A stretch of 64,000 nucleotides of DNA, taken from positions 770,971-834,970 of the forward strand of contig NZ_JBDOQT010000002.1 of assembly GCF_039839785.1 (NCBI RefSeq), given 5' to 3'. How positions within the stretch are numbered: the stretch's first letter is position 1; each line of letters starts with the position of its first letter. The notes under the pieces were generated by a model. It was not told the DNA's origin. It worked only from the letters and a program-made list of their open reading frames with translations, and did not search any database. Origin of the DNA: Pelagibius sp. CAU 1746 (GTDB lineage Bacteria > Pseudomonadota > Alphaproteobacteria > Kiloniellales > Kiloniellaceae). Position numbers and translations under genes: made by a program. This document shows positions 1 to 64,000 of this stretch, piece after piece.

Positions 1-88
1 GTCAGGAAGCCCGCTCGCTGCGTCGAAGCCCTCAACCGTAGTCCCTGCTACGCTTTTCGGACTTCTCCTGCCGAACGGGCTTCCTGAC
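1..88. repeat. 13-bp perfect inverted repeat with nested stem, left of hpnG
   Basis: GTCAGGAAGCCCG (1-13) and CGGGCTTCCTGAC (76-88) are exact reverse complements. Inside the loop, CGTAG (37-41) and CTACG (48-52) can form a second short stem. The element sits in the gap before hpnG and may be the 3' hairpin of a gene left of the window or one copy of a dispersed repeat. I saw no second copy in the window. There is no T-run, so it is not a textbook intrinsic terminator. Confidence 0.55.
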
Positions 89-131
89 GCGATGACGCGC
101 CGCCATAGCCTGAGAATTCCGGGCTAACCCG

Positions 132-854
132 GTGGCCCCTGCCCCACAGGCTGCAACCTCCCGCAAGATCGGTGTCGTCACCGGGTTGGCTTCCGAGAGC
201 GAGATCGCCGCGGCTCTGCTCGCCGACGCGACCCTGGAAGCCGAGGTGCTCTGCGCCGGCGCCAGCGCAGCACGGGCCGCCGAGCGGAGCGCCGAGCTCA
301 TCGCCAACGGCTGCCAGGCGCTCTTGAGCTTCGGCATCGCCGGCGCTCTGGCGGGCGAACTGGACTGCGGCGACCTGATCGTCGCCCACGGCCTGCGCGA
401 CCCCGAGGGGACAGACTACATCACCGACGCCGCCTGGCGCGGCCAGCTCGTCGCGGCGATGCAGGACAATGCCCTGCTCTACCGGGAGGGTGCGATCCTG
501 GGCAGCCCGCGCACGCTGCGCAACCCGGCCGACAAGGCGGCGGCTTTCGCGGACAGTGGCTGTCTGGCAGTGGACATGGAATCAGTCGCCGTGGCCGGCG
601 CGGCCGCGGAGGCCGGCCTGCCCTTCCTGGCGGTGCGCGCCATCGCCGACAGAGCCAAAGACAGCCTGCCGGCGCTGGTGGAGAATGCCGTGAAGCCGGA
701 CGGGCGGCCCGATGTGGCGCGCGCGCTGGCGGCGCTGCTGCGCCGGCCGGCGGAGATTCCGGCGACCCTCAGGCTGGCGCGCCAGACCGAGCTGGCGCTC
801 GCCCGCCTGCGCATGCTGGAAGACGTGAAAGAGGTGTTATTCGGCCGCTTCTGA
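132..854 (+). CDS. hpnG: HpnG: adenosylhopane nucleosidase/phosphorylase
   Basis: 240-residue protein of the purine/uridine phosphorylase (PNP_UDP) fold. HpnG removes adenine from adenosylhopane to give ribosylhopane in bacteriohopanepolyol side-chain synthesis, directly after HpnH. Supporting motifs are GIAGAL near residue 80, the substrate-site LAVDMES near 145 and AVRAIADRA near 170. An in-frame stop at 111-113 leaves GTG 132 as the first usable start; no clear Shine-Dalgarno precedes it. Its 3' end overlaps the convergent hpnH by 18 bp. The MTA/SAH nucleosidase family is related, but the hpnH/hpnA neighbours settle the assignment. Confidence 0.9.
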   Translation: MAPAPQAATSRKIGVVTGLASESEIAAALLADATLEAEVLCAGASAARAAERSAELIANGCQALLSFGIAGALAGELDCGDLIVAHGLRDPEGTDYITDAAWRGQLVAAMQDNALLYREGAILGSPRTLRNPADKAAAFADSGCLAVDMESVAVAGAAAEAGLPFLAVRAIADRAKDSLPALVENAVKPDGRPDVARALAALLRRPAEIPATLRLARQTELALARLRMLEDVKEVLFGRF

Positions 855-1976
855 GGAGGAACCCGGTTTCTCGGGCTTCTGCTGTACCGCCTCGGCGACG
901 AACTCCTCGAAGGTGTACTCGGCGGGGCGCTGTTTGGAGAGATCGATCTCCGGGGCCATCTCGCCCTCGGTGGAGACGCCGCTGAGCGCCACCTTCAGGG
1001 CCTTCAGCGGATGCGCCACGGTGTCGGCCACCGCCGTGCCCTCATAGCCGCAGTGGACCATGCAGTTGGCGCACTTCTCGTAGTTGCCGGTGCCGTAGCT
1101 CTCCCACTCGGTCTCATCCATCAGCGCCTTGAAGCTCGGCGCGTAACCCTCGTTCAGCAGATAGCAGGGCCGCTGCCAGCCGAAGACGTTGCGCGTCGGG
1201 TTGCTCCAGGGCGTGCACTCGTAGGCCTGGTTGCCGGCCAGGAAGTCGAGGAAGAGGCTGGACTGGGAGAAGCGCCACTTGCGCCCCTTGCCGCGGCGGA
1301 AGACCTCGCGGAACAGCTCCTTGGTGCCGCGCCGGCTGAGGAAGTGCTCCTGGTCGGGCGCGCGCTCGTAGGCGTAGCCGGGCGAAATGGTCACGCCCTC
1401 GACCCCCAGGTCGCGGGCGAAGTCCAGGTACTCGGCCACCTCGTCGGGCTTGGCGTTGTTGAAGAGGGTGCAGTTCACGTTCACCCGGAAGCCGCGGTCG
1501 CGCGCCATCTCGATGGCCTTCACCGCGCGCTTGAAAACGCCCTTCTGGTCGACCGCCCGGTCGTGCTCCTCCTCCAGGCCGTCCAGGTGGATGGAGAAAG
1601 TCAGGTACTGGCTGGGCGTGTAGTCGCCGATCTTCTTTTCCAGCAGCAGGGCGTTGGTGCAGAGGTAGACGAAGCGCTTGCGCTTCACCAGCTCCGCGAC
1701 GATCTGCGGCATCTCCTTGTGGATCAGCGGCTCGCCGCCGGGGATGGAAACCACCGGCGCGCCGCTCTCCTCCGCCGCTTCGATGCACTCCGCCACCGAG
1801 AGCCGGCGGTTGAGGATCTCCTCGGGGTAGTCGATCTTGCCGCAGCCCGGGCAGGCCAGATTGCAGCGGAACAGCGGCTCCAGCATCAGCACCAGCGGAT
1901 AGCGGCCGTTGCCCTTCAGGCGCTGCTTCATGATATAGGCGCCGACGCGCAACTGCTGAATAAGGGGAACCGCCAA
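837..1976 (-). CDS. hpnH: HpnH: radical SAM adenosylhopane synthase
   Basis: 379-residue radical SAM protein. HpnH adds the 5'-deoxyadenosyl group to diploptene, the first step of extended hopanoid side-chain synthesis. The [4Fe-4S] motif is Cys38-x3-Cys42-x2-Cys45 (CNLACPGC), followed by the PGGEPL SAM-binding segment near residue 78. The C-terminal part carries further cysteines (around CANCMVHCGYEG) typical of this family. The start is TTG at 1976 with GGAG seven bases upstream, and the MAVPLIQQLRVGAY opening matches the family. It ends inside convergent hpnG (18-bp overlap). The tail after about residue 340 is a variable, charged extension. Confidence 0.94.
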   Translation of the reverse strand: MAVPLIQQLRVGAYIMKQRLKGNGRYPLVLMLEPLFRCNLACPGCGKIDYPEEILNRRLSVAECIEAAEESGAPVVSIPGGEPLIHKEMPQIVAELVKRKRFVYLCTNALLLEKKIGDYTPSQYLTFSIHLDGLEEEHDRAVDQKGVFKRAVKAIEMARDRGFRVNVNCTLFNNAKPDEVAEYLDFARDLGVEGVTISPGYAYERAPDQEHFLSRRGTKELFREVFRRGKGRKWRFSQSSLFLDFLAGNQAYECTPWSNPTRNVFGWQRPCYLLNEGYAPSFKALMDETEWESYGTGNYEKCANCMVHCGYEGTAVADTVAHPLKALKVALSGVSTEGEMAPEIDLSKQRPAEYTFEEFVAEAVQQKPEKPGSSSEAAE

Positions 1977-2061
1977 GGGGTCACTCCGGAGACATAAGGG
2001 GAATCGCAGGCAAATACCGTTTTTCCGGGCCCCAGTCTAACGTTTTTGCGCTGCGACACCA

Positions 2062-2078
2062 CCCCACAGGCTGTGGGG
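2062..2078. promoter_or_regulatory. 17-bp palindrome upstream of hpnH
   Basis: CCCCACAG-G-CTGTGGGG is a perfect 8+1+8 palindrome in the 133-bp gap between the hpnH start and the hpnA stop, both on the minus strand. The one-base spacer is too short for a hairpin loop, so a dimeric-protein operator is likelier than an RNA structure. It lies 86-102 bp upstream of the hpnH start. No bound regulator is known from this sequence. Confidence 0.35.
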
Positions 2079-2109
2079 ATTTAGGGGCACCTTCCCCGCC
2101 CGGCCTCCG

Positions 2110-3102
2110 TCAGGCCAGGTAGCCCGCCTGCTCGAACCAGCCGACCGCGTCCCGCAGGGCCTCCCTGGCGGGCCGGGGGTGGTAGCCGAGGCAGCGGCGC
2201 GCCTTGGCGCTGGAGAAATACATCGGCTTGGCGGCCATCTTCAGGCCGTCGACGGTCAACAACGGCTCCCGCCCTCCGGCCATCCGCGCCCAGGTTTCGG
2301 CGGCGTAGGCCAGGGGGAACAGCGGGCGGCGGGGCAGCCGCAGCCGTGGCGCCGGGGCTCCGCGCAGGGCCGCGACTTCCCGGAGGATCTCCCCAAGCCC
2401 CAGGTTCTCGCCGCCCAGCACGTAGCGCTGGCCGGTCTCGCCCTTTTCATAGGCCGCCAGGTGGCCCGCCGCGACGTCGTCGACGTGGACGACGTTGAGG
2501 CCGGTATCGACGAAGGCGGGAATCCGGCCCCGCGCCGCGGCCAGCACCATGTGCCCGGTCGGGGTCGGCTTCACGTCGCGCGGGCCGATGGGCGTGGAGG
2601 GATTGACGATCACCGCCGGCAGTCCGGCCTGGCGCTGCAGGCGGCGGACCTCCTCCTCGGCCAGGAACTTGGAGCGCTTGTAGACGCCGATCATGTCATC
2701 CAGGCAAACCGGCGTCTCCTCGTCCGCCGGCGCGCCCGCCGCCGCCTTGCCCAGCACCGCGACGGAGGAGGTATAGACGATCTTCTCCACCCCCTGGCGC
2801 AGCGCCAGTTCCATCAGCCGCCGGGTGCCCGCCACATTGGTATGGAGCATGGTCTCGGGCCGGCGCACCCAGATGCGGTAGTCGGCGGCGACGTGGAACA
2901 GGACCTTGGCGCCCTTGACCGCCGCCGCCAGGGACTCGCCGTCGGTCAAGTCTCCCTCGACCGCCTCGATATCCAGGCCGTCCAGATTGCGGTGGTCGCT
3001 GCCGCGCCGCACGAGACAGCGCGGCCTTTCCCCACGGGCAACCAGGGCTCGCACCACGGCGGAGCCGACGAAACCGGTGCCCCCGGTGACGAGAATAGTC
3101 AT
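2110..3102 (-). CDS. hpnA: HpnA: hopanoid-associated NAD-dependent sugar epimerase/dehydratase
   Basis: 330-residue extended SDR of the NAD-dependent epimerase type. The N-terminal nucleotide motif GGTGFVG lies at residues 7-13 and the catalytic Tyr141-x3-Lys145 (YKRSK) follows TSSVAVLG. HpnA is regularly encoded in hopanoid clusters and is thought to act on the side-chain or its sugar; its exact reaction is less certain than those of HpnG and HpnH. It is on the same strand as hpnH, 133 bp upstream, and divergent from hpnM across an 85-bp gap that must hold both promoters. ATG start at 3102. Confidence 0.9.
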   Translation of the reverse strand: MTILVTGGTGFVGSAVVRALVARGERPRCLVRRGSDHRNLDGLDIEAVEGDLTDGESLAAAVKGAKVLFHVAADYRIWVRRPETMLHTNVAGTRRLMELALRQGVEKIVYTSSVAVLGKAAAGAPADEETPVCLDDMIGVYKRSKFLAEEEVRRLQRQAGLPAVIVNPSTPIGPRDVKPTPTGHMVLAAARGRIPAFVDTGLNVVHVDDVAAGHLAAYEKGETGQRYVLGGENLGLGEILREVAALRGAPAPRLRLPRRPLFPLAYAAETWARMAGGREPLLTVDGLKMAAKPMYFSSAKARRCLGYHPRPAREALRDAVGWFEQAGYLA

Positions 3103-3187
3103 GGGGATCAGCTTGCGCCTCCCCCAGCGGGATCACAAACCACAAATTTCTTGCATGGGGCGGCGGCGACCGTACATCTGAGGAGGC

Positions 3188-3814
3188 ATGAAAACGGCGA
3201 CATCGATGAATATCTCCCTGCCGAAGACCTTCCTTCTGGCCCTGCTGCTTCTGCTGGCGCCCACCGCAAAGGCCGCGGAAACGCCCAGCGCTACGGTGGA
3301 GCGGCTGAACGCCGCCTTGCTGGAAACCATGCGGCAAGCCGAGGAACTGGGTTTCGAGGGGCGCTATGCCAAGCTGGAGCCGGTGCTGACGGAGGTCTTC
3401 GACTTCCCGGCCATGGCACGGATCACCCTGGGCAACCAGTGGTCCGGCATCAGCGACGCCCAGCAATCGGCCTTCACCCAGGCCTTCGCCGACTACAGCG
3501 TCGGCGTCTTCGCCCACCGCTTCGACGGCTTCGGCGGCGAGCGCTTCGAGGTTCTGGGCGAGCAGGAGGCCCGGCGCGGCGCGGTCCTGGTGCGCAACCG
3601 GATCGTGAAGAGCGACGGCGAGGCGGTCGAGATCAACTACCTGACGCAGCCCCGGGACGACGGGACCTGGCGCATCGTCGACACCATCCTGGGCGGCACC
3701 GCTTCGGAACTGGCGGCACGGCGCGGCGAATACAGCAGCATCCTGAGGAAGCTGGGCATCGACGCCCTGATCCGGACCTTGAAGGACAAGACCGCCGGCT
3801 TCGCCGCGGAATAA
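3188..3814 (+). CDS. hpnM: HpnM: MlaC/Ttg2D-family periplasmic lipid carrier
   Basis: 208 residues, with a Sec signal peptide (hydrophobic core LLALLLLLAP, cleavage near AKA-A about residue 30) and an MlaC/Ttg2 auxiliary-protein domain. Typical family features are FDFPAMARITLG near residue 73 and the YLTQPRDDGTWRIVD region near 150-164. HpnM is the hopanoid-associated member of the family and, with the RND protein HpnN, is proposed to help move hopanoids to the outer membrane. The start at 3188 is set by GAGGAG a few bases upstream; ATG 3206 is an internal alternative. No hpnN is visible here, so it may lie outside the window. Confidence 0.85.
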   Translation: MKTATSMNISLPKTFLLALLLLLAPTAKAAETPSATVERLNAALLETMRQAEELGFEGRYAKLEPVLTEVFDFPAMARITLGNQWSGISDAQQSAFTQAFADYSVGVFAHRFDGFGGERFEVLGEQEARRGAVLVRNRIVKSDGEAVEINYLTQPRDDGTWRIVDTILGGTASELAARRGEYSSILRKLGIDALIRTLKDKTAGFAAE

Positions 3815-3919
3815 CCCCCCAGTCCGACACAATTGCGTGTGGATTTGGCGCCGGACCCCCCTTCCCCTTATATAGGAGGACGCGCGCAAGCTCCACGAAG
3901 GGACGGAAAGGGAGAATCC

Positions 3920-5149
3920 ATGCCGGGACCGCTGGACGGCTTCAGGGTCGTCGATCTGACCACCATGGTGTCGGGGCCGCTGGGCAGCATGATCCTGGCC
4001 GACCAGGGCGCCGACGTGGTGAAGGTGGAGATGCCCAGGGGCGGCGACCACACCCGCCAGGTGGCGACGCGCCGCAACGGCTATTCCGCCTCCTTCCTCA
4101 ACAACAACCGCAACAAGCGCTCCATCGCCCTCGACCTGAAGACGCCGGACGGCCTGGAAGCGGTGAAGCGCCTGGTGCGCGAGGCCGACGTCTTCCTGCA
4201 GAACTTCCGCCCCGGCGTCACCGACCGCCTGGGCCTGGGCTACGAGGACCTCAGGGCGATCAACCCGCGCCTGGTCTACGTCTCCATCGCCGGCTTCGGC
4301 TTCGAGGGCCCCTTCGCCGGCAAGCCGGTCTTCGACCCTCTGATCCAGTCGCTGAGCGGCCTGACCACCGTGCAGGCCGGCTCCGACGAGGATCGCCCGC
4401 GCCTGGTGCGCACCATCCTGCCCGACAAGCTGACCGGCTTTGCCATGTCCCAGGCGGTCTGCGCCGCGCTGCTGGCCCGCAGCCGCAGCGGCGAGGGCCA
4501 GCACGTGCGCCTCTCCATGCTCGACACCGTGCTCGCCTTCCTCTGGAGCTCCGACATGGGCGGCCACACCTTCGTCGGCGACGAGATGGAGAAGGAGGCG
4601 GCGCAGAGTTGGATCGACCTGATCTACGAGACCAAGGACGGCTACATCTCCGTCGCGGTCATGCGCCACAAGGAGTGGCTCGGCCTCGCCGAGGCCGCCG
4701 AGCGGCCGGAATGGACCGAGGACCCGCGCTTCCAGGACTCCGAGAGCCTCGACAGGCACAAGCACGCGCGCCTGGAGCTGACCCAGGAGGTCTTGCGCGA
4801 GCGCACCACCGCCGAATGGATCGACCGGCTGGAAGCCGCCGGCGTGCCCTGCGCCCCGGTGCTGACCCGGCGCGAGGCGATCCGCCACCCGCAGGTCCAG
4901 GCCAACGGCATCGTCTTCGAGAACGATCACCCCGCCGCCGGGCGCCTGCGCCAGGCGCGCAATCCGGCGCAGTTCTCCGCCACGCCCAACGAGCACCGCT
5001 TCGGCGCCCCGGCACTGGGCGGCCAGACGCGGGAGATCCTGGCGGAGGCCGGTTATAGTCCCGCCGAGATCGAGGCCCTGATCGAGGCCGGCGCCGCCGC
5101 CGAACCCAAGCGTGCCGGCCCCCAGGGTACCGGAGAGGACGCGGCATGA
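3920..5149 (+). CDS. Class III (Frc/CaiB family) acyl-CoA transferase
   Basis: 409-residue family III CoA-transferase, which moves CoA between acyl groups through a covalent aspartyl-CoA intermediate. VVDLTTMVSGPLG near residue 11 and GADVVKVEMPRGGD near 31 are typical, and the candidate catalytic Asp is in GKPVFDPLIQS near residue 140. The open frame extends to 3833, but ATG 3920, preceded by GGGAGAATCC, gives the normal family N-terminus. Its stop overlaps the next gene's start by 4 bp (ATGA), so it is coupled to the GST gene. Substrate unknown: members act on formyl-, succinyl-, carnitine-, mesaconyl- and racemisable acyl-CoAs. Confidence 0.86.
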   Translation: MPGPLDGFRVVDLTTMVSGPLGSMILADQGADVVKVEMPRGGDHTRQVATRRNGYSASFLNNNRNKRSIALDLKTPDGLEAVKRLVREADVFLQNFRPGVTDRLGLGYEDLRAINPRLVYVSIAGFGFEGPFAGKPVFDPLIQSLSGLTTVQAGSDEDRPRLVRTILPDKLTGFAMSQAVCAALLARSRSGEGQHVRLSMLDTVLAFLWSSDMGGHTFVGDEMEKEAAQSWIDLIYETKDGYISVAVMRHKEWLGLAEAAERPEWTEDPRFQDSESLDRHKHARLELTQEVLRERTTAEWIDRLEAAGVPCAPVLTRREAIRHPQVQANGIVFENDHPAAGRLRQARNPAQFSATPNEHRFGAPALGGQTREILAEAGYSPAEIEALIEAGAAAEPKRAGPQGTGEDAA

Positions 5150-5850
5150 TCGATTTCTACTACGCCCCGACGCCCAACGGCTGGAAGGTCGCCATCCTGC
5201 TGGAGGAACTGGGCCTCAACTACACCACGCACCTGCTGAAGCTGGCCGAGGGTGACCAGTTCAAGCCGGAGTTCCTGGCCATCAGCCCCAACGCCAAGAT
5301 GCCGGCCATCGTCGACCATGACGTCGAGGGCGAAGCGGTCAGCGTCTTCGAGAGCGGCGCCATCATGATTTATCTGGCCGAGAAGACCGGGCGCTTCCTG
5401 CCCCAAGGGCCGCTGGCGCGTAAGGAGCTGCTGGAATGGATGTTCTGGCAAGTCGGCAACCAGGGGCCCATGGCTGGCCAGCTCAGCCACTTCAAGAACT
5501 ACGCGCCGGAAGGCCAGGACTACGGCTTCAAGCGCTACCTCGGGGAATACGAGCGCAATCTGGCGGTGCTGGAACGGCGCCTCGAAGACCGCGACTGGAT
5601 CCTGGGCAAGGCCTACACCATCGCCGACATGATCGCCTTTCCCTGGGTCTTCATCGCCAAGCCTTTGGGCTCCTCGCTCGACGACTTCCCGAAAGTTGCG
5701 GCCTGGCGCCGGCGCATCAAGGAGCGCCCGGCCGTGCAGCGCGCCATCGACCTCTACAAGGACCGCCAGAACCGCGGCCAGCACACCGCCGAGAACAACG
5801 CCCTGCTATTCAATCAGGGCGCCCGACACCTGAAGGGCGCGGAAAACTAG
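5146..5850 (+). CDS. Glutathione S-transferase, YfcG/YghU-like
   Basis: 234-residue GST with an N-terminal thioredoxin-like domain (residues 1-85, with the glutathione-site stretch NAKMPAIVD and ESGAIMIYLAE) and an all-helical C-terminal domain (about 90-215, with YTIADMIAFPWV). The opening APTPNGWKVAILLEELGL and the residues around the Asn site resemble Nu-class YfcG/YghU proteins, which show disulfide reductase and peroxidase activity. It is coupled by an ATGA overlap to the upstream CoA-transferase gene. Whether the two act on one substrate cannot be told. Confidence 0.85.
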   Translation: MIDFYYAPTPNGWKVAILLEELGLNYTTHLLKLAEGDQFKPEFLAISPNAKMPAIVDHDVEGEAVSVFESGAIMIYLAEKTGRFLPQGPLARKELLEWMFWQVGNQGPMAGQLSHFKNYAPEGQDYGFKRYLGEYERNLAVLERRLEDRDWILGKAYTIADMIAFPWVFIAKPLGSSLDDFPKVAAWRRRIKERPAVQRAIDLYKDRQNRGQHTAENNALLFNQGARHLKGAEN

Positions 5851-5962
5851 GCCGCCCCTCTCGGCAGCCGCCGTCGACAACCTGGGGTCAGTTGCACACC
5901 CTGCGCCGATTGGCGATCCTCGACGCTTGCCCGGGGGTCGCGGCAACGAAGGGGGTTAGATC

Positions 5963-6586
5963 ATGGGGCTATCGGTCATCGGCGCCGGCTTCGGGCGCAC
6001 CGGAACTTTGTCGCTGAAAGGCGCGCTGGAACAGCTCGGCTTCGGCCCCTGCCACCACATGGCGGAGGTCTTCGCCCATCCCGAACAGATTCCCGCCTGG
6101 AAGCAGGCCACCGCCGGCGCCGCGGTCGACTGGGACGAACTCCTGGCGGGCTATCGTGCGACCGTCGACTGGCCCTCGGCCTACTTCTGGCGCGAACTGG
6201 CCGCAGCTTACCCCGAAGCCAAGGTCCTGCTCAGCACCCGCGACGTGGATTCCTGGTACGCGAGCTTCAGCAACACCATTCTGAAGCTGATCGCCGCGAA
6301 GGACGAGATTACCGTGCCGCCCGTCCGCGCGGCCTTGGAAATGGGCGCCCCCCTGGTCTCCACCAAGGTCTTCGGAGATCGCGCCGACGATCCGGAGCAT
6401 GCCAAGGCGGTGTTCCGGGCGCACGAGGCGGAGGTGCGCCGGACCATCCCGGCGGAACGGCTGCTGGTCTTCGACGTGCGCGAAGGCTGGGCGCCGCTCT
6501 GCGCCTTCCTCGCTGTGCCGGTCCCCGACGGCCCCTTCCCGCGCCTCAACGACGCCGAGCAGTTCAAGGCGCTGACCGGAAGCTAG
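5963..6586 (+). CDS. Sulfotransferase family protein (Sulfotransfer_4 type)
   Basis: 207-residue P-loop protein. The N-terminal GAGFGRTGTLSLKGALEQLG (residues 7-26) is the PAPS 5'-phosphosulfate-binding loop of this family, and KVLLSTRDVDSWYASF near residue 82 is the 3'-phosphate-binding region. Such proteins are common in marine and soil alphaproteobacteria, but substrates are unknown. ATG at 5963 lies shortly after GGGGG/GGTTAG. It stands alone, 112 bp after the GST gene, and converges with the gene at 6600 across a 13-bp gap. Confidence 0.8.
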   Translation: MGLSVIGAGFGRTGTLSLKGALEQLGFGPCHHMAEVFAHPEQIPAWKQATAGAAVDWDELLAGYRATVDWPSAYFWRELAAAYPEAKVLLSTRDVDSWYASFSNTILKLIAAKDEITVPPVRAALEMGAPLVSTKVFGDRADDPEHAKAVFRAHEAEVRRTIPAERLLVFDVREGWAPLCAFLAVPVPDGPFPRLNDAEQFKALTGS

Positions 6587-6599
6587 ACTGCCCCGGGAT

Positions 6600-7604
6600 T
6601 TAGATCTCGATGACCAGCTTGCCGAAGTGGCCGGCCGCTTTCATGGTGCGGTAGGCCTCGGGCGCGTCGTCGAAGGCGAAGCTGCGGTCGATGACCGGGC
6701 GCAGTTCCGCCGCGGCGATGGCCTGGTTCATGTCGCGGAAGAGGTTGCGCGAGCCGACGTAGATGCCCTGCACGGTCAGCGACTTGCTCATGATCGGGCG
6801 CGGGTTGACCACACCGCCGGAAAGCACGCCGATGAAGCCGATGGTGCCGGCGATGCGCGTCGCGGCGATGGACTTCTCCAGGGTGCCGGCGCCGCCCACC
6901 TCCACGGTCAGGTCGACGCCGCGGCCTTCGGTCATCTCCAGCACCGCCTTTTCCCAGTCCGGCGTGGCGCGGTAGTTCACCGTCTGCCAGGCGCCCAGCG
7001 CCTTCGCCTTGGCCAGCTTCTCGTCGCTGGAGGAGGTGATGATGACCCTTGCGCCCATCAGGGTGGCGAACTGCAGGGCGAAGATAGAGACGCCGCCGGT
7101 GCCGAGCAGCAGCACCGTGTCGCCGGCCTTCAGCTTCCCGACCGGCACCAGGGCGCGCCAGGCGGTCAAGGCTGCGCAGGGCAGCGTCGCCGCCTCGGCG
7201 AAGCTCAGGTGGTCGGGGATCTTCACCAGGCCGTCGGCCCGGAGGTTGCGCTCCTCGGCCAGCACGCCCTCTATCTCGCCGCCCAGGGCCGAGGCCATGG
7301 CTTCCGCCGTGCAGGGCCCGTCGATCCAGTTCTGGAAGAAGCAGCCGGCAACCCGGTCGCCCGGCGCGAAACCGCTCACGCCCGGCCCCACCGCCAGCAC
7401 CTCCCCGGCGCCGTCGGAGTTGGGGATGCGCGGCAGCTCGACGTCGCGCGCCACCGGGTCGCTGATCACGCTGAGGTCGCGGTAGTTGATGGCATTGGCG
7501 CGCAGGCGCACCCGCACCTCGCCGGGGCCCGGGTCCGGCAGGCCGACCTCCGCCAGCTTCAACCCGTCCAGGCCCTCGGTGGTTTGGATCTGCCAGGCGC
7601 GCAT
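6600..7604 (-). CDS. Zinc-free MDR-family NAD(P)H-dependent oxidoreductase
   Basis: 334-residue medium-chain dehydrogenase/reductase with a GroES-like N-terminal domain (1-125, with NAINYRDLSV) and a Rossmann domain carrying LLLGTGGVSIFALQFA near residue 165. The zinc-binding Cys/His set of true alcohol dehydrogenases is missing: INYRD replaces the GVCHTD segment, as in quinone oxidoreductase/enoyl reductase relatives. A quinone or alpha,beta-unsaturated carbonyl reductase is likelier than an alcohol dehydrogenase. It is divergent from the MetE-core gene at 7753. Confidence 0.82.
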   Translation of the reverse strand: MRAWQIQTTEGLDGLKLAEVGLPDPGPGEVRVRLRANAINYRDLSVISDPVARDVELPRIPNSDGAGEVLAVGPGVSGFAPGDRVAGCFFQNWIDGPCTAEAMASALGGEIEGVLAEERNLRADGLVKIPDHLSFAEAATLPCAALTAWRALVPVGKLKAGDTVLLLGTGGVSIFALQFATLMGARVIITSSSDEKLAKAKALGAWQTVNYRATPDWEKAVLEMTEGRGVDLTVEVGGAGTLEKSIAATRIAGTIGFIGVLSGGVVNPRPIMSKSLTVQGIYVGSRNLFRDMNQAIAAAELRPVIDRSFAFDDAPEAYRTMKAAGHFGKLVIEI

Positions 7605-7657
7605 TCTCGACTCCTCCCTCTCTAAAGACAGCGCCGATCATAGCCGGACGCGGCCCA

Positions 7658-7683
7658 GCCGCAATGGGGGGCCGCAATGGGGG
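7658..7683. repeat. Perfect 13-bp tandem duplication
   Basis: GCCGCAATGGGGG at 7658-7670 is repeated exactly and without spacer at 7671-7683, in the divergent promoter region between the MDR gene and the MetE-core gene. It may be a slippage duplication, or it may change spacing of promoter elements. Confidence 0.7.
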
Positions 7684-7752
7684 CCCTTTCCCTGGCGGCC
7701 CGCGCCAAGCTCTGCTAAAGCCTTGGGAGCGATTCCGGGGGGAAGAGTAGAG

Positions 7753-8802
7753 ATGCCTTTGCTGACCACCACCATCGGGGCCTATCCCAAGCCGAAGTCG
7801 GTGAAGATCCCCGACTGGTTCGACCCGGGCGCCATGGACTCCAGCGTCGCCACGCGCGACTACGTGCAAGCCGTCGCGAAGCTGGGCGCCGAGGCGGAGA
7901 AGGTTATCGCCCAGGGCGTCAAGGAGGTGATCGAGGACCAGGTCGCCTGCGGCATCGACATCCCCACCGACGGCGAGGTGAAGCGCGAGAACTACGTGCA
8001 CTACCACTGCCGCCACCTGGAGGGCTTCGACTTCGAGCACCTGACCCACCGGGTGCTGCGCGGCGGCGCCTACGAGACCGACCTGCCGACGGTGCGCGGC
8101 CCGGTCAAGGCACGCGCCCCCTTCCTGCCCGGCGACTGGAAGCTGGCGCAGTCCTTCACCGAGCGCCCGGTGAAGATGACCCTGCCCGGCCCCATGACCA
8201 TCACCGACACCACGGCGGACGAGCACTACGGCGACCCCATCGCCCTCGGCCGCGACCTGGCCGAGGCGCTGAACCAGGAGGTTCTGGCCCTGGCCGAGGC
8301 CGGCTGCAGACACATCCAGATCGACGAACCGCTCTTCGCGCGCAAGCCCAAGGAAGCGCTGGACTACGGGCTGGAGAACATCGCGCGCTGCTGGCAGGGC
8401 GTGCCGGACGGCGTCATCAAGACCATGCACATGTGCTGCGGCTACCCCAACTACCTGGACCAGCAGGACTACGCCAAAGCCGACCCGCGCGCCTACTTCG
8501 ACCTGGCCCAGGCCGTCGACGAGTCCGTCGTCGATGCCATCTCCATCGAGGACGCCCACCGTCCCAACGACCTCTCGCTGCTCGACCTCTTTCAGAACAC
8601 CACGGTGATCTTCGGCGTCATCGCCATCGCCCGCAGCCGCGTCGAGACGGTGGAGGAAGTGCGCGAGCGCCTCAAGGCCGCCCTCGAGCATCTGCCGCCC
8701 GAACGCCTCGTCGCCGCGCCGGACTGCGGCCTGGGGCACCTGGGCCGCGAGCTGGCGATGAAGAAGCTGAAGGTGCTGGGCCAAGCGGCGAAGAGCGTCT
8801 AG
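7753..8802 (+). CDS. MetE-core / UROD-superfamily methyltransferase-like protein
   Basis: 349 residues, corresponding to the catalytic half of cobalamin-independent methionine synthase without the N-terminal half of full MetE. Visible zinc-ligand candidates are His226-x-Cys228 (in HMCCGYP) and Cys325 (in APDCGLG), and QIDEP near residue 192 is the homocysteine-site type segment. Such core-MetE proteins use donors other than methyl-tetrahydrofolate polyglutamate or act on coenzyme-M-like thiols, so the substrate is open. ATG 7753 follows GGGGAAGAGTAG; the frame upstream to 7486 runs antisense through the MDR gene and is not coding. EamA exporter 13 bp downstream. Confidence 0.8.
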   Translation: MPLLTTTIGAYPKPKSVKIPDWFDPGAMDSSVATRDYVQAVAKLGAEAEKVIAQGVKEVIEDQVACGIDIPTDGEVKRENYVHYHCRHLEGFDFEHLTHRVLRGGAYETDLPTVRGPVKARAPFLPGDWKLAQSFTERPVKMTLPGPMTITDTTADEHYGDPIALGRDLAEALNQEVLALAEAGCRHIQIDEPLFARKPKEALDYGLENIARCWQGVPDGVIKTMHMCCGYPNYLDQQDYAKADPRAYFDLAQAVDESVVDAISIEDAHRPNDLSLLDLFQNTTVIFGVIAIARSRVETVEEVRERLKAALEHLPPERLVAAPDCGLGHLGRELAMKKLKVLGQAAKSV

Positions 8803-8815
8803 CCGCAAGGCGCCT

Positions 8816-9760
8816 ATGACCCGGACCCTCGATCAGCCTACGCTCACGGCACCGGACCACGAGAGCCATCCGCTCGGCCCCTGGCTGGTCTTCGCCTCTG
8901 CCGTAGTGTGGAGCTTGGGCGGCATCCTGGCGCGGCTTGCCGAGGTCGAGAATCCCTGGACCACCATCTTCTGGCGCGCCGGCACGGCGACGCTGTTCCT
9001 GCTCGCCTTCATGCTGCTGCGCGACGGGCGGGCGGGCACTGCCGCGCTCTTCGCCCGCATGGGGCCTGCGGGCTTCGCCGTCGGCCTCTGTTTCGCCATC
9101 GCCTCGACGTCCTTCGTCGTCGCGCTGCAGTTCACCACCGTGGCCAACGTGCTGCTGATGCAGGCCGGCGTGCCGCTCATCGCCGCGCTCATTTCCCGCG
9201 TGCTGTTCGGTGAACCCTTGCGGCTGGTGACCGGCCTCGCCATCGCCGCGGTGATCGCCGGCGTCGCGGTGATGGTCTCGGACTCGCTGACCGGACGGGT
9301 GTCGCCTGTCGGGGACGGCCTCGCGCTGCTCATCGCGTTCTCCGTCGCCACCGCGACCGTCATCACCCGGCGCAAGTCAGGCATCCGCATGACGCCAGCG
9401 GTCTGCACCGGGTCGGCCATCGGCTGCGCGGTGGCGCTGGCCATGAGCCTCGCGACGGCAGGCAGCGTGGCGGTGGCGGGCTGGCAACTGCCCATCCTTG
9501 CCGTATTCGGCATGACCCTCGGCCTCGGCATGGCCCTCTTCACGCAAGGGGCGCGCCTCATCCCCTCCGCCTTCGCCGCCCTGCTCGGCACCGCCGAGAC
9601 GATCCTAGGGCCCCTGTGGGTCTGGCTGGTCCTCGATGAGACGCCGACGCCGCGCACGATCGTCGGCGGCGCCATCGTCCTGACCGCGATCGTCGGCTAT
9701 CTGATCTGGCAGATCGCCAACCAACGCAAGATCCGGCGTACAGCGCCGCCTGCCCTGTAA
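8816..9760 (+). CDS. EamA/DMT-family transporter
   Basis: 314-residue inner-membrane protein with about ten hydrophobic helices in two EamA repeats: about 24-150 (starting LGPWLVFASAVVWSLGGILA) and about 165-300. Drug/metabolite transporter family members export amino acids or other small metabolites. It starts 13 bp after the MetE-core gene and is probably co-transcribed with it, which would fit export of a sulfur-containing metabolite (inference). The C-terminus KIRRTAPPAL is cytosolic by the positive-inside rule. Confidence 0.85.
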   Translation: MTRTLDQPTLTAPDHESHPLGPWLVFASAVVWSLGGILARLAEVENPWTTIFWRAGTATLFLLAFMLLRDGRAGTAALFARMGPAGFAVGLCFAIASTSFVVALQFTTVANVLLMQAGVPLIAALISRVLFGEPLRLVTGLAIAAVIAGVAVMVSDSLTGRVSPVGDGLALLIAFSVATATVITRRKSGIRMTPAVCTGSAIGCAVALAMSLATAGSVAVAGWQLPILAVFGMTLGLGMALFTQGARLIPSAFAALLGTAETILGPLWVWLVLDETPTPRTIVGGAIVLTAIVGYLIWQIANQRKIRRTAPPAL

Positions 9761-9903
9761 CGCCAGCGACTCCAGGCCATCAGTTATGCGGCGGCGCCGA
9801 CAGATATCGGGCCTGCTGCCTTGAACCGGGGCGCCGCGCGCGGCTAGGCTGAGGGCAAGGCTGCCGTCCGTGCAGCCGTCTTCGCAATTCGGGGGATCTC
9901 GCC

Positions 9904-10791
9904 TTGGAAAAGATCAACATCCAGTTCACGCTGTTTTCCGCCTTCTACTCGCCGCTGATCTCCACCATGTCCGGCGGCTTCCTGAAGGAGGAAGGGCTGG
10001 ATCCCGAGTGGTCCGTTGCTCAGCCCGGCGTCTCCGCCATCCAAGCGCTGCAGGACGGCACCGCCCACGTGGTGCAGTCGGCGCTCAGCCAGGCCTTCGG
10101 GCCGCTGAACGAGGGCAAGACCCCGCCGGTGGTGCACTTCGCCCAGGTCAACGAGATGGACGGCTTCTTCATCACCGGGCGCGAGGCCGACCCCGACTTC
10201 ACCTGGGACAAGCTGGAAGGCGCCGAGGTGGTGATGTTCAAGGGCGGCCAGCCGCGCGCCATGTTCAACTACGCCTGCCACAAGGCCGGCATCGACTTCG
10301 ACAGGATCAAGCCGGTCACGCCGGGCGGCGCCGCCGACATCGACAAGGCCTTCCGCGAGGGCCAGGGGCTCTACGTGCAGCAGCAGGGTCCCTTCCCCCA
10401 GCAGCTGCAGGCCGACGGCATCGGCCACGTGGTGGCCCAGGTCGGCCCGCAGATCGGCCCCTGCGGCTTCTCGAGTTTGGCGGCGACGCGCGAGTGGCTG
10501 CGGACCGACATGGCCAAGGCCTTCGTGCGCGCCTACAAGAAGACCCGCGCCTACATGAACGAGACCCCGGCCGCCGAGATCGCCAGGGCGGAGAAACCCT
10601 ACTTCCCGAAGATCGACGAGGCGGTGCTGGCCGACTGCATCGCCACCTATCAGAAGCTCGGCTGCTGGACCCCGCACGTGGAAATCATCGAGGCGGCCTA
10701 CGAAGTGACGCTCGACGTCTTCGAGTACAACGGCCTGATCAAGCAGCGCTACGCCTACGATCAGGTCTGCGTGAAGCCGCCACAGGGGTAA
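9904..10791 (+). CDS. NMT1/THI5-type substrate-binding protein without signal peptide
   Basis: 295-residue periplasmic-binding-fold protein of the SsuA/ThiY/NMT1 group: MSGGFLKEEGLDPEW near residue 19, GVSAIQALQDGTAHVVQSA near 40 and LEGAEVVMFKGGQPRAM near 100. Start is TTG 9904 after CGGGGGATCTCG. Unlike normal ABC binding proteins it opens directly with the first beta strand (MEKINIQFTLFSAFYSP) and has no signal peptide. No permease or ATPase gene is near it. It may be a cytoplasmic ligand-binding or enzyme-like member (as for THI5 proteins) or rely on an unrecognised upstream start; the N-terminus cannot be extended within the frame with a plausible leader. Confidence 0.7.
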   Translation: MEKINIQFTLFSAFYSPLISTMSGGFLKEEGLDPEWSVAQPGVSAIQALQDGTAHVVQSALSQAFGPLNEGKTPPVVHFAQVNEMDGFFITGREADPDFTWDKLEGAEVVMFKGGQPRAMFNYACHKAGIDFDRIKPVTPGGAADIDKAFREGQGLYVQQQGPFPQQLQADGIGHVVAQVGPQIGPCGFSSLAATREWLRTDMAKAFVRAYKKTRAYMNETPAAEIARAEKPYFPKIDEAVLADCIATYQKLGCWTPHVEIIEAAYEVTLDVFEYNGLIKQRYAYDQVCVKPPQG

Positions 10792-10803
10792 ATTAAGGCG
10801 AGG

Positions 10804-11217
10804 GTGACTGGAGTGAGTGAGGACTACGACGCCTTCGGCAACGATCGAAACGCGGTTCGCGTCCCTTATGACGCCTCGACTGCGGGCTTCGACGATATCG
10901 ATCTAAGGAACGTCAGGTCGGCCATCCGGGAACTCGGCGGGTTTGATGGCGCAGCGATAGCCAGCTACATGGCCTTGATCGGCGTTTCAGATAAGAACCT
11001 CAGAGATCTGTCTGATCGATTGGATCACCCCGGCCAATTGGGCTTGCTTACACAAGAAGAGCTTTGTGCATTGATTGCCATGTGCAACGTCGTCTGCGCT
11101 GCTTTGGGAGACGAAGAACTCGCGACATTGACCGAAAGCGGTCGCGATGAGCACTTTCTGACCATCCGCCGCCTTTATCACGCATTCAGGCGCCAAACCC
11201 GGTCGCAACGCACCTAG
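10804..11217 (+). CDS. Hypothetical protein, low-GC ORFan-like
   Basis: 137 residues (134 if the GTG at 10813 is used; a CGAGGG lies eight bases before it). No family recognised. It is acidic at the N-terminus (SEDYDAFGNDRN), then helical (LGGFDGAAIASYMALIGVSDKNL), with a basic end RRLYHAFRRQTRSQRT. Base use differs from the neighbours: 11041-11100 has 30 G/C in 60 bases against roughly two thirds around it. It starts 12 bp after the binding-protein gene and ends just before repeat copy A. Recent acquisition is possible. Confidence 0.6.
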   Translation: MTGVSEDYDAFGNDRNAVRVPYDASTAGFDDIDLRNVRSAIRELGGFDGAAIASYMALIGVSDKNLRDLSDRLDHPGQLGLLTQEELCALIAMCNVVCAALGDEELATLTESGRDEHFLTIRRLYHAFRRQTRSQRT

Positions 11218-11232
11218 CCGAACACTTGGCTT

Positions 11233-11320
11233 GTCATGCTCGGGCTTGACCCGAGCATCCATGGCAGAGGCCGGCCGCCAAGCGGCAGCCATGGACCCTC
11301 GGAACAAGTCCGAGGGTGAC
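11233..11320 (-). repeat. Triple-hairpin intergenic repeat, copy A
   Basis: Three adjacent stems: ATGCTCGGG (11236-11244)/CCCGAGCAT (11250-11258), CCATGGC (11259-11265)/GCCATGG (11288-11294), and ACCCTCGGA (11295-11303)/TCCGAGGGT (11309-11317). The ends are GTCA and TGAC. Read on the minus strand it has the same order as copies B (19257) and C (58729). It lies between the convergent 10804 gene and metZ, where it could also serve as a two-way terminator. Confidence 0.85.
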
Positions 11321-11334
11321 AGGTGGAGAGTGCC

Positions 11335-12528
11335 CTAGACCTTCAGCGCCTGTTCCAGGTCTTCCACTAGGTCGGCGGCGTCTTCCAGGCCGACGGAGAG
11401 GCGCAGGGTGCCGTCGCTGATGCCCAGCTCGGCGCGGGCCTCGGGCGAGAAGCGCTGGTGCGTCGTCGTCGCCGGGTGGGTGACGAGGCTCTTGGAATCG
11501 CCGAGGTTGTTGGAGATATCGATCAGCCGCAGCGCGTTCAGCAGGCGGAAGGCGCGGGCCTTGCCGCCCTCCACCTCGAAGGCCACCAGGGTGCTGCCGC
11601 CCTTCATCTGGCGCTTGGCCAGCTCGGCCTGCGGATGGCTGGGCAGACCCGGATAGAGCACCCGCGTGACGCCGGGCTGCCGCTCCAGGAACTCGGCCAC
11701 CGCCAGGGCGTTGGCGCAGTGGCGCGCCACCCGGATGTCCAGCGTCTCCAGGCCCTTGACCATGACCCAGGCGTTGAAGGGGCTCATGGAGGGGCCGGTG
11801 TGGCGGTAGAACATCTGCAGATGGTCTTCGATGAAGGCGTTGCTGCACAGCACCGCGCCGCCCAGGGTGCGGCCCTGGCCGTCGATGTGCTTGGTGGCGG
11901 AGTAGACCACCACGTCGGCGCCTAGCTCCAGCGGGCGCTGCAGCACCGGCGTGGCGAAAACGTTGTCCACCACCACCGTGGCGCCGGCGGCGTGGGCCAG
12001 CTCGCTCACCGCCTCGATGTCGATCACCTCCAGCGTCGGGTTGGAGGGCGTCTCCATGAAGACCGCCTTGGCGCCCTTGGCCAGGGCCTGCTCCCAGGCG
12101 GACAAATCGGTGCCGTCGACGAGCTGGCTCTCGACGCCGAAGCGCGGCAGCAGCTCGGAGATGATGTAGGCGCAGGAGCTGAAGAGCGCGCGCGAGGCGA
12201 CGAGGCGGTCGCCGGCCTTGAGCTGCGACATGAGGGAGGCGAAGACCGCGCCCATGCCGCTGGCCGTGGCGCGGCAGGCCTCGGCGCCCTCCATGAGGCG
12301 CAGGCGTTCCTCGAACATGGAGACCGTGGGGTTGGCGTAACGCGAATAGACGAAGCGCTCCTTGTCGCCCTTGAAGGCGGCCTCGGCCTCCTCGGCGGTG
12401 GCGTAGACGTAGCCCGAGGTGAGGTAGAGCGCCTCGCTGGTTTCCTCGAAGGGGCTGCGCGCCAGGCCGCCGCGCACCAGTTCGGTCTGCGGGCGCCAGC
12501 GGCGGGTCGTGGTGGTGTCTTTCGGCAT
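11335..12528 (-). CDS. metZ: MetZ: O-succinylhomoserine sulfhydrylase
   Basis: 397-residue PLP enzyme of the Cys/Met metabolism (gamma-family) class. It makes homocysteine from O-succinylhomoserine and sulfide. The PLP lysine is Lys213 in YSATKHIDGQGR, and YSRYANPTVSMFEERL (61-76) and the ETPSNPTLEV phosphate/cofactor site follow the family. The SATKHIDGQGR variant is characteristic of MetZ rather than MetB or MetC. ATG at 12528. The rhodanese gene lies 59 bp upstream on the same strand, a common alphaproteobacterial pair. I looked for a SAM-II-type riboswitch before it and did not recognise one. Confidence 0.92.
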   Translation of the reverse strand: MPKDTTTTRRWRPQTELVRGGLARSPFEETSEALYLTSGYVYATAEEAEAAFKGDKERFVYSRYANPTVSMFEERLRLMEGAEACRATASGMGAVFASLMSQLKAGDRLVASRALFSSCAYIISELLPRFGVESQLVDGTDLSAWEQALAKGAKAVFMETPSNPTLEVIDIEAVSELAHAAGATVVVDNVFATPVLQRPLELGADVVVYSATKHIDGQGRTLGGAVLCSNAFIEDHLQMFYRHTGPSMSPFNAWVMVKGLETLDIRVARHCANALAVAEFLERQPGVTRVLYPGLPSHPQAELAKRQMKGGSTLVAFEVEGGKARAFRLLNALRLIDISNNLGDSKSLVTHPATTTHQRFSPEARAELGISDGTLRLSVGLEDAADLVEDLEQALKV

Positions 12529-12547
12529 GATCTTGTTCTTCGATGTC

Positions 12548-12565
12548 GGCCGGGAAATTCCGGCC
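12548..12565. promoter_or_regulatory. Inverted repeat in the rhodanese-metZ gap
   Basis: GGCCGG (12548-12553) and CCGGCC (12560-12565) flank GAAATT in the 59-bp gap between the rhodanese stop and the metZ start. It could be a small attenuating hairpin in the metZ leader or a protein site. Too short to decide. Confidence 0.3.
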
Positions 12566-12587
12566 CGCTTATTCTTAGCCCTCGTCC

Positions 12588-13010
12588 TTACCCTTGGGCC
12601 CAGGGCAGGCCGGCAACCTTCCAGCCGCCGACGCTGCCGCGGTGCATGTCGCCGTCGCGGTCGCCCTCGAAGCCCTCGGCCACGTTGTAGCAGGGCCCGA
12701 AGCCGGCGGCGGTCAGCGCCATGGCGGCCGAGCGTGAGCGCGCGCCCGAGCGGCAGAGCAGCAGCACCGGCTGGTCCTTGCCCACGCCCTTGGCCGCGAC
12801 CTCCTCGACGAAGCCCTCGTTGCGCGCCATGTCCGGAAAGACCTGCCAGGAAACGCAGAGCGTCTCCTTGCCGATGCCGTCAAGGCGCGGCACCCCGACG
12901 AAACCCCACTCGGGCAGCGTCCTCACGTCCACCAGCACCGCCTTGGGATCCTTCTCCAACAGCTCCCAGGCCTCCGCCGGACGCAGGTCGCCTGCATAGC
13001 CTTCGTTCAT
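12588..13010 (-). CDS. Rhodanese-like domain protein upstream of metZ
   Basis: 140-residue single-domain rhodanese. The active-site loop is Cys86-Arg-Ser-Gly-Ala-Arg (LLLCRSGARSR) and the fold marker VLVDVRTLPEWGFVG lies at 25-39. Rhodaneses carry sulfane sulfur as a Cys persulfide. Its position directly upstream of metZ suggests sulfur delivery or sensing in methionine synthesis, which is inference from context. ATG 13010 follows GAGGGAGAGCGAAGC. The promoter region upstream contains a 9-bp inverted repeat (13069-13110). Confidence 0.86.
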   Translation of the reverse strand: MNEGYAGDLRPAEAWELLEKDPKAVLVDVRTLPEWGFVGVPRLDGIGKETLCVSWQVFPDMARNEGFVEEVAAKGVGKDQPVLLLCRSGARSRSAAMALTAAGFGPCYNVAEGFEGDRDGDMHRGSVGGWKVAGLPWAQG

Positions 13011-13068
13011 GCTTCGCTCTCCCTCTTCCGGCCCCTTGTCCCGGCGCCGGCCTGTCGTTCGATCCGGC

Positions 13069-13110
13069 CGTCTGCCGGGGCGGCGAGTTTAGGCCTCGGG
13101 ACGGCAGACG
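13069..13110 (-). promoter_or_regulatory. 9-bp-arm inverted repeat in rhodanese-metZ 5' region
   Basis: CGTCTGCCG (13069-13077) and CGGCAGACG (13102-13110) are perfect reverse complements separated by 24 bases. They lie 59-100 bp upstream of the rhodanese start, so they would fall in the 5' UTR or promoter of the operon. This could be a leader hairpin or an operator. The motif does not match known SAM riboswitch cores that I recognise. Confidence 0.4.
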
Positions 13111-13157
13111 CAACCACCTATTTCACACCAGGAAATGCAGCCTGCCCATGAAATAAC

Positions 13158-14843
13158 TCAAGATTTGAGGAAATAGTCCTCAGCGAAGAGCAGCGTGGCC
13201 GGATGCAGGCGGAAACCGCCCACCTTGTCGGACATGACCGTGACCACGGAAAGCCAGGACGGCTGCACCATAGGACCGACTTCCTGCATCCTGATCTGGA
13301 TGCGGCGCATCACCTCCCGCCGCGCGGCGATGTCGACCTCCGCCCCGGCGCGCTGCAGCAGTGCGTCGATCTGCGGATCGGCGAAGCCGGTGGTGTTCCA
13401 TGGCACGCCGGAGCGCACGGTGAGGTCCAGCAGCATGAAGCCTAGGGGCCGCGGCGCCCACTCGACAAAGGCCAGGGGCGCCTTGTCCCAGACCTCCCAG
13501 AAGCGCGGCGGCGGCAGAACCTCGGTGGCGCAGCGGATGCCGGCCTCGGCGTACTGAGCCGCCATGACCTGGACCGCGTCCAGTTCCCACTGCGGCCAGT
13601 TCTTGCAGGTGATGGTGATGTCGATCCCCTCGGGGTGGCCGGCCTCGGCCAGCAGGGCCCTGGCCGCGGCCGGATCCCGCGCCAGCGGCGGCAGCGGCGC
13701 ATAGCCGGGATGGACCGGCGCCACCAGGTGGTGCTCGGCCGGCTCCCCGAAGCCGCGCAGGGCCAGGCGGGTGACCTCGGCGGCGTCGATGGCCAGGCGC
13801 ATGGCGCGGCGCACCCTCACATCGTCGAAAGGCGGCCGGTCGACCTTCATCTGCAGCATGGCGGTGGCGGCGGTACGGGTCCGGTGGACCGTCAGGCCCG
13901 GCCGTCCGGCCAGGGTTTCGGCGACGGCATAGTCGCAGCGCACCAGGCCGTCGACCTGCCCGGAAACCAGTGCCCCGCTGGCCGCGACGGGCTCGTCGCC
14001 CAGGTCGATGACCGCCAGTTCGTCCAGCAGGGCGCCGCGCGGTCCCGCCCCTTCGCGGGCCCGCAGCACAGCGCGCTCGCCGACCTGCCATTCCACCAGC
14101 CGGAAGGCGCCGGTGCCGTTGCTGTCGATGCCGAAGTGCCCGCCCTCCTCCGGATCCAGCATGACGTTGGTGAAGTGGAAGAGGTGCTCGGGCACCGCCA
14201 GTTGCGGCTGCTTGAGGTTGAGGCGAACGTGAAAGTCGCCGGCCTTCTCCACCGCGCTGGCGTCCCAGAGGCGCCGGGTGACCGCGCCGTCCTGCAGCTT
14301 CTCCTCCAGCATGTAGCCGCTCATCAGGCCCAGGGCCGAGGATCCCGTCGCCGGATCGAGGATGCGGCGCAGGTTCCAGACGACATCGTCCGCCGTGAAG
14401 CGGCGCCCGTTGCGCCAGGTCACGTCGTCGCGCAGGAAGAGGTCCCAGGTCTTCAGATCCGGCGCCACCTGCCAGTGCGACAGCAGATGCGGACGGGTGA
14501 TGTTGTCGAAGCCGGTGCGGGTCAAGGGTTCGCAGACCTGGTGCACCAGGCTGGCCGGCGGCAGCCAGGCCAGGGCATGGGGGTCGCCGAGGGCGTGCAC
14601 CCGCCCGCCCAGGGTCAGGCGGCCGCCGCGCCGGGGCCGCAGCGCCTGTGCCGCCGCCGGGCGCGGTCCTCCGGCCAGGGCCGCCGCAGCGCCCGCCGAA
14701 AGGCCCAGCAGCGTCGCCAGACGGAGGAAATCGCGGCGCCTCAGCCGCCCGGCAGCGAGCAGCCCGCCGGCTTGATCGATCAGTGGATGCAGGCGCTCTT
14801 CGCACATCCCGGCCTCACTTCCTGTGGCAGAGGCCAAACCCAT
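13158..14843 (-). CDS. Tat-exported ABC substrate-binding protein, SBP_bac_5 (peptide/nickel) family
   Basis: 561-residue extracytoplasmic solute-binding protein of the DppA/OppA family. The signal has a twin-arginine motif (RLRRRDFLRLATLLG, about residues 32-46) and an Ala-rich core ending AAAQA near residue 67, so Tat export is likely. Family segments include LFLRDDVTWRNGRRFTADDV near 137 and VRRAMRLAIDAAEV near 347. ATG 14843 has GGGAGG just upstream; ATG 14807 is a second possibility. No permease or ATPase genes adjoin it, so it is an orphan here. Ligand unknown. Confidence 0.84.
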   Translation of the reverse strand: MGLASATGSEAGMCEERLHPLIDQAGGLLAAGRLRRRDFLRLATLLGLSAGAAAALAGGPRPAAAQALRPRRGGRLTLGGRVHALGDPHALAWLPPASLVHQVCEPLTRTGFDNITRPHLLSHWQVAPDLKTWDLFLRDDVTWRNGRRFTADDVVWNLRRILDPATGSSALGLMSGYMLEEKLQDGAVTRRLWDASAVEKAGDFHVRLNLKQPQLAVPEHLFHFTNVMLDPEEGGHFGIDSNGTGAFRLVEWQVGERAVLRAREGAGPRGALLDELAVIDLGDEPVAASGALVSGQVDGLVRCDYAVAETLAGRPGLTVHRTRTAATAMLQMKVDRPPFDDVRVRRAMRLAIDAAEVTRLALRGFGEPAEHHLVAPVHPGYAPLPPLARDPAAARALLAEAGHPEGIDITITCKNWPQWELDAVQVMAAQYAEAGIRCATEVLPPPRFWEVWDKAPLAFVEWAPRPLGFMLLDLTVRSGVPWNTTGFADPQIDALLQRAGAEVDIAARREVMRRIQIRMQEVGPMVQPSWLSVVTVMSDKVGGFRLHPATLLFAEDYFLKS

Positions 14844-14934
14844 GCGGCCTCCCGACCGCCGTATGTCCAGCGGGAGACTCCGCCAACCAGCCCTACCCTG
14901 AGGCGATATGATAGGCGGGGCCGGAAAGCCAAGT

Positions 14935-17376
14935 CTAGGCTGGCGGCCCCGCTTCGGAGCGGCCGGGTTCCGGCAGCTTTGCCTGGTCGGCGAAGTGGAT
15001 CACATGCTGCGGGAAGGGAATCTCGATGCCGGCTTCGCGGAACGCCTTGTCGATGGCGAAGCGAAGATCGCTGGAGATCATCAGGCGATAGCTCACTTCG
15101 TTGGTGAAGCAGCGCAACTCGAAGTCCAGGCTGCTGTTGCCGAAGTTCACGAACAGCACCTGCGGCTCCGGCGAGGTCAGCACCTTTTCGTGATGGTTGG
15201 CGCAGTCCAGCAGCACCTCCCGTACCTTCTCGACGTCGGAGCCGTAGGCCACGCCGATCGAAATCTCGATGCGGCCGTAGGTGTCCTTGTGGGTCCAGTT
15301 GATCACCGAGGTCGAGATGAATTCGGAGTTCGGAATGATCACCGAGGCGCGCTGAAAGGTGGTGAGCTCCGTCGAGCGCACCGTGATCCGTTTCACCGTG
15401 CCCTCGTTGCCGCCCACCAGAACCCAGTCGCCGACTTTGATCGGCCGCTCGATAAGCAGGATGATGCCGGAGACGAAATTGCTGACGACCGCCTGCAAGC
15501 CAAAGCCGATGCCGACCGAGAGCGCGCCGGCGATCAGCGCGATGTTGGAGAGGTCGATACCCAGGGCGGAAATGCCGAAGGCCGCGGCGACGATCACGCC
15601 GATATATCCGAGACCCGCGGAGAGCGAGTTCTGCACGCCGATATCGAAGCCCGTATTGGGCAGGACCCGATTGGTCAGAAAGCGCTGCCCGAGGCGCGTC
15701 AGCGCCAGCAGGACGGCGAATACCGCCAAGGCCACGACCATATCGGAAAAGGAGATGGTGACTCCGCCGATCGTGATTCCGGAGGCCAGACGGCGGGCCT
15801 CCGCCCAGTATTCGCCGAAAGGCGCAAACCAGATCGAGGCGATGAGCACCGGGGCGGCGATCGCCAGGACCGTGTCGAGCAGAAACCGCAGCCAGAACTT
15901 CAAACGGTTGCGCAGGACATGAGCCAGTCCCAGCACGTTGCTCACGGCATTCGACCGCATGGCCGCGCCGATCAGCTCCCGCACCAAGCCGCGCAGGATG
16001 GCCATCGCCACCAGGATCAGGATGCTCAGCAGCAGATTGGAGATGAGGAAATCGGCAAGGTCGGCGTAACCGAAGAAGGCCGCGACGATGCCGGCCAGGG
16101 CGATGGGCGCGATCAGGCGGCGCAGGAAGCGCCAGAGAGCGGACTCCGGCACGCTGCCTTCGTCTTCGCCCGCTGCGGCTTCGCCGGCCGTCCCGGCCTC
16201 CGCCGCCTCGGCTTCCCCGGAGATCAATTCGCGCCGCCAGTAGCGCTGGCGCGAGATGTCGATGACCGGCAAGGCCAGCACCAGGATCACGATGAAGGTC
16301 GACAGCGAGAAATAAGCATCGCTGACGCCGATTTGCTTCTGCGCCTCGAAGAGGAAGATGGCCGCGGCGAAGAGCCCCGCCAGCAAGGCGAAGCGCCAGC
16401 CCAGCCGGCGCGAGTTGTCCGGCGTGACCGGCAGCAGCCGCCACTGCGGCAGGTCGGGGGACAGCACCGCATAGGGCACCGCCCAGGCGAGGCTGAAGAA
16501 AACCATGACCGCCAGGAAGGTGGTGACCACGGTCCAGAACAGGCTAGCGTCGGCCTCGTAATGCGGCCTCGCGGCATAAAGCAGCCCGGCGAAAACCAAC
16601 GCCGGAATGATGCCGCGGGCGACGGCGCTGGCGATGGCGGCCAAGAGCCGTGCGCTGTAACTCGGCTGGCTCGCCGAAGGGTCGCGGCCGTAGCGCCCCA
16701 GCAGCCAGCGCCGCAGCAGCCAGCCCGCCGCGATCGCCAGCAGCAACTGCAGGCCGATGCGCAGCGACACCTTGCTGCGGCGTTCCTCGGCTTCCAGGTT
16801 CTGCCACCAGGCGACCGGCGAGCGCGCGATCTGGTTGATGATCGAGAAGAACTCGGGCCCTGCGGTACGCCAATTCTCCATCGCCCAGGGCGCCGGATAG
16901 GCACGGAACAAGGCTTCGAAGCGCTTGCGCTGCGTGAGCGTGCCGACCAGCTTGTCCAACTCGTCGGCCTGGACGATGACGAGGTTGGCCTGGGTGATGA
17001 GCGCCTTCACCTGCTGCAGTTCCATCTGCAGCGCCTGGCGCTGCTGAGCGACTTCCGGCGCCTCTTCGCCTTGACCTTCCTCCGGCGGTGGGCCGAGGGC
17101 GGCCAGCCGGCGCTCCCTGGCCTCGACTTCAGGCTGCATCGCCTCGATCAGGGCTTCGGCCTTCCCGCGCACCTCCCCGGTCGCTTCCAGGAATCCTCCC
17201 GCGCTCTCCGCCGTGGTGTCGGCGCGGTACAACTGCTGCTCGATGAGGTCGAGCCGGTGGGTCCACTGCTCGATCGCGGCTTGCCCTTCGGACACCTGGG
17301 CAGCGGCGGGCCCTGCCGCGGCGGCGCCCAGGCAGAGAATCGTCAGGACAAGCAGGCGAAGCATGAGCAGGCGCAA
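14935..17376 (-). CDS. Large MscS-family mechanosensitive channel with DUF3772 domain
   Basis: 813-residue inner-membrane protein. A signal peptide (MLRLLVLTILCLGAAAAG) leads to a periplasmic helical/coiled-coil region (about 27-170, with runs such as ERRLAALGPP and QQRQALQMELQQVKALI), then DUF3772, multiple membrane helices (about 190-540), and a C-terminal MscS pore and beta domain (about 560-790; VSNFVSGIILLIERPIKVGDWV is typical). MscK/YjeP-like proteins release solutes under hypo-osmotic shock. Divergent from the ThDP gene at 17508. The Pro/Glu-rich acidic loop GEAEAAEAGTAGEAAAGEDE near 420 is low complexity. Confidence 0.88.
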   Translation of the reverse strand: MRLLMLRLLVLTILCLGAAAAGPAAAQVSEGQAAIEQWTHRLDLIEQQLYRADTTAESAGGFLEATGEVRGKAEALIEAMQPEVEARERRLAALGPPPEEGQGEEAPEVAQQRQALQMELQQVKALITQANLVIVQADELDKLVGTLTQRKRFEALFRAYPAPWAMENWRTAGPEFFSIINQIARSPVAWWQNLEAEERRSKVSLRIGLQLLLAIAAGWLLRRWLLGRYGRDPSASQPSYSARLLAAIASAVARGIIPALVFAGLLYAARPHYEADASLFWTVVTTFLAVMVFFSLAWAVPYAVLSPDLPQWRLLPVTPDNSRRLGWRFALLAGLFAAAIFLFEAQKQIGVSDAYFSLSTFIVILVLALPVIDISRQRYWRRELISGEAEAAEAGTAGEAAAGEDEGSVPESALWRFLRRLIAPIALAGIVAAFFGYADLADFLISNLLLSILILVAMAILRGLVRELIGAAMRSNAVSNVLGLAHVLRNRLKFWLRFLLDTVLAIAAPVLIASIWFAPFGEYWAEARRLASGITIGGVTISFSDMVVALAVFAVLLALTRLGQRFLTNRVLPNTGFDIGVQNSLSAGLGYIGVIVAAAFGISALGIDLSNIALIAGALSVGIGFGLQAVVSNFVSGIILLIERPIKVGDWVLVGGNEGTVKRITVRSTELTTFQRASVIIPNSEFISTSVINWTHKDTYGRIEISIGVAYGSDVEKVREVLLDCANHHEKVLTSPEPQVLFVNFGNSSLDFELRCFTNEVSYRLMISSDLRFAIDKAFREAGIEIPFPQHVIHFADQAKLPEPGRSEAGPPA

Positions 17377-17507
17377 AGCGGCGATCCTTCCCGGAAACCA
17401 GAAATACCTACCATGCCGACTTAAGTCAGAGAAAGCTGCCCTTGCAACCGCCCGATCTTATTCTAGTCTGAAGACCACAGAGGGCAGAGATCACCGAACG
17501 GAACCCC

Positions 17508-19193
17508 ATGAGCAGCAATCTGGCCAACGGCGGCAGAATCCTGGTTGATCAATTGGCGGCCGAGGGCGTCGACCGCGCCTTCGGGGTGCCCGGCGAGAGC
17601 TATCTGGCGGTGCTCGACGCCCTTCACGACACCCCGGAGATCACCTACCATCTCTGCCGCCAGGAAGGCGGCGCGGCGATGATGGCCGACGCCTACGGCA
17701 AGCTGACCGGGCGCCCGGGCATCTGCTTCGTGACGCGCGGGCCGGGGGCGACCAGCGCCAGCGCCGGCGTGCACGTCGCCTTCCAGGACTCCACGCCGAT
17801 GATCCTTTTCATCGGCCAGGTCGGCCGCGGCATGACCGAGCGCGAGGCCTTTCAGGAGATCGACTACCGCCGCATGTTCGGCCAGATGGCCAAGTGGGTG
17901 GCCGAGATCGACGACGCCCGGCGCATCCCGGAAATGGTGAGCCGCGCCTTTCACACCGCCACCTCGGGCCGCCCGGGGCCGGTGGTGCTGGCCCTGCCGG
18001 AGGACATGCTCTCGACGCCGGTGCCCGCCCCCTTGATCGCCAAGCCCTACCACGCCAGCGCCGGCTATCCGGACCCGGCCCTGATGGCGGAGTTCCGCCG
18101 GCGGCTGGAGCGGGCCAGGCGGCCGCTGATCGTCGCCGGCGGCGGCGGCTGGAGCGCCGAGGCCAAAGCCGGGCTGGAGGCCTTCGCCGGCGCCGCCGGC
18201 CTGCCGGTCGCCGCCTCCTTCCGCTGCCAGGACTACTTCGACAATACCCACGAGAGCTACGTCGGCCAGGTCGGCATCGGCATCGATCCCAAGCTGGCCG
18301 CCCGGGTGCGCGAGACCGACCTGCTGATCCTGCTCGGCTCGCGCTTCGGCGAGATGACCAGCAGCGGCTACAGCCTGATGAAGATCCCCAACCCCGACCA
18401 GCCGCTGGTCCACGTCTATCCCGATCCGGAGGAACTGGGCCGCGTCTACCGCCCCGACCTGGCGATCCAGGCCGGCGGCGCCGCCTTCGTGCGGGCGCTG
18501 GGCGAGATGGCGCCGCTCGACGGTGGCGCGTGGCAAGACTGGACCGCCTCGGCGCGCGCCGACTACCTGGCCCACAACACGCCGACGGAGATCCCCGGCA
18601 AGCTGCAGATGGGCAAGGTCATGGACTGGCTGCGCGAGACCCTGCCGCCGGAGACCATCGTCACCAACGGCGCCGGCAACTACACCGGCTGGGTGCATCG
18701 CTTCTACCGCTACCGCCGCTTCCGCAGCCAGCTCGCCCCGACCTCCGGCTCCATGGGCTACGGTCTGCCGGCGGCGGTGGCCGCCAAGGCCGTCCACCCG
18801 GACCGTCCGGTGGTCTGCTTCGCCGGCGACGGCTGCTTCATGATGCACGGGCAGGAGCTGGTGACCGCCGTGCAGTACGGCCTCAACATCATCGTCATCG
18901 TGGTCAACAACGGCATGCTGGGCACCATCCGCATGCACCAGGAAAACCACTACCCGGCCCGGGTCAGCGCCACCGATCTGGTGAACCCGGACTTCGCCGC
19001 CCTGGCGCGCGCCTACGGCGCCCATGGCGAGGTGGTGGAAAAGGACGCGGACTTCGCCGAGGCCTTCACGCGCGCCCAGGCCAGCGGCAAGCCGGCCCTG
19101 CTGGAACTGCGCCTCGACCCCGAGGCGATCACGCCCAGCGCGACCCTCAGCGGCCTGCGCGCCAAGGCCCAGGCCCAGGCCCAGGCGACGTAG
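17508..19193 (+). CDS. Thiamine-diphosphate-dependent enzyme, acetolactate synthase-like
   Basis: 561-residue ThDP enzyme of the IlvB/POX group with N-terminal PYR domain (1-175), middle domain (190-330) and PP domain (360-550). Glu53 in RQEGGAAMMADAYGKLTG is the ThDP-activating Glu; the Mg/ThDP motif is GDGCFMMHGQEL...VVNNGMLG around 440-470. True anabolic acetolactate synthase is usually paired with ilvH, which is absent here, so a catabolic or other 2-oxoacid decarboxylase/carboligase is possible. The C-terminus is an odd low-complexity KAQAQAQAT. ATG 17508. Followed by repeat copy B. Confidence 0.8.
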   Translation: MSSNLANGGRILVDQLAAEGVDRAFGVPGESYLAVLDALHDTPEITYHLCRQEGGAAMMADAYGKLTGRPGICFVTRGPGATSASAGVHVAFQDSTPMILFIGQVGRGMTEREAFQEIDYRRMFGQMAKWVAEIDDARRIPEMVSRAFHTATSGRPGPVVLALPEDMLSTPVPAPLIAKPYHASAGYPDPALMAEFRRRLERARRPLIVAGGGGWSAEAKAGLEAFAGAAGLPVAASFRCQDYFDNTHESYVGQVGIGIDPKLAARVRETDLLILLGSRFGEMTSSGYSLMKIPNPDQPLVHVYPDPEELGRVYRPDLAIQAGGAAFVRALGEMAPLDGGAWQDWTASARADYLAHNTPTEIPGKLQMGKVMDWLRETLPPETIVTNGAGNYTGWVHRFYRYRRFRSQLAPTSGSMGYGLPAAVAAKAVHPDRPVVCFAGDGCFMMHGQELVTAVQYGLNIIVIVVNNGMLGTIRMHQENHYPARVSATDLVNPDFAALARAYGAHGEVVEKDADFAEAFTRAQASGKPALLELRLDPEAITPSATLSGLRAKAQAQAQAT

Positions 19194-19256
19194 TTTCCGG
19201 CACGATCACGTTACCGGTCCGCAGCAATCGCCAAAGCGCCGCCACTCACTGCTGCC

Positions 19257-19337
19257 GTCACCCTCGGGCTTGTCCCGAGGGTCCAGGGTGGCTGGCTGAG
19301 CTGTTGCCCTGGATGCTCGGGACAAGCCCGAGCACGA
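19257..19337 (+). repeat. Triple-hairpin intergenic repeat, copy B
   Basis: Stems: ACCCTCGGG (19260-19268)/CCCGAGGGT (19274-19282) with loop CTTGT; CCAGGG (19283-19288)/CCCTGG (19307-19312); TGCTCGGG (19314-19321)/CCCGAGCA (19327-19334) with loop ACAAG. It begins GTCA and lies between the convergent ThDP gene and the 19353 gene. It has the same order as copy C and the reverse of copy A. Confidence 0.85.
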
Positions 19338-19352
19338 CGATCGAATGAATTC

Positions 19353-20084
19353 TTAAGGGTAGTTGCAGCGGTCGGCGGTGACGGTCAGGAAGCCGCGGGC
19401 GCCCGGCAGCGCGGTGAAGCGGAACTCGTTGCCGCCGGAGACCACGGAGTGGTGCAGCGGCAGGGCCCCTTCGGCCGTCACCGTCTTGCCGCCCAGATAG
19501 GTGAAGGTGACGGTGACCGGCTTCTCGGGATCGTACCAGGCCTCCAGGTTGCCGCCGGCGTCGCGCGAGGCCTCGCCAACGGCGGTCACGGTGATGGTAC
19601 GCTCGCCGAAGCTGACGGCGTCGTTGGCGCCGCCGCTCTGCAATTCCGTGGAAACGATGAAACGCTTGGTCTCCGGGTGCTCGTCGCAGACCCGTGGGCT
19701 GTCCGCCGCGGAGACCAGGAAAGCCAGGCGCTCCTCGTTGGCGCCGGCCTCCAGCTTTTCCTGCACCAGCTGCATCATCTCGCGCACGAACCCCGTCGGC
19801 ACCTCACGCTGGTAGCGCGCTTCCCAGGAGGAGATAACCTTGCGCGCCTTGGCAAGCTCCGTGGCCAGCGCCGCGCTCTGCTGCTCCAGGCCGCCGACCT
19901 CCGTCTCCAGGGCGGCGATCCGTTCGTTCGCCTTCACCACTTCGCGCTCGGCGAGCTGGGACCCAAAACGGTGGGAGTAGACGCCCGCGGCAATGACCAG
20001 CAACAGGGCCAGGGACCACTTGGTGACGCCCCACCAGAAGCGGCGGCGCCGCCGCTGCCGGTTTTCATGCAGTCCGAGAGACAT
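19353..20084 (-). CDS. Hypothetical membrane-anchored protein with coiled coil
   Basis: 243 residues, family not recognised. Arg-rich cytosolic N-terminus (RQRRRRRFWW), one membrane helix (WSLALLLVIAAGVYS, about 23-37), a coiled coil (about 44-86, heptads around ANERIAALETEVGGLEQQ), then a periplasmic beta-rich domain with two Cys (DSPRVCDEHPETK and the C-terminal DRCNYP). The topology resembles envelope scaffolding proteins with an exported C-terminal domain. Divergent from the small gene at 20488. Confidence 0.65.
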   Translation of the reverse strand: MSLGLHENRQRRRRRFWWGVTKWSLALLLVIAAGVYSHRFGSQLAEREVVKANERIAALETEVGGLEQQSAALATELAKARKVISSWEARYQREVPTGFVREMMQLVQEKLEAGANEERLAFLVSAADSPRVCDEHPETKRFIVSTELQSGGANDAVSFGERTITVTAVGEASRDAGGNLEAWYDPEKPVTVTFTYLGGKTVTAEGALPLHHSVVSGGNEFRFTALPGARGFLTVTADRCNYP

Positions 20085-20487
20085 GTTCCGATTAACGCCT
20101 TTGCATCAAGTTTCTAGCTCATTCCGTGGCGAGGCTTGCCGGCACCGCCAGGCGGCGCCCGAGACCTGCCCTCTTCCGCTGCTGAAGGGCCGCTATCGGC
20201 CGCCGGCCGGCGCCAAGACCTAACCAACTGAAATCGCACGTTCTTTATTCGTGATCGGTGTTTTTTCTACCACCGCCTCAAGGGCCAGGCAAGCCACAGC
20301 CCCATTCGCCGGAGCGGATCGACCTCTAGGAAGGATGCCGGCCCGGCGCGCGGCGGCGTCCGGGCCCGTTAACCGAAGCTTACCGCTTGCCGCCCTAAGC
20401 TGCACAGCCGCCGGGGTGACAAAAAAGGGGCGCTGCGGCGCTCGATCCCGCCGGCGCTTCGCGAGTGCAGGAGCAGGTTCCTTACCT
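20085..20487. other. Gene-free 403-bp divergent promoter region with a CtrA-like half-matching site
   Basis: No convincing gene. It holds promoters for the divergent genes at 20084 (minus) and 20488 (plus). At 20369-20384, TTAA-N7-TTACC resembles the CtrA box TTAA-N7-TTAAC with one mismatch. A homopolymer AAAAAA at 20421-20426 breaks a GC-rich stretch. The frame running 20251-20487 into the 20488 gene has no good start and non-coding character. Confidence 0.4.
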
Positions 20488-20724
20488 ATGGCCGACAATT
20501 CCGACGATCCCCGCCGCGCCCTGCTGCGCCAGCTTGCCCGGCTGCGCGGGCGTCTCGACCCGGCCGCCCTCAACCATTTCCTGGAAAAGGTCGACGGCTG
20601 GGAGCCCTACGACCGCGAGTCGGCGGGCGAGGCCGTGCGCCAGTTCCTGGTAACCCGCACCGACGGCGGCAAGTTCCAGCAGCGCCTGCGCGACGAGTTG
20701 AAGAAGAAGAAAGACCAGTCCTAG
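20488..20724 (+). CDS. Small hypothetical protein (78 aa)
   Basis: Basic, helical 78-residue protein with no recognised domain: MADNSDDPRRALLRQL at the start, a central segment around FLEKVDGWEPYD, and a Lys-rich end (LKKKKDQS). ATG 20488 is chosen because the upstream frame lacks protein-like composition; GGAGCAGG lies about ten bases upstream, slightly far. Soluble, with no signal or membrane segment. Possibly a nucleic-acid-associated protein by charge, but that is only a guess. Confidence 0.55.
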   Translation: MADNSDDPRRALLRQLARLRGRLDPAALNHFLEKVDGWEPYDRESAGEAVRQFLVTRTDGGKFQQRLRDELKKKKDQS

Positions 20725-20821
20725 CTCCAGCCGCTCGCGGGCCTTTCCAGCCGCGGCACGTCCTCCCCCGTGAATTCAGCCGCCCCTTCTGCTAAGTTGT
20801 TCCGACAAGCAGGAGGGAGCT

Positions 20822-21334
20822 ATGCGTTTTCCGCTAATAGCAGCTCTGCTGGTTCTCGTGCCGGGCGCCGCCTTGGCCGCCAACGAAATCAAGTGGCCGG
20901 ATGCCGCGATCCCGGTCCCCCCTCTCATTCAGGCTTTCATCGTCGCAGAGTGTCTGGATCACGCCGGTACGACCGGCGAAGACGCCGACACCTGTGTCAC
21001 GCGCGAGGAGTTCGGCTACCGCGCCGTGGTCATGATGCTGACCGATGCCGAAACCGCCGAGAAAGCGGCGGAGCGCTACCGTTCCTGCCGATCGGGGCTC
21101 GGAATGCAAGGCGGCCGCTTCCATCGGCGCAGGGCCGACTGTATCGGCGGTACGTTCCTCTACAAGTGGCGCTTCCAGGACACGAGACGCGCGGCGATCC
21201 CGGCGCCTGAGCCGACGGTCAGGTCCGCGGCCGGGATCACCGGCGCGACCGGCAGCAACATCACCCTGGGGCCGCACTTGGAACAGAGCGCGCAGGCCCG
21301 GCACCCAAGCGAGGCTTCCCGCTTGGCCCCGTAA
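20822..21334 (+). CDS. Secreted hypothetical protein with four cysteines
   Basis: 170 residues with a clear Sec signal peptide (MRFPLIAALLVLVPGAALA, cleavage before AN). The mature part has four Cys (AECLDH, DTCVTREEFG, RSCRSG, ADCIGG), compatible with two periplasmic disulfides. The C-terminal 45 residues after RRAAIPAPEPT look unstructured. AGGAGGGAGCT precedes ATG 20822. No family recognised. It stands alone between the 78-aa gene and the convergent 21400 gene. Confidence 0.65.
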   Translation: MRFPLIAALLVLVPGAALAANEIKWPDAAIPVPPLIQAFIVAECLDHAGTTGEDADTCVTREEFGYRAVVMMLTDAETAEKAAERYRSCRSGLGMQGGRFHRRRADCIGGTFLYKWRFQDTRRAAIPAPEPTVRSAAGITGATGSNITLGPHLEQSAQARHPSEASRLAP

Positions 21335-21399
21335 GCAGACAAAGCCGCCCGGGCGACAAGAATTGGGACGCCGCTCCCGCTTCGGCGGGCGAGGCAACT

Positions 21400-21708
21400 T
21401 CAGTCCCACCAAACAGCCAGCAGGCGATGCCCCGGCTCCAGCTCCGGGCTGGGCCGCAGCGTCTCGGGCTGGACTTCCCAGATGGCAATAACGAGATCGG
21501 AGACGCCGGCGCGGTCGCGGATCGACGAGAGCACCTCGCGGAAACGCGCGAGGCCCGGGTGCTGCGGCAGGTTCGCTCCGATCGAGCCGAGATCGTCGTT
21601 GCCCTCGAAGAAGTCCTCGATGCCGACGACCGCTTCATGGTCGCTTTCATCGGAACCGCCGATGGCCTTGATTTTGGCGATCAACGCCGCCCGTTTCGTC
21701 TGATCCAT
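21400..21708 (-). CDS. Hypothetical acidic protein (102 aa)
   Basis: 102-residue soluble protein, alpha/beta in appearance, with central acidic FFEGNDDLGSIGANL and a C-terminal hydrophobic strand ending LLAVWWD. No family recognised. ATG 21708 is preferred over the frame start at 21786 because the preceding 26 residues are not protein-like; CGGGGGCAGAGC lies upstream. Single-copy, unlinked to its neighbours. The pattern resembles small cytosolic immunity or SMI1-like proteins only loosely. Confidence 0.5.
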   Translation of the reverse strand: MDQTKRAALIAKIKAIGGSDESDHEAVVGIEDFFEGNDDLGSIGANLPQHPGLARFREVLSSIRDRAGVSDLVIAIWEVQPETLRPSPELEPGHRLLAVWWD

Positions 21709-21930
21709 GCTCTGCCCCCGGTGCGAAGGCCGCTCGCCGGCGGCGATCGAACCTATCACAACCGTGGCGGGCAGGCTTCCCCCCAACTAGCCCTGCACCC
21801 GACGGCCCCAATCTTCATCTGCCTTGGCTAGCGCCTGCATGGCAGCCATGAGCCCGATCAGGCGAAAGTGAGTTGCCGTCCCTGGGGGGCAGTCCCTATC
21901 TTCCAAGGCCCACAACGCAAAGTATCGGCC

Positions 21931-22542
21931 TTGGAACTCTCCTCGCTTCTGATCTTCGCCGGCGCATTGATGGTCGCGGCCGGCTCGCCCGGCCCCAGCA
22001 TCGCCGCCCTGGTCGCGCGCGTGCTGACCGGCGGCTGGCGCGGGGTGCTGCCCTTCCTGGCGGCAATGTGGATCGGCGAAGCGATCTGGCTGTCGCTCGC
22101 CGTTTGGGGCTTGGCCGCCATCGCCGAGAGCCTGCAGGTGCTGTTCACCGTTATCAAGTACCTGGGCGTCGCTTACCTGCTCTACCTGGCCTGGCGCATG
22201 TGGTTCGCGCCGGCGGAGGTGAGTGACGCGGCATTGCCGGCCGCCCGGTCGGGGCGCAGGCTCTTCGCCGCCGGCATGGCCGTCACCCTGGGCAACCCGA
22301 AGATCATGGTGTTCTACCTGGCCCTGCTGCCCGCCATCATCGACCTCGGCACCATCACCCTGGCCGGCTGGGCCGAGCTGACGGCGACCATGCTCGCGGT
22401 ACTCACCGCCGTCGACCTGGGCTGGGCCCTGCTGGCCGCCCAAGCCCGCCGGCTGCTGCGCACCCCGCGGGCGGTGCGCGCCGTGAACCGCCTCAGCGCC
22501 GGCGTCATGGCCGGTGCCGCCGCCGCCATCGCGACCCGCTAG
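21931..22542 (+). CDS. LysE/RhtB-family amino-acid exporter
   Basis: 203-residue six-helix inner-membrane protein of the LysE superfamily. It has the diagnostic SPGPS segment near residue 20, GVLPFLAAMWIGEAIW near 35, and GNPKIMVFYLALLP near 118. These proteins export amino acids or homoserine lactone-like solutes. TTG 21931 gives the standard family N-terminus (MELSSLLIFAGAL); GTG 21868 would add 21 atypical residues. The next EamA gene starts 11 bp after its stop, so two unrelated exporters are probably co-transcribed. Confidence 0.8.
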   Translation: MELSSLLIFAGALMVAAGSPGPSIAALVARVLTGGWRGVLPFLAAMWIGEAIWLSLAVWGLAAIAESLQVLFTVIKYLGVAYLLYLAWRMWFAPAEVSDAALPAARSGRRLFAAGMAVTLGNPKIMVFYLALLPAIIDLGTITLAGWAELTATMLAVLTAVDLGWALLAAQARRLLRTPRAVRAVNRLSAGVMAGAAAAIATR

Positions 22543-22553
22543 CGCCTCCCTTC

Positions 22554-23465
22554 ATGCCCCGCGATCTGATCAAGGCCATGGGCTGGGCCACGCTGGGCGC
22601 CTTCCTCTTCGCCTTCATGTTCATGCTGCCGAAGCTGACGAGCGGCGCGGTGCCGCCGCCGCAGGTGGCCTTCCTGCGCTACTTCGCCGGCTTCCTCACG
22701 GTCCTGCCGTTCTTCCTGGGCGCCTACGGGCCGGCCGAGGGCGTGAGGCAGGTCACCGCGCCTTCCAAGCGGCGGCTGAACCTCATGCACGCCCTGCGCG
22801 CCTGCTGCGGCGTCGGCTCCGTCGCCTTCGGCACCTATGCCGTGACCCACATCCCGCTGGCCAACGCCCAGGCCATCGCCATGACCAACGGCGTCTTCGC
22901 CGTGGCCCTGGCCGCGGTCTTCCTGCGCGAGCGGGTGACCACCAGCGACTTCGCCGCCGGCAGCGTCTGCCTGGCCGGCGCGGTGATCGTCGCCGGGCCC
23001 GACCCCGGCGCGCCGGGCTGGATTTCCCTGGGCGCCGCCGCCGCCCTGGCGCAAGCCTTCGCCTGGGGCTCCGAGGTGGTGCTGCTGCGTTTCGCGGCGG
23101 TGAACGACACCCCCAGACGCACCCTGACCATGGTCAACGGCAGCGCCTGCCTGGGTCTGCTGGTCGCCACCTCCTGGCTGTGGCAGCGCCTGCCGCCGCA
23201 CGACCTGCTGATCTTGCTGTCCATGGGGCCGGTCGCCATCGTCGGCCAGTACTGCAACATCCGCGCCTTCCAGATGGCCGAGACCGCCAAGCTGGTGCCC
23301 ATCAAGTACATTGGCCTGGTCTTCGCCGCGCTGCTGGGCCTGGTCTTTTTCGACGAGGTGCCGCGCCCGGCGGCCGTCGCCGGGGCGGTGATGATCTGCA
23401 GCGGCGCCTTCTACCTCGCCCGCCGCCACAAGCCGGTGCAGGCCGCGGCGAAGGTTAGGCCTTAA
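22554..23465 (+). CDS. EamA/DMT-family transporter
   Basis: 303-residue membrane protein with about ten helices in two EamA repeats. Typical stretches are VAFLRYFAGFLTVLPFF near residue 38 and VPIKYIGLVFAALLGLVFF near 247. It is distinct from the EamA protein at 8816. Start ATG 22554, 11 bp after the LysE gene. Substrate unknown. It converges with the doc toxin gene, leaving only 9 bp between stops. Confidence 0.85.
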   Translation: MPRDLIKAMGWATLGAFLFAFMFMLPKLTSGAVPPPQVAFLRYFAGFLTVLPFFLGAYGPAEGVRQVTAPSKRRLNLMHALRACCGVGSVAFGTYAVTHIPLANAQAIAMTNGVFAVALAAVFLRERVTTSDFAAGSVCLAGAVIVAGPDPGAPGWISLGAAAALAQAFAWGSEVVLLRFAAVNDTPRRTLTMVNGSACLGLLVATSWLWQRLPPHDLLILLSMGPVAIVGQYCNIRAFQMAETAKLVPIKYIGLVFAALLGLVFFDEVPRPAAVAGAVMICSGAFYLARRHKPVQAAAKVRP

Positions 23466-23474
23466 GCCGGCAGG

Positions 23475-23864
23475 TCAACGCGCCTGGGAGAACTCCTCGA
23501 ACCAAGCGGTCAGCGCCTCGGCATCCGCTTCGCCCGCAGCTAAGGCGACAATCATCTGGACGACCGAGGTCTCCGGCGGCCGGAAGTCGTAACCGTTAAG
23601 CGAGAGGAAGGTCGCCGCCGCCAGGATGCCGCTGCGCTTGTTGCCATCCAAAAAGGGATGGTTCTTCACGATGCCCAGGCAGTAGTCGGCGGCCAGCGCG
23701 AAGAGCGACACCCCTTCTTCATAGGCCGCTCTGTGCTGAGGCCGCGCCAGGGCGGATTCCAGAAGGCCCGCGTCGCGGGTGCCGTCCGTGCCGCCGAAGC
23801 GGGCAACGGACTCGCTGTGCAGGGCATGGACCATCGTCAGGGTCAGCCAGCGCGGCTCGCTCAC
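23475..23864 (-). CDS. doc: Doc/Fic-family toxin of a type II toxin-antitoxin pair
   Basis: 129-residue death-on-curing family protein. The Fic-type motif HPFLDGNKRSG starts at His69, with Asp73, Asn75, Lys76 and Arg77 all present, so the active site looks intact. The family phosphorylates EF-Tu and halts translation. The start overlaps the upstream antitoxin gene by 4 bp (ATGA), the normal order of antitoxin before toxin. The long helical N-terminus LESALARPQHRAAYEEG matches Doc. Confidence 0.88.
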   Translation of the reverse strand: MSEPRWLTLTMVHALHSESVARFGGTDGTRDAGLLESALARPQHRAAYEEGVSLFALAADYCLGIVKNHPFLDGNKRSGILAAATFLSLNGYDFRPPETSVVQMIVALAAGEADAEALTAWFEEFSQAR

Positions 23865-24085
23865 TGGGCCAGCTTCTTCATGGCATTGGGGTAGCGATGC
23901 ATGAAGTCGCGGGCCGCGTCCAGCGCCTCGGCGAAGTCCGGGTCGTAAGGCGTCAGTTCGATGCCGTCTCGGGTTTTCACGACGAAGAGGCTGTCGCCTT
24001 CCTTCAGCCCCATCTCGCGGACCTGCTCCGACAACGTGACCCCCAGGGAGTTCCCGATTTTACGGATCTTTACAGAGTCGCCCAT
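23861..24085 (-). CDS. AbrB/MazE-type antitoxin
   Basis: 74 residues with an N-terminal AbrB/SpoVT swapped-hairpin DNA-binding domain (VKIRKIGNSLGVTLSEQV, residues 5-22) and a C-terminal helical tail (DFAEALDAARDFMHRYP) that should bind the toxin. It is translationally coupled to doc. It would autoregulate the promoter just upstream, where a 24-bp near-palindrome overlaps the predicted -10. ATG 24085; GGAGGGCGAGC upstream. Confidence 0.87.
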   Translation of the reverse strand: MGDSVKIRKIGNSLGVTLSEQVREMGLKEGDSLFVVKTRDGIELTPYDPDFAEALDAARDFMHRYPNAMKKLAQ

Positions 24086-24122
24086 GGCGCTCGCCCTCCG
24101 AAGGTGGAAGGATCATCGTATC

Positions 24123-24146
24123 ACAGATATATAATTATACATCTGT
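24123..24146 (-). promoter_or_regulatory. AT-rich palindromic operator/promoter of the AbrB-Doc operon
   Basis: A 24-bp inverted repeat: ACAGATATATAA and its near-perfect complement TTATACATCTGT, with one mismatched pair. On the minus strand TATAAT (24134-24139) lies inside it, and CTGCCA (24158-24163) sits 18 bp upstream as a -35 candidate. A repressor on this site would block the -10. It is the only long AT-rich stretch within several kilobases. Confidence 0.65.
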
Positions 24147-24164
24147 ATAATTTCGGCTGGCAGA

Positions 24165-24959
24165 TCAGCTCAACAGCAGGGAATCGCTGTCCAGCTCCTC
24201 GCCGCGCACCTTGGCGAAGAGGGCCATGAGATCGCCGACCTGCAGGCGCGCGCGCTCCTCCCCCGACACGTCCAGCACCACCTCGCCCTCATGCAGCATC
24301 AGGCTGCGGCTGCCCAGCGAGAGGGCCTGGCGCATGGAGTGGGTGACCATCAGGGTGGTCAGCTTCTCCGCCTCCACCAGGTCGCGGGTCAGCTCCAGGA
24401 CGAAGTTCTGCATGCGCGGGTCGAGGGCGGCGGTGTGCTCGTCGAGCAGCAGGATCTTGGTCGGCCTCAGCGTCGCCATGACCAGGCTGACCGCCTGGCG
24501 CTGGCCGCCGGAGAGCAGGCCCATGCGGTCGCCGAGGCGGTTCTCCAGGTTGAGGCCCAGGCGCGCGATCTTGTCGCGGAACTCGTCGCGCCGGGCGAGG
24601 GTCAGCGCCTTGCCGAGGCCGCGGCGCGAACCGCGCGAAGCCGCCAGGGCGAGGTTCTCCTCGATGGTCAGGCCCTCGCAGGTGCCGGCCAGCGGATCCT
24701 GGAAGACGCGGGCGGCAAGGGCCGCACGGCTCGGGGCCGGCCAAGACGTCACGTCGGTGCCGTCGATGACGATGCGCCCGGAGGTCGGCTGCACCTCGCC
24801 GGTCAGGCAGTTCAGCAGCGTCGACTTGCCGGCGCCGTTGGAGCCGATGACGGTGACGAACTCGCCGGCGGCGATCTCGGTGGAGACGCCCTGCAGGGCG
24901 CGGGTCTCCATCACCGTGCCGGGGCTGAAGGTGACCTTCAGGTCTTCGACCCGGATCAT
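24165..24959 (-). CDS. ABC transporter ATP-binding protein (TrpZ-type)
   Basis: 264-residue ATPase. Walker A is GSNGAGKST near residue 39, signature LSGGQRQAVSLVMATLRP near 149 and Walker B ILLLDEHTAALDPR near 169. The order ATPase, BPD_transp_2 permease, and PF04392 binding protein is that of TrpXYZ-type importers for aromatic amino acids or related ligands. Start overlaps the permease stop by 4 bp. Last gene of the operon; its stop lies next to the toxin-antitoxin promoter region. Confidence 0.86.
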   Translation of the reverse strand: MIRVEDLKVTFSPGTVMETRALQGVSTEIAAGEFVTVIGSNGAGKSTLLNCLTGEVQPTSGRIVIDGTDVTSWPAPSRAALAARVFQDPLAGTCEGLTIEENLALAASRGSRRGLGKALTLARRDEFRDKIARLGLNLENRLGDRMGLLSGGQRQAVSLVMATLRPTKILLLDEHTAALDPRMQNFVLELTRDLVEAEKLTTLMVTHSMRQALSLGSRSLMLHEGEVVLDVSGEERARLQVGDLMALFAKVRGEELDSDSLLLS

Positions 24960-25879
24960 GCGCCGCCTCCCCCCCCGCTGCCGGCATTGCGCCGCGCCAG
25001 CATCGCTTTGAAGGGATTGCGCGCGCCCGGCAGGATGAGCGCCAGGGCGACCAGCACGGCGGTCACCAGGTTCAGGTCCGCCGAGGTCAGGCCCAGATAA
25101 TCGGCATTGAGCGCGAAGGCGATGGCCAGGCGGTAGACGATGGAGCCGAAGATGCAGGCGGCCACGGCCATGATCACGCCGCGCACCCGGAAAATCGCCT
25201 CGCCGGCGATGACCGCGGCCAGGCCGACGACGATGGTGCCGGTGCCGATGGTAATGTCGGCGAAGCCGTTCATCTGGGCGAAAAGTGCGCCGCCCAGGGC
25301 GACCATGCCATTGGACAGCGCCATGCCGGTGGCGGTCACCTTTGCGGTGGCGATGCCCTGGGCGCGGGCCATGCGCGGGTTGGCCCCGGTGGCGCGCATG
25401 CCCAGGCCGTATTCGGTGATCAGGAACCAGCCGATCATCACCGCGACCACGGCGATGACCGCGGCGCCGAAGATGGGCTTCAGGTAGAGCCCGGAAAGCC
25501 CCAGTCCCTCGAAGGGCGTCAGCACCGTGGGCTCGGTGATCAGCGCCAGGTTCGGGCGCCCCATGATGCGCAGGTTCACCGAGTAGAGCGCGATCATGGT
25601 GAGGATCGAGGCCAGCAGGTGCAGGATGCCGAAGCGCAGGTTGAGGATGGCCGTCACCAGCCCGGCCAGCATCCCGGCGACCACGGCCAGCCCCGTCGCC
25701 AGGTAGGGATCGACCCCGGCGATGATCAGCGTCGCCGCCACCGCAGCGCCCAGCGGAAAGCTGCCGTCGACCGTCAGGTCCGGGAAATTCAGGATACGGA
25801 AGGAGAGGTAGACCCCCAGGGCGACGAGACCGTAGACGAAGCCGATCTCGATCGCCCCGAGGAAGGAGACTAGGTTCAT
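24956..25879 (-). CDS. ABC transporter permease (TrpY-type)
   Basis: 307-residue inner-membrane permease of the BPD_transp_2 (LivH-like) family with about eight or nine helices, opening FLGAIEIGFVYGLVALGVYL and containing the MRATGANPRMARAQG cytosolic loop near residue 165 that contacts the ATPase. Coupled to the ATPase gene by a 4-bp overlap, and 53 bp after the binding-protein gene. The C-terminus GSGGGGGA is a Gly tail. Confidence 0.86.
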   Translation of the reverse strand: MNLVSFLGAIEIGFVYGLVALGVYLSFRILNFPDLTVDGSFPLGAAVAATLIIAGVDPYLATGLAVVAGMLAGLVTAILNLRFGILHLLASILTMIALYSVNLRIMGRPNLALITEPTVLTPFEGLGLSGLYLKPIFGAAVIAVVAVMIGWFLITEYGLGMRATGANPRMARAQGIATAKVTATGMALSNGMVALGGALFAQMNGFADITIGTGTIVVGLAAVIAGEAIFRVRGVIMAVAACIFGSIVYRLAIAFALNADYLGLTSADLNLVTAVLVALALILPGARNPFKAMLARRNAGSGGGGGA

Positions 25880-25932
25880 GTCATTCGCCGCACGGCTGGC
25901 CGCGCAGTCGCTTCAATGCCGGTGGTGGGCGC

Positions 25933-26904
25933 TTACTGCACCACCTCCTTGGCCTTTGCAACCAGGGAGTCGGGAATGGTGACCCCCATCTTCTCGGCCA
26001 TGCCCGGATTCACGTAGAGTTCGGTGATCTCCACGCCCTCCACGGGAATGGTGCCCGGCGCCTCGCCCTTGAGAACTCGCACCACCATCTTCCCGGTCTG
26101 GCGGCCGATGTCGTAGTAGTTGAAGCCCACTGCGGCGATGGCCCCGCGCGGCACGGAATCCGTGTCGCCGGCATAGACCGGGACTTGGTTGTCGATGCCC
26201 ACCTTCACCACCGCCTCGAAGGCCGAGACGATGGTGTTGTCGGTCGGCACGTAGATGACGTCGGCCTTGCCGATCAGGCTCTGGGCGGCGCCCAGCACCT
26301 CGGAGGACTTGGTGGCCGGCGCCTCGATGACGGTCAGGCCGCGGGCCGGCGCTTCCTTCTTGATCAGCTCCATGAGGGTGACTGAGTTGGCCTCGCCCGG
26401 ATTGAAGGGCACGCCGACCGACTTGGCGTCCGGGGAAATCTGCTTGATCAAGTCCAGGTGCTTGCCGATGGGCGAGAGGTCGGACATGCCGGTGACGTTG
26501 CCGCCCGGCATCATCGGGTCGCCGACCAGCTTGGCCCCCACGGGGTCGGTCACCGCGGTGAAGACCACGGGGATGTCGTCGGTGGCCGAGACCACGGCCT
26601 GGGCCGAGGGGGTGGAGATCGGCACGATCACGTTGGGCGCCTCGCCGACGAACTTGCGGGCGATCTGCGCCGCGGTGGCCGGATTGCCCTGGGCGCTCTC
26701 GTAGAGGAATCGCAGGTTCTTGCCCTCCACGAAGCCGGCGGCGGCCAGTTCGTCGCGCACGCCGTCGCGCGCGGCGTCGAGGGCCGGGTGTTCGACGATG
26801 GCGGTGGTCGCCACGGTGATCTCCTGGGCCGCGGCGGAGAGGGTCAGTCCGGCAGCGGTCAGCGCAGCCGCAGACAGGCCGGTAATGGCGGTTCGTAGAC
26901 GCAT
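25933..26904 (-). CDS. ABC transporter substrate-binding protein (TrpX/PF04392 type)
   Basis: 323-residue periplasmic binding protein with a signal peptide (MRLRTAITGLSAAALTAAG, cleaved near SAAAQ). The PF04392 family is recognised from ITVATTAIVEHPALDAARDG near residue 29, VTDPVGAKLVGDPM near 118 and DVIYVPTDNTIVSAFEAVV near 220. TrpX-like proteins bind tryptophan, tyrosine or other small ligands. ATG 26904 is chosen because the signal peptide starts there; the frame upstream to 27132 is not coding. First gene of a three-gene importer operon. Confidence 0.87.
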   Translation of the reverse strand: MRLRTAITGLSAAALTAAGLTLSAAAQEITVATTAIVEHPALDAARDGVRDELAAAGFVEGKNLRFLYESAQGNPATAAQIARKFVGEAPNVIVPISTPSAQAVVSATDDIPVVFTAVTDPVGAKLVGDPMMPGGNVTGMSDLSPIGKHLDLIKQISPDAKSVGVPFNPGEANSVTLMELIKKEAPARGLTVIEAPATKSSEVLGAAQSLIGKADVIYVPTDNTIVSAFEAVVKVGIDNQVPVYAGDTDSVPRGAIAAVGFNYYDIGRQTGKMVVRVLKGEAPGTIPVEGVEITELYVNPGMAEKMGVTIPDSLVAKAKEVVQ

Positions 26905-27000
26905 CTTGGTCTCGCTCCCTGGTGTTCTTATTGGATGCCCGGCGGGCGGTGTTTCAGACCTTTGGCTTAGCACGCAAACGACCCCTCGTCCAAGGCTCTC

Positions 27001-27018
27001 GCGGGGCGGGCGCCCCGC
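27001..27018. promoter_or_regulatory. GC-rich palindrome in divergent promoter region
   Basis: GCGGGGCG (27001-27008) and CGCCCCGC (27011-27018) are perfect reverse complements around GG, in the gap between the importer operon (start 26904, minus) and the aldo-keto reductase (27132, plus). The position suits an operator for either promoter, but the sequence could also arise from high GC content alone. Confidence 0.3.
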
Positions 27019-27131
27019 CCGGCTGCCGGTTGCCGTCCGGCCGGGCGAGAGACTAAACTCCCCCGCCAGTTCCCGCTCCAGGGCCTGGATTGTCTCCAGA
27101 AACCTCAAGAATACCCCGCGAAAGGTGCCCA

Positions 27132-28139
27132 ATGGAAACCCGTAAGCTCGGCCGCAGCGGCCTCTCCGTCTCTCCCCTCTGCCTCGGCACCATGATGTTC
27201 GGCGACCAGACGGACGAGAAGGCCGCCCGCCGGATCATCGATCATGCCCGCGATGCCGGGGTGAACTTCATCGACACCGCCGACCAGTACGCCAAGGGCA
27301 AGTCGGAGGAGATCGTCGGCCGCGCCATCGCCAAGGACCGCGATGCCTGGGTCCTGGCCACCAAGGGCGGCAACCCGGTGAACGACACGCACGCCAATTC
27401 CCAGGGGCTGAGCCGCAAGTGGCTGCTGAAGGCCATCGACGACAGCCTCGCCCGCCTGAAGGTGGACTACGTCGACATCTGGTACCTGCATCTGGACGAC
27501 TACTCTGCGCCGCTGGAAGAGGCGGTCAGCGCCGTCGCCGACGTGCTGGGCTCCGGCAAGGCGCTCTACTGGGGGGTCAGCAACTTCCGCGGCTGGCGCA
27601 TCGCCGAGCTGGTGCATCTGGCAGCCCAAGCCGGCATCGACAGGCCCGTCGTCTGCCAGCCCTACTACAACGCCATGAACCGCATGCCGGAGGTGGAGGT
27701 CCTGCCGGCCTGCGAATACCACGGCCTGGGCGTGGTGCCCTACAGCCCACTGGCGCGCGGCGTGCTGACCGGCAAGTACCGGCCCGGCAAGGCGGCGCCC
27801 AAGGGCAGCCGCGCCGGCCGCAAGGACAGGCGCATGATGGAAAGCGAGTTCCGCGAGGAATCCCTGGTCATCGCCCAAAAGATCAAGGACCACGCGGAGG
27901 CCAAGGGCATGACGGCGGCCGACTTCGCGGTCAACTGGGTGCTGGCCAATCCCATCGTCACCTCGGTGCTGGCCGGCCCGCGCACCCTGGAGCAGTGGAA
28001 GGGCTATCTGGGCGCCTTGGAGCACGGCTTCGACGAGGAGGACGAGGCCTTCTTGAATTCCCTCGTCGCCCCGGGCCACCCCTCGACCCCCGGCTACAGC
28101 GACCCGCGCTACCCGCTGACCGGCAGGCCGGGTTGGTGA
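27132..28139 (+). CDS. Aldo/keto reductase
   Basis: 335-residue NADP-dependent (beta/alpha)8 oxidoreductase. The catalytic tetrad is visible: Asp in NFIDTADQYAKG, the Tyr of the same segment, Lys in LATKGGN and His in WYLHLDDY. The C-terminal cofactor site includes TSVLAGPRTLEQWKGYL. ATG 27132 (opening METRKLGRSGLSVSPL) with AAGG upstream is the natural start. Substrate unknown; the closest relatives act on aldehydes or sugar ketones. Confidence 0.86.
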   Translation: METRKLGRSGLSVSPLCLGTMMFGDQTDEKAARRIIDHARDAGVNFIDTADQYAKGKSEEIVGRAIAKDRDAWVLATKGGNPVNDTHANSQGLSRKWLLKAIDDSLARLKVDYVDIWYLHLDDYSAPLEEAVSAVADVLGSGKALYWGVSNFRGWRIAELVHLAAQAGIDRPVVCQPYYNAMNRMPEVEVLPACEYHGLGVVPYSPLARGVLTGKYRPGKAAPKGSRAGRKDRRMMESEFREESLVIAQKIKDHAEAKGMTAADFAVNWVLANPIVTSVLAGPRTLEQWKGYLGALEHGFDEEDEAFLNSLVAPGHPSTPGYSDPRYPLTGRPGW

Positions 28140-28232
28140 AATAGCGCGGCGGCGGGCCGATCCCAGGCCCCTGGACGCAGGCCACCGCCCCTGCCAGGAT
28201 GCGCCTAACTCACCGCCGCACCTCCCGGGGCC

Positions 28233-28862
28233 ATGCTGGAAACCGCGCTCGTCGCCACCGCCACTTTCTTCGCGACCATGGGGCCGCTCGACGTGGCGGC
28301 GCTCTTCGCCGCGCTGACGCCGCGCAACACGACCAAGGAGCGGCGGGCCATCGCGCTCAAGGGCACCCTCATCGCGCTGGGCATCCTTCTGGCCTTCGCC
28401 GTCTTCGGCGACTCGCTGCTGCACCTCTTCGGCATTTCCCTGCCGGCGCTGAGAACCGCCGGCGGCATCCTGCTGCTGCTGATCGCCATCGACATGGTCT
28501 TCGCCCGGCCCTCCGGCGGCGTCTCGACCACCGAGGACGAGAACCGCGAGGCCACGGCCAAGGCCGACATCTCGGTTTTCCCCCTGGCCACGCCGCTGAT
28601 CGCCGGGCCGGGCACCATGGGCGCCACCATCCTGCTGGTCGCCGATGCCGAGGGCGATCCCGCCACCATCGCCATCGTCGTCGGCTGCCTGGTCGGCATG
28701 CTGCTGGCCACCTTCGTGCTGATGCTGATCGCCGTGCAGATCCAGCGCCTTTTGGGCGTCACCGGCCTGCACGTCATCGCCCGCGTCATGGGCGTGCTGC
28801 TGGCCGCGCTGGCGGTGCAGTTCCTCTTCGACGGGATCGCCAGCAGCGGCCTGCTCGGTTAG
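28233..28862 (+). CDS. MarC-family integral membrane protein
   Basis: 209 residues with six predicted helices, typical of the MarC/UPF0056 family: MGPLDVAALFAALTP near residue 16, LLIAIDMVFARPSGG near 84, and FPLATPLIAGPGTMGATIL near 110. Despite the name, a role in multiple antibiotic resistance is not established for the family. Start ATG 28233. Separate from the aldo-keto reductase upstream (93-bp gap) and convergent with the next gene. Confidence 0.82.
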   Translation: MLETALVATATFFATMGPLDVAALFAALTPRNTTKERRAIALKGTLIALGILLAFAVFGDSLLHLFGISLPALRTAGGILLLLIAIDMVFARPSGGVSTTEDENREATAKADISVFPLATPLIAGPGTMGATILLVADAEGDPATIAIVVGCLVGMLLATFVLMLIAVQIQRLLGVTGLHVIARVMGVLLAALAVQFLFDGIASSGLLG

Positions 28863-28874
28863 GCCGGCTCCGGC

Positions 28875-29906
<1,032 letters not shown>

Positions 29907-30005
29907 CGCTGTCTCCCAAAAATTGGAATTCCTCCCGGCCCGCAGAGCCGGAAACGACGGCAGTCTGAGATCCCGCCGCCTTGTGGCGCAAATCCACTCC
30001 GGTAT

Positions 30006-30584
30006 TTAATTGGCGCCGCTTTGCATCCATTCGCTGGCCAAGGCAGCGTAGACCAGTTCACTGGTCCACTCGCCCTTAACGAACTGGTTCTCGCGCAGTT
30101 CCGCCTCACGGCAAAGACCCAGCCGTTCCATCAGCTGGGCCGAAGCCGTGTTGCGGGCATTGCAGCGCCCGTAGACGCGGTGCAGCCCGAGGTGTTTGAA
30201 GCCGAATTCCAGCAGGGACCGGCAAGCTTCTCCGGCCAGTCCGCGGCCATGGAAATCGGGATGCAGCAGGAAGCCGATCTCCCCTTGCCGATGCCGGGCG
30301 CTGCGCAGGGTCAACCCCACCTGGCCGATCACGCGCCCTTTGTCCTTCAATGCCACCGCCAAAACCAGCTTGTCGTCGTCAGCCTCAAAGCCGCTGTTGC
30401 CGAGCCAGCCATCGAGAAGCGTGCGCGTCTCTTCCCGGCTGCGCGGTTCGGCGTAGCGATAGCGCGCCACTGCCGGCGAGGTCTGAAACGCGCAAAGGTC
30501 TTCAAAGTCGTTCTCGACGAAAAGCCTGAGCCACAAGCGTTCCGTCTCGATAGGAAATGGCGGCGGGATTGTCTGGCTTTCCAC
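30006..30584 (-). CDS. GNAT-family N-acetyltransferase, RimJ/RimL type
   Basis: 192-residue GNAT protein. The N-terminal TERLWLRLFVENDFEDLCAF is typical of the RimJ/RimL branch. The acetyl-CoA site includes HPDFHGRGLAGEACRSLLEF near residue 105 and the N-A-R-N-T-A-S-A-Q segment near 135. GTG 30584 with TGGAG nine bases upstream gives the best start; the open frame runs to 30635 without coding character. Target protein or small amine unknown. Confidence 0.8.
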   Translation of the reverse strand: MESQTIPPPFPIETERLWLRLFVENDFEDLCAFQTSPAVARYRYAEPRSREETRTLLDGWLGNSGFEADDDKLVLAVALKDKGRVIGQVGLTLRSARHRQGEIGFLLHPDFHGRGLAGEACRSLLEFGFKHLGLHRVYGRCNARNTASAQLMERLGLCREAELRENQFVKGEWTSELVYAALASEWMQSGAN

Positions 30585-30645
30585 TCCGGTTGCTCCAGGT
30601 TGGTTTGGCGGCAGTCTACCGATAGACCGCCGCAACCTTGGTCTG

Positions 30646-31428
30646 TCAAGCGGCGCTGATGCCGCCGTTCACCGAGATCGCCTGGCCGGTGATCTTGGCC
30701 GCGCCGGGACCGGCCAGGAAGACGATGAGCTGGGCCAAGTCCTCCGCCGTGGTCGGACCCAGGCCGGCCAGGGGCCGCGCCTTCTCGAACAGCTTCTTGG
30801 AGAAGCTGCCCTCTGCCATGAGGCGCTCGGTGAGCGCCGTGCCCTCGACCAGCGAGGGGGTGATGGCGTTGGCGCGGATGCCGTTACGCTTGCCCTCGAT
30901 GGCCAGCCCGCGGGTGAACTGCACGATGCCCGCCATGACCGCGCCGATGACGCTCTCGCCCGGCGTCGCCACCTTGGCGGCGTCGGAGGCGACATTGAGA
31001 ACGCAGCCGCCGCCGCCCTCCATCATCGCCGGCAGCACGGCGCGGCAGGCGTTGAGGGTCGGCGCCATGTCTTCCATGAGGGTGCGGTTGATCTGGGCGA
31101 TGGGCTGGCGGAACAGCAGCTCCGGCAGGTTGTTGCCGCCCGGCGAGCAGACCAGCAGGTCGATGCCGCCTATGCCGGCCACCGCCGTCTCCGCCATGTC
31201 CTTGGCCGCCTTGGGATCGCCGCAGTCGGCCAGCAGGGCCGCGATCTCCGCCTCCCGGCCAAGGGCGCGCAGGTGATCGACGGCGGCGGCCGCGCGCTCC
31301 GGGTTGCGGCCGACCAGGCGCAGGCGCGGCACCCCCGCGCGAATCAGGGCCTCCGCCGCCGCCAGGCCGATGCCCGAGGTGCCGCCGACGATCACCGCCG
31401 AGATGTCCCGATACTGCTTTGCCGCCAT
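30646..31428 (-). CDS. SDR-fold protein lacking the catalytic Tyr and Lys
   Basis: 260-residue classical SDR architecture with the cofactor motif GGTSGIG at residues 15-21 and the structural N-S region (SPGGNN near 96 in place of NNAG). The expected Ser is Ser148, but the catalytic Tyr-x3-Lys is replaced by Ile161-x3-Met165 in GESVIGAVMAGIVQFT; codons are ATC and ATG, not a sequencing ambiguity in the reading frame. It is thus unlikely to be a normal oxidoreductase. ATG 31428, well after the frame start. Lone gene, convergent with nothing and divergent from the DUF1203 gene. Confidence 0.82.
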   Translation of the reverse strand: MAAKQYRDISAVIVGGTSGIGLAAAEALIRAGVPRLRLVGRNPERAAAAVDHLRALGREAEIAALLADCGDPKAAKDMAETAVAGIGGIDLLVCSPGGNNLPELLFRQPIAQINRTLMEDMAPTLNACRAVLPAMMEGGGGCVLNVASDAAKVATPGESVIGAVMAGIVQFTRGLAIEGKRNGIRANAITPSLVEGTALTERLMAEGSFSKKLFEKARPLAGLGPTTAEDLAQLIVFLAGPGAAKITGQAISVNGGISAA

Positions 31429-31560
31429 GGTGCCCCGCCTGCCTTGCTCGCCGCTTCGCCGGAGAAAAGGGACCAGTTTACGCGGCCCGGCGCAAGATGC
31501 GGATAGAAGCGCGCGCCGGACCCTGCTGGACTGCGGGGACCCGATCACAGGAGTAGAGCC

Positions 31561-32034
31561 ATGACCGCCTTGCGTTTTCTCGCCCTCGACAGCGGCCTCG
31601 TAGAGGCCTGGCGCCGGGGCCGCGCCGACGCCAACGGCCAGACGCCCGAACGCCAGCTCTCCGACGGCGGCGGCAACCCCTGCCGCCACTGCCTGGACGA
31701 CATCGCAAGGGACGCGCCCATGCTGGTGCTGGCCCACCGCCCCTTCCCCGGCCCGCAGCCCTACGCCGAGGTCGGCCCCATCTTCGTCCATGCCGAGGAC
31801 TGCCCGCGCTACGGCGAGACGGCGGGCAAGCCGGGGATCTTCCTGCGGCGCGAGGTCATCCTGATGCGCGGCTACGGTCCCGACGACCGCATCGTCTACG
31901 GTACGGGCAAGGTGATTCCAACCGCGGAGATCGAATCCCGCGCCGCTGCGCTGTTCGAAGACCCGGAAATCGCCTACATCCACCTGCGCTCGGCCAGCAA
32001 CAACTGCTTCCAGTGCCGCCTCGAGCGGGGGTGA
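31561..32034 (+). CDS. DUF1203 protein
   Basis: 157 residues matching DUF1203 by PCRHCLDD near residue 40, AEVGPIFVHAEDCPRYG near 68 and the C-terminal YIHLRSASNNCFQC. The conserved Cys/His pattern suggests metal or thiol chemistry, but no function is known for the family. GGAG precedes ATG 31561. Convergent with fadE across 10 bp. Confidence 0.82.
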   Translation: MTALRFLALDSGLVEAWRRGRADANGQTPERQLSDGGGNPCRHCLDDIARDAPMLVLAHRPFPGPQPYAEVGPIFVHAEDCPRYGETAGKPGIFLRREVILMRGYGPDDRIVYGTGKVIPTAEIESRAAALFEDPEIAYIHLRSASNNCFQCRLERG

Positions 32035-32044
32035 GGCGCCTGCT

Positions 32045-33847
32045 CTAAAACGCCGCTTCCTTCATTTCCATCAGCGGGGCTTTGCCGGCCATGATGGCGG
32101 CGAAGTGGCCGGAGCTCTTGGGCAGGAGGCGCTGGAAGAAGAAGCGCGCGGTGGCGAGCTTGGCTTCGTGGAAGCCGCTGGGGTCGTCGTCCAGCTTCGC
32201 GAGGCTGGCTTCCGCCATGCGGGCCCAGAGATAGGCCAGCGCGGTGTAGGCGAAGAGGTTCAGGTAGTCGGTGGCCGCCGCGCCGGCCTCCTCCGGGTCC
32301 TTCAGGCCCTGCTGGCCGATCCACAGCGTCGCCTGCTGCAGGCGGCTCAGGGACTTGGCCAGCGGCGCGACGAACTCGGCCAGCTCCGGCTTCGTCATGC
32401 CATTCTCGACATAAGCTTGAACGGGGTGGAAGAAGCGGCGCAGCAGGCGGCCCATGTTCTGGCCCAGCTTGCGCCCCACCAGGTCGAGCGCCTGGATGCC
32501 GTTGGCGCCTTCGTAGATCTGGGCGATGCGGGCATCGCGCACCAGCTGTTCCATGCCGTGCTCGCGGATATAGCCGTGGCCGCCGAAGACCTGCATGCCG
32601 ATGTTGGTGACCTCGAAGCCGGCGTCGGTGAAGAAGGACTTGATGATCGGCGTCATCAGGGCGACCAGATCGTCGGCCTCCTGGCGTTTGGCCTCGTCCG
32701 AGTGCTTCTCGGCCACGTCGACGGCGAAGGCGACCCAGAGCGCCAGTGCCCGCGCGCCCTCGTTCAGCGCCCGCATGGTCAGCAGGTTCTTGCGTACGTC
32801 CGGGTGCACGATGATGGGGTCGGCGGGCTTGTCCGGCTGCTGCGGCCCGGCCAGGGAGCGGCCCTGGAGCCTTTCCTTCGCATAGGCCGCCGCCGACTGG
32901 TAGGCGGTCTCGGCCAGGCCCAGACCCTGGATACCGACGTCGAGGCGCGCCACGTTCATCATGGTGAACATCTTGGCCATGCCGCTGTGCGGCTCCCCCA
33001 CCAGGTAGCCTTCCGCCGCATCGAAGTTCATGACGCAGGTGGAGGACGCCTTGATGCCCATCTTGTGCTCGATGGAGCCGCAGGCCACGCCGTTGCGCGC
33101 GCCCAGCGAGCCGTCCTCCTTCACCAGGAACTTCGGCACGATGAACAGCGAGATGCCCTTCGACCCTTCCGGCGCGTCGGGCAGCTTGGCGAGCACCAGG
33201 TGGATGATGTTCTCGCTCATGTCGTGCTCGCCGGCGGAGATGAAGATTTTGGTGCCGGTGATCTTGTACTTGCCGTCCCCGCCAGGGTCCGCCCCCATCG
33301 GTTCGGCCCGCGTGCGGATGAGGCCCAGGTCGGTGCCGCAGTGCGGCTCGGTGAGGCACATGGTGCCGGACCAGCGGCCGTGGATCATGTTGGGCAGGAA
33401 GGTCTGCTTCTGATCGTCCGAGCCGTGCAGCTCCAGCGCGTTGCAGGCGCCGTGGGTCAGGCCCGGGTACATGCCGAAGGAGATGTTGGAAGAGCAGATC
33501 AGCTCGGTCATGACGAACTGCAGGGTCTTGGGCAGGCCCTGGCCGCCGTAGTCCGGGTTCAGCGACAGGCCGTTCCAGCCGGCTTCGCAGAAGGCCTCGT
33601 AGAGTTCCTTGAAGCCCTGGGGCGTGCGCACCACGCCGTTCTCGAAGGCACAGCCCTCCTCGTCGCCGGAGCGGTTCAGCGGCAGCAGCTCGTTCTCACA
33701 GAACTTGGCGCCTTCCTCCAGAACCGCGTCGACCAGATCCCGCGCAGCCTCCTCGCAGCCGGGCAAGCTCGCCACCTGCCCCTCGTAGTCGAGCAGGTCG
33801 TAGAGCAGGAAGCGGATATCGTCGAGCGGGGCTCTGTAACTGACCAT
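32045..33847 (-). CDS. fadE: FadE-type acyl-CoA dehydrogenase
   Basis: 600-residue acyl-CoA dehydrogenase with N-terminal, middle and C-terminal domains and the extra C-terminal segment seen in ~600-aa bacterial enzymes. The FAD/substrate region MCLTEPHCGTDLG lies near 163, and the catalytic Glu is in QIYEGANGIQALDLVG near 437. It oxidises acyl-CoA to trans-2-enoyl-CoA. Last gene of fadD-fadA-fadN-fadE, 10 bp after fadN; this gene set parallels the Bacillus yusL-yusK-yusJ cluster. Chain-length range unknown. Confidence 0.9.
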   Translation of the reverse strand: MVSYRAPLDDIRFLLYDLLDYEGQVASLPGCEEAARDLVDAVLEEGAKFCENELLPLNRSGDEEGCAFENGVVRTPQGFKELYEAFCEAGWNGLSLNPDYGGQGLPKTLQFVMTELICSSNISFGMYPGLTHGACNALELHGSDDQKQTFLPNMIHGRWSGTMCLTEPHCGTDLGLIRTRAEPMGADPGGDGKYKITGTKIFISAGEHDMSENIIHLVLAKLPDAPEGSKGISLFIVPKFLVKEDGSLGARNGVACGSIEHKMGIKASSTCVMNFDAAEGYLVGEPHSGMAKMFTMMNVARLDVGIQGLGLAETAYQSAAAYAKERLQGRSLAGPQQPDKPADPIIVHPDVRKNLLTMRALNEGARALALWVAFAVDVAEKHSDEAKRQEADDLVALMTPIIKSFFTDAGFEVTNIGMQVFGGHGYIREHGMEQLVRDARIAQIYEGANGIQALDLVGRKLGQNMGRLLRRFFHPVQAYVENGMTKPELAEFVAPLAKSLSRLQQATLWIGQQGLKDPEEAGAAATDYLNLFAYTALAYLWARMAEASLAKLDDDPSGFHEAKLATARFFFQRLLPKSSGHFAAIMAGKAPLMEMKEAAF

Positions 33848-33857
33848 TTTAGATTTC

Positions 33858-36188
33858 CTAGTTACGAAGCGGCTTGCCGGTTTCGAGGGTGTGCTCGACC
33901 CGCGCCAGGGTGCCCGGGGTCCTGACCAGGCGCATGAAGGCGGCGCGTTCCATCTTCAGGACGTCGTCTTCATTCATGGCCTCGGTGAAATCGGCCTTGG
34001 GGCCGCCGGTCAGCACCTGAGCCAACTCGCTCGCCACCACCATGTCGTGCTCGGTGGCCACGCCCTTGGCGTAGAGATCGCGCAGCGCGAAGGCCAGCGA
34101 GGCCTTGCCGGAGGGTCCCGGCAGGAACAGATCGGCCGGCTCCGGCGGCCGGTAGCCTTCGCCCAACTCCAGCGCTTTCTGCTTGGCGTCAGCCAGCAAG
34201 CGCTCGCGGTTGAAGGTGATGCGGTCGCTGCCGCGCAGGAAGCCCAGCTCCTTGGCCTCGTAGGCCGACTTGGCCACCTTGGCCAGGCCGATGGTCTCGA
34301 AGGCGGCCGCCACCGGCGGCATGGGTCCCTTGGGGCGCTTGGGATCCTGGGCGTAGCGGGTCAGCAGCTCCTTGCAGCCGCCCCAGGCCGGCACCACGCC
34401 GACGCCGGCCTCGACCAGGCCGATGTAGCTCTCGGCATGGGCCTGCACGGCGTCGGAGGCCAGCAGGATTTCGCAGCCGCCGCCCAGCGCCAGGCCGGAG
34501 GGCGCGGCCACCACCGGGAAGGGCGCGCGCTTCAGGGCGGTGTAGACCTTCTGGCCCTCGGCCACCATGTCCTCGATCATCGGCCAGGCGCCGACGTTGG
34601 CGGCGAACATCGCCAGACCCAGATTGGCCCCGGCGGAGAAGTGCGAGCCCTCGTTGTAGATGACCAGGGCCTTATGGTCCTTGGGGACGATCTCCACCGC
34701 CTTGGCGATGATCTTGAAGACCTCCGGGTCCATGGTGTTCATCTTGGTGTGGACTTCCAGGCAGACGACGCCGTCGCCGATATCCCAGAGGGAGGCCGAG
34801 CCGTTCCCGGCCAGCCGCTCGCCCTTCAGCTTTATATCGGAGAGCAGCAGCACGCCTTCGGCGCGCTCGACGTCGGCGTAGTCGCCGCCGACGGTGAGGT
34901 ACTGCTGGCGGCCGTCCTTCACCCGGTAGAAGCCCTCGGCGGCGGCCGCCTTTTCCAGCAGCGGCGGCACCGGGCGGCCCTCCTCCTTTAGGCGCGCGGC
35001 GACGTAGTCCACGCCGATCCTGTCGAGCAGCTCGAAGGGGCCGAATTTCCAGTTATAGCCGGTGCGCAGGGCGCGGTCGACCGAGGGCACGTCGTCGGCG
35101 ATCTTCGGCAGCAGCGAGGCGGCGTAGCTCAGCACCTGCGACATCACCGCCCAGGCGAGCTGCCCGCCCTTGTCGGCGTGCTCGACCAGCGCCCGGGGGC
35201 CGCCCTTGCGCGCGGCGGAGACGGAGCCGAGCGACACCTTGACCGCTGGCGCGTAGTCGCCGGTCGCGAGGTCGACGGCTTCCTTCACCTTGCCGCCGCC
35301 CTCGCGGTTCAGGCGGTAGAAGCCGCCCTTGCCCTTGCGGCCGGTGTAGCCCTCGGCGATCAGCTTTTCCAGGATCGGGAAGGGCCGGCGCAGGGCGTGG
35401 TAGGCGTCGTCCTTGGGCAGGGTCGCGGCCATGGAGGCGTCGACCTTGGGCATGAGGTCCAGGCCCACCAGGTCCAGCAGCGCGAAGACGCCGGTCTTGG
35501 GAACGCCCAGCGGACGGCCCAGGATGGCGTCGGCTTCTTCGATGGAAAGTCCGCGGTCGAGAGTCTCCACCACGGCGCACTGCAGCCAGAAGGTGCCGAT
35601 GCGGTTGGCGACGAAGCCAGGCGTGTCGTGGCAATGGACAATGGCCTTGCCCAGCACGCGGTCGCCGAAGGCGGCGATCTCCGCGACCGCCTGGCCCCGA
35701 GTCTTCTCGCCGGCCACCAACTCCAGCAGCGGCATGTAGCGCGGCGGATTGAAGAAGTGGGTGATGAGGAAATCGGCACGGAAACGTTCCGGCATTCCCT
35801 CGGTCAGCAGCTTCAGCGGCAGGGTCGAGGTGTTGGAGGAGACGATGGAGCCGTCCTTGCGCACCGCTTCCAGGCGGCGGTAGAGGTCGCCCTTCACCTC
35901 CGGGTCTTCCAGCACCGCCTCGATGATCCAGTCACACTCGGCCAGCCTGTCGAAGTCGTCCTCCAGGTTGCCGGGCGTCACCAGCCTGGCGGCGCGTTTC
36001 CACATGAAGGGCGCCGGGTCGGCCTTCAGCATCTTCGCGATCGCGCCCTCGGCCAGTGCGCTGCGGTTCTCCGCGCCTTCCGGCACGATGTCGAGCAGCA
36101 GCACCGGCACCCCGGCGTTGGCGAGATGCGCGGCGATGCCGGCGCCCATGACGCCGGCGCCGATCACGGCAGCCTGTTGAATGGGCAT
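33858..36188 (-). CDS. fadN: FadN-type 3-hydroxyacyl-CoA dehydrogenase/enoyl-CoA hydratase
   Basis: 776-residue fusion with the dehydrogenase half first (1-420) and the crotonase half last (about 480-720), the FadN order rather than FadB's. NAD site GAGVMGAGIA is at 10-19, HFFNPPRYMPLLELV near 145 holds the catalytic His, and the hydratase oxyanion region HFSAGANL and LALGGGCEI follow near 535-585. It performs the hydration and oxidation steps of beta-oxidation. ATG 36188 shares one base with the fadA stop (TGATG). The longer open frame to 37058 is only an antisense-like overlap of fadA. Confidence 0.9.
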   Translation of the reverse strand: MPIQQAAVIGAGVMGAGIAAHLANAGVPVLLLDIVPEGAENRSALAEGAIAKMLKADPAPFMWKRAARLVTPGNLEDDFDRLAECDWIIEAVLEDPEVKGDLYRRLEAVRKDGSIVSSNTSTLPLKLLTEGMPERFRADFLITHFFNPPRYMPLLELVAGEKTRGQAVAEIAAFGDRVLGKAIVHCHDTPGFVANRIGTFWLQCAVVETLDRGLSIEEADAILGRPLGVPKTGVFALLDLVGLDLMPKVDASMAATLPKDDAYHALRRPFPILEKLIAEGYTGRKGKGGFYRLNREGGGKVKEAVDLATGDYAPAVKVSLGSVSAARKGGPRALVEHADKGGQLAWAVMSQVLSYAASLLPKIADDVPSVDRALRTGYNWKFGPFELLDRIGVDYVAARLKEEGRPVPPLLEKAAAAEGFYRVKDGRQQYLTVGGDYADVERAEGVLLLSDIKLKGERLAGNGSASLWDIGDGVVCLEVHTKMNTMDPEVFKIIAKAVEIVPKDHKALVIYNEGSHFSAGANLGLAMFAANVGAWPMIEDMVAEGQKVYTALKRAPFPVVAAPSGLALGGGCEILLASDAVQAHAESYIGLVEAGVGVVPAWGGCKELLTRYAQDPKRPKGPMPPVAAAFETIGLAKVAKSAYEAKELGFLRGSDRITFNRERLLADAKQKALELGEGYRPPEPADLFLPGPSGKASLAFALRDLYAKGVATEHDMVVASELAQVLTGGPKADFTEAMNEDDVLKMERAAFMRLVRTPGTLARVEHTLETGKPLRN

Positions 36189-37327
36189 CAGGCGGCCTCC
36201 AGGATGGTGGCGATGCCCTGGCCGCCGCCGATGCACTGGGTCGAGAGCGCGAACTGCTTGCCCTCGCGCTGCAGCAGCGCCGCGGCCTTGCCGGTGATGC
36301 GCGCGCCGGTGGCGCCCAGCGGATGGCCCAGCGCGATGGCGCCGCCGTCCAGGTTGGTCTTCTCCAGATCCAGGCCCAGCTCGTCGGCGCAGGCCAGGGC
36401 CTGGGCGGCGAAGGCCTCGTTCAATTCGACGATGTCGATGTCGCCCACCGAAAGACCGGCGCGTGCCAGCGCCTTGTTGGTGGCGGCCACCGGGCCCATG
36501 CCCATGACGTCCGGATCGCAGCCGGCCACGGCGATGGATTTCACCTTGGCCAGCGGCTTCAGGCCGTGCGCCTTGGCGTAGGCCTCCGAAGTCACCAGCA
36601 CCGCCGAAGCGCCGTCGGTCAGCGGCGAGGAGGTCGCCGCGGTGACGCTGCCGTCGGTGGCGAAGGCGGGCTTCAGCTCGGCCAGCGCGTCCAGCGAGGT
36701 GTCGGGGCGGATGCAGCCGTCGGCCTCCACCGCCGCGCCGTTCACCTGCACCGGCACGATCTCGTCGCTCAGTTTGCCTTCGTTGCGTGCTACGGCGGCC
36801 CTGCGATGGCTGAGCACGGCCAGTTCTTCCTGGCGGGCGCGGGTGATCTGGTGGCGCCGCGCCACGTTCTCCGCCGTCTCGCCCATGGAGATGTAGGCGG
36901 CGGGAAAGCGCTCGGCGAGGCCGGGATTGAGCAAGGGATTGAAACCGGCCATGGGCACGCGGCTCATGGACTCGATGCCGGCGCAGATGAAGGCCTCGCC
37001 GGCGTTCATCTGGATATTGCCGGCGGCCATGTGGATGGCCTGCATGGAGGAGCCGCAAAAGCGGTTCACCGTGGTGCCCGCGACCGAGATCGGCAGCTCG
37101 GCCAGGAAGCCGATGAGCCGCGCCACGTTCAGGCCCTGCTCGCCCTCGGGGAAGGCGCAGCCGACGATGAGGTCCTCGATGTCCTTGGGTTCGACGCCGG
37201 TCCTCTCGATGAGGCCGCGCACCACCTGCGCCGCCATCTCGTCGGGGCGCAGCTTCACCATCTCGCCCTTGTGGGCGAAGGTGAAGGGTGAGCGGGCATA
37301 GCCGGCAATCACAACATTCTTTTCCAT
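36188..37327 (-). CDS. fadA: FadA-type acetyl-CoA C-acyltransferase (3-ketoacyl-CoA thiolase)
   Basis: 379-residue thiolase. Nucleophile Cys91 in NRFCGSSMQ, then NEAFA, GHPLGATGAR and the second catalytic Cys365 in CIGGGQG. It cleaves 3-ketoacyl-CoA with CoA in the last beta-oxidation step. ATG 37327, just after the fadD stop region (4-bp gap); overlaps fadN by one base. Together with fadN it should supply the two halves of the trifunctional cycle. Confidence 0.92.
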   Translation of the reverse strand: MEKNVVIAGYARSPFTFAHKGEMVKLRPDEMAAQVVRGLIERTGVEPKDIEDLIVGCAFPEGEQGLNVARLIGFLAELPISVAGTTVNRFCGSSMQAIHMAAGNIQMNAGEAFICAGIESMSRVPMAGFNPLLNPGLAERFPAAYISMGETAENVARRHQITRARQEELAVLSHRRAAVARNEGKLSDEIVPVQVNGAAVEADGCIRPDTSLDALAELKPAFATDGSVTAATSSPLTDGASAVLVTSEAYAKAHGLKPLAKVKSIAVAGCDPDVMGMGPVAATNKALARAGLSVGDIDIVELNEAFAAQALACADELGLDLEKTNLDGGAIALGHPLGATGARITGKAAALLQREGKQFALSTQCIGGGQGIATILEAA

Positions 37328-37330
37328 CGT

Positions 37331-39139
37331 CTAAAGACCTTTCGTCTCTTCCAGCGGAGGCGATTCGCCCGCCGGGGTCTGACCATCCTGCTCTTGTCCC
37401 GCGTGCTTGGCACGCTCTTCGGCAATCAGTTCCTTCTTCGACAGCTTGCCGATCATGGTCTTCGGCAGCTCGTCGCGGAACTCCACCTCGCGCGGCATCT
37501 CCATGGGGGAGAGCTTGTCCGCAAGGAAATCGCGCAGTTCCTGCTCGTTCAGGCGCTCACCCTCTTTCAGTCGCACGAAGGCCTTGGGCACCTCGCCGCG
37601 ATAGGGGTCGGGTTTGGCGCAGCAGATGACCTCGGCCACCGCGGGATGGCGGTGAATGGCTTCCTCGATGTGGCGCGGATAGACCTTGTAGCCGCCGGAG
37701 ACGATGACCTCTTTCAGGCGGTCGATCAGGTAGCTGTAGCCGTCCTCGTCCATGTAGCCGACGTCGCCGGTGTGCAGCCAGCCGTGGCGCAGGGTCTCGG
37801 CCGATTCTTCCGGGCGCTGCCAGTAGCCGGCCATGACCTGCGGGCCGCGCAGGCAGATCTCTCCACGCTCGCCCAGCGGCACTTCCTGGTCGCGGTCGTC
37901 GAGGGAACGGATGACCACCTCCGTGCCCGGCAGCGGCAGGCCGATGGAGCCGACCTTGGTGGAGCCGGCGATGGGGTTGCAGGTGACCACCGGGGAGGCT
38001 TCGGAAAGACCGTAACCTTCGAAGAGGCGCCCGCCGGTCAGGTTCTCGAAGCCTTCGTGCACCGGAGCCGGCAGCCCGGCGCCGCCGGAGATGCAGACCT
38101 CGATGCAGGAGAGGTCGTAACGCTCCAGCTTCGGGTAGTGCAGGATGGCGTTGAACAGGGTCGGCACGCCGGGGAAGAATGTCGGCCGGCAGCGCGCTAT
38201 GGTCTGCAGCAGGGTTTTGATCTCGAAGCGCGGCATCAGGATGATCTCGCCGGCCAAACGGATGCCAAGGTGCATGTTCACCGTCATGGCGAAGACGTGG
38301 AACAGCGGCAGCACCGCCAGCACCCTTTGCGTGCCGGGCTCGACGCCGATGAACCAGGTGTGGAGCTGGCTGGCGTTGGCGGAGATCGAGCCGTGGGTCA
38401 GCATGGCGCCCTTGGGCAGACCGGTGGTGCCGCCGGTGTACTGCAGCACCGCCACGTCGCCGATGCCGAGCTCGGCGGGCGTGAAGTCGCCGTCGTTGTC
38501 GATCAGCTTCGAAAAACGCAGGTAGCGGTCGTCGCCGGCGGGCGGCCTGGCCAGTTCCCCGCGCTTGGCGATGGCAAAGAGCTGGCGCGTGGGAAAGCGC
38601 AGGATATCGCCCATGGCGCCGACGATGATCTTCTTCAGCGCGCACTTCTTCTGCGCGCCGGGGGCCAGCGCCGAGATCAGCTTGGGCAGCAGCAGCTTCA
38701 AGTCCATGGTGACGGCGAACTCGGCGCCGGAATCGGCCAGCAGTCCGTGGACCTCCTCTTCGGCGTAGAGCGGGTTCACGTTGACCACGATGCCGCCCAG
38801 CTTCATCACCGCGAAATAGGCGATCACGTAGTAAGGGGTGTTGGGCAGGAAGAGCGCGACGCGGGTGCCCTTGACGACGCCCAGGTCCTGCAGGCCCTTG
38901 GCGGCGCGGGCGACCAGGTCGCCGACCTGGGCATAGGAATAGGGCCGCCCGAGGAAATCCAGGCAGGGACGCTCGCCGTAGGCCGCCACGGCGCGGTCGA
39001 GCGCCAGGGCCAGCGGCTCCTGCAGAACCGGCTCGTCCCAGGCGATGCCCGCCGGGTAGCTGCGGTCCCAGGGGTGCGCGCCCTGCGCGGCCCGCGGGTG
39101 GTGGGCATCCCAAAGGTCGGTTTCGGGACCCAGGGTCAT
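37331..39139 (-). CDS. fadD: FadD-type long-chain fatty acid-CoA ligase
   Basis: 602-residue ANL-family acyl-CoA synthetase. The AMP-binding motif is YTGGTTGLPKGAML near 235; GYGLSEASPVV lies near 378, and the C-terminal Lys motif RLKEVIVSGGYKVYPRHIEE near 500 completes the active site. It activates fatty acids and feeds the downstream genes. ATG 39139 with GAGG seven bases upstream is chosen over ATG 39154. First gene of the operon; the 221-bp region upstream carries two palindromes. Confidence 0.9.
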   Translation of the reverse strand: MTLGPETDLWDAHHPRAAQGAHPWDRSYPAGIAWDEPVLQEPLALALDRAVAAYGERPCLDFLGRPYSYAQVGDLVARAAKGLQDLGVVKGTRVALFLPNTPYYVIAYFAVMKLGGIVVNVNPLYAEEEVHGLLADSGAEFAVTMDLKLLLPKLISALAPGAQKKCALKKIIVGAMGDILRFPTRQLFAIAKRGELARPPAGDDRYLRFSKLIDNDGDFTPAELGIGDVAVLQYTGGTTGLPKGAMLTHGSISANASQLHTWFIGVEPGTQRVLAVLPLFHVFAMTVNMHLGIRLAGEIILMPRFEIKTLLQTIARCRPTFFPGVPTLFNAILHYPKLERYDLSCIEVCISGGAGLPAPVHEGFENLTGGRLFEGYGLSEASPVVTCNPIAGSTKVGSIGLPLPGTEVVIRSLDDRDQEVPLGERGEICLRGPQVMAGYWQRPEESAETLRHGWLHTGDVGYMDEDGYSYLIDRLKEVIVSGGYKVYPRHIEEAIHRHPAVAEVICCAKPDPYRGEVPKAFVRLKEGERLNEQELRDFLADKLSPMEMPREVEFRDELPKTMIGKLSKKELIAEERAKHAGQEQDGQTPAGESPPLEETKGL

Positions 39140-39239
39140 CTTCCAACCTCGCACCTGCCCCCTGAGGCCCGCGCTTCTGAGCCGTCCGCCGGGGGTGCAG
39201 CGGACTGCCGGGTCATAACGCGAGGGTAGCGCCGAAGTC

Positions 39240-39288
39240 CCTTACGATCGGTAAGGATCGAACGCCTTGGGTTAAGCAGACGTTAACC
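39240..39288 (-). promoter_or_regulatory. Two palindromes upstream of fadD, one a full CtrA-type box
   Basis: CCTTAC-GATCG-GTAAGG (39240-39256) and GGTTAA-N7-TTAACC (39270-39288). The second contains GTTAA-N7-TTAAC, matching the CtrA consensus TTAA-N7-TTAAC on both strands. They lie 101-149 bp upstream of the fadD start and downstream of the adh stop, so they should act on the fad operon. CtrA control of beta-oxidation would be unexpected; another palindrome-binding regulator is possible. Confidence 0.5.
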
Positions 39289-39360
39289 ATAAAGGTCGGC
39301 ACTTTTCGCCGCGCTTTCAAGGGAGGTCACGCCGTGGGCCCCGTGTCATCGCTGGAATAT

Positions 39361-40365
39361 TCAGGGCCGCAGGACCGCCGCCCCTTGCAGACGCCCCTGG
39401 CGCAGGTCGTCGAGGGCCCGGTTGGCCTCGGCCAGGGGGTAGTCACTGACATGGGTCTTCACCGGCACCTTGGGGGCCAGCGCCAGGAAGTCTTCGGCGT
39501 CGCGCCGGGTCAGGTTGGCGACCGAGCGGATCTGCCGCTCCTCCCAGAGGATGCGGTAGGGAAAGCTCGGGATGTCGCTCATGTGGATGCCGGCGCAGAC
39601 CACGACGCCGCCGCGCGCCGTGCGCCGCAGCGCCTCCGGCACCAGGGCGCCGACAGGGGCGAAGATGATGGCGGCGTCCAGCTCTTGCGGCGGCGCCTCG
39701 CCGGAGGCCCCGGCCCAGGTGGCGCCGAGGGCGCGGGCGAAGGCCTGGGCCTCGTCGTCGCCGGGCCGGGTGAAGCCGTAGACCTCCCGCCCCTCCCAGA
39801 GGGCGACCTGGATCATGATGTGGGCCGCCGCGCCGAAGCCGTAGACGCCCAGGCGTTTGGCGTCGCCGGCCATGCGGTAGGCGCGGTGACCGATGAGGCC
39901 GGCGCAGAGCAGCGGCGCCGCCTCGGAATCGCTGTAGCCCTCGGGCAGGGCGAAGCTGTAGCGCGCGTCGGCGACGCAGTAGTCGGCATAGCCGCCGTCG
40001 ATCTGGTAGCCGGTGTAGCGCGCCGCCCCGCAGAGGTTCTCGCGCCCCGAGGTGCAGTAGCCACAGGCGCCGCAGGAAAAGCCGAGCCAGGGCACGCCGA
40101 CCCGCTGGCCCGGCGAAAAGCTCTCGACCCCCTCCCCCAGCGCATCCACCGTCCCGACGATCTCGTGACCCGGCACGATGGGCAGCTTGGGCTCCGGCAG
40201 TTCGCCGTCGACCACGTGCAGGTCGGTGCGGCAGACGCCGCAGGCCGCCACTTTCACGCGGATCTGGCCCGGGCCCGGTTCCGGCCGCGGCAGATTCGCG
40301 GCCTCCACCCGGCCCGCCGCCTTTTCCCGCAGGACCATTGCATGCATGCTATGATCGTCCGCCAT
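39361..40365 (-). CDS. Zinc-dependent alcohol dehydrogenase
   Basis: 334-residue MDR enzyme with both zinc sites: catalytic Cys in CGVCRTD and the GHE at residue ~67, plus structural Cys set CGACGYCTSGRENLC near 95-109. The Rossmann segment LGVYGFGAAAHIMIQVA follows near 173. It interconverts alcohols and aldehydes with NAD(P). ATG 40365 chosen; a second ATG six codons in is possible. Divergent from the 124-aa gene at 40453. Confidence 0.88.
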   Translation of the reverse strand: MADDHSMHAMVLREKAAGRVEAANLPRPEPGPGQIRVKVAACGVCRTDLHVVDGELPEPKLPIVPGHEIVGTVDALGEGVESFSPGQRVGVPWLGFSCGACGYCTSGRENLCGAARYTGYQIDGGYADYCVADARYSFALPEGYSDSEAAPLLCAGLIGHRAYRMAGDAKRLGVYGFGAAAHIMIQVALWEGREVYGFTRPGDDEAQAFARALGATWAGASGEAPPQELDAAIIFAPVGALVPEALRRTARGGVVVCAGIHMSDIPSFPYRILWEERQIRSVANLTRRDAEDFLALAPKVPVKTHVSDYPLAEANRALDDLRQGRLQGAAVLRP

Positions 40366-40452
40366 GGCCGCAGCATAGCCAGACGGCGGCCCAGGCGCTA
40401 ATGATGCAGATCAAGCTTCTCACCCGACCAAGAACGACCGCGAGCCGCAGAT

Positions 40453-40827
40453 ATGAAAACCATCCTGCCGGAAGTCAGCGACGGCGAACTCCGCAAGATC
40501 GAGATGCCCGGTGACAAGACCTTCACGCTGACCATCGAGACTCACGACAAGGACACGCGCATCCTGAAGCTCGAAGGCGTCGAGCACCTGCGCTGCAACA
40601 ACCTGCTGCTGGGCAACGTCATCTTCGACGTCCAGAAGATCGAGGCGCCGAACCTCAGCGACCTGGCCCGCGTCACCTCGATGGACAACGCCGTCTCCGA
40701 GAAAGGCCGCGACTACCTGCGCGACCTGGGCACCGCGGTAGAAAAGGGCGAGCTGACTTTCCTGCGCCTGGAATCCTCCTACGGCTGCCATCTGGACGCC
40801 CTCTGCCGCAGCTACACTGCCGGCTGA
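40453..40827 (+). CDS. Hypothetical protein (124 aa) upstream of the UxaA-family gene
   Basis: 124-residue soluble protein, alpha/beta, no recognised family. Features are EMPGDKTFTLTIETHDKDTR, a Cys in EHLRCNNLLLGNVIFD, and two more Cys near the end (YGCHLDALCR). ATG 40453 precedes the UxaA-family gene by 16 bp after its stop, so it is probably co-transcribed. No signal or membrane segment. It might be a subunit or accessory of the dehydratase, but nothing in the sequence proves this. Confidence 0.55.
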   Translation: MKTILPEVSDGELRKIEMPGDKTFTLTIETHDKDTRILKLEGVEHLRCNNLLLGNVIFDVQKIEAPNLSDLARVTSMDNAVSEKGRDYLRDLGTAVEKGELTFLRLESSYGCHLDALCRSYTAG

Positions 40828-40843
40828 GGGCAAGGCCCCGCAG

Positions 40844-42397
40844 ATGACGACAGCGATCAGCGCCGGCCTGACCATTCGCCTGGGCCCCGACGACAACGTG
40901 GTGGTGAGCCGCGCCGAGATCCTGGAAGGCACCGCCATCCCAGGTGAAGGGATGCCGGGCGCAGGCGTCATCACGGCGAACCGCATCCCGACCGGCCACA
41001 AGGTCGCGACCCGCGCCATCGAAAAGGGTGCGCCGGTGGTGAAGTACGGCCAGATCATCGGCTTCACCACCCGCGACATCGCCCCCGGCGAGCACGTCCA
41101 CGTGCAGAACTGCGGCATGGCCGAGTTCGACCGCGACTATGCCTTCTGCGAGGGCGCGAAGCCGACCGGGATGGTGCCGGAGGCCGAGCGCGCCACCTTC
41201 CAAGGCTACCGCCGCGCCGACGGGCGGGCGGGCACGCGCAACTACATCGGCATCCTGACCTCGGTCAACTGCTCGGCCACCGTGGCGCGCTACATTGCCG
41301 AGGCCTTCAACAGGACCGGCATCCTGGACGACTACCCCAACGTCGACGGCGTCTGCGCCTTCGTGCATTCCACCGGCTGCGGCATGGCCGACAGCGGCGA
41401 CGGCTACGAGGCCCTGCAGCGCACCCTCTGGGGCTATGCGCGCCATCCCAACCTGGCCGGGGTGCTGATGGTGGGGCTCGGCTGCGAGGTGAACCAGATC
41501 CCCTTCCTGCTCGACGCCTACGGCCTTTCGACCGGCGAGCGCTTCCAGACCCTGACCATCCAGGAGACCGGCGGCACAAGGCGCACGGTGGACGAGGCCA
41601 TCGAGCGTATCAAGGCCATGCTGCCGGCGGCCAATGCGGCCCGCCGCGAAACGATCCCGGCCAGCGAATTGACCCTGGCCCTGCAGTGCGGCGGCTCGGA
41701 CGCCTATTCCGGCATCACCGCCAACCCGGCGCTGGGTCACGCCGCCGACCTGCTGGTGCGGAACGGCGGCACCGCGATCCTCAGCGAGACGCCGGAGATC
41801 TACGGCGCCGAACACCTGCTGACCCGGCGCGCCGTCAGCCGCGAGGTCGGCGAGAAACTGATCGAGCGTATCCGCTGGTGGGAAGACTACACCCGGCGCA
41901 ACGGCGGCGAGATGAACAACAACCCCTCGCCCGGAAACAAGGCCGGCGGCCTCACCACTATCCTGGAGAAGTCGCTGGGCGCGGCCGCCAAGGGCGGCAC
42001 CACCAACCTGGTCGGCGTCTACAAGTACGCCGAGCCGGTGAGCGCCAAGGGCTTCGTCTTCATGGACTCGCCCGGCTACGACCCCTGCTCGGTGACCGGG
42101 CAGGTCGCCTCCGGCGCCAACGTGGTCTGCTTCACCACCGGGCGCGGCTCGGTCTTCGGCTTCAAGCCCTCGCCCTCCATCAAGCTGGCCACCAACAGCG
42201 CCATGTACGCCCGCCTGTCCGAAGACATGGACATCGACTGCGGCGGCATCGCCGAGGGCAACAAGACCATCGATCAGGTCGGGCGCGAGATCTTCGACAA
42301 GGTACTGGCGGTGGCCAGCGGCAGGCCGTCGAAGTCCGAGGCGCTGGGCTTCGGCGACGCCGAGTTCATCCCCTGGCAGATCGGCGCGGTGATGTGA
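40844..42397 (+). CDS. UxaA/GarD-family dehydratase (altronate/galactarate/sulfolactate type)
   Basis: 517 residues with an N-terminal SAF domain (about 1-95, GHKVATRAIEKGAPVVKYGQ) fused to the large catalytic part (about 105-500; YIGILTSVNCSATVARYI, the NNNPSPGNKAGGLTTI and SMY-type active-site stretches). The fused form of SAF plus large domain suits altronate or galactarate dehydratase; the separate-subunit sulfolactate sulfo-lyase SuyAB is the same family. The following gene is a COG2055 dehydrogenase overlapping by 4 bp (GTGA). Substrate undecided. Confidence 0.85.
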   Translation: MTTAISAGLTIRLGPDDNVVVSRAEILEGTAIPGEGMPGAGVITANRIPTGHKVATRAIEKGAPVVKYGQIIGFTTRDIAPGEHVHVQNCGMAEFDRDYAFCEGAKPTGMVPEAERATFQGYRRADGRAGTRNYIGILTSVNCSATVARYIAEAFNRTGILDDYPNVDGVCAFVHSTGCGMADSGDGYEALQRTLWGYARHPNLAGVLMVGLGCEVNQIPFLLDAYGLSTGERFQTLTIQETGGTRRTVDEAIERIKAMLPAANAARRETIPASELTLALQCGGSDAYSGITANPALGHAADLLVRNGGTAILSETPEIYGAEHLLTRRAVSREVGEKLIERIRWWEDYTRRNGGEMNNNPSPGNKAGGLTTILEKSLGAAAKGGTTNLVGVYKYAEPVSAKGFVFMDSPGYDPCSVTGQVASGANVVCFTTGRGSVFGFKPSPSIKLATNSAMYARLSEDMDIDCGGIAEGNKTIDQVGREIFDKVLAVASGRPSKSEALGFGDAEFIPWQIGAVM

Positions 42398-43491
42398 GCG
42401 CCGCCGACGAAGAGCAGCAGCAGGATCGGGAACCGGCGGCGCGCGTCGCCGCCGCGGACCTGGACCGCTTCGTCCGCGCGGTGCTGGCCGCCGCCGGGGC
42501 CGACGAGGTTTCCGCCGAGGCGACCGCCCGCGCCCTGGTCGGGGCCTCGCTGCGCGGCGTCGACAGCCACGGCGTGCGCCTGCTGCCGCACTACGCCAAG
42601 GTGGTGGAAGGCGGCCGCGTGAAGGGTCGCCCCGAAATGCGTTTCGAAAAGACCGCGGCGGCGGCCGGGCGGCTGGACGCCGGCCACGCCCTGGGCACCG
42701 CCGCCGGCTACCGCGCCATGGAAGAGGCCGTGAAGCTGGCCGAAGACGCGGGCCTCGGCGCTGTCAGCGTTTCCAACTCCTCCCACTTCGCCGCCGCCGG
42801 CTGCTACACCCTGGCCGCCGCGGAAGCCGGCTACATCGGGCTTTCCACCTGCAACGCCACCAGCGCCGTGCTGGCGCACAGCGGGCGCGCGGGTTTTCAC
42901 GGCACCAACCCCATCAGTTTCGCCGTGCCGGTGGCGGGCGAGCGCCCCTACCTCATCGATATGGCCAGCAGCTCGATCCCGGTGAACCGCATCCTCCAGT
43001 ACCGCGCCCTCGACAGGGAGCTGCCGGCGGAGGTGGTGGTGGACGACGGGGGCCGCATGACCCGGGATCCCCACGCGGCCAAGTCGCTGCTGCCGCTGGG
43101 CGGCAGCGGCTACGGCTACAAGGGCGCGGCCCTGGCCGGCATGGTCGAGATCCTCTCCGCCGGCCTGAGCGGCATGTGCCTCAGCCACCAGATGGCGGAG
43201 ATGTTCCAGCCGCCCTGGTCGGAGCCGCGCCGCCTCGGGCAGTTCTTCCTGGCCCTGAAGCCCTCGGCCTTCGTCGCCGAAGAGGTCTTCCAGGCGCAAC
43301 TGCGCGACTACCTCGACAGCCTGCGCGGCCAGGCGGCCCTGCCCGGCGAGCGGGTCATGGCCGCGGGTGACCGAGAGTGGGCGGTAGAGCGGCACCGCAG
43401 CACCGAGGGCATCCCGCTGGACGCACACAACTGGCGCCTCTTCGGCGAGGAGGCGGCGGCCCGGGGCATAGCGCCCCTCTCGGCGCTTTAG
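42394..43491 (+). CDS. Ldh/YlbC-family (COG2055) NAD(P)-dependent 2-hydroxyacid dehydrogenase
   Basis: 365-residue malate/lactate/sulfolactate dehydrogenase family protein. The active-site helix SLRGVDSHGVRLLPHYAKVV near 48-67 and the nucleotide-binding HGTNPISFAVP near 168 are typical. The family oxidises 2-hydroxyacids such as malate, ureidoglycolate and sulfolactate. Start is GTG 42394 within ATGTGA, overlapping the upstream stop by 4 bp, so it is tightly coupled to the dehydratase; a short charged N-terminal tail (SAADEEQQQDREPAAR) precedes the domain. Confidence 0.83.
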   Translation: MSAADEEQQQDREPAARVAAADLDRFVRAVLAAAGADEVSAEATARALVGASLRGVDSHGVRLLPHYAKVVEGGRVKGRPEMRFEKTAAAAGRLDAGHALGTAAGYRAMEEAVKLAEDAGLGAVSVSNSSHFAAAGCYTLAAAEAGYIGLSTCNATSAVLAHSGRAGFHGTNPISFAVPVAGERPYLIDMASSSIPVNRILQYRALDRELPAEVVVDDGGRMTRDPHAAKSLLPLGGSGYGYKGAALAGMVEILSAGLSGMCLSHQMAEMFQPPWSEPRRLGQFFLALKPSAFVAEEVFQAQLRDYLDSLRGQAALPGERVMAAGDREWAVERHRSTEGIPLDAHNWRLFGEEAAARGIAPLSAL

Positions 43492-43568
43492 GGGCGCGGG
43501 GTCGTCAGGCCCCCTCGCCTTGTGGCAAGCTGCGGTGAAAATGCATCGTCCCCGGAAAGGTAGAAGAC

Positions 43569-43829
43569 ATGGAGTTGAAGCAGAAAGCTCAAAAAGCGGT
43601 CAGGGGCATCGAGGAGGTCGCCGGCGCCACGTTCTCGCCCGGCCAGAGAGAAGCCATCGACAAGATCGTCGAAGAACTGGTGATCGAGGCCATGCGCGAG
43701 TGCGAGGCCACCTACGGCCATGCAGCGCGAAACTGCTGCAGCGAGGACCAGGACATGTCCCACAAGATCGGCCGGGAGATCGAGCAGGCGCGCGACGCGC
43801 TGATCGCCAACCTCAGCGCCCTGCGTTAG
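43569..43829 (+). CDS. Small helical protein (86 aa)
   Basis: 86-residue soluble, all-helical protein with alternating charges (MELKQKAQKAVRGIEEV..., AIDKIVEELVIEAMRECEA) and three Cys in the middle (RECEATYGHAARNCCSED). ATG 43569 has AGGTAGAAG upstream. No family recognised. It might be a small metal- or redox-binding protein by its Cys/His set, unproven. Convergent with DUF2061. Confidence 0.55.
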   Translation: MELKQKAQKAVRGIEEVAGATFSPGQREAIDKIVEELVIEAMRECEATYGHAARNCCSEDQDMSHKIGREIEQARDALIANLSALR

Positions 43830-43833
43830 AGCT

Positions 43834-44151
43834 TCACTCCGGGGGCTTGGCGTAGGCCCCCTGCGGCGGTCCCCAGGCCCCCGAAGACCGCCGGTTGGGC
43901 GCATGGCCCAGGCAGCCGGGGCCCAGGCAGCCGGGCCCCACAAGCGGTGCCGCCGCTTCTTGCGCCCGGGTGGCCGCGAAGCGCTGCCAGGCCCGCTCGT
44001 GGAAGAAGAAGACCACGGTATTCACCGCCGGCTCGATCAAAGCGACGCCGGTCGAGATCGCCACCGAGCCGGTCAGGGCGAAGGTGACGCCGAAGCCGAC
44101 GCTGAAATGCAGCACGGCGAAACTCAAAGTCTTCACCAGGTCCAGCCTCAT
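43834..44151 (-). CDS. DUF2061 membrane protein
   Basis: 105 residues with a DUF2061 domain: LVKTLSFAVLHFSVGFGVTF (residues 4-23), SVAISTGVALIEPAVNTVVFF (about 29-49). Two membrane helices and a basic HERAWQRF tail. The C-terminal third (GPGCLGPGCLGHAPNRR...) is low-complexity. ATG 44151 with GAGGAG eight bases upstream. Function unknown; family members are small inner-membrane proteins. The open frame from 44364 is not protein-like. Confidence 0.78.
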   Translation of the reverse strand: MRLDLVKTLSFAVLHFSVGFGVTFALTGSVAISTGVALIEPAVNTVVFFFHERAWQRFAATRAQEAAAPLVGPGCLGPGCLGHAPNRRSSGAWGPPQGAYAKPPE

Positions 44152-44281
44152 CTCACGGTCTCCTCGGACGGGTTCCATGAGCTGAATATATCTTGATTGA
44201 GATTGATTATCAACTAGAATAATTCTAATTCGCACTCTAGAACTGGATGCTGGGCCCGCACCCCCAGCGCCGACGACCAGG

Positions 44282-45481
44282 CTAATCCGCCCCCGCGTCC
44301 GGCAGCACGCGGATCGCCTCGGCGACCGCCAGGAAGAGGTGATAGAGGCTGCTGCCGGGAACACCCTCGCGAAGGAGATTGCCTTCGCGGTCGACCTGCT
44401 CGCGCCAGCGCGGACGGTCGAGCCCGGCGAAGGTGCGGAACAAACCGCCGAGCAGTTGGCGCGCGCCGTCGGCCGCGGCGTCGTCGCCGCTTCGTTCGTA
44501 GACGGCCAGGCAGGCCTTCACCGCCTCGGTCTGTGGCCACAGACGCTTGCTGCCGCCGTTCAGGATCCGCCCCTCGGGATCCAGTTCCTCGTAGGCCACG
44601 AAGGACGCGGGGCCGGCGCGGTCGATGCCCTTGTCCCAAGCCCAGTCGAAGAGCGGACGCATGGCCGCCGCGGCGCGGCCATCCTCCGCCAAAACGGCGT
44701 AGCGGTGCAGCAGCCAGACCCATTCGAAGTGATGACCCGGTTCGCGCAGCCGCCTGCCGTCCTGTGGAATTTCACGCCAGTCGCTGTCGAAGAATTCGAT
44801 GAGCTGGCCGGAGGCGGCATCAAAGAAGTGCCGCTCGAAGAGTCCGAAGATGCGCTGCGCCTGTGCCAGCCAGGGCTGCGCGCCGCTGGCTTCGTAGAGC
44901 GCCAGGAAGGCCTCCAGCAGATGCATATGCGGGTTCTGGCGCCGCGGCAGCGGCAGCGCTTCGCCCGGCGTCACTTCCCACTCCGCATAGCCGTCGGAAG
45001 CGCCGTCGCGAGTGAGACCCAGATGCGCGTCGAGGAACTCCATGGTCTCCTCGGCGCGCCTCAGCACCCGCCTCTCGCCGCCGGCGCGATAGAGCCAGGC
45101 CATGGCCAGCAGAATGAAAGCATGGTCATAGCTGTCCTTGCCGCGGTCGAGCGGCGGCCCGCTGCGGCGCAGGCGCCGGAACCAGCCCCCTTCTTCGCGG
45201 TCCCAGGCATGGGCCTCCAGGAAATCGAAGGCCTGCTGCGCGCGCGCCAGGCCGGTATCGCTGTAGCCGGCATGGGCGGCATGGGAGAAGACATAGATCT
45301 GCCGCGCCTGCACCCTTAGGCGCGTGTAATCTTCCGTGGACGGCCTGCCGTCGGGCCCGAGCTTTTCCACGAAGGCCCCGTTCTCCCGGTCGAATCCGGT
45401 GTCGGACCAGAACGGCAGCAGCACCTGTGTCAGCCAGGGACGCAAACGTTCCACGGGAAAGGCTTCGGCAATTTGTGACAT
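44282..45481 (-). CDS. AGE-family (N-acylglucosamine 2-epimerase / mannose isomerase) protein
   Basis: 399-residue (alpha/alpha)6-barrel isomerase family protein. Characteristic are FWSDTGFDRENGAFVEKLG near 20, RQIYVFSHAAHAGYSD near 52, the GWLFR-like EGGWFRRLRRSG near 93, and PHMHLLEAFLALYEASG near 182 with conserved His pairs. Family members interconvert sugars such as mannose/fructose or GlcNAc/ManNAc. ATG 45481 is used because the earlier residues are not family-like; an upstream ATG 45532 is possible. Divergent from crp across 320 bp. Confidence 0.78.
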   Translation of the reverse strand: MSQIAEAFPVERLRPWLTQVLLPFWSDTGFDRENGAFVEKLGPDGRPSTEDYTRLRVQARQIYVFSHAAHAGYSDTGLARAQQAFDFLEAHAWDREEGGWFRRLRRSGPPLDRGKDSYDHAFILLAMAWLYRAGGERRVLRRAEETMEFLDAHLGLTRDGASDGYAEWEVTPGEALPLPRRQNPHMHLLEAFLALYEASGAQPWLAQAQRIFGLFERHFFDAASGQLIEFFDSDWREIPQDGRRLREPGHHFEWVWLLHRYAVLAEDGRAAAAMRPLFDWAWDKGIDRAGPASFVAYEELDPEGRILNGGSKRLWPQTEAVKACLAVYERSGDDAAADGARQLLGGLFRTFAGLDRPRWREQVDREGNLLREGVPGSSLYHLFLAVAEAIRVLPDAGAD

Positions 45482-45801
45482 TTTTTGGCGGAGCGGGTTC
45501 CGGCTGCGAAGAAAGCGGCTTGGCGCCTCCATACTGCGATGCTCTTCGCAACGCAAGCCGCCAGCACCGCGAGTGCCGCCGGAAACCCGCAACGAACGGT
45601 CAGTTGCATCCGCGAGGTCGACAGGTACTATTGCGCAGGCGCCGGGGGTTTTCTCCGCTGCCCCGGCGGTGAAAACAGGGTATAGGTGAAAGGACGGACC
45701 CTCGGTTGCGATGAGGAGTTCTCTGGCTTTGTGCCACGGTTCAACGGCTGCACGCCCTGCGTTCCGCTTGCGGGGCCGCGCGCCAAGCCGAAGCGGCGTG
45801 A
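45482..45801. other. Gene-free 320-bp divergent region with a strong hairpin at 45648-45676
   Basis: Between the AGE-family epimerase and crp, no gene is visible. GTTTTCTCCGC (45648-45658) and GCGGTGAAAAC (45666-45676) pair with a single T-T mismatch and a 7-base loop; an overlapping GCCGGGG (45641-45647)/CCCCGGC (45661-45667) is an alternative stem. The rest is promoter territory with no confident -35/-10. Confidence 0.45.
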
Positions 45802-45810
45802 GTGGAAATC

Positions 45811-46527
45811 ATGACGGCCAACCAAAAGCTATCGGGCGGCACCGGCTACGCTCTTGAATGCATCGAGATCTTCCGCGATCTCGACCCGCGCGAGATCGAG
45901 CGTCTGACGCAGCGCGTGAACTGGCGCAACTACAAGGCCAGCCAGCAGATCATCGGCCACCAGGAAGCCTCGACGGACGTCTACTTCATGGTCTCCGGGA
46001 CCGTGCGGGTGATCCTCTTCTCCAGCGCCGGCAAGGAAGTGGCCTTCCGGGACATCCACGCCGGCGAGTGCTTCGGCGAGTTCGCGGCCATCGACGGCGC
46101 GCCGCGCTCGGCCAACGTCATCGCGCTGAGCGACGTCATGATCGGCTCGGTCTCGGCGGAGACCTTCCGCGCGATCCTGCAGGAGTTCCCGGCGGTCTCC
46201 ATGGCCATGCTGACCAACCTGATCGGCACGGTCCGCTCGCTGAGCGAGCGCATCTTCGAATTCTCGACCCTGGCGGTGAGGAACCGGATTCATTCCGAAC
46301 TGCTGCGCCTGGCCCGCGAGAGCGAACGCGACGGCAACACCGCGCGCATCTCTCCGGCGCCGACCCATGCCGATATCGCCAGCCGTATCTCGACGCACCG
46401 CGAGGCGGTCACCCGGGAGCTGAACGGCCTGACCAAGAGCGGACTGGTCAGCCGCGACGGCCGCACGCTGATCATCAGCGACATGAAAGAGCTGGAACGC
46501 CTGGTCCACGACGTGACCGGCGACTGA
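45811..46527 (+). CDS. Crp/Fnr-family transcriptional regulator, CRP-like
   Basis: 238 residues: N-terminal cNMP-binding domain (about 15-130) with GECFGEFAAIDGAPRSANV near 70-88, where the GE and RSA contacts of cAMP receptor protein are kept, a dimer helix (about 130-160) and a winged helix (about 165-230). The recognition helix has REAVTR, preserving the RExxxR residues of E. coli CRP, so TGTGA-type half sites are expected. Fnr-type Cys for Fe-S are missing. ATG 45811 chosen; GTG 45802 is possible. A CRP-like palindrome lies 158 bp past its stop. Confidence 0.85.
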   Translation: MTANQKLSGGTGYALECIEIFRDLDPREIERLTQRVNWRNYKASQQIIGHQEASTDVYFMVSGTVRVILFSSAGKEVAFRDIHAGECFGEFAAIDGAPRSANVIALSDVMIGSVSAETFRAILQEFPAVSMAMLTNLIGTVRSLSERIFEFSTLAVRNRIHSELLRLARESERDGNTARISPAPTHADIASRISTHREAVTRELNGLTKSGLVSRDGRTLIISDMKELERLVHDVTGD

Positions 46528-46565
46528 GCCGCCCCCCTGCCCTCAGCGACAGCCGTAAAAGAGGA

Positions 46566-46660
46566 AAGCCCCGTCCGATGGGCGGCGGACGGGGCTTGGG
46601 CTCACCTAGAAGGTCCGTCATCGCGGTTCGAGGGAGGACCTCCACGATGACGCGCCCAAG
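46566..46660 (+). ncRNA. Candidate structured RNA / terminator after crp-like gene
   Basis: Hairpin I: AAGCCCCGTCCG (46566-46577)/CGGACGGGGCTT (46586-46597), 12 perfect pairs with an 8-base loop. Hairpin II: CTTGGGC (46595-46601)/GCCCAAG (46654-46660) closing over CGTCATCG (46616-46623)/CGATGACG (46645-46652). The two share the bases CTT, so they partly exclude each other. No T-run follows hairpin I, so a simple terminator does not explain all of it. It could be the crp 3' end, an sRNA or a leader. Family not recognised. Confidence 0.4.
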
Positions 46661-46684
46661 ATAGCCGCCGGCGCGCCGCCGCTC

Positions 46685-46700
46685 TGTGGGTTTTGTCACA
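46685..46700. promoter_or_regulatory. CRP-type palindrome
   Basis: TGTGG-N6-TCACA differs from the CRP consensus TGTGA-N6-TCACA at one base, and C46684/G46701 extend the symmetry. It lies 158 bp after the crp-like stop and 212 bp before the LuxR start. The regulator next door retains the recognition-helix residues expected for this type of site. Confidence 0.5.
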
Positions 46701-46911
46701 GGCCGGCGCAACAACAAGGCGGGGCAAGCGAGAATCTCCGCGCAAACGGCGCCGCCGGGTCGGCCGCCTACCTCCTCGGTGGTACTATGCCTGTGCCAGG
46801 GAACGCGGAAGTGCAGCATGCTAGGCTTCTTCCAGCCAGGGTGCCGAAGGGGCCGCCAGCGGCCCGGACGCCCTGCCTTTAGATGTCATCCAAGGTTGGA
46901 GGTCAGTCCAG

Positions 46912-47652
46912 ATGAGCGATCCGCAAGCCCGAGATTCCGGAGAAGACAGCGCGCAACGGCTACGCCGCTGCGCCGTGGTGGCGGCCGGCATAGAACCCGG
47001 CCCGCTCCTGGAGGCCTTGCGCAGCGTGCCCAACACCCGGATCGGCGACATCTGCATCATCCCCTCCAACGGCCGGGGGGAACCGGAGGCCGACTACCTG
47101 ATCCTGGCCGCCAACGACGCCAGCCGCTTTCACAGCCTGGAGGACCAGATCGCACGCTGGTCGGGCCGCAGCACGCGGGTTCTTCTGGCGGTGCCTGAAT
47201 CGAAGTGCGCCATGCTGGGCGACCTGCCAGAGCGCGCCGACGGCCTGATCCTTCTGGACCGCGGCCTCAACTACCTGGAAGAAAGCCTGAAGCTGGCCGA
47301 GGACGGCTATTCCGTCATGCCCGCCGCCAGGGCCGGCAGCAGCGACGACGGCATCTGCAGGGAAATGCTGGGGCGCCTGAGCGATGGCGAGAAGGCCATC
47401 CTCGCCCTGCTGGCCGAGGGCGACAGCAACCGTAACATCGCCGAATCCCTGGGCGAGAGCGAGGCGCGGGTGAAATCCATGGTCCGCGCCATTCTGATCA
47501 AACTGGATTGCCGCAACCGGACCGAAGCGGCGGTGCTGGCCGCCACCGTCCTGCTGCCCCTGCTGGATTCTCTGGATCAGGACGATGCTGATGTCCAGGC
47601 CGGCGCGGCCAAGGGCAACGGCAAGGATCACGACGACGGCGTTTGGAACTAG
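46912..47652 (+). CDS. LuxR-type HTH regulator with degenerate N-terminal receiver
   Basis: 246 residues. The C-terminal HTH_LuxR (about 154-210; LSDGEKAILALLAEGDSNRNIAESL, RVKSMVRAILIKLDCRNRTEA) is clear. The first ~125 residues have the length and alternation of a receiver domain but no acidic pocket or phosphoacceptor Asp that I can place (CAVVAAGIEPGPLL at the start). Highly charged tail GNGKDHDDGVWN. ATG 46912 after AGGTTGGAGGTC. It converges with another LuxR-type gene at 47761. Confidence 0.75.
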   Translation: MSDPQARDSGEDSAQRLRRCAVVAAGIEPGPLLEALRSVPNTRIGDICIIPSNGRGEPEADYLILAANDASRFHSLEDQIARWSGRSTRVLLAVPESKCAMLGDLPERADGLILLDRGLNYLEESLKLAEDGYSVMPAARAGSSDDGICREMLGRLSDGEKAILALLAEGDSNRNIAESLGESEARVKSMVRAILIKLDCRNRTEAAVLAATVLLPLLDSLDQDDADVQAGAAKGNGKDHDDGVWN

Positions 47653-47760
47653 ACACCGGGAACCACGGCCCGCAGCCGTGCCCCGGACAGCGGCGCGCCG
47701 GACCCGAAGCGGACAGCGCGCCCTCTGGAGGGCGGGAGACGATGGATGGGCTAGGTTCGC

Positions 47761-48483
47761 CTAGCCCATCATCTGCGACATCACCACTTCCTTGGCGGCC
47801 GGCGCGGCGACCGCGGCCCGGTCCGTCTTGCCGAAAGGCAGGCCGGGAGCCAAGCCGTGATTCAGCGCCCAGATCGCCGCCTGGGTGCGGTTGCCGGCCT
47901 TGATCTTGCGCAGCAGGCTCTTCATGTGAACCTTCACCGTGGCCTCGGTGATATCGAGGCGGTTGGCGATCACCTTGTTGGCGTCGCCGTTCACCAGGCA
48001 GCGCAGGATCTCCAGCTCGCGATCGGACAGGCCGTAGCTCTCGACGCCCTTGCCGCCCACCGGCTGCAGGCCTGCGGCGCCGTTGATCAGCGCTGCGGCC
48101 AAGTCGGTCGGCATGACCTTCTGGCCCAGCAGGGCCAGCTTCAGGGAGTGGATCAGCGCCTCCAACGAAATGTCTTTCAGCAGGAAAGCCGCGGCCCCGG
48201 CATTGAGGCAGCTCGCCAGGGTGCGCGGGTCCCGCTCGTCGGTCAGCACGACCACAGGCGTTTCGGGCAGGTCTTCGCGCAACTGGTGCAGGTCCTCGAC
48301 GACGCCGGAGAGATCGTCCCGCAGCTCGATCAGGACGAGACCCGCCGGCGCATCGGTTTCCTCGATCGCACCGACGCACAGCGCCTCGCCGCAGACGTTG
48401 AAGGAACTGCCGCGCAGCAGGCTTTTCAGCCCTTCCAGGAACAGCCGGTTTCGGCCGATCAGCAGTGTGTTTACCTCAGACAT
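47761..48483 (-). CDS. NarL/LuxR-family regulator with pseudo-receiver domain
   Basis: 240 residues: N-terminal receiver-like domain (1-120) and HTH_LuxR (about 148-210; LSDRELEILRCLVNGDANKVIANRL). The acidic pocket is replaced by Gly10-Arg11 (LLIGRNRLF) and the phosphoacceptor position is Glu53 (VLIELRDD) instead of Asp; Lys in FLLKDIS is kept. A Glu mimics phospho-Asp in some regulators, so it may be constitutively active or ligand-gated. ATG 48483, with a 359-bp gene-free gap upstream. Confidence 0.82.
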   Translation of the reverse strand: MSEVNTLLIGRNRLFLEGLKSLLRGSSFNVCGEALCVGAIEETDAPAGLVLIELRDDLSGVVEDLHQLREDLPETPVVVLTDERDPRTLASCLNAGAAAFLLKDISLEALIHSLKLALLGQKVMPTDLAAALINGAAGLQPVGGKGVESYGLSDRELEILRCLVNGDANKVIANRLDITEATVKVHMKSLLRKIKAGNRTQAAIWALNHGLAPGLPFGKTDRAAVAAPAAKEVVMSQMMG

Positions 48484-48842
48484 GATGCTTGCTCTCCCTT
48501 CCCCTTTTGCATTCCACCAACCCCGTGGTGTCAGCTTCCGACAGGCGGGATCTCGGGCAATCGCCCAGGGGGCGAAGGAATCCGCGTGTCGCTGATGGGA
48601 GAAAGTTACTCTGGCGCCGGGCGAGGGTCTGTGCGGATTACCACATAAGAGAGCGCTTCATCTTTTCGCATGCCGACCAAGGGTTTAGCTCGGTTTTCTT
48701 GGCAAAAAGGCGGCGATTTACCCGCAAAAGCCCTCGGAAAAAGGCGCCTGGCGCCCGATTTCCCGCGGCCTCCAGGCCCCAGTCCCACATCCGGCCATGC
48801 GCCGAAACCGCAGAGAGCCGGCCACCATGGCCGGCAAGGGTC
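48484..48842. other. Gene-free 359-bp gap between NicO stop and LuxR start, with a candidate terminator
   Basis: The gap holds the promoter of the 47761 gene and the end of the NicO operon. On the minus strand GGCGCCAGGCGCC (48743-48755) is followed directly by TTTTT (48738-48742), a candidate intrinsic terminator 87 bp past the NicO stop; the stem is short. No gene or other structured element was recognised. Confidence 0.4.
48738..48755 (-). terminator. Candidate intrinsic terminator after the NicO operon
   Basis: Minus-strand GGCGCCAGGCGCC folds as GGCG-CCAGG-CGCC, four GC pairs, and is followed by five T. Located 87 bp beyond the NicO stop codon. The weak stem keeps the confidence low. 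Confidence 0.4.
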
Positions 48843-49841
48843 TCACAGGGGACCGGCGGGGGCCAGCGAGGCCCAAAAGAGAAGCCCGCCGAGCAGCAGC
48901 AGCAGCCCCGCTCCCAAGAGGGCCAAGCCCCGGTAGATCGCCTCGACCCGGCGGCTGTCGCCGCCCACGACGGCCAGGGCGAGGCGCTTGGAGAACAGCG
49001 TCAGGACCGCCAGCAGGGAAACCGTCACGGCGGTTCCCAGCGACATGGCGAAGGTCGCCGCCACGCCCGCCAGCAGGACTCCATGGGCCAGGGCGAACAG
49101 CAGCACCAGCACGGCGCCGCTGCACGGCCGGATGCCGACGGCGAGCACCAGCCCCGCCGCCTCCGAAACGCGATTGCGCCGTGCCCCCGCCGTCGCCGCC
49201 GGAGCGCTCAGCAGGGCCGGGTCGGGCACATGGCCGTGCCCGCAGGCCGCGTCAGCAGTGTCGCCGTGATGGTGATGGTGATGGCGATGCCCCCCGCGTA
49301 GCTGCGACCAAAGCATCCAGGCGCCGATCAGGGCGACCAGCGCATAGCTGGCCGATTCCAGGTAGCTCACGGAGCGCGTGACCTGTACCCCGGCCAGACC
49401 GAGCAGCGCTGCCAACAGCCCCACCAGCAGCACCGCGGAGAGCCCCTGCACCAAGGAGGCGAGGAAAGCCAGCAGCACGCCGCGGCGCACGGCGCTCTCG
49501 TTGGCCAGCAGGTAGGCCGAGATCACCGCTTTGCCGTGCCCCGGCCCGACGGCATGAAACACCCCGTAGAGCAGGGAGACGAGAATCAGAGCGCCGGCCG
49601 CCGCGCTCCCTTGCTGTTTGAACGCGCGCACGGCGACCGCCAGGCGGCGGTGCAGGTCGCGCTGCGTGTCGCGGACGGCCCCGACGACACGCGGCCACAG
49701 GCCGGCGGCGGCCGCCGCCGGGGCGGCGGCGCCGGGAGGCGGAACCAAAGGCGTCTGCGCTCCTGCGGCGGCGGCCAGGCCCAGCCCGCCTCCAAGGCAC
49801 AAGGCCAGCAAGAAGGTCCTCAGCACCGCCGGAACCTTCAC
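48843..49841 (-). CDS. NicO/RcnA-family nickel/cobalt transporter
   Basis: 332-residue inner-membrane protein with a signal-like N-terminus and six or so helices. NicO signatures include FHAVGPGHGKAVISAYLLA near residue 92, AVGIRPCSGAVLVLLFAL near 238, and a long His-rich cytosolic or periplasmic loop with HRHHHHHHGDT and CGHGHVPD. RcnA-like proteins export Ni or Co; other members import. GTG 49841 overlaps the upstream DUF1007 stop by 4 bp (GTGA), fixing the start. Open frame farther upstream is antisense to DUF1007. Confidence 0.86.
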   Translation of the reverse strand: MKVPAVLRTFLLALCLGGGLGLAAAAGAQTPLVPPPGAAAPAAAAAGLWPRVVGAVRDTQRDLHRRLAVAVRAFKQQGSAAAGALILVSLLYGVFHAVGPGHGKAVISAYLLANESAVRRGVLLAFLASLVQGLSAVLLVGLLAALLGLAGVQVTRSVSYLESASYALVALIGAWMLWSQLRGGHRHHHHHHGDTADAACGHGHVPDPALLSAPAATAGARRNRVSEAAGLVLAVGIRPCSGAVLVLLFALAHGVLLAGVAATFAMSLGTAVTVSLLAVLTLFSKRLALAVVGGDSRRVEAIYRGLALLGAGLLLLLGGLLFWASLAPAGPL

Positions 49842-50509
49842 TGAATCGCCTCGGGCTCTTGGCAGGCGATAACGAATTCCGTGGCGTAGAGCGCTCCCAG
49901 CCCCTGATTGGCGTCGGGATCGAGGAAGTCCGCTTCGAACAGGGTGAGCGTCTCGCCGCTTTCGCCGGCGACTTCCACCACGTGACACAACGGCGGCGGA
50001 TCTCCGGCAAAGGACACCGGATCCTTCAAGGGCGGCTCGATGGCGATGTAGAAAGTGGGGTCGTAGCTCTTGAAGCTGACCTTGGCGAGACGAGGGTCGA
50101 TGGGGTCCTTCAGCGGAAGAACGAAATCGAGAGCGAGAATGCCGTCCTCGAAGGTCGACACATAGTCCGTCACTTCGCCATAGGTGGCCTCGGCGCCGTC
50201 GACGGTCACCTGCGTGAAATAGCGGTATTCCTTCAGGTTGGTGATATTCAGATCGGCCAAAGGCCGCAGTTCTTCGGCCTCCAGAGTCCCGTCGCCGTTC
50301 TTGTCCAGCCCCTCGATGGCGAAGAGGCTGTAGAACTCGTCGAAGCGCCAGGAAATCCGCAGTGCCGAGACCCGCTGTGCCCCGTCGAAGAGAACCTTGC
50401 TGCGCGCATCGATCCAAACGTGGGGATGCGCCACCGCCGCGCCCCCGGAGAGGGCGCCGATCAGGGCTGCCAGCACGGCGCCCGCCGTCCAAGAGATCCG
50501 CTTCGTCAT
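49838..50509 (-). CDS. DUF1007 periplasmic protein partnered with NicO
   Basis: 223-residue exported protein: signal peptide (WTAGAVLAALIGALSGGAAVA), then the DUF1007 hallmark HPHVWIDARSKVLFD and an EF-hand-like loop DKNGDGTLEAEEL near residue 70. DUF1007 genes are widely paired with NicO transporters, so a periplasmic metal-handling role is inferred. ATG 50509 is chosen; ATG 50521 adds four residues. Coupled to NicO. Confidence 0.85.
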   Translation of the reverse strand: MTKRISWTAGAVLAALIGALSGGAAVAHPHVWIDARSKVLFDGAQRVSALRISWRFDEFYSLFAIEGLDKNGDGTLEAEELRPLADLNITNLKEYRYFTQVTVDGAEATYGEVTDYVSTFEDGILALDFVLPLKDPIDPRLAKVSFKSYDPTFYIAIEPPLKDPVSFAGDPPPLCHVVEVAGESGETLTLFEADFLDPDANQGLGALYATEFVIACQEPEAIQ

Positions 50510-50969
50510 TCCGGTCCCCAAAAGCCTTCGCTGCCGCCGCGGGTCGAATCGGCCCGGCCCGGCAACTCTTCTTTACGACCTTAAACTTACGATTTCCTTC
50601 CGGCCAGCGGCCTCTCGCCTCCGCCGCGCCGGCGGGCCCCGCGCCGCGGCAAGGTTTCAATTGTTTCAGGACCGCCCGCCGTCGGAGGCACGGGCCGCCG
50701 TCCCCGCGCCCTCCAGTCTCCAAGCATAATATTTTGAAATAATTAAACTATTCCGCCGACCGGGGGGAGGAGCCACGGCAACGGCGATCCCCAACGTCGG
50801 CCGCCCCGGGCCACGAACAATTGATACCGAAACCCCGCTGTGCCGACATCGGCATGAAACAGCCGCCTTCTATATCTGCAGCCTAGCGGCTGAACGGCGC
50901 GCCGAGAGAGGACCCGGCCGCCGCCGGTCCGGGCGAGCAATCAGCAATCGACAAACCTGGTGACGTGAC
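50510..50969. other. Gene-free 460-bp divergent region with AT-rich core
   Basis: Promoter region between the DUF1007-NicO operon (minus) and DUF1127 (plus). TTACGA occurs at 50573-50578 and again at 50587-50592 (14 bp apart), 64-83 bp upstream of the DUF1007 start. An AT-rich core (50726-50752) holds several -10-like hexamers. Nothing coding is convincing here. Confidence 0.4.
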
Positions 50970-51284
50970 ATGAGCAATTCCGAAGTTTTCGGCTCGCCGA
51001 TGATCCTGACAGGTCAGAGACCCGTCAGCCCGTTCGGCGCGGTCCCCTTCGCCCCGCAGCGCAACACGGTCCCGGCGCGGCTTTTCCGTTTTCTGGCAAG
51101 CCTGCTGCGCCAGGCCCTTACGTCCGACGAGAGCCCAAGGCGCATCCGCAAGACCGCCGTGGCGCTGTCCCGCTTGGATGACAGGACGCTGCGCGATATC
51201 GGCCTCAACCGGGCCTCGATCATTTCCGCGGCCCACGAGGCGGAGCTGCGCCGCAGCTCCCGTTCCGGGCGCGCCCGAACGTAA
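50970..51284 (+). CDS. DUF1127 (YjiS-like) protein
   Basis: 104 residues; the C-terminal half carries the DUF1127 motif ALSRLDDRTLRDIGLNRASI (about 65-84), while the first 50 residues are variable. Small Arg-rich proteins of this family bind RNA or influence phosphate/carbon metabolism in alphaproteobacteria. Basic end RRSSRSGRART. ATG 50970. No operon partners; 278 bp of non-coding DNA before the kinase gene. Confidence 0.8.
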   Translation: MSNSEVFGSPMILTGQRPVSPFGAVPFAPQRNTVPARLFRFLASLLRQALTSDESPRRIRKTAVALSRLDDRTLRDIGLNRASIISAAHEAELRRSSRSGRART

Positions 51285-51562
51285 CCCGAACCCGGACCGG
51301 CCGCCGCTTGGGGACGCGGCGGCCGTCCGGCACAGCAGCCTGGGCAGGTCATGGGATGGGAGAACCCTCGAAGTCAACTGACGACGACAAGCCGCGGCAC
51401 TGCGGTCAGGCGGCGCGGCCGCCTGCCGAGAAGCCGCCTTTCCTCTGGTGTGCCGCTCGGCTAATCTGCTTGACGTCCCCGGCAGGCAGTCCGCCTGCGC
51501 CTCCGGACCACCCCAGCGGGAGCGATCCGGCGGTGTGGCAGGGGGCCGCTCAAGGGGGCACC

Positions 51563-54500
51563 ATGTCCGCGCCGAAATCCGAGACCCGACGGCAGGAACC
51601 GCAGTCTCCCGTGGAGACCGACCCCGATCTCCTGGCGCTGATGGCGGCACGGCTGCCGGCGGTGTTCTACCGCGGGCGCCTGGAGGCGGAAGGCCTGCGC
51701 CTGGAGAGGGTGAGCGGACGGGCCGAAGAGATCACCGGCTATGACGCGGAGCGCCTCTGTGCCGAAGATGCCCCCTTCGAAGCGCTGATCCATCCCGACG
51801 ACCGGCCCGTCTACCGCCGGGCGCTGAGCCGCGCCGCTGCCGAAGGCGGCGCCGGCCTGGACTACCGCCTGCGCAAGCCGGACGGTACCGTCCTGCGCTG
51901 CCGCGACGAGATCGCCGTCCGCGACGGCGCGGTGACCGGCATGCTGCTGAACCTCGGCGACGCCCGCCGGGAGGAGATGGAGGAGGACGAGATCCTGCGC
52001 CAGCGCCACGGCATCATCGAGCGGGCCTCCCACCCCATCGTGCTGTCGGATGCGCAAGGGAACATCACCGCCTGCAACCGCGCCGCCCAGTCTCTCTTCG
52101 GCACCGCCTGCGAGGAGGTTGCCGGGCAGGACTTCGCCAACCTCCTGCTGGCCCCCGAGAGCCGCGCCGACTACCGCGACACCGTCGCCGGACTGCTCGC
52201 ACAGCCGGGCGAGGATGCGGCGCCCGGCGCCCTCTCGCTGACCGCCCGCCGCAGAGACGGCAGCCTCCTTCCGGTCGAGGTCATGGCCAGCGTGATCACC
52301 CTGGCCGGCGCGCGCAATGTGGTGACCGAACTGCACGACATCAGTCAAAGGATCAACGCAGAGGAGGAACTAGAGCGGGTCTGGCGCCTGCTGCGCGATG
52401 CCGTCGACAACATCCCCAACGGCTTCGCCATCTACGGCGAGGACCAGCGGCTGATCCTCTGCAACGCCTCCTACGCTTCGCTCTACGACGCCAGTCCGGA
52501 AGACATGGTCGGCTCCTCGACCCTGGACAACTACCTGAGGGGTCGCGCGAAGATGAAGGTTTTCGACGGCAGGCCCGTCGACAGCGGCGAGGACGGAGAG
52601 GAAGACAGCCTGTGGCTCGACAAAGTCATCGCCGCCGAGAAGGAGCCGGTCGAATTCCAACTGCACGACGGCACCTGGCTGCAGACCTCGACCCACCCCA
52701 TCCACGGCGGCGGGCGCGTCTACGTCCGCACCGACATCACCAAGCTGAAGCGCATCGAGGAATCGCTGCGCCAGAGCGAGCAGAAGTTCCGCGTTCTGGT
52801 GGAGAACAACCCGCTGCCGCTCTGGCTGACCGACACCTACAGCGGCGAGGTTCTGTACCACAGCCCGGCGGCCGCGGAGCTGCTGGGATACAGCTGGCCC
52901 ATCACCGAGCTCTACCACTCCGAGCGCTCCTTCGCCTCGCCGGAAGAGCGCGAGGCCTGCACCAACGAGCTGATCGAGAAAGGCCGCCTGGACGGCCGCG
53001 TGACACGGCTGAAGAAGGCCGACGGCAGCGAATTCTGGGGCGCCGTGTCCGCGCGCCTGGCCAAGATCGGCGACCGCGCCTTCTCCATCGGTACGGTGGT
53101 CGACCTGACCGGACAGATGGCCAAGGAGGCCGAGCTGCGCGAGGCCCGCGAGACCCTGCACGACGCGGTGGAATCGCTCTCCGAGGGCTTTGCGCTTTAC
53201 GACGCCAAAGACCGCCTGGTGATGTGCAACCAGCGCTACCGGGACTTCAACTTCATGAGCGCCGAGGCCCTGACTCCGGGCGTTCCCTGGATCGACTTCA
53301 TCCGCAGCGGCGCCGAGCGCGGGCAATACGTCGGCGCCGAAGGCCGCGTCGAGGAATGGCTGGAAGAGCGCAAGAAACTGCGCCAGCAGTTCTCCACCGA
53401 GATGGAGTTCCAGCAGGCCGACGGTCGCTGGTTCCAGTTCTCCAACCAGCCGACCCGCCAGGGCGGCATCGTCGTGACCCGCACCGACGTCACCAACCGC
53501 AAGGAGATGGAGCGGGCGCTGCGCGAAAGCGAGAGCCTGGTGCGCTCGATCCTCGAGTCCTCGCCGGTGCCGGTGGCCATGGTACGGGCCGAAGACGGCC
53601 TGGTGATCTACGAGAGCCCGGCCTCGCGGCGCGTCTTCGGGCAGATGCAGACCTCGGGCGAGCCGTCCTACATCCGCGACCTCTACGTCAACCCGGAAGA
53701 CCGCCTGCGCTATCTCGAACTGCTGCGCTCCCAGGGCACCGTGGAAGGCTTCGAGGTGCAACTGCGCCGCGCCGACGGCGAGGTGATCTGGGTCTCGCTC
53801 ACCGCCAGCCTCATCGAATACCAGGGCGAGGAGATGATCGTCGCCAGCGCCCATGACCTGACCGAGCGCCGCGCGGTGGAGGAGCAGATGACCCGCCAGC
53901 GCGAGGCGCTGTACCAGAGCGAGAAGCTGAGCGCCCTGGGCGCGCTGCTGGCCGGCGTGGCGCATGAACTGAACAATCCTCTCTCGGTGGTCGTCGGCCA
54001 TGCCCAACTGATGAAGGAAACCGCCGAGGACCCGCGCACCGTCCAGCGCGCCGAGAAGATCGGCAATGCCGCCGACCGCTGCTCGCGCATCGTGAAGTCC
54101 TTCCTGGCCATGGCGCGCCAGCGCCCGCCGGAGCGCCGCGCCGTCGACCTGCGCGACATCGTGCAGGCGACCCTGGACGTCACCGGCTATTCGCTGCGCA
54201 CCGCCAATATCGAGGTGGAGATGGACATCGGCGCCGCGGTGCCGCCGGTCTGGGCCGACTCCGACCAGCTGAACCAGGTGGTCACCAACATCATCGTCAA
54301 CGCCCAACAGGCGATGATGGAAGTTCAGGGTCCGCGCATCCTGACCATCAAGGGAACCTATGACACCAAGCACGATGAGGTGCGCCTGAACCTGGCCGAT
54401 ACCGGCCCCGGTATTCCCGAGGAGATCCGCAGCCGGATCTTCGAACCCTTCTTCACCACCAAGGACATCGGCGAAGGCACCGGCGTCGGCCTGGCCGTCA

Positions 54501-55042
54501 GCCACCGCGTCATCGAGGCCCACGACGGGCGCATCCGGGTCGACAGCACGCCGGGCAAGGGCGCCGCCTTCACCCTGGTGCTGCCGGCCAGCACCCAGGC
54601 CAGGGAGGCGCCGGCGGAAACCCCGGCCGCGGCGGCCGACAGCCCCAAGGCCCGCATCCTCATCATCGACGACGAGCCGGAGGTGCTGCAGACCCTGGCC
54701 GAGATCCTGACAGCCCAGGGCCACGACGTGATGACGGCCGATTCCGGCATGCGGGCGCTGGGCCTGATCGAAGGCTACAGTTTCGACGTCATCCTCAGCG
54801 ACGTGCGCATGCCCAAGCTGGACGGGCCGAGCCTCTATGCCGCCCTGGAGCGCAAGGACCCCAGCCTGCTGCGCCGCACCGCCTTCGTCTCCGGCGACAC
54901 GCTCAGCCCTTCGGCGCGGGTTTTCCTGCAGCGGGTGCAGCGCCCCTTCATCGAGAAACCCTTCAACCTGGACGAGGTGCGCGGCCTCATCGCGCAGATC
55001 CTCGCCCAGCAGCCACGGGCCGCGTCGCACGGCGCCCCATGA
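51563..55042 (+). CDS. Multi-PAS hybrid histidine kinase
   Basis: 1159-residue soluble sensor. About six PAS repeats fill residues 20-775 (for example DAVDNIPNGFAIYGEDQRLIL and DAVESLSEGFALYDAKDRLVM), then HisKA with His801 (VAHELNNPLS), HATPase_c (NIIVNAQQAM, DTGPGIP, FEPFFTTK, GEGTGVGLAVS) and a C-terminal receiver with Asp1080 (ILSDVRMPKLDG). No membrane helix is evident, so signals are cytosolic. ATG 51563 with AAGGGGG upstream is chosen over the frame start at 51308. The OmpR-type partner lies 38 bp downstream. Confidence 0.9.
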   Translation: MSAPKSETRRQEPQSPVETDPDLLALMAARLPAVFYRGRLEAEGLRLERVSGRAEEITGYDAERLCAEDAPFEALIHPDDRPVYRRALSRAAAEGGAGLDYRLRKPDGTVLRCRDEIAVRDGAVTGMLLNLGDARREEMEEDEILRQRHGIIERASHPIVLSDAQGNITACNRAAQSLFGTACEEVAGQDFANLLLAPESRADYRDTVAGLLAQPGEDAAPGALSLTARRRDGSLLPVEVMASVITLAGARNVVTELHDISQRINAEEELERVWRLLRDAVDNIPNGFAIYGEDQRLILCNASYASLYDASPEDMVGSSTLDNYLRGRAKMKVFDGRPVDSGEDGEEDSLWLDKVIAAEKEPVEFQLHDGTWLQTSTHPIHGGGRVYVRTDITKLKRIEESLRQSEQKFRVLVENNPLPLWLTDTYSGEVLYHSPAAAELLGYSWPITELYHSERSFASPEEREACTNELIEKGRLDGRVTRLKKADGSEFWGAVSARLAKIGDRAFSIGTVVDLTGQMAKEAELREARETLHDAVESLSEGFALYDAKDRLVMCNQRYRDFNFMSAEALTPGVPWIDFIRSGAERGQYVGAEGRVEEWLEERKKLRQQFSTEMEFQQADGRWFQFSNQPTRQGGIVVTRTDVTNRKEMERALRESESLVRSILESSPVPVAMVRAEDGLVIYESPASRRVFGQMQTSGEPSYIRDLYVNPEDRLRYLELLRSQGTVEGFEVQLRRADGEVIWVSLTASLIEYQGEEMIVASAHDLTERRAVEEQMTRQREALYQSEKLSALGALLAGVAHELNNPLSVVVGHAQLMKETAEDPRTVQRAEKIGNAADRCSRIVKSFLAMARQRPPERRAVDLRDIVQATLDVTGYSLRTANIEVEMDIGAAVPPVWADSDQLNQVVTNIIVNAQQAMMEVQGPRILTIKGTYDTKHDEVRLNLADTGPGIPEEIRSRIFEPFFTTKDIGEGTGVGLAVSHRVIEAHDGRIRVDSTPGKGAAFTLVLPASTQAREAPAETPAAAADSPKARILIIDDEPEVLQTLAEILTAQGHDVMTADSGMRALGLIEGYSFDVILSDVRMPKLDGPSLYAALERKDPSLLRRTAFVSGDTLSPSARVFLQRVQRPFIEKPFNLDEVRGLIAQILAQQPRAASHGAP

Positions 55043-55080
55043 ACACCGCGGCAGAGGCCTTGATTTAAGGAAGCAATGGA

Positions 55081-55803
55081 ATGCAAGGGCAGAAGCACAT
55101 AGTCGTCGTGGACGACGAACCCGGCATCCGCGAAACCATCCAGGAATACCTGGAGCTGCACGATTTCCGCGTCACCCCGGCAGACGGCGGCGCGGCGCTG
55201 CGCGAGGCGGTGGGCGAGAACGACGTCGACCTGGTGCTGCTCGACATCCGCATGCCCGGCGAGGACGGCCTTTCCCTGGCGCGCTACCTGCGCGGCAACT
55301 GCGAGGTCGGCATCATCATGCTGACCGCCGCCGGCGAGGTGGTCGACCGCATCGTCGGCCTGGAGATGGGCGCCGACGACTACCTGGCCAAGCCGGTCGA
55401 CCTGCGCGAGCTGTTGGCCCGCATCAAGGCGGTGCTGCGCCGCGCCGAAAAGACAAAGTCGCCCGCAGGCGGCGACGAGGACGCCGACGCCCGCCTGGCG
55501 CGCTTCGGGCGCTTCACCCTCAACCTCGATTCCCACAAGCTGTTCGATGCGGAAGGCGGCGAGATCCCGCTGACAGGCATGGAGTTCGACCTGCTGAAGG
55601 CCTTCGCCGACAACCCCAACCGGGTGCTCAGCCGCGACCAGTTGCTGAACCTGGCGCACAACCGCGACTGGGAGCCCTTCGACCGCTCCATCGACATCCG
55701 CATCGCCCGGATCCGCCGCAAGATCGAGAGCGACCCCGCCAAACCCCAGGTCATAAAGACCGTGCGCGGCGCCGGTTACATCTACTCGACCGCGAAGTCC
55801 TGA
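55081..55803 (+). CDS. OmpR-family response regulator
   Basis: 240-residue transcription factor. Receiver domain (1-125) with acidic pocket Asp11-Asp12, phosphoacceptor Asp55 (LLDIRMPG), Thr82 and Lys104; C-terminal winged helix (about 138-235; EIPLTGMEFDLLKAF, RVLSRDQLLNLAHNRDW). It is the likely output of the hybrid kinase 38 bp upstream. ATG 55081. It converges with the GltS-type gene across 7 bp. Target genes not visible here. Confidence 0.92.
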   Translation: MQGQKHIVVVDDEPGIRETIQEYLELHDFRVTPADGGAALREAVGENDVDLVLLDIRMPGEDGLSLARYLRGNCEVGIIMLTAAGEVVDRIVGLEMGADDYLAKPVDLRELLARIKAVLRRAEKTKSPAGGDEDADARLARFGRFTLNLDSHKLFDAEGGEIPLTGMEFDLLKAFADNPNRVLSRDQLLNLAHNRDWEPFDRSIDIRIARIRRKIESDPAKPQVIKTVRGAGYIYSTAKS

Positions 55804-55810
55804 CCCCGGC

Positions 55811-57409
55811 TCAAGCGGGCAGCGGCTGGAAGCTCTCCGCCCGGGCCATGTTCCAGAAACGGGTGTAGTCGGCCCTGTCACAGCCGCCGTTGGTGAGCGC
55901 GCCCGCCTCCAGGGTCCAGTAGGCCTCCTCGGCGGAGAGCGTCTCGCCGTTCTTCTGGCGCACCATGATGTGACGCGGCTGCAATTCGTCGGGCCGGTCG
56001 AAGCCGGCGGCGCCGACGATCTCGGCCAGGGCCTCCAAGGTGTTGCGGTGGAAGCGGGCGACCCGCTGGGCCTTGTCCTCCACCACCAGGGCGCGCTGGC
56101 GCAAGGGATCTTGCGTCGCCACGCCGGTGGGGCAGCGGTTGGTGTGGCACGACTGCGCCTGGATACAGCCGATGGAGAACATGAAGCCGCGCGCCGAGTT
56201 GCACCAGTCGGCGCCGAGGGCGTGGGCGAAGACCAGGTCGAAGGCGCTGACCAGCTTGCCGCCGGCGCCGAGCTTGATGTCGTCGCGCAGGCCGGCGCCG
56301 ATCAGCGTATTGCGCACGAAAGTGAGCCCCTCGGCCAGCGGCGTGCCCAGGTGGTCGGCAAACTCCACCGGCGCCGCGCCGGTGCCGCCCTCCTTGCCGT
56401 CCACCACGATGAAATCGGGGCGGATGCCGGTCTCCAGCATGGCCTTCACTATGGCCATGAACTCCCAGCGGTGGCCGATGCAGAGCTTGAAACCGACCGG
56501 CTTGCCGCCGGAGCCCTCGCGCAGGTCCTGTAGGAAGTGCATGAACTGGGTCGGCGAGGAGAAGGCGCTGTGCCCGGCCGGCGAGATGCAGTCCTTGCCC
56601 ATCGGGATGCCGCGCGCCTCGGCGATCTCCGGCGTGATCTTGGCCGCCGGCAGCATGCCGCCGTGCCCCGGCTTGGCGCCTTGAGAGAGTTTCACCTCGA
56701 TCATCTTCACCTGCTCGGCCTGGGCCTGTTCGGCAAAGCGCGCGGGGTCGAAGCACCCGCCGGCGTCGCGGCAGCCGAAGTAGCCGCTGCCCAGTTCCCA
56801 GATCAGGTCGCCGCCGCCCTGGCGATGGTAGCGGCTGATGCTGCCTTCGCCGGTGTCGTGGGCAAAGCCGCCCAGCCTGGCCCCCGTGTTGAGCGCCAGG
56901 ATGGCGTTGCCGCTCAAGGCGCCGAAGGACATGGCGGAGATGTTGTAGACCGAGGCATCGTAAGGCCGCGTGCAGGCCGCCCCGCCGATCTTGACGCGGA
57001 AGTCGTGGTGGTTCGGCGGCTTGGGCGCCATGGAATGGGTCAGCCAGGCGTAGCCCGCGCCATAGACGTCGACCCGTGTCCCGAAGGGACGCTTGTCCTC
57101 AACGCCCTTGGCGCGCTGATAGACCAGGGAGCGCTCGGCGCGGCTGAAGGGCTCTTCGTCGCGCTCGCTCTCGATGAGGTACTGGCGGATCTCCGGGCGG
57201 ATGCCCTCGAAGAGCCAGCGCATATGGCCGATGACCGGATAGTTGCGCAGGATGGCGTGGCGCTGCTGCACCACGTCCCAGACACCGAGCAGGCTCAAAG
57301 CCAGCAGCGGAAAGAAGCCGGCGAGGAACCAAGCCTGCCAGGCACTGAGGCCCGCGAAGACCACGGCCAGAAAGACGACGACGGCAAAAACCAGGTAACG
57401 GGTCAGCAT
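55811..57409 (-). CDS. Membrane-anchored GltS-type FMN-binding protein (glutamate synthase large-domain-like)
   Basis: 532 residues. Two membrane helices at the start (FAVVVFLAVVFAGLSAW, WFLAGFFPLLALSLLG), then a soluble domain like the FMN/[3Fe-4S] portion of glutamate synthase: SYNFGALSG-type FMN site near 160, KEGGTGAAP near 330, and Cys set CIQAQSCHTNRCPTG near 415 for the cluster. It lacks the glutaminase and amidotransferase parts of GltB. The family is common, with no clear role. ATG 57409. Confidence 0.82.
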   Translation of the reverse strand: MLTRYLVFAVVVFLAVVFAGLSAWQAWFLAGFFPLLALSLLGVWDVVQQRHAILRNYPVIGHMRWLFEGIRPEIRQYLIESERDEEPFSRAERSLVYQRAKGVEDKRPFGTRVDVYGAGYAWLTHSMAPKPPNHHDFRVKIGGAACTRPYDASVYNISAMSFGALSGNAILALNTGARLGGFAHDTGEGSISRYHRQGGGDLIWELGSGYFGCRDAGGCFDPARFAEQAQAEQVKMIEVKLSQGAKPGHGGMLPAAKITPEIAEARGIPMGKDCISPAGHSAFSSPTQFMHFLQDLREGSGGKPVGFKLCIGHRWEFMAIVKAMLETGIRPDFIVVDGKEGGTGAAPVEFADHLGTPLAEGLTFVRNTLIGAGLRDDIKLGAGGKLVSAFDLVFAHALGADWCNSARGFMFSIGCIQAQSCHTNRCPTGVATQDPLRQRALVVEDKAQRVARFHRNTLEALAEIVGAAGFDRPDELQPRHIMVRQKNGETLSAEEAYWTLEAGALTNGGCDRADYTRFWNMARAESFQPLPA

Positions 57410-57477
57410 GAGGGCACCCCCGGCAGGGACAGGATCCCTTGCCCTCTAGAGCGATCCGTGAAGCCGGTCAAGGGTCA

Positions 57478-57508
57478 GGGCGGGTCCAGACGGTCTCCGG
57501 GCCCGCCC
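57478..57508 (-). terminator. GC-rich hairpin after the 57533 gene
   Basis: GGGCGGG (57478-57484) and CCCGCCC (57502-57508) pair over a 17-base loop, 24 bp past the 57533-57775 stop on the minus strand. No T-run follows, so it is a terminator-like or 3' stability hairpin rather than a typical intrinsic terminator. Confidence 0.35.
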
Positions 57509-57532
57509 CGCCCTCTCTGCGGCCTGGGTCTC

Positions 57533-57775
57533 TTATTGGATGCCGAGGATTTCCTTGGCCTGGGCCAAGGCGTCGACCGAAGCCTGGTGCTCGCCGCCTT
57601 GGTGCAGACGTTCACCTTCGTTGCGCAGTTCCATGACCTGCGCCTTCTGATCGTCGCCCAGGCTGGCCGCCTGCAACGCCTGGTCGATCTTGGCGATGTC
57701 GGTGGGGCACTGAAAGGCGAAGGCGGGGGCGGCGAAGGCCAGGGACAGAAGGGCCGCGGGAATCAATGCTTTCAT
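57533..57775 (-). CDS. Small secreted helical protein (80 aa)
   Basis: 80 residues with a Sec signal peptide (MKALIPAALLSLAFAAPAFA, cut before FQCPTD). The mature 60-residue protein is amphipathic-helical (AKIDQALQAASLGDD, AKEILGIQ) with a single Cys. ATG 57775. Similar short exported proteins are frequent in Rhodospirillales; function unknown. It stands upstream of the GltS-type gene on the same strand, 123 bp away. Confidence 0.7.
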   Translation of the reverse strand: MKALIPAALLSLAFAAPAFAFQCPTDIAKIDQALQAASLGDDQKAQVMELRNEGERLHQGGEHQASVDALAQAKEILGIQ

Positions 57776-57909
57776 CTCGAACTTCCTCCGAGGATGGCTG
57801 TGAAGATCAAGGCAGAGCGGCAGGACCAGTGAACCCCATCGACCCGGCTTTCCGCCAGGGCCTTTCGCGGGCCAAGGGGCCGGCGGCCGATCACAACCCC
57901 GTGATCACG

Positions 57910-58179
57910 TCAGCTTTCCGGGAAATTCGGGGCCTTTATAGCCGCCAGCCAGGAAATCTGCCGCCGCGCCTGGGCCAGCGCCGCCGCGGCGCCGTCGAAT
58001 ACCTGGTCGCCGAAGAAGCCGACGGGGAACCAGCCGCGGGGATCTTCCGCATCGCGGCGGTATTCCTCGAAGCCGAAGGTCCCGTCCGGCCGCCGGAAGA
58101 CGTCGACGCAGCGGCTCCCGCCCGAAGCGCAAGAACCGGGTGCATTGATGGAAGCGACGACGGTGTTCTTACCCGGCAT
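57910..58179 (-). CDS. Hypothetical protein (89 aa)
   Basis: 89 residues, soluble, with a conserved-looking centre FGFEEYRRDAEDPRGWFP. No family recognised. The ORF overlaps the GNAT gene end by 11 bp on the same strand, so the two are probably co-transcribed. Two other frames here (57905-58132, 57936-58145) are shadows; this frame has the best protein-like residue order. Confidence 0.6.
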   Translation of the reverse strand: MPGKNTVVASINAPGSCASGGSRCVDVFRRPDGTFGFEEYRRDAEDPRGWFPVGFFGDQVFDGAAAALAQARRQISWLAAIKAPNFPES

Positions 58180-58645
58180 TTGCCGCCGGCCCCAATTCGA
58201 GGGTCATGAAGGCGCTGAAGGGGTCGGGGACGTAATCGGCAAAGGGCCCGCAGGCGGTAAAGCCGAAGCGGCTGTAGAGCCCGCGCGCCGCGGCGAAGTC
58301 CTCGGTGGCGCCGGTCTCCAGGCTGAGGCGCCGGTAACCGCGGGCCCGCGCCGCGGCCAGGATGTGCTCCACCATGCGGCGCGCCACGCCGCGGCCGCGC
58401 GCCGCCGCCGCCGTGTGCATGGACTTGATTTCGCCGTGGGTGGGATCGAGCTGCTTCAGCGCGCCGCAGCCGAGCAGCGCCGCGCCCTCCCAGAGCGTCC
58501 AGAAGGTGACTTCCGGTGCGCGCAACGCTTCCAGGTCCAGCGCGTGCACGCTCTCCGGCGGCGAGATCGACCGCATGAGGTCCAGGTGCGCTTCCAGCAG
58601 TGCCGCGATCTCGGGCCCGCGCAGGTCGTCTTCACGGATGAGCAT
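58169..58645 (-). CDS. GNAT-family N-acetyltransferase
   Basis: 158-residue GNAT. The acetyl-CoA loop AAARGRGVARRMVEHILAAA lies near residue 88 and the helix GYRRLSLETGATEDFAAARGLYSRFGF near 112 is typical. ATG 58645 gives the family N-terminus (MLIREDDLRGPEIAALL); TTG 58705 is an upstream alternative. It lies after the phn genes, but a repeat copy intervenes, so a PhnO-like role in aminoalkylphosphonate acetylation is only a suggestion. Confidence 0.78.
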   Translation of the reverse strand: MLIREDDLRGPEIAALLEAHLDLMRSISPPESVHALDLEALRAPEVTFWTLWEGAALLGCGALKQLDPTHGEIKSMHTAAAARGRGVARRMVEHILAAARARGYRRLSLETGATEDFAAARGLYSRFGFTACGPFADYVPDPFSAFMTLELGPAANAG

Positions 58646-58728
58646 GGGTCGTACGGTGACGTTGTTGGAGCATTGAAAATGCCCCAGCCGTACCAATCGA
58701 GGCAACCCCGGCGAAGCCTAGCGATACC

Positions 58729-58810
58729 GTCACCCTCGCACTTGTTGCGAGGGTCCAGGGGAAACATCCCGGTGGCGGCCCTGGATGCTCGGGACAAGCC
58801 CGAGCATGAC
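58729..58810 (+). repeat. Triple-hairpin intergenic repeat, copy C
   Basis: Stems: ACCCTCGCA (58732-58740)/TGCGAGGGT (58746-58754) with loop CTTGT; CCAGGG (58755-58760)/CCCTGG (58779-58784); ATGCTCGGG (58785-58793)/CCCGAGCAT (58799-58807) with loop ACAAG. The first stem differs from copy B at two positions, yet pairing is kept by matching changes on the other arm. It lies between the GNAT gene and phnM2. Confidence 0.85.
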
Positions 58811-58824
58811 GATAAAGGGGGCCG

Positions 58825-60012
58825 CTACGCCACCCTTCGGCCCGCCGTATAGACCGTGCGGATCACCGGGTGGCCGCCGACCTGGCGCACCCGCAGCAGG
58901 TCCGCGCGCTTGCCCGGCGCGATCGCGCCGCGGTCGTCGAGGCCGGCAGCTTTGGCGGCGTTGAGGCTGGCGGTCTTCACCGCCTCGGGCAGAGACATGC
59001 CGACATCGTCCCCGGTGAGGCGCAGCGTGGCGGCGAGCAGGGAGATCGGCACGTAGTCGGAGGCCAGCACGTCCAGCAGGCCCGCCCTGGCGAGGTCGAG
59101 GGCCGAGAGATTGCCGGACTGGCTGCCGCCCTTCACCACGTTGGGCGCGCCCATGATGGTGATCATCCCCCGTGCCTTGGCCGCCTCCGCCGCCACCAGG
59201 GTGGTCGGGAACTCGGAGAGGGTCATGCCCAGGCGCGCCGCCTCCTCGACATGATCCAGGGTCTCGTCGTCGTGGGCGGCGACGGGGAGGCCGCGCTCCA
59301 GCGCCATCTTGGCCACCGCCTCGCGGTAGGTCGGCGCGAAGGTGCGCGAGGCCTCGGCATCCTGCTTGAAGCGCTCGTCCACCTGGTCTTCGGGCACGTG
59401 GAACAGCTTCACCAGCACCTCGCGGTATTTCTCCGGGTCGGGGAACTGGCGCTGGCCGACGGTGTGCTCCATCACCGAGACGAGCTGCAGCAGCGGGTGG
59501 TCCATCTGCGGGGCAACCTGGTCCAGCAGCGTCGGGTCGGTCACCTCGCAGCGCAGGTGCAAGAGGTGCTGGCTGCGGAAGACACCCAGTTCCTCGCCCT
59601 TTTCCACCGCGGCCATGATCTGGCCCAGCAGGTCGCGGCGTGTCTGGTCGGCGTCGCGCAGACCCACCACCAGGGAATCGAAGACCGTGGTGATGCCCGC
59701 CGCCGCCACCTGGGCGTCGTGGGCGATGGCCGCCTGCAGGGGGTCCCAGTGGACGCCGGGGCGCGGCACCACGTGGCGCTCGCAGTGATCGGTGTGCAGA
59801 TCAATGAGGCCGGGGATCAGCAGCTCGCCGCCGCAGTCCAGGGCATCGCCCGCCACGGCGCCGCCGTCCTCCACCGCGGTGATGACGCCGTCCTCCACGG
59901 TGACTCTGCCGCGGAAGACCGCGTCCGCCGTCACCACCTCGGCGTTGGCGAGGCGCAGGGAATTGTCCTCCGCCGAATTCAGTCGCTCCGAATCCACTAC
60001 CTGCAACATCAC
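58825..60012 (-). CDS. Second PhnM-like phosphonate triphosphate diphosphatase
   Basis: 395-residue amidohydrolase-superfamily protein, a paralogue of the 60009 gene. Metal and active-site motifs are intact: HTDH at 73-76 (LHTDHCERHVVPRPG), HLRCEVTDP near 153, AAHDDET near 240 and ASDYVPISL near 321. PhnM releases diphosphate from ribose 1-methylphosphonate 5-triphosphate. It differs from PhnM by a 15-residue N-terminal extension (MMLQVVDSERLNSAE). GTG 60012 overlaps the upstream stop by 4 bp; last gene of the operon. Confidence 0.86.
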   Translation of the reverse strand: MMLQVVDSERLNSAEDNSLRLANAEVVTADAVFRGRVTVEDGVITAVEDGGAVAGDALDCGGELLIPGLIDLHTDHCERHVVPRPGVHWDPLQAAIAHDAQVAAAGITTVFDSLVVGLRDADQTRRDLLGQIMAAVEKGEELGVFRSQHLLHLRCEVTDPTLLDQVAPQMDHPLLQLVSVMEHTVGQRQFPDPEKYREVLVKLFHVPEDQVDERFKQDAEASRTFAPTYREAVAKMALERGLPVAAHDDETLDHVEEAARLGMTLSEFPTTLVAAEAAKARGMITIMGAPNVVKGGSQSGNLSALDLARAGLLDVLASDYVPISLLAATLRLTGDDVGMSLPEAVKTASLNAAKAAGLDDRGAIAPGKRADLLRVRQVGGHPVIRTVYTAGRRVA

Positions 60013-61151
60013 ATCACCCGTTTTGCGTCACGCCAGACCGTTTTCACGATGGGCTGGCCTTCGATCACCGCCACCCGCAGCAGATCGGCCTTGAGGTCCG
60101 GCTCGATGCGGCCACGATCGGCGAGCCCCGCGGTCGCCGCCGGGGCGGCGCTGACCGTGGCCACCGCCCGCGGCAGATCCAGGCCGTGAGCCGGATCGGT
60201 AAGACGGAAAGCCGCCTGCACCAGGCTTGCCGGTACATAGTCGGAGGCCAGATTGTCGAGCAGTCCTTCGGCGGCCAGCGCCGCCACCGATACATTACCG
60301 GAATGGGAGCCGCCACGCAGCAGGTTCGGCGCGCCCATGACAATCTTCATACCATTGTCACGCGCCGCCTTGGCCGCCGCCAGGGTGGTCGGGAATTCGG
60401 AAACGGTGATGCCCAGTTCCGCCGCCTCCGCCACGTGCTCCGGCGTCTCGTCGTCGTGGCTGGCCAGCGCCAGGCCGCGCTCCCGGGCGCGCCGGGCCAG
60501 ATCGCGGCGGTTGCGCGGCACCGTGAACTCCTGCGCCGCCAGCAGGCGCTCGATATGGGCGTCGGCCTCGGCCTCGCTGAGCTTCAGATTCTTCATGCTG
60601 CGCTCGCGGAAGCGCTCGATGTCAGGATATTGGCGGTGGCCCGGGGCATGGTCCATCAGCGACATCATGCCGACGGCGGCATGGTCGGCGACCTCGTCGA
60701 AGAGATCGACCACCACCTCGTCGGTGACCTCACAGCGCAGGTGGACGATGTGGTCGGCGCGCAGCATGGCCTTGTCGCGGGCCTCGCGCACCGCGTCGAT
60801 CATCGGGCGGAAGATCTCGCGGCGCTCCGGGTGCTTGATCGAGACTCCGACGCAGACGCAGTCGAAGCTGGTCGTGACGCCGCCGGCGGCCATCTGGGCG
60901 TCGTGGGCCATGACGGCGGAGACCATGTCCCAGAGGGTGCCGGGGCGCGGCAGCACGTGTTTTTCGAAGTGGTCGGTGTGCAGGTCGATGAGGCCGGGCA
61001 GCAGGAAATCGCCGCCCAGGTCCTCGGCCCCTTTCACGGCGGTGGCGCCGGAGGCCACCTCGGCGATTTTGCCGTCGCGCAGGTGGAGGTTGCCGTGAAC
61101 GACCTCCTCCGCCAGGACAATGCGGGCGTTGCTCAGGACTCGTTCGGCCAT
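60009..61151 (-). CDS. phnM: PhnM: alpha-D-ribose 1-methylphosphonate 5-triphosphate diphosphatase
   Basis: 380-residue binuclear-metal amidohydrolase of the C-P lyase pathway. HTDH at 58-61 (LHTDHFEKHVLPRPG), HLRCEVTDE near 138, ASHDDET near 220 and ASDYVPASL near 308 are present. It removes diphosphate before PhnJ acts. ATG 61151 shares one base with the phnL stop (TGATG). Both PhnM copies look functional by motif, so this is a duplication rather than a gene plus a decayed copy. Confidence 0.9.
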   Translation of the reverse strand: MAERVLSNARIVLAEEVVHGNLHLRDGKIAEVASGATAVKGAEDLGGDFLLPGLIDLHTDHFEKHVLPRPGTLWDMVSAVMAHDAQMAAGGVTTSFDCVCVGVSIKHPERREIFRPMIDAVREARDKAMLRADHIVHLRCEVTDEVVVDLFDEVADHAAVGMMSLMDHAPGHRQYPDIERFRERSMKNLKLSEAEADAHIERLLAAQEFTVPRNRRDLARRARERGLALASHDDETPEHVAEAAELGITVSEFPTTLAAAKAARDNGMKIVMGAPNLLRGGSHSGNVSVAALAAEGLLDNLASDYVPASLVQAAFRLTDPAHGLDLPRAVATVSAAPAATAGLADRGRIEPDLKADLLRVAVIEGQPIVKTVWRDAKRVM

Positions 61152-61885
61152 CAGGCGACGGCCCTTTTCTTGGAGAGATCGAAGATCCGGTCGGCCACGG
61201 CCTCGCGCACCTCGTCGTCGTGGAAGATGCCGACGATGGCGGCGCCGCGCGCCTTGGCCTCGTTGATGAGGTCCACGACCACGGCGCGGTTGCCGGCGTC
61301 CAGCGAGGCCGTCGGCTCGTCGAGCAGCAGCACCGGATAGTCGGCCACGAAGCCGCGCGCGATGTTCACGCGCTGCTGCTCGCCGCCGGAGAAGGTGGCC
61401 GGCGCCAGGTCCCACATGGCCTGGGGGATGTTGAGGCGCGCCAGCAGGGCCTCGGCCTTGGCCCGGGCTGTCTCCAGGTCGGCGCCCAGGGCGTGCAGCG
61501 GCTCGGCGACGATGTCGCGCGAGGAAATGCGCGGGATGACGCGCAGGAACTGGCTGACGTAGCCGACGGTGCGGCGCCGCACCTCCAGCACCCGGTGCGG
61601 GGCGGCCCCGGCCATGTCGACCCAATCATTTTCGTGCCGCACCCAGATGTGGCCGCCGCCGGGCTTGTAGTTGGCGTAGAGCGAGCGCAGCAGGGTCGAC
61701 TTGCCGGTCCCCGAGGGGCCGTAGAGCGCCACGCATTCCCCGGCGGCCACCTCCAGGGAAAGGTCGGAGAAGACAGGCAGGCGCGCGCCGCCCTGCACAT
61801 GCAGGACGAAAGCCTTGGAGAGATTTTCGACGCGGATCGCCGGCGCTTTCCGGGGGTCTTTCTTTTCTTCCGTCATATCGCTCAT
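61151..61885 (-). CDS. phnL: PhnL: ABC-type ATPase subunit of the C-P lyase system
   Basis: 244-residue ATPase. Walker A is GPSGTGKST near 56, signature [14 protein letters not shown] near 163, and Walker [14 protein letters not shown] near 183. PhnL is required in the C-P lyase pathway although it is not a membrane transporter; it docks near the PhnGHIJ core with PhnK. Start overlaps the phnK stop by 4 bp (ATGA). Confidence 0.9.
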
Positions 61886-62667
61886 ACCTGCAGCACCGAG
61901 GAAACCAAAAGCTGGGTGTAAGGGTGGTGCGGGTCGTCCAGCACCTGGTCGGTGAGGCCGCTCTCCACCACCTTGCCGTCCTTCATCACCATCAGGCGGT
62001 CGGCCAGCAGGCGGGCGACGGCCAGGTCGTGGGTGACGATGATGGCAGAAAGCCGCAACTCACGCACCAGCCCGCGCAGCAGGTCGAGAAGTCGTGCCTG
62101 GACGGAAACATCCAGGCCCCCGGTGGGCTCGTCCATGAACACCAGGCGCGGCTTGGTCACCAGGTTGCGGGCGATCTGCAGGCGCTGCTGCATGCCGCCG
62201 GAGAAGTGCTTGGGCTTGTCGTCCATGCGGGAGAGGTCCATCTCCACCTTGGTCAGCCAGTCCTCCGCCTCCCGGCGGATGGCGCCGTAGTGGCGCGCGC
62301 CCACGGCCATGAGCCGCTCGCCGACGTTGCCGCCGGCGCTGACGTCCATGCGCAGGCCGTCGCGCGGGTTCTGCATGACCACGCCCCAGTCGGTGCGCAG
62401 CAACAGGCGGCGCTCCGGCTCGGAAAGGGCGTAGATGTCGCTGAGGCCGCGGCCGCGCAGGTCGTACTCGACGAGGCCATTGGTCGGCGCGAGACGCGCG
62501 GAGAGGCAGTTCAGCAGCGTGGTCTTGCCGGAGCCGGACTCGCCGACGACGCCCAGCACCTCGCCGCTGTGCAGCTCGAAGGAAATGTCGGAGCAGGCCA
62601 GCAGGCTGCCGAAGGCGTGGGTCAGGTTGCGCACGCGCAGCAGGGGCGAAGAGGTGTCCATGGTCAC
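61882..62667 (-). CDS. phnK: PhnK: ABC-type ATPase of the C-P lyase core
   Basis: 261-residue ATPase. Walker [10 protein letters not shown] near 42, signature [14 protein letters not shown] near 157, Walker [13 protein letters not shown] near 176, and the [14 protein letters not shown] insert near 75 which is characteristic of PhnK. It binds PhnGHIJ and couples ATP use to C-P lyase. GTG 62667 overlaps the phnJ stop by 4 bp; a following ATG two codons in is alternative. Confidence 0.9.
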
Positions 62668-63602
62668 GCTTCCTCCCCTTCGGCAGCGCCCACGGCAGCC
62701 GCATAGGCCTTGGCTGCCGCCTCCGACAGCTTGCCCTCGTGCCCCTCGGCGCGCCGCCGGGCGCAGTAGTGGGAGTCGGAGCAGACGTACATCTTGCCGC
62801 CCCGGTCATCCAGGATCACCTCGTCCAGGAAGGTGTCCTCCGCCCCGCAGAGGGCGCAGTCCTCCTCCCACTGCTGGACCGCGAAGGGATGATCGTCGAA
62901 GTCCAGGCTCTTCACCTTGGTGTAGGGCGGGATGGCGTAGATGCGCTTCTCGCGCCCGGCGCCGAAGAGCTGCAGGGCCGGGAAGCCGTCCATCTTGGGA
63001 TTGTCGAACTTGGGGATCGGCGTCGGCGACATGAGATAGCGGTCGTTCACCATCACCGGGTAGGAGTAGGAGGTGGCGATCTCGCCGAAGCGGGCGATGT
63101 CCTCGTAGAGCGAGACCTGCATCAGGCCGTATTCCTTGTAGGCGTGCATCTTGCGGCACTCGGTCTCGCGCGGCTCCAGGGGGCGCAGGGGCTCCGGCTG
63201 CGGCACCTGGTAGACGATGATCTGGTCCTCCGCCATGGGGTCTTCCGGTACCCGGTGGCGGGTCTGCACGATGCTTGCCTCCGCCGTCGCCTCGGTGGTC
63301 GGCACCTCGGCCACGCGGGCGAAGAAGCGGCGGATGTTCACGGCGTTGGTGGTGTCGTCGGCGCCCTGGTCGATGACCTTCAGGGTGTCGTCCCTGCCGA
63401 TGATGCTGGCCGTCACCTGCATGCCGCCGGTACCCCAGCCGTAGGGCAGCGGCATCTCGCGCCCGCCGAAGGGCACCTGGTAGCCGGGCAGCGCCACGGC
63501 CTTCAGGAGGCAACGCCGGATCATGCGCTTGGTCTGCTCGTCAAGGTAGGCGAAGTTGTAGCCGTCTTCGGCTTCTGTCGCTTTCTGCTGTGCGGCGCTC
63601 AT
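62664..63602 (-). CDS. phnJ: PhnJ: C-P lyase radical SAM catalytic subunit
   Basis: 312-residue C-P bond lyase. The unusual cluster motif is Cys249-x2-Cys252-x21-Cys274 with Cys280 five residues on, exactly the spacing of E. coli PhnJ, and Gly40 in ALPGYQVPF corresponds to the glycyl radical residue. It cleaves the C-P bond of 5-phosphoribosyl 1-methylphosphonate. ATG 63602 shares a base with the phnI stop; longer frames to 63929 cover phnI only. Confidence 0.93.
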   Translation of the reverse strand: MSAAQQKATEAEDGYNFAYLDEQTKRMIRRCLLKAVALPGYQVPFGGREMPLPYGWGTGGMQVTASIIGRDDTLKVIDQGADDTTNAVNIRRFFARVAEVPTTEATAEASIVQTRHRVPEDPMAEDQIIVYQVPQPEPLRPLEPRETECRKMHAYKEYGLMQVSLYEDIARFGEIATSYSYPVMVNDRYLMSPTPIPKFDNPKMDGFPALQLFGAGREKRIYAIPPYTKVKSLDFDDHPFAVQQWEEDCALCGAEDTFLDEVILDDRGGKMYVCSDSHYCARRRAEGHEGKLSEAAAKAYAAAVGAAEGEEA

Positions 63603-64000
63603 CACTCGGCGGCCTCCTGGTGCTCTTCGTCGTGGCGCTTGCGCAGCGAGCGGATGAGCTGCAGCTCCGACTGGAAGTCGACGTAGTGCGGCAGCTTCAG
63701 GTGCTGCACGAAGCCGGAGGCCTCCACGTTGTCGGAGTGGTAGAGCACGAATTCCTCGTCCTGGGCCGGGTAGTCCACGGTCTCGTCCAGCTCGCGCGCC
63801 CTGAGCGCCCGGTCGACCAGGGCCATGGCCATGGTCTTGCGCTCGCAGTGCCCGAAGGAAAGGCCGTAGCCGCGGGTGAACTGCGGCGGCCGCTCGGCGG
63901 AACCGGCGAACTGGTTGATCATCTGGCACTCGGTGACGGTGATCTCGCCCAGCTCGATGGGAAAGCCCAGTTCCTCGGGCACGAACTCCACCGCCACCTC
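63602..64000 (-). CDS. phnI: PhnI: C-P lyase core subunit, C-terminal part (runs off window)
   Basis: Only the last ~131 residues are in the window; the gene continues past 64000. Segments SFGHCERKTMAMALVDRAL and DEEFVLYHSDNVEASGFVQHLKLPHYVDF are PhnI-like. PhnI, with PhnGHL, attaches the phosphonate to ribose triphosphate. The stop overlaps the phnJ start by one base. The absence of phnG and phnH here is due to the window edge. Confidence 0.9.
   Translation of the reverse strand, partial: EVAVEFVPEELGFPIELGEITVTECQMINQFAGSAERPPQFTRGYGLSFGHCERKTMAMALVDRALRARELDETVDYPAQDEEFVLYHSDNVEASGFVQHLKLPHYVDFQSELQLIRSLRKRHDEEHQEAAE

Follow-up and report, generated by a model that had tools for sequence, protein, structure and literature searches.

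Which functional unit occupies the gap between a crp-like gene and a LuxR-type gene in the genome of Pelagibius sp. CAU 1746? The window, i.e., the whole 64,000-nucleotide stretch of DNA analyzed here, carries in this gap a 12-bp hairpin at 46566–46597 followed by a second long stem, and both structures, noted in a preliminary description of the DNA, are indeed present. That description offered an sRNA, a switching 3′ UTR of the crp-like gene or a leader of the LuxR-type gene as readings. Our analysis points most likely to a stand-alone sRNA gene on the minus strand, running from 46651 to about 46557, whose sequence has the anatomy of an activator-type promoter, an anti-Shine–Dalgarno (aSD) hairpin, a linker and a terminator.

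Strand and Anatomy of the Predicted sRNA Gene

The locus comprises the following features:

45811–46527, plus strand: crp-like gene (PF00027 and PF13545), convergent with the sRNA gene; likely encodes the sRNA activator
46556–46565, minus strand: T-rich, interrupted tail TCCTCTTTTA (terminator scan; poorer in some relatives)
46557–46651, minus strand: predicted sRNA gene, ~94 nt, with the start placed at 46651 and the 3′ end at ~46557 (conservation, terminator scan, fold)
46566–46597, minus strand: terminator hairpin, 12 bp, GC-rich (terminator scan, pairing-preserving changes)
46598–46616, minus strand: linker, with GGACCUU and GUGAGCC conserved in the alignment
46617–46626, minus strand: hairpin 1, 3′ strand CCGCGAUGAC (alignment, pair counts, fold)
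46627–46641, minus strand: hairpin 1 loop AGGUCCUCCCUCGAA, with the aSD-like UCCUCCCU at 46638–46631
46642–46651, minus strand: hairpin 1, 5′ strand GUCAUCGUGG (minimum-energy fold A, pair counts)
46658–46664, minus strand: −10-like element CTATCTT, at a constant distance from box and hairpin in 8/8 genomes
46685–46700, minus strand: predicted CRP-type operator TGTGACAAAACCCACA, first base at −49 in 8/8 genomes
46912–47652, plus strand: LuxR-type (GerE domain) gene, a divergent neighbor outside the sRNA unit

A terminator scan of positions 46400–47000 returned two terminator-like sites (shuffle mean 0.6), and the minus-strand hairpin followed by TCCTCTTTTA was called as a terminator. The earlier observation that no T-run follows the hairpin is correct for the plus strand; the tail lies behind the same hairpin on the minus strand. 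In some relatives the terminator tails are poor (TTTCTCATGC, TTTCGCTTGT), which counts against the sRNA-gene reading. Folding of positions 46556–46670, one of the checks proposed at the outset, came out better on the minus strand: the predicted energy there was −57.4 kcal/mol (z −4.02, equaled by 0 of 200 shuffles), compared with −52.1 kcal/mol on the plus strand (z −2.39, equaled by 2 of 200), so that the modeled folding favors the minus strand.

A coding function was rejected, since no reading frame on either strand stays open throughout the eight genus genomes; the RNA lengths are not multiples of three. At the sequence level the locus thus has what an aSD sRNA would show, its own promoter-like element and an intrinsic terminator without a conserved reading frame. 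No sigma-70 site emerged from the promoter scan of the locus, an outcome that an activator-dependent promoter would lead one to expect but that does not prove one.

Conservation and Distribution

A DNA search recovered the region in all seven other Pelagibius genomes (E 1.2e-51 to 1.2e-23) and as a single copy in the window's own genome, on which ground a repeat or paralogue reading was rejected. The covariance model matches the sRNA in 8/8 genus genomes. In the genus alignment, mean pairwise identity was 88% for the RNA, 60% for the promoter region and 29–31% for the flanks (L007, whose RNA equals that of L006, was omitted from the mean), and 71 of the 96 RNA alignment columns are invariant across the eight genomes.

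The crp-like gene is convergent with the sRNA in every one of these genomes. Within the eight-kb loci of the seven relatives it adjoins the sRNA each time, and a LuxR homologue does so in four of them; in the remaining three loci none occurs in the 1.4 to 6.1 kb available on the LuxR side. The conserved block is divergent from the LuxR-type gene, and the proposed leader function is therefore not borne out.

Scans of 61 genomes of the order and 385 of the class, run with strict filters and at most 67 or 10 candidates scored per genome, so that distant members may escape, found no convincing sRNA copy outside the genus. In the order, model R1 matched 5 of the 53 non-genus genomes (E 0.01–0.05), and CCTCC occurred in none of the eight segments inspected (the five non-genus matches and three extra same-genus ones). 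Four genomes besides the window's own matched at E ≤0.01 in the class; these were rejected as homologues, being terminator-only alignments without the aSD loop (a fifth locus, L058, was judged by alignment alone). Near a crp-like homologue elsewhere in the order, locus L080 (E 0.0038) combines a CUCCCCCC loop with a linker resembling that of the Pelagibius RNA, and a terminator follows. Its element shares the strand of its crp-like gene, lies 3′ of a small ORF and is given here as a lead only.

RNA Fold and the aSD Loop

Fold A, in which hairpin 1 and the terminator hairpin form side by side with a linker between them, is the minimum-energy fold of all eight sequences, and the loop AGGUCCUCCCUC is invariant. 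The first five bases of UCCUCCC are predicted to be unpaired with a probability of 0.79–1.0 in seven of the eight RNAs and of 0.52–0.79 in the window's own. The models thus predict a conserved, accessible C-rich seed complementary to the Shine–Dalgarno (SD) sequence; in the window's own RNA it is half-open, owing to a competing fold B, where the loop stretch AGGUCC (46641–46636) would pair with the linker stretch GGACCU (46616–46611), both invariant in 8/8 genomes. Forcing fold B takes 0.4 kcal/mol in the window's RNA (−46.5 versus −46.9) and 1.3–5.6 kcal/mol in the seven relatives; the idea of an alternative-fold switch was set aside, as only the source species has energies in its favor.

The two arms had originally been described as mutually exclusive, with three bases in common. 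The plus-strand minimum-energy fold does not show this, both arms forming together in it; a weak counterpart survives in the minus-strand AGGUCC/GGACCU helix, which has no covariation behind it.

Covariation in related genomes had been suggested as a check on the structure, and the RNA passes it weakly. The helices pair in 161/161 cells (seven distinct sequences), compared with 26–53% for slid structures. Changes on both sides affect a single pair (G-C replaced by A-U, in the terminator), and six pairs differ on one side; the terminator hairpin keeps its pairing through one two-sided and one one-sided change. Set against column shuffles, this is no excess (60 of 500 reach the observed level); the sequences are too alike for covariation to be tested strongly.

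Promoter Box and the crp-Like Regulator

In all eight genus genomes a TGTG-N8-CACA palindrome has its center at −41.5 relative to the inferred start. The start at 46651 follows from the placement of the −10-like element (CTATNTT/CTACCTT across the eight genomes, i.e., CTAT or CTAC plus NNN), and the palindrome start at −49 assumes that the last base of this element is −7. In L005 the palindrome is kept by changes in both halves (TGTGG...CCACA). Class II CRP sites center at −41.5. With the start so placed, all eight genomes carry a CRP-type palindrome near this position that overlaps the −35 region, the arrangement of a class II promoter.

The crp-like protein combines a cNMP-binding domain (Pfam PF00027) with a Crp-type helix-turn-helix (PF13545), and its counterparts beside the sRNA in the seven relatives are 82–95% identical. 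Its residues R-E-x3-R (PBC) and G-E...R-S (recognition) are named after E. coli CRP, an equivalence that we assume.

To relate box and regulator, loci across the order were compared. TGTG-N8-CACA was found at 10 of 22 crp-homologue loci versus 2 of 35 other loci (Fisher p 0.0006), the latter being a mixture of order, class and three same-genus loci. In terms of density this amounts to 12 boxes in 78,165 bp versus 2 in 104,255 bp, with permuted motifs giving 0–2. The box was present at 9 of the 12 homologues with an [ST]HREAV[TS]RE helix versus 1 of the 10 without it; the exceptions are L078, L079 and L084, which have the helix without an exact box, and L094, which has the box without the helix. 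Among the nine loci with both, the box lies 3′ of the gene in six and 5′ in four, one locus having both. That the box tracks the recognition helix supports, without proving, recognition of the box by the neighboring crp-like protein, which by the same token may bind and activate the sRNA promoter.

Similar boxes occur in other settings. At L074, L080, L076 and L081–L083, loci of crp-like homologues from other families, a short ORF that, read by eye, resembles a single membrane helix comes after a CRP-type or near-CRP-type box. Three genus genomes (L106, L109 and L110, around position 1501) retain the box TGTGACAATACCCACA, with no long ORF after it in the examined stretch and no Rfam match at these loci; it may perhaps mark a second CRP-type sRNA or a small-protein gene. 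The same type of box precedes a tetratricopeptide-like repeat protein (L115, L119, L125, L128), another shared ORF (L104, L124) and a LysE-like exporter (L112, L129) in several genus genomes, all named from translations, and the genes behind these boxes are candidate members of one CRP-type regulon. Within the window, a second TGTG-N8-CACA box, TGTGCGGATTACCACA, is located at 48630–48645, ~146 bp upstream of a NarL-like response-regulator gene (47761–48483, minus strand).

Candidate Targets

The hairpin 1 loop is complementary to GAGGGAGGA. The pattern GAGGGAGGA-N3-10-ATG occurs 80 times in the eight genomes versus 8 times for the reversed pattern, an excess to be expected in large part of any SD-like motif placed ahead of ATG. 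Two of the 80 matches are the sRNA's own complement and were left out; 67 of the other 78 gave products of at least 60 aa, which formed 49 non-redundant clusters. As controls served 20 of the 21 clusters behind AAAGGAGGA, L236 being left out. In a category picked after the list had been seen, transport proteins made up 15 of the 49 candidate clusters versus 1 of the 20 controls (one-sided p 0.018), and solute-binding proteins 11 of 49 versus 0 of 20 (one-sided p 0.016).

At E 1e-8, no Pfam transport domain was found in any of the own genome's nine candidates (own complement excluded), and the transporter idea consequently rests on the relatives. The most shared target candidate, a solute-binding-protein gene, is found in five of the eight genomes, the window's own not being among them. 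Repression of transporter genes in trans is perhaps one role of the sRNA, a weak suggestion given its post hoc origin.

Comparison with Known RNAs

At gathering thresholds, no Rfam family matched anywhere in the window. The best alphaproteobacterial look-alike is Caulobacter CC1840 (RF01521), whose whole model aligns and which has the loop stretch UCCCUCGAA in common with the Pelagibius RNA; membership was rejected at 18.7 bits versus a gathering threshold of 50 (E 3.1). RF01521 matched none of 98 relatives and did match the Caulobacter control. Sub-threshold overlaps with SNORA14 (L004) and the rnk leader (L008) at relatives' copies were taken as chance. Rfam, which presumably holds a CyaR family, gave no CyaR match at the sRNA locus up to E 10.

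CyaR (RyeE) would nonetheless be the nearest functional analogue: it is a CRP-dependent enterobacterial sRNA whose conserved seed pairs with the ompX SD, according to PMC11795201. No sequence relation was detected between the two RNAs, which belong to different bacterial classes. In Pelagibius the presumed activator gene is the immediate convergent neighbor of the sRNA, and the operator is predicted at −41.5.

Other aSD RNAs resemble it in part. Alpha-r8/MmgR (RF00519 suhB) and SisA-D combine an aSD core UUUCCUCCCU with a Rho-independent terminator, as set out in PMC12559287, and the Pelagibius loop has UCCUCCCU in common with them. In the alpha-r8 RNAs described there, a weak hairpin precedes the single-stranded core and an FGase gene is the usual neighbor, whereas the Pelagibius sRNA carries GGUCCUCCCUC in the loop of a strong 10-bp stem, not UUUCCUCCCU outside a strong stem, and is found beside a crp-like gene, not an FGase gene. 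RF00519 gave no match at the Pelagibius sRNA up to E 10. The own genome has a separate MmgR (RF00519, 51.7 bits against a gathering threshold of 41; L277:159-230, G000:C2), ~0.8 kb from an FGase gene, and TTTCCTCCCT sites occur 188–793 bases from an FGase gene in 8/8 genus genomes, at other loci than the sRNA. Alpha-r14/NfeR1 and the cuckoo (CcsR) RNAs likewise hold an aSD motif in unpaired hairpin regions, alpha-r14 having three hairpins each with CCUCCUCCC (PMC10746234), compared with a single aSD loop, CCUCCCUC, in the Pelagibius sRNA.

Proposed Mechanism and Alternative Readings

Taken together, we consider it reasonably probable that the locus is a ~94 nt minus-strand sRNA gene with a Rho-independent terminator, activated by a Crp/Fnr-family protein and repressing translation in trans through its aSD loop. 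The activator, most likely the convergent crp-like product, would bind the −41.5 box and switch on transcription in response to cAMP or another cyclic nucleotide. The RNA would then carry its C-rich aSD loop, GUCCUCCCUC, at the tip of a stable stem; this loop, possibly assisted by Hfq, would pair with SD regions reading GAGGGAGGA, most likely blocking translation of the mRNAs concerned. The sRNA proposed in the preliminary description is in this respect upheld by promoter-like and terminator-like ends, with the gene moved to the opposite strand.

The same gene might be activated by another Crp/Fnr-type protein, its linkage to the crp-like gene being historical; we hold this unlikely, while giving it some weight. 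Each of the eight genus genomes encodes 14–24 first-look Crp/Fnr-like candidates, any of which might bind, and TGTGRN5CCCACA is found at other genus loci (29 matches versus 11 for its reversal, each palindrome counting twice). In the own genome the sRNA locus is the only site of the stricter pattern TGTGRNNNNNCCCACA, whose reversed control also turns up once. Linkage to the crp-like gene in 8/8 genomes and a box whose presence follows the helix of the homologue group speak against such a substitution. A bolder elaboration, which we regard as speculative and rather doubtful, is a two-state switch within a genus-specific, co-inherited activator–sRNA module: fold A would expose the aSD loop and fold B hide it, and the exchange could be gated by a partner RNA, by temperature or by Hfq. 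Such a module may stem from a locus where relatives keep the same CRP-type box by the crp-like gene and put other units, such as small membrane-protein ORFs, behind it.

Two readings that change the function appear improbable to us. The RNA might act mainly on other RNAs or proteins, as a sponge for SD-bearing or G/A-rich RNA or as the partner of a second sRNA, in the way that CrfA sponges the aSD sRNAs SisA-D in Caulobacter; pairing of this kind is described for an aSD 10-mer (PMC12559287). At a slightly lower level still we place a protein-free 3′-end structure of the crp-like mRNA on the plus strand, terminator-like or stabilizing and perhaps switching. A long stable hairpin 39 bp past the crp-like stop codon and the plus-strand fold are consistent with it, but that strand offers no T-run, a conserved promoter-like block lies on the far side and is oriented to the minus strand, and conservation falls on the aSD loop and on the −41.5 box instead of the crp-proximal side. 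The conserved block runs from promoter to terminator on the minus strand, convergent to the crp-like gene, which also leaves the switching 3′ UTR unsupported. Chance structure in a repeat, a mobile fragment or decaying sequence could account for the weak covariation and for little else; a single copy in the own genome and a largely invariant alignment at the same locus in eight genomes make it very hard to credit.

Together, our results most likely describe a new genus-level sRNA whose kind is known but which matches no catalogued family and is adjoined by an unusually clear candidate activator. A literature search on Pelagibius and small RNA returned nothing. For this genus of marine alphaproteobacteria, the predicted sRNA carries a built-in hypothesis on its activator, its active bases and the rule for its targets. 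If true, the wiring of CRP to an aSD sRNA known from CyaR would have been reached separately in another class, with regulator and RNA adjoining, and the correlation of operator and helix would allow the regulon of the crp-like group to be read straight from genomes.
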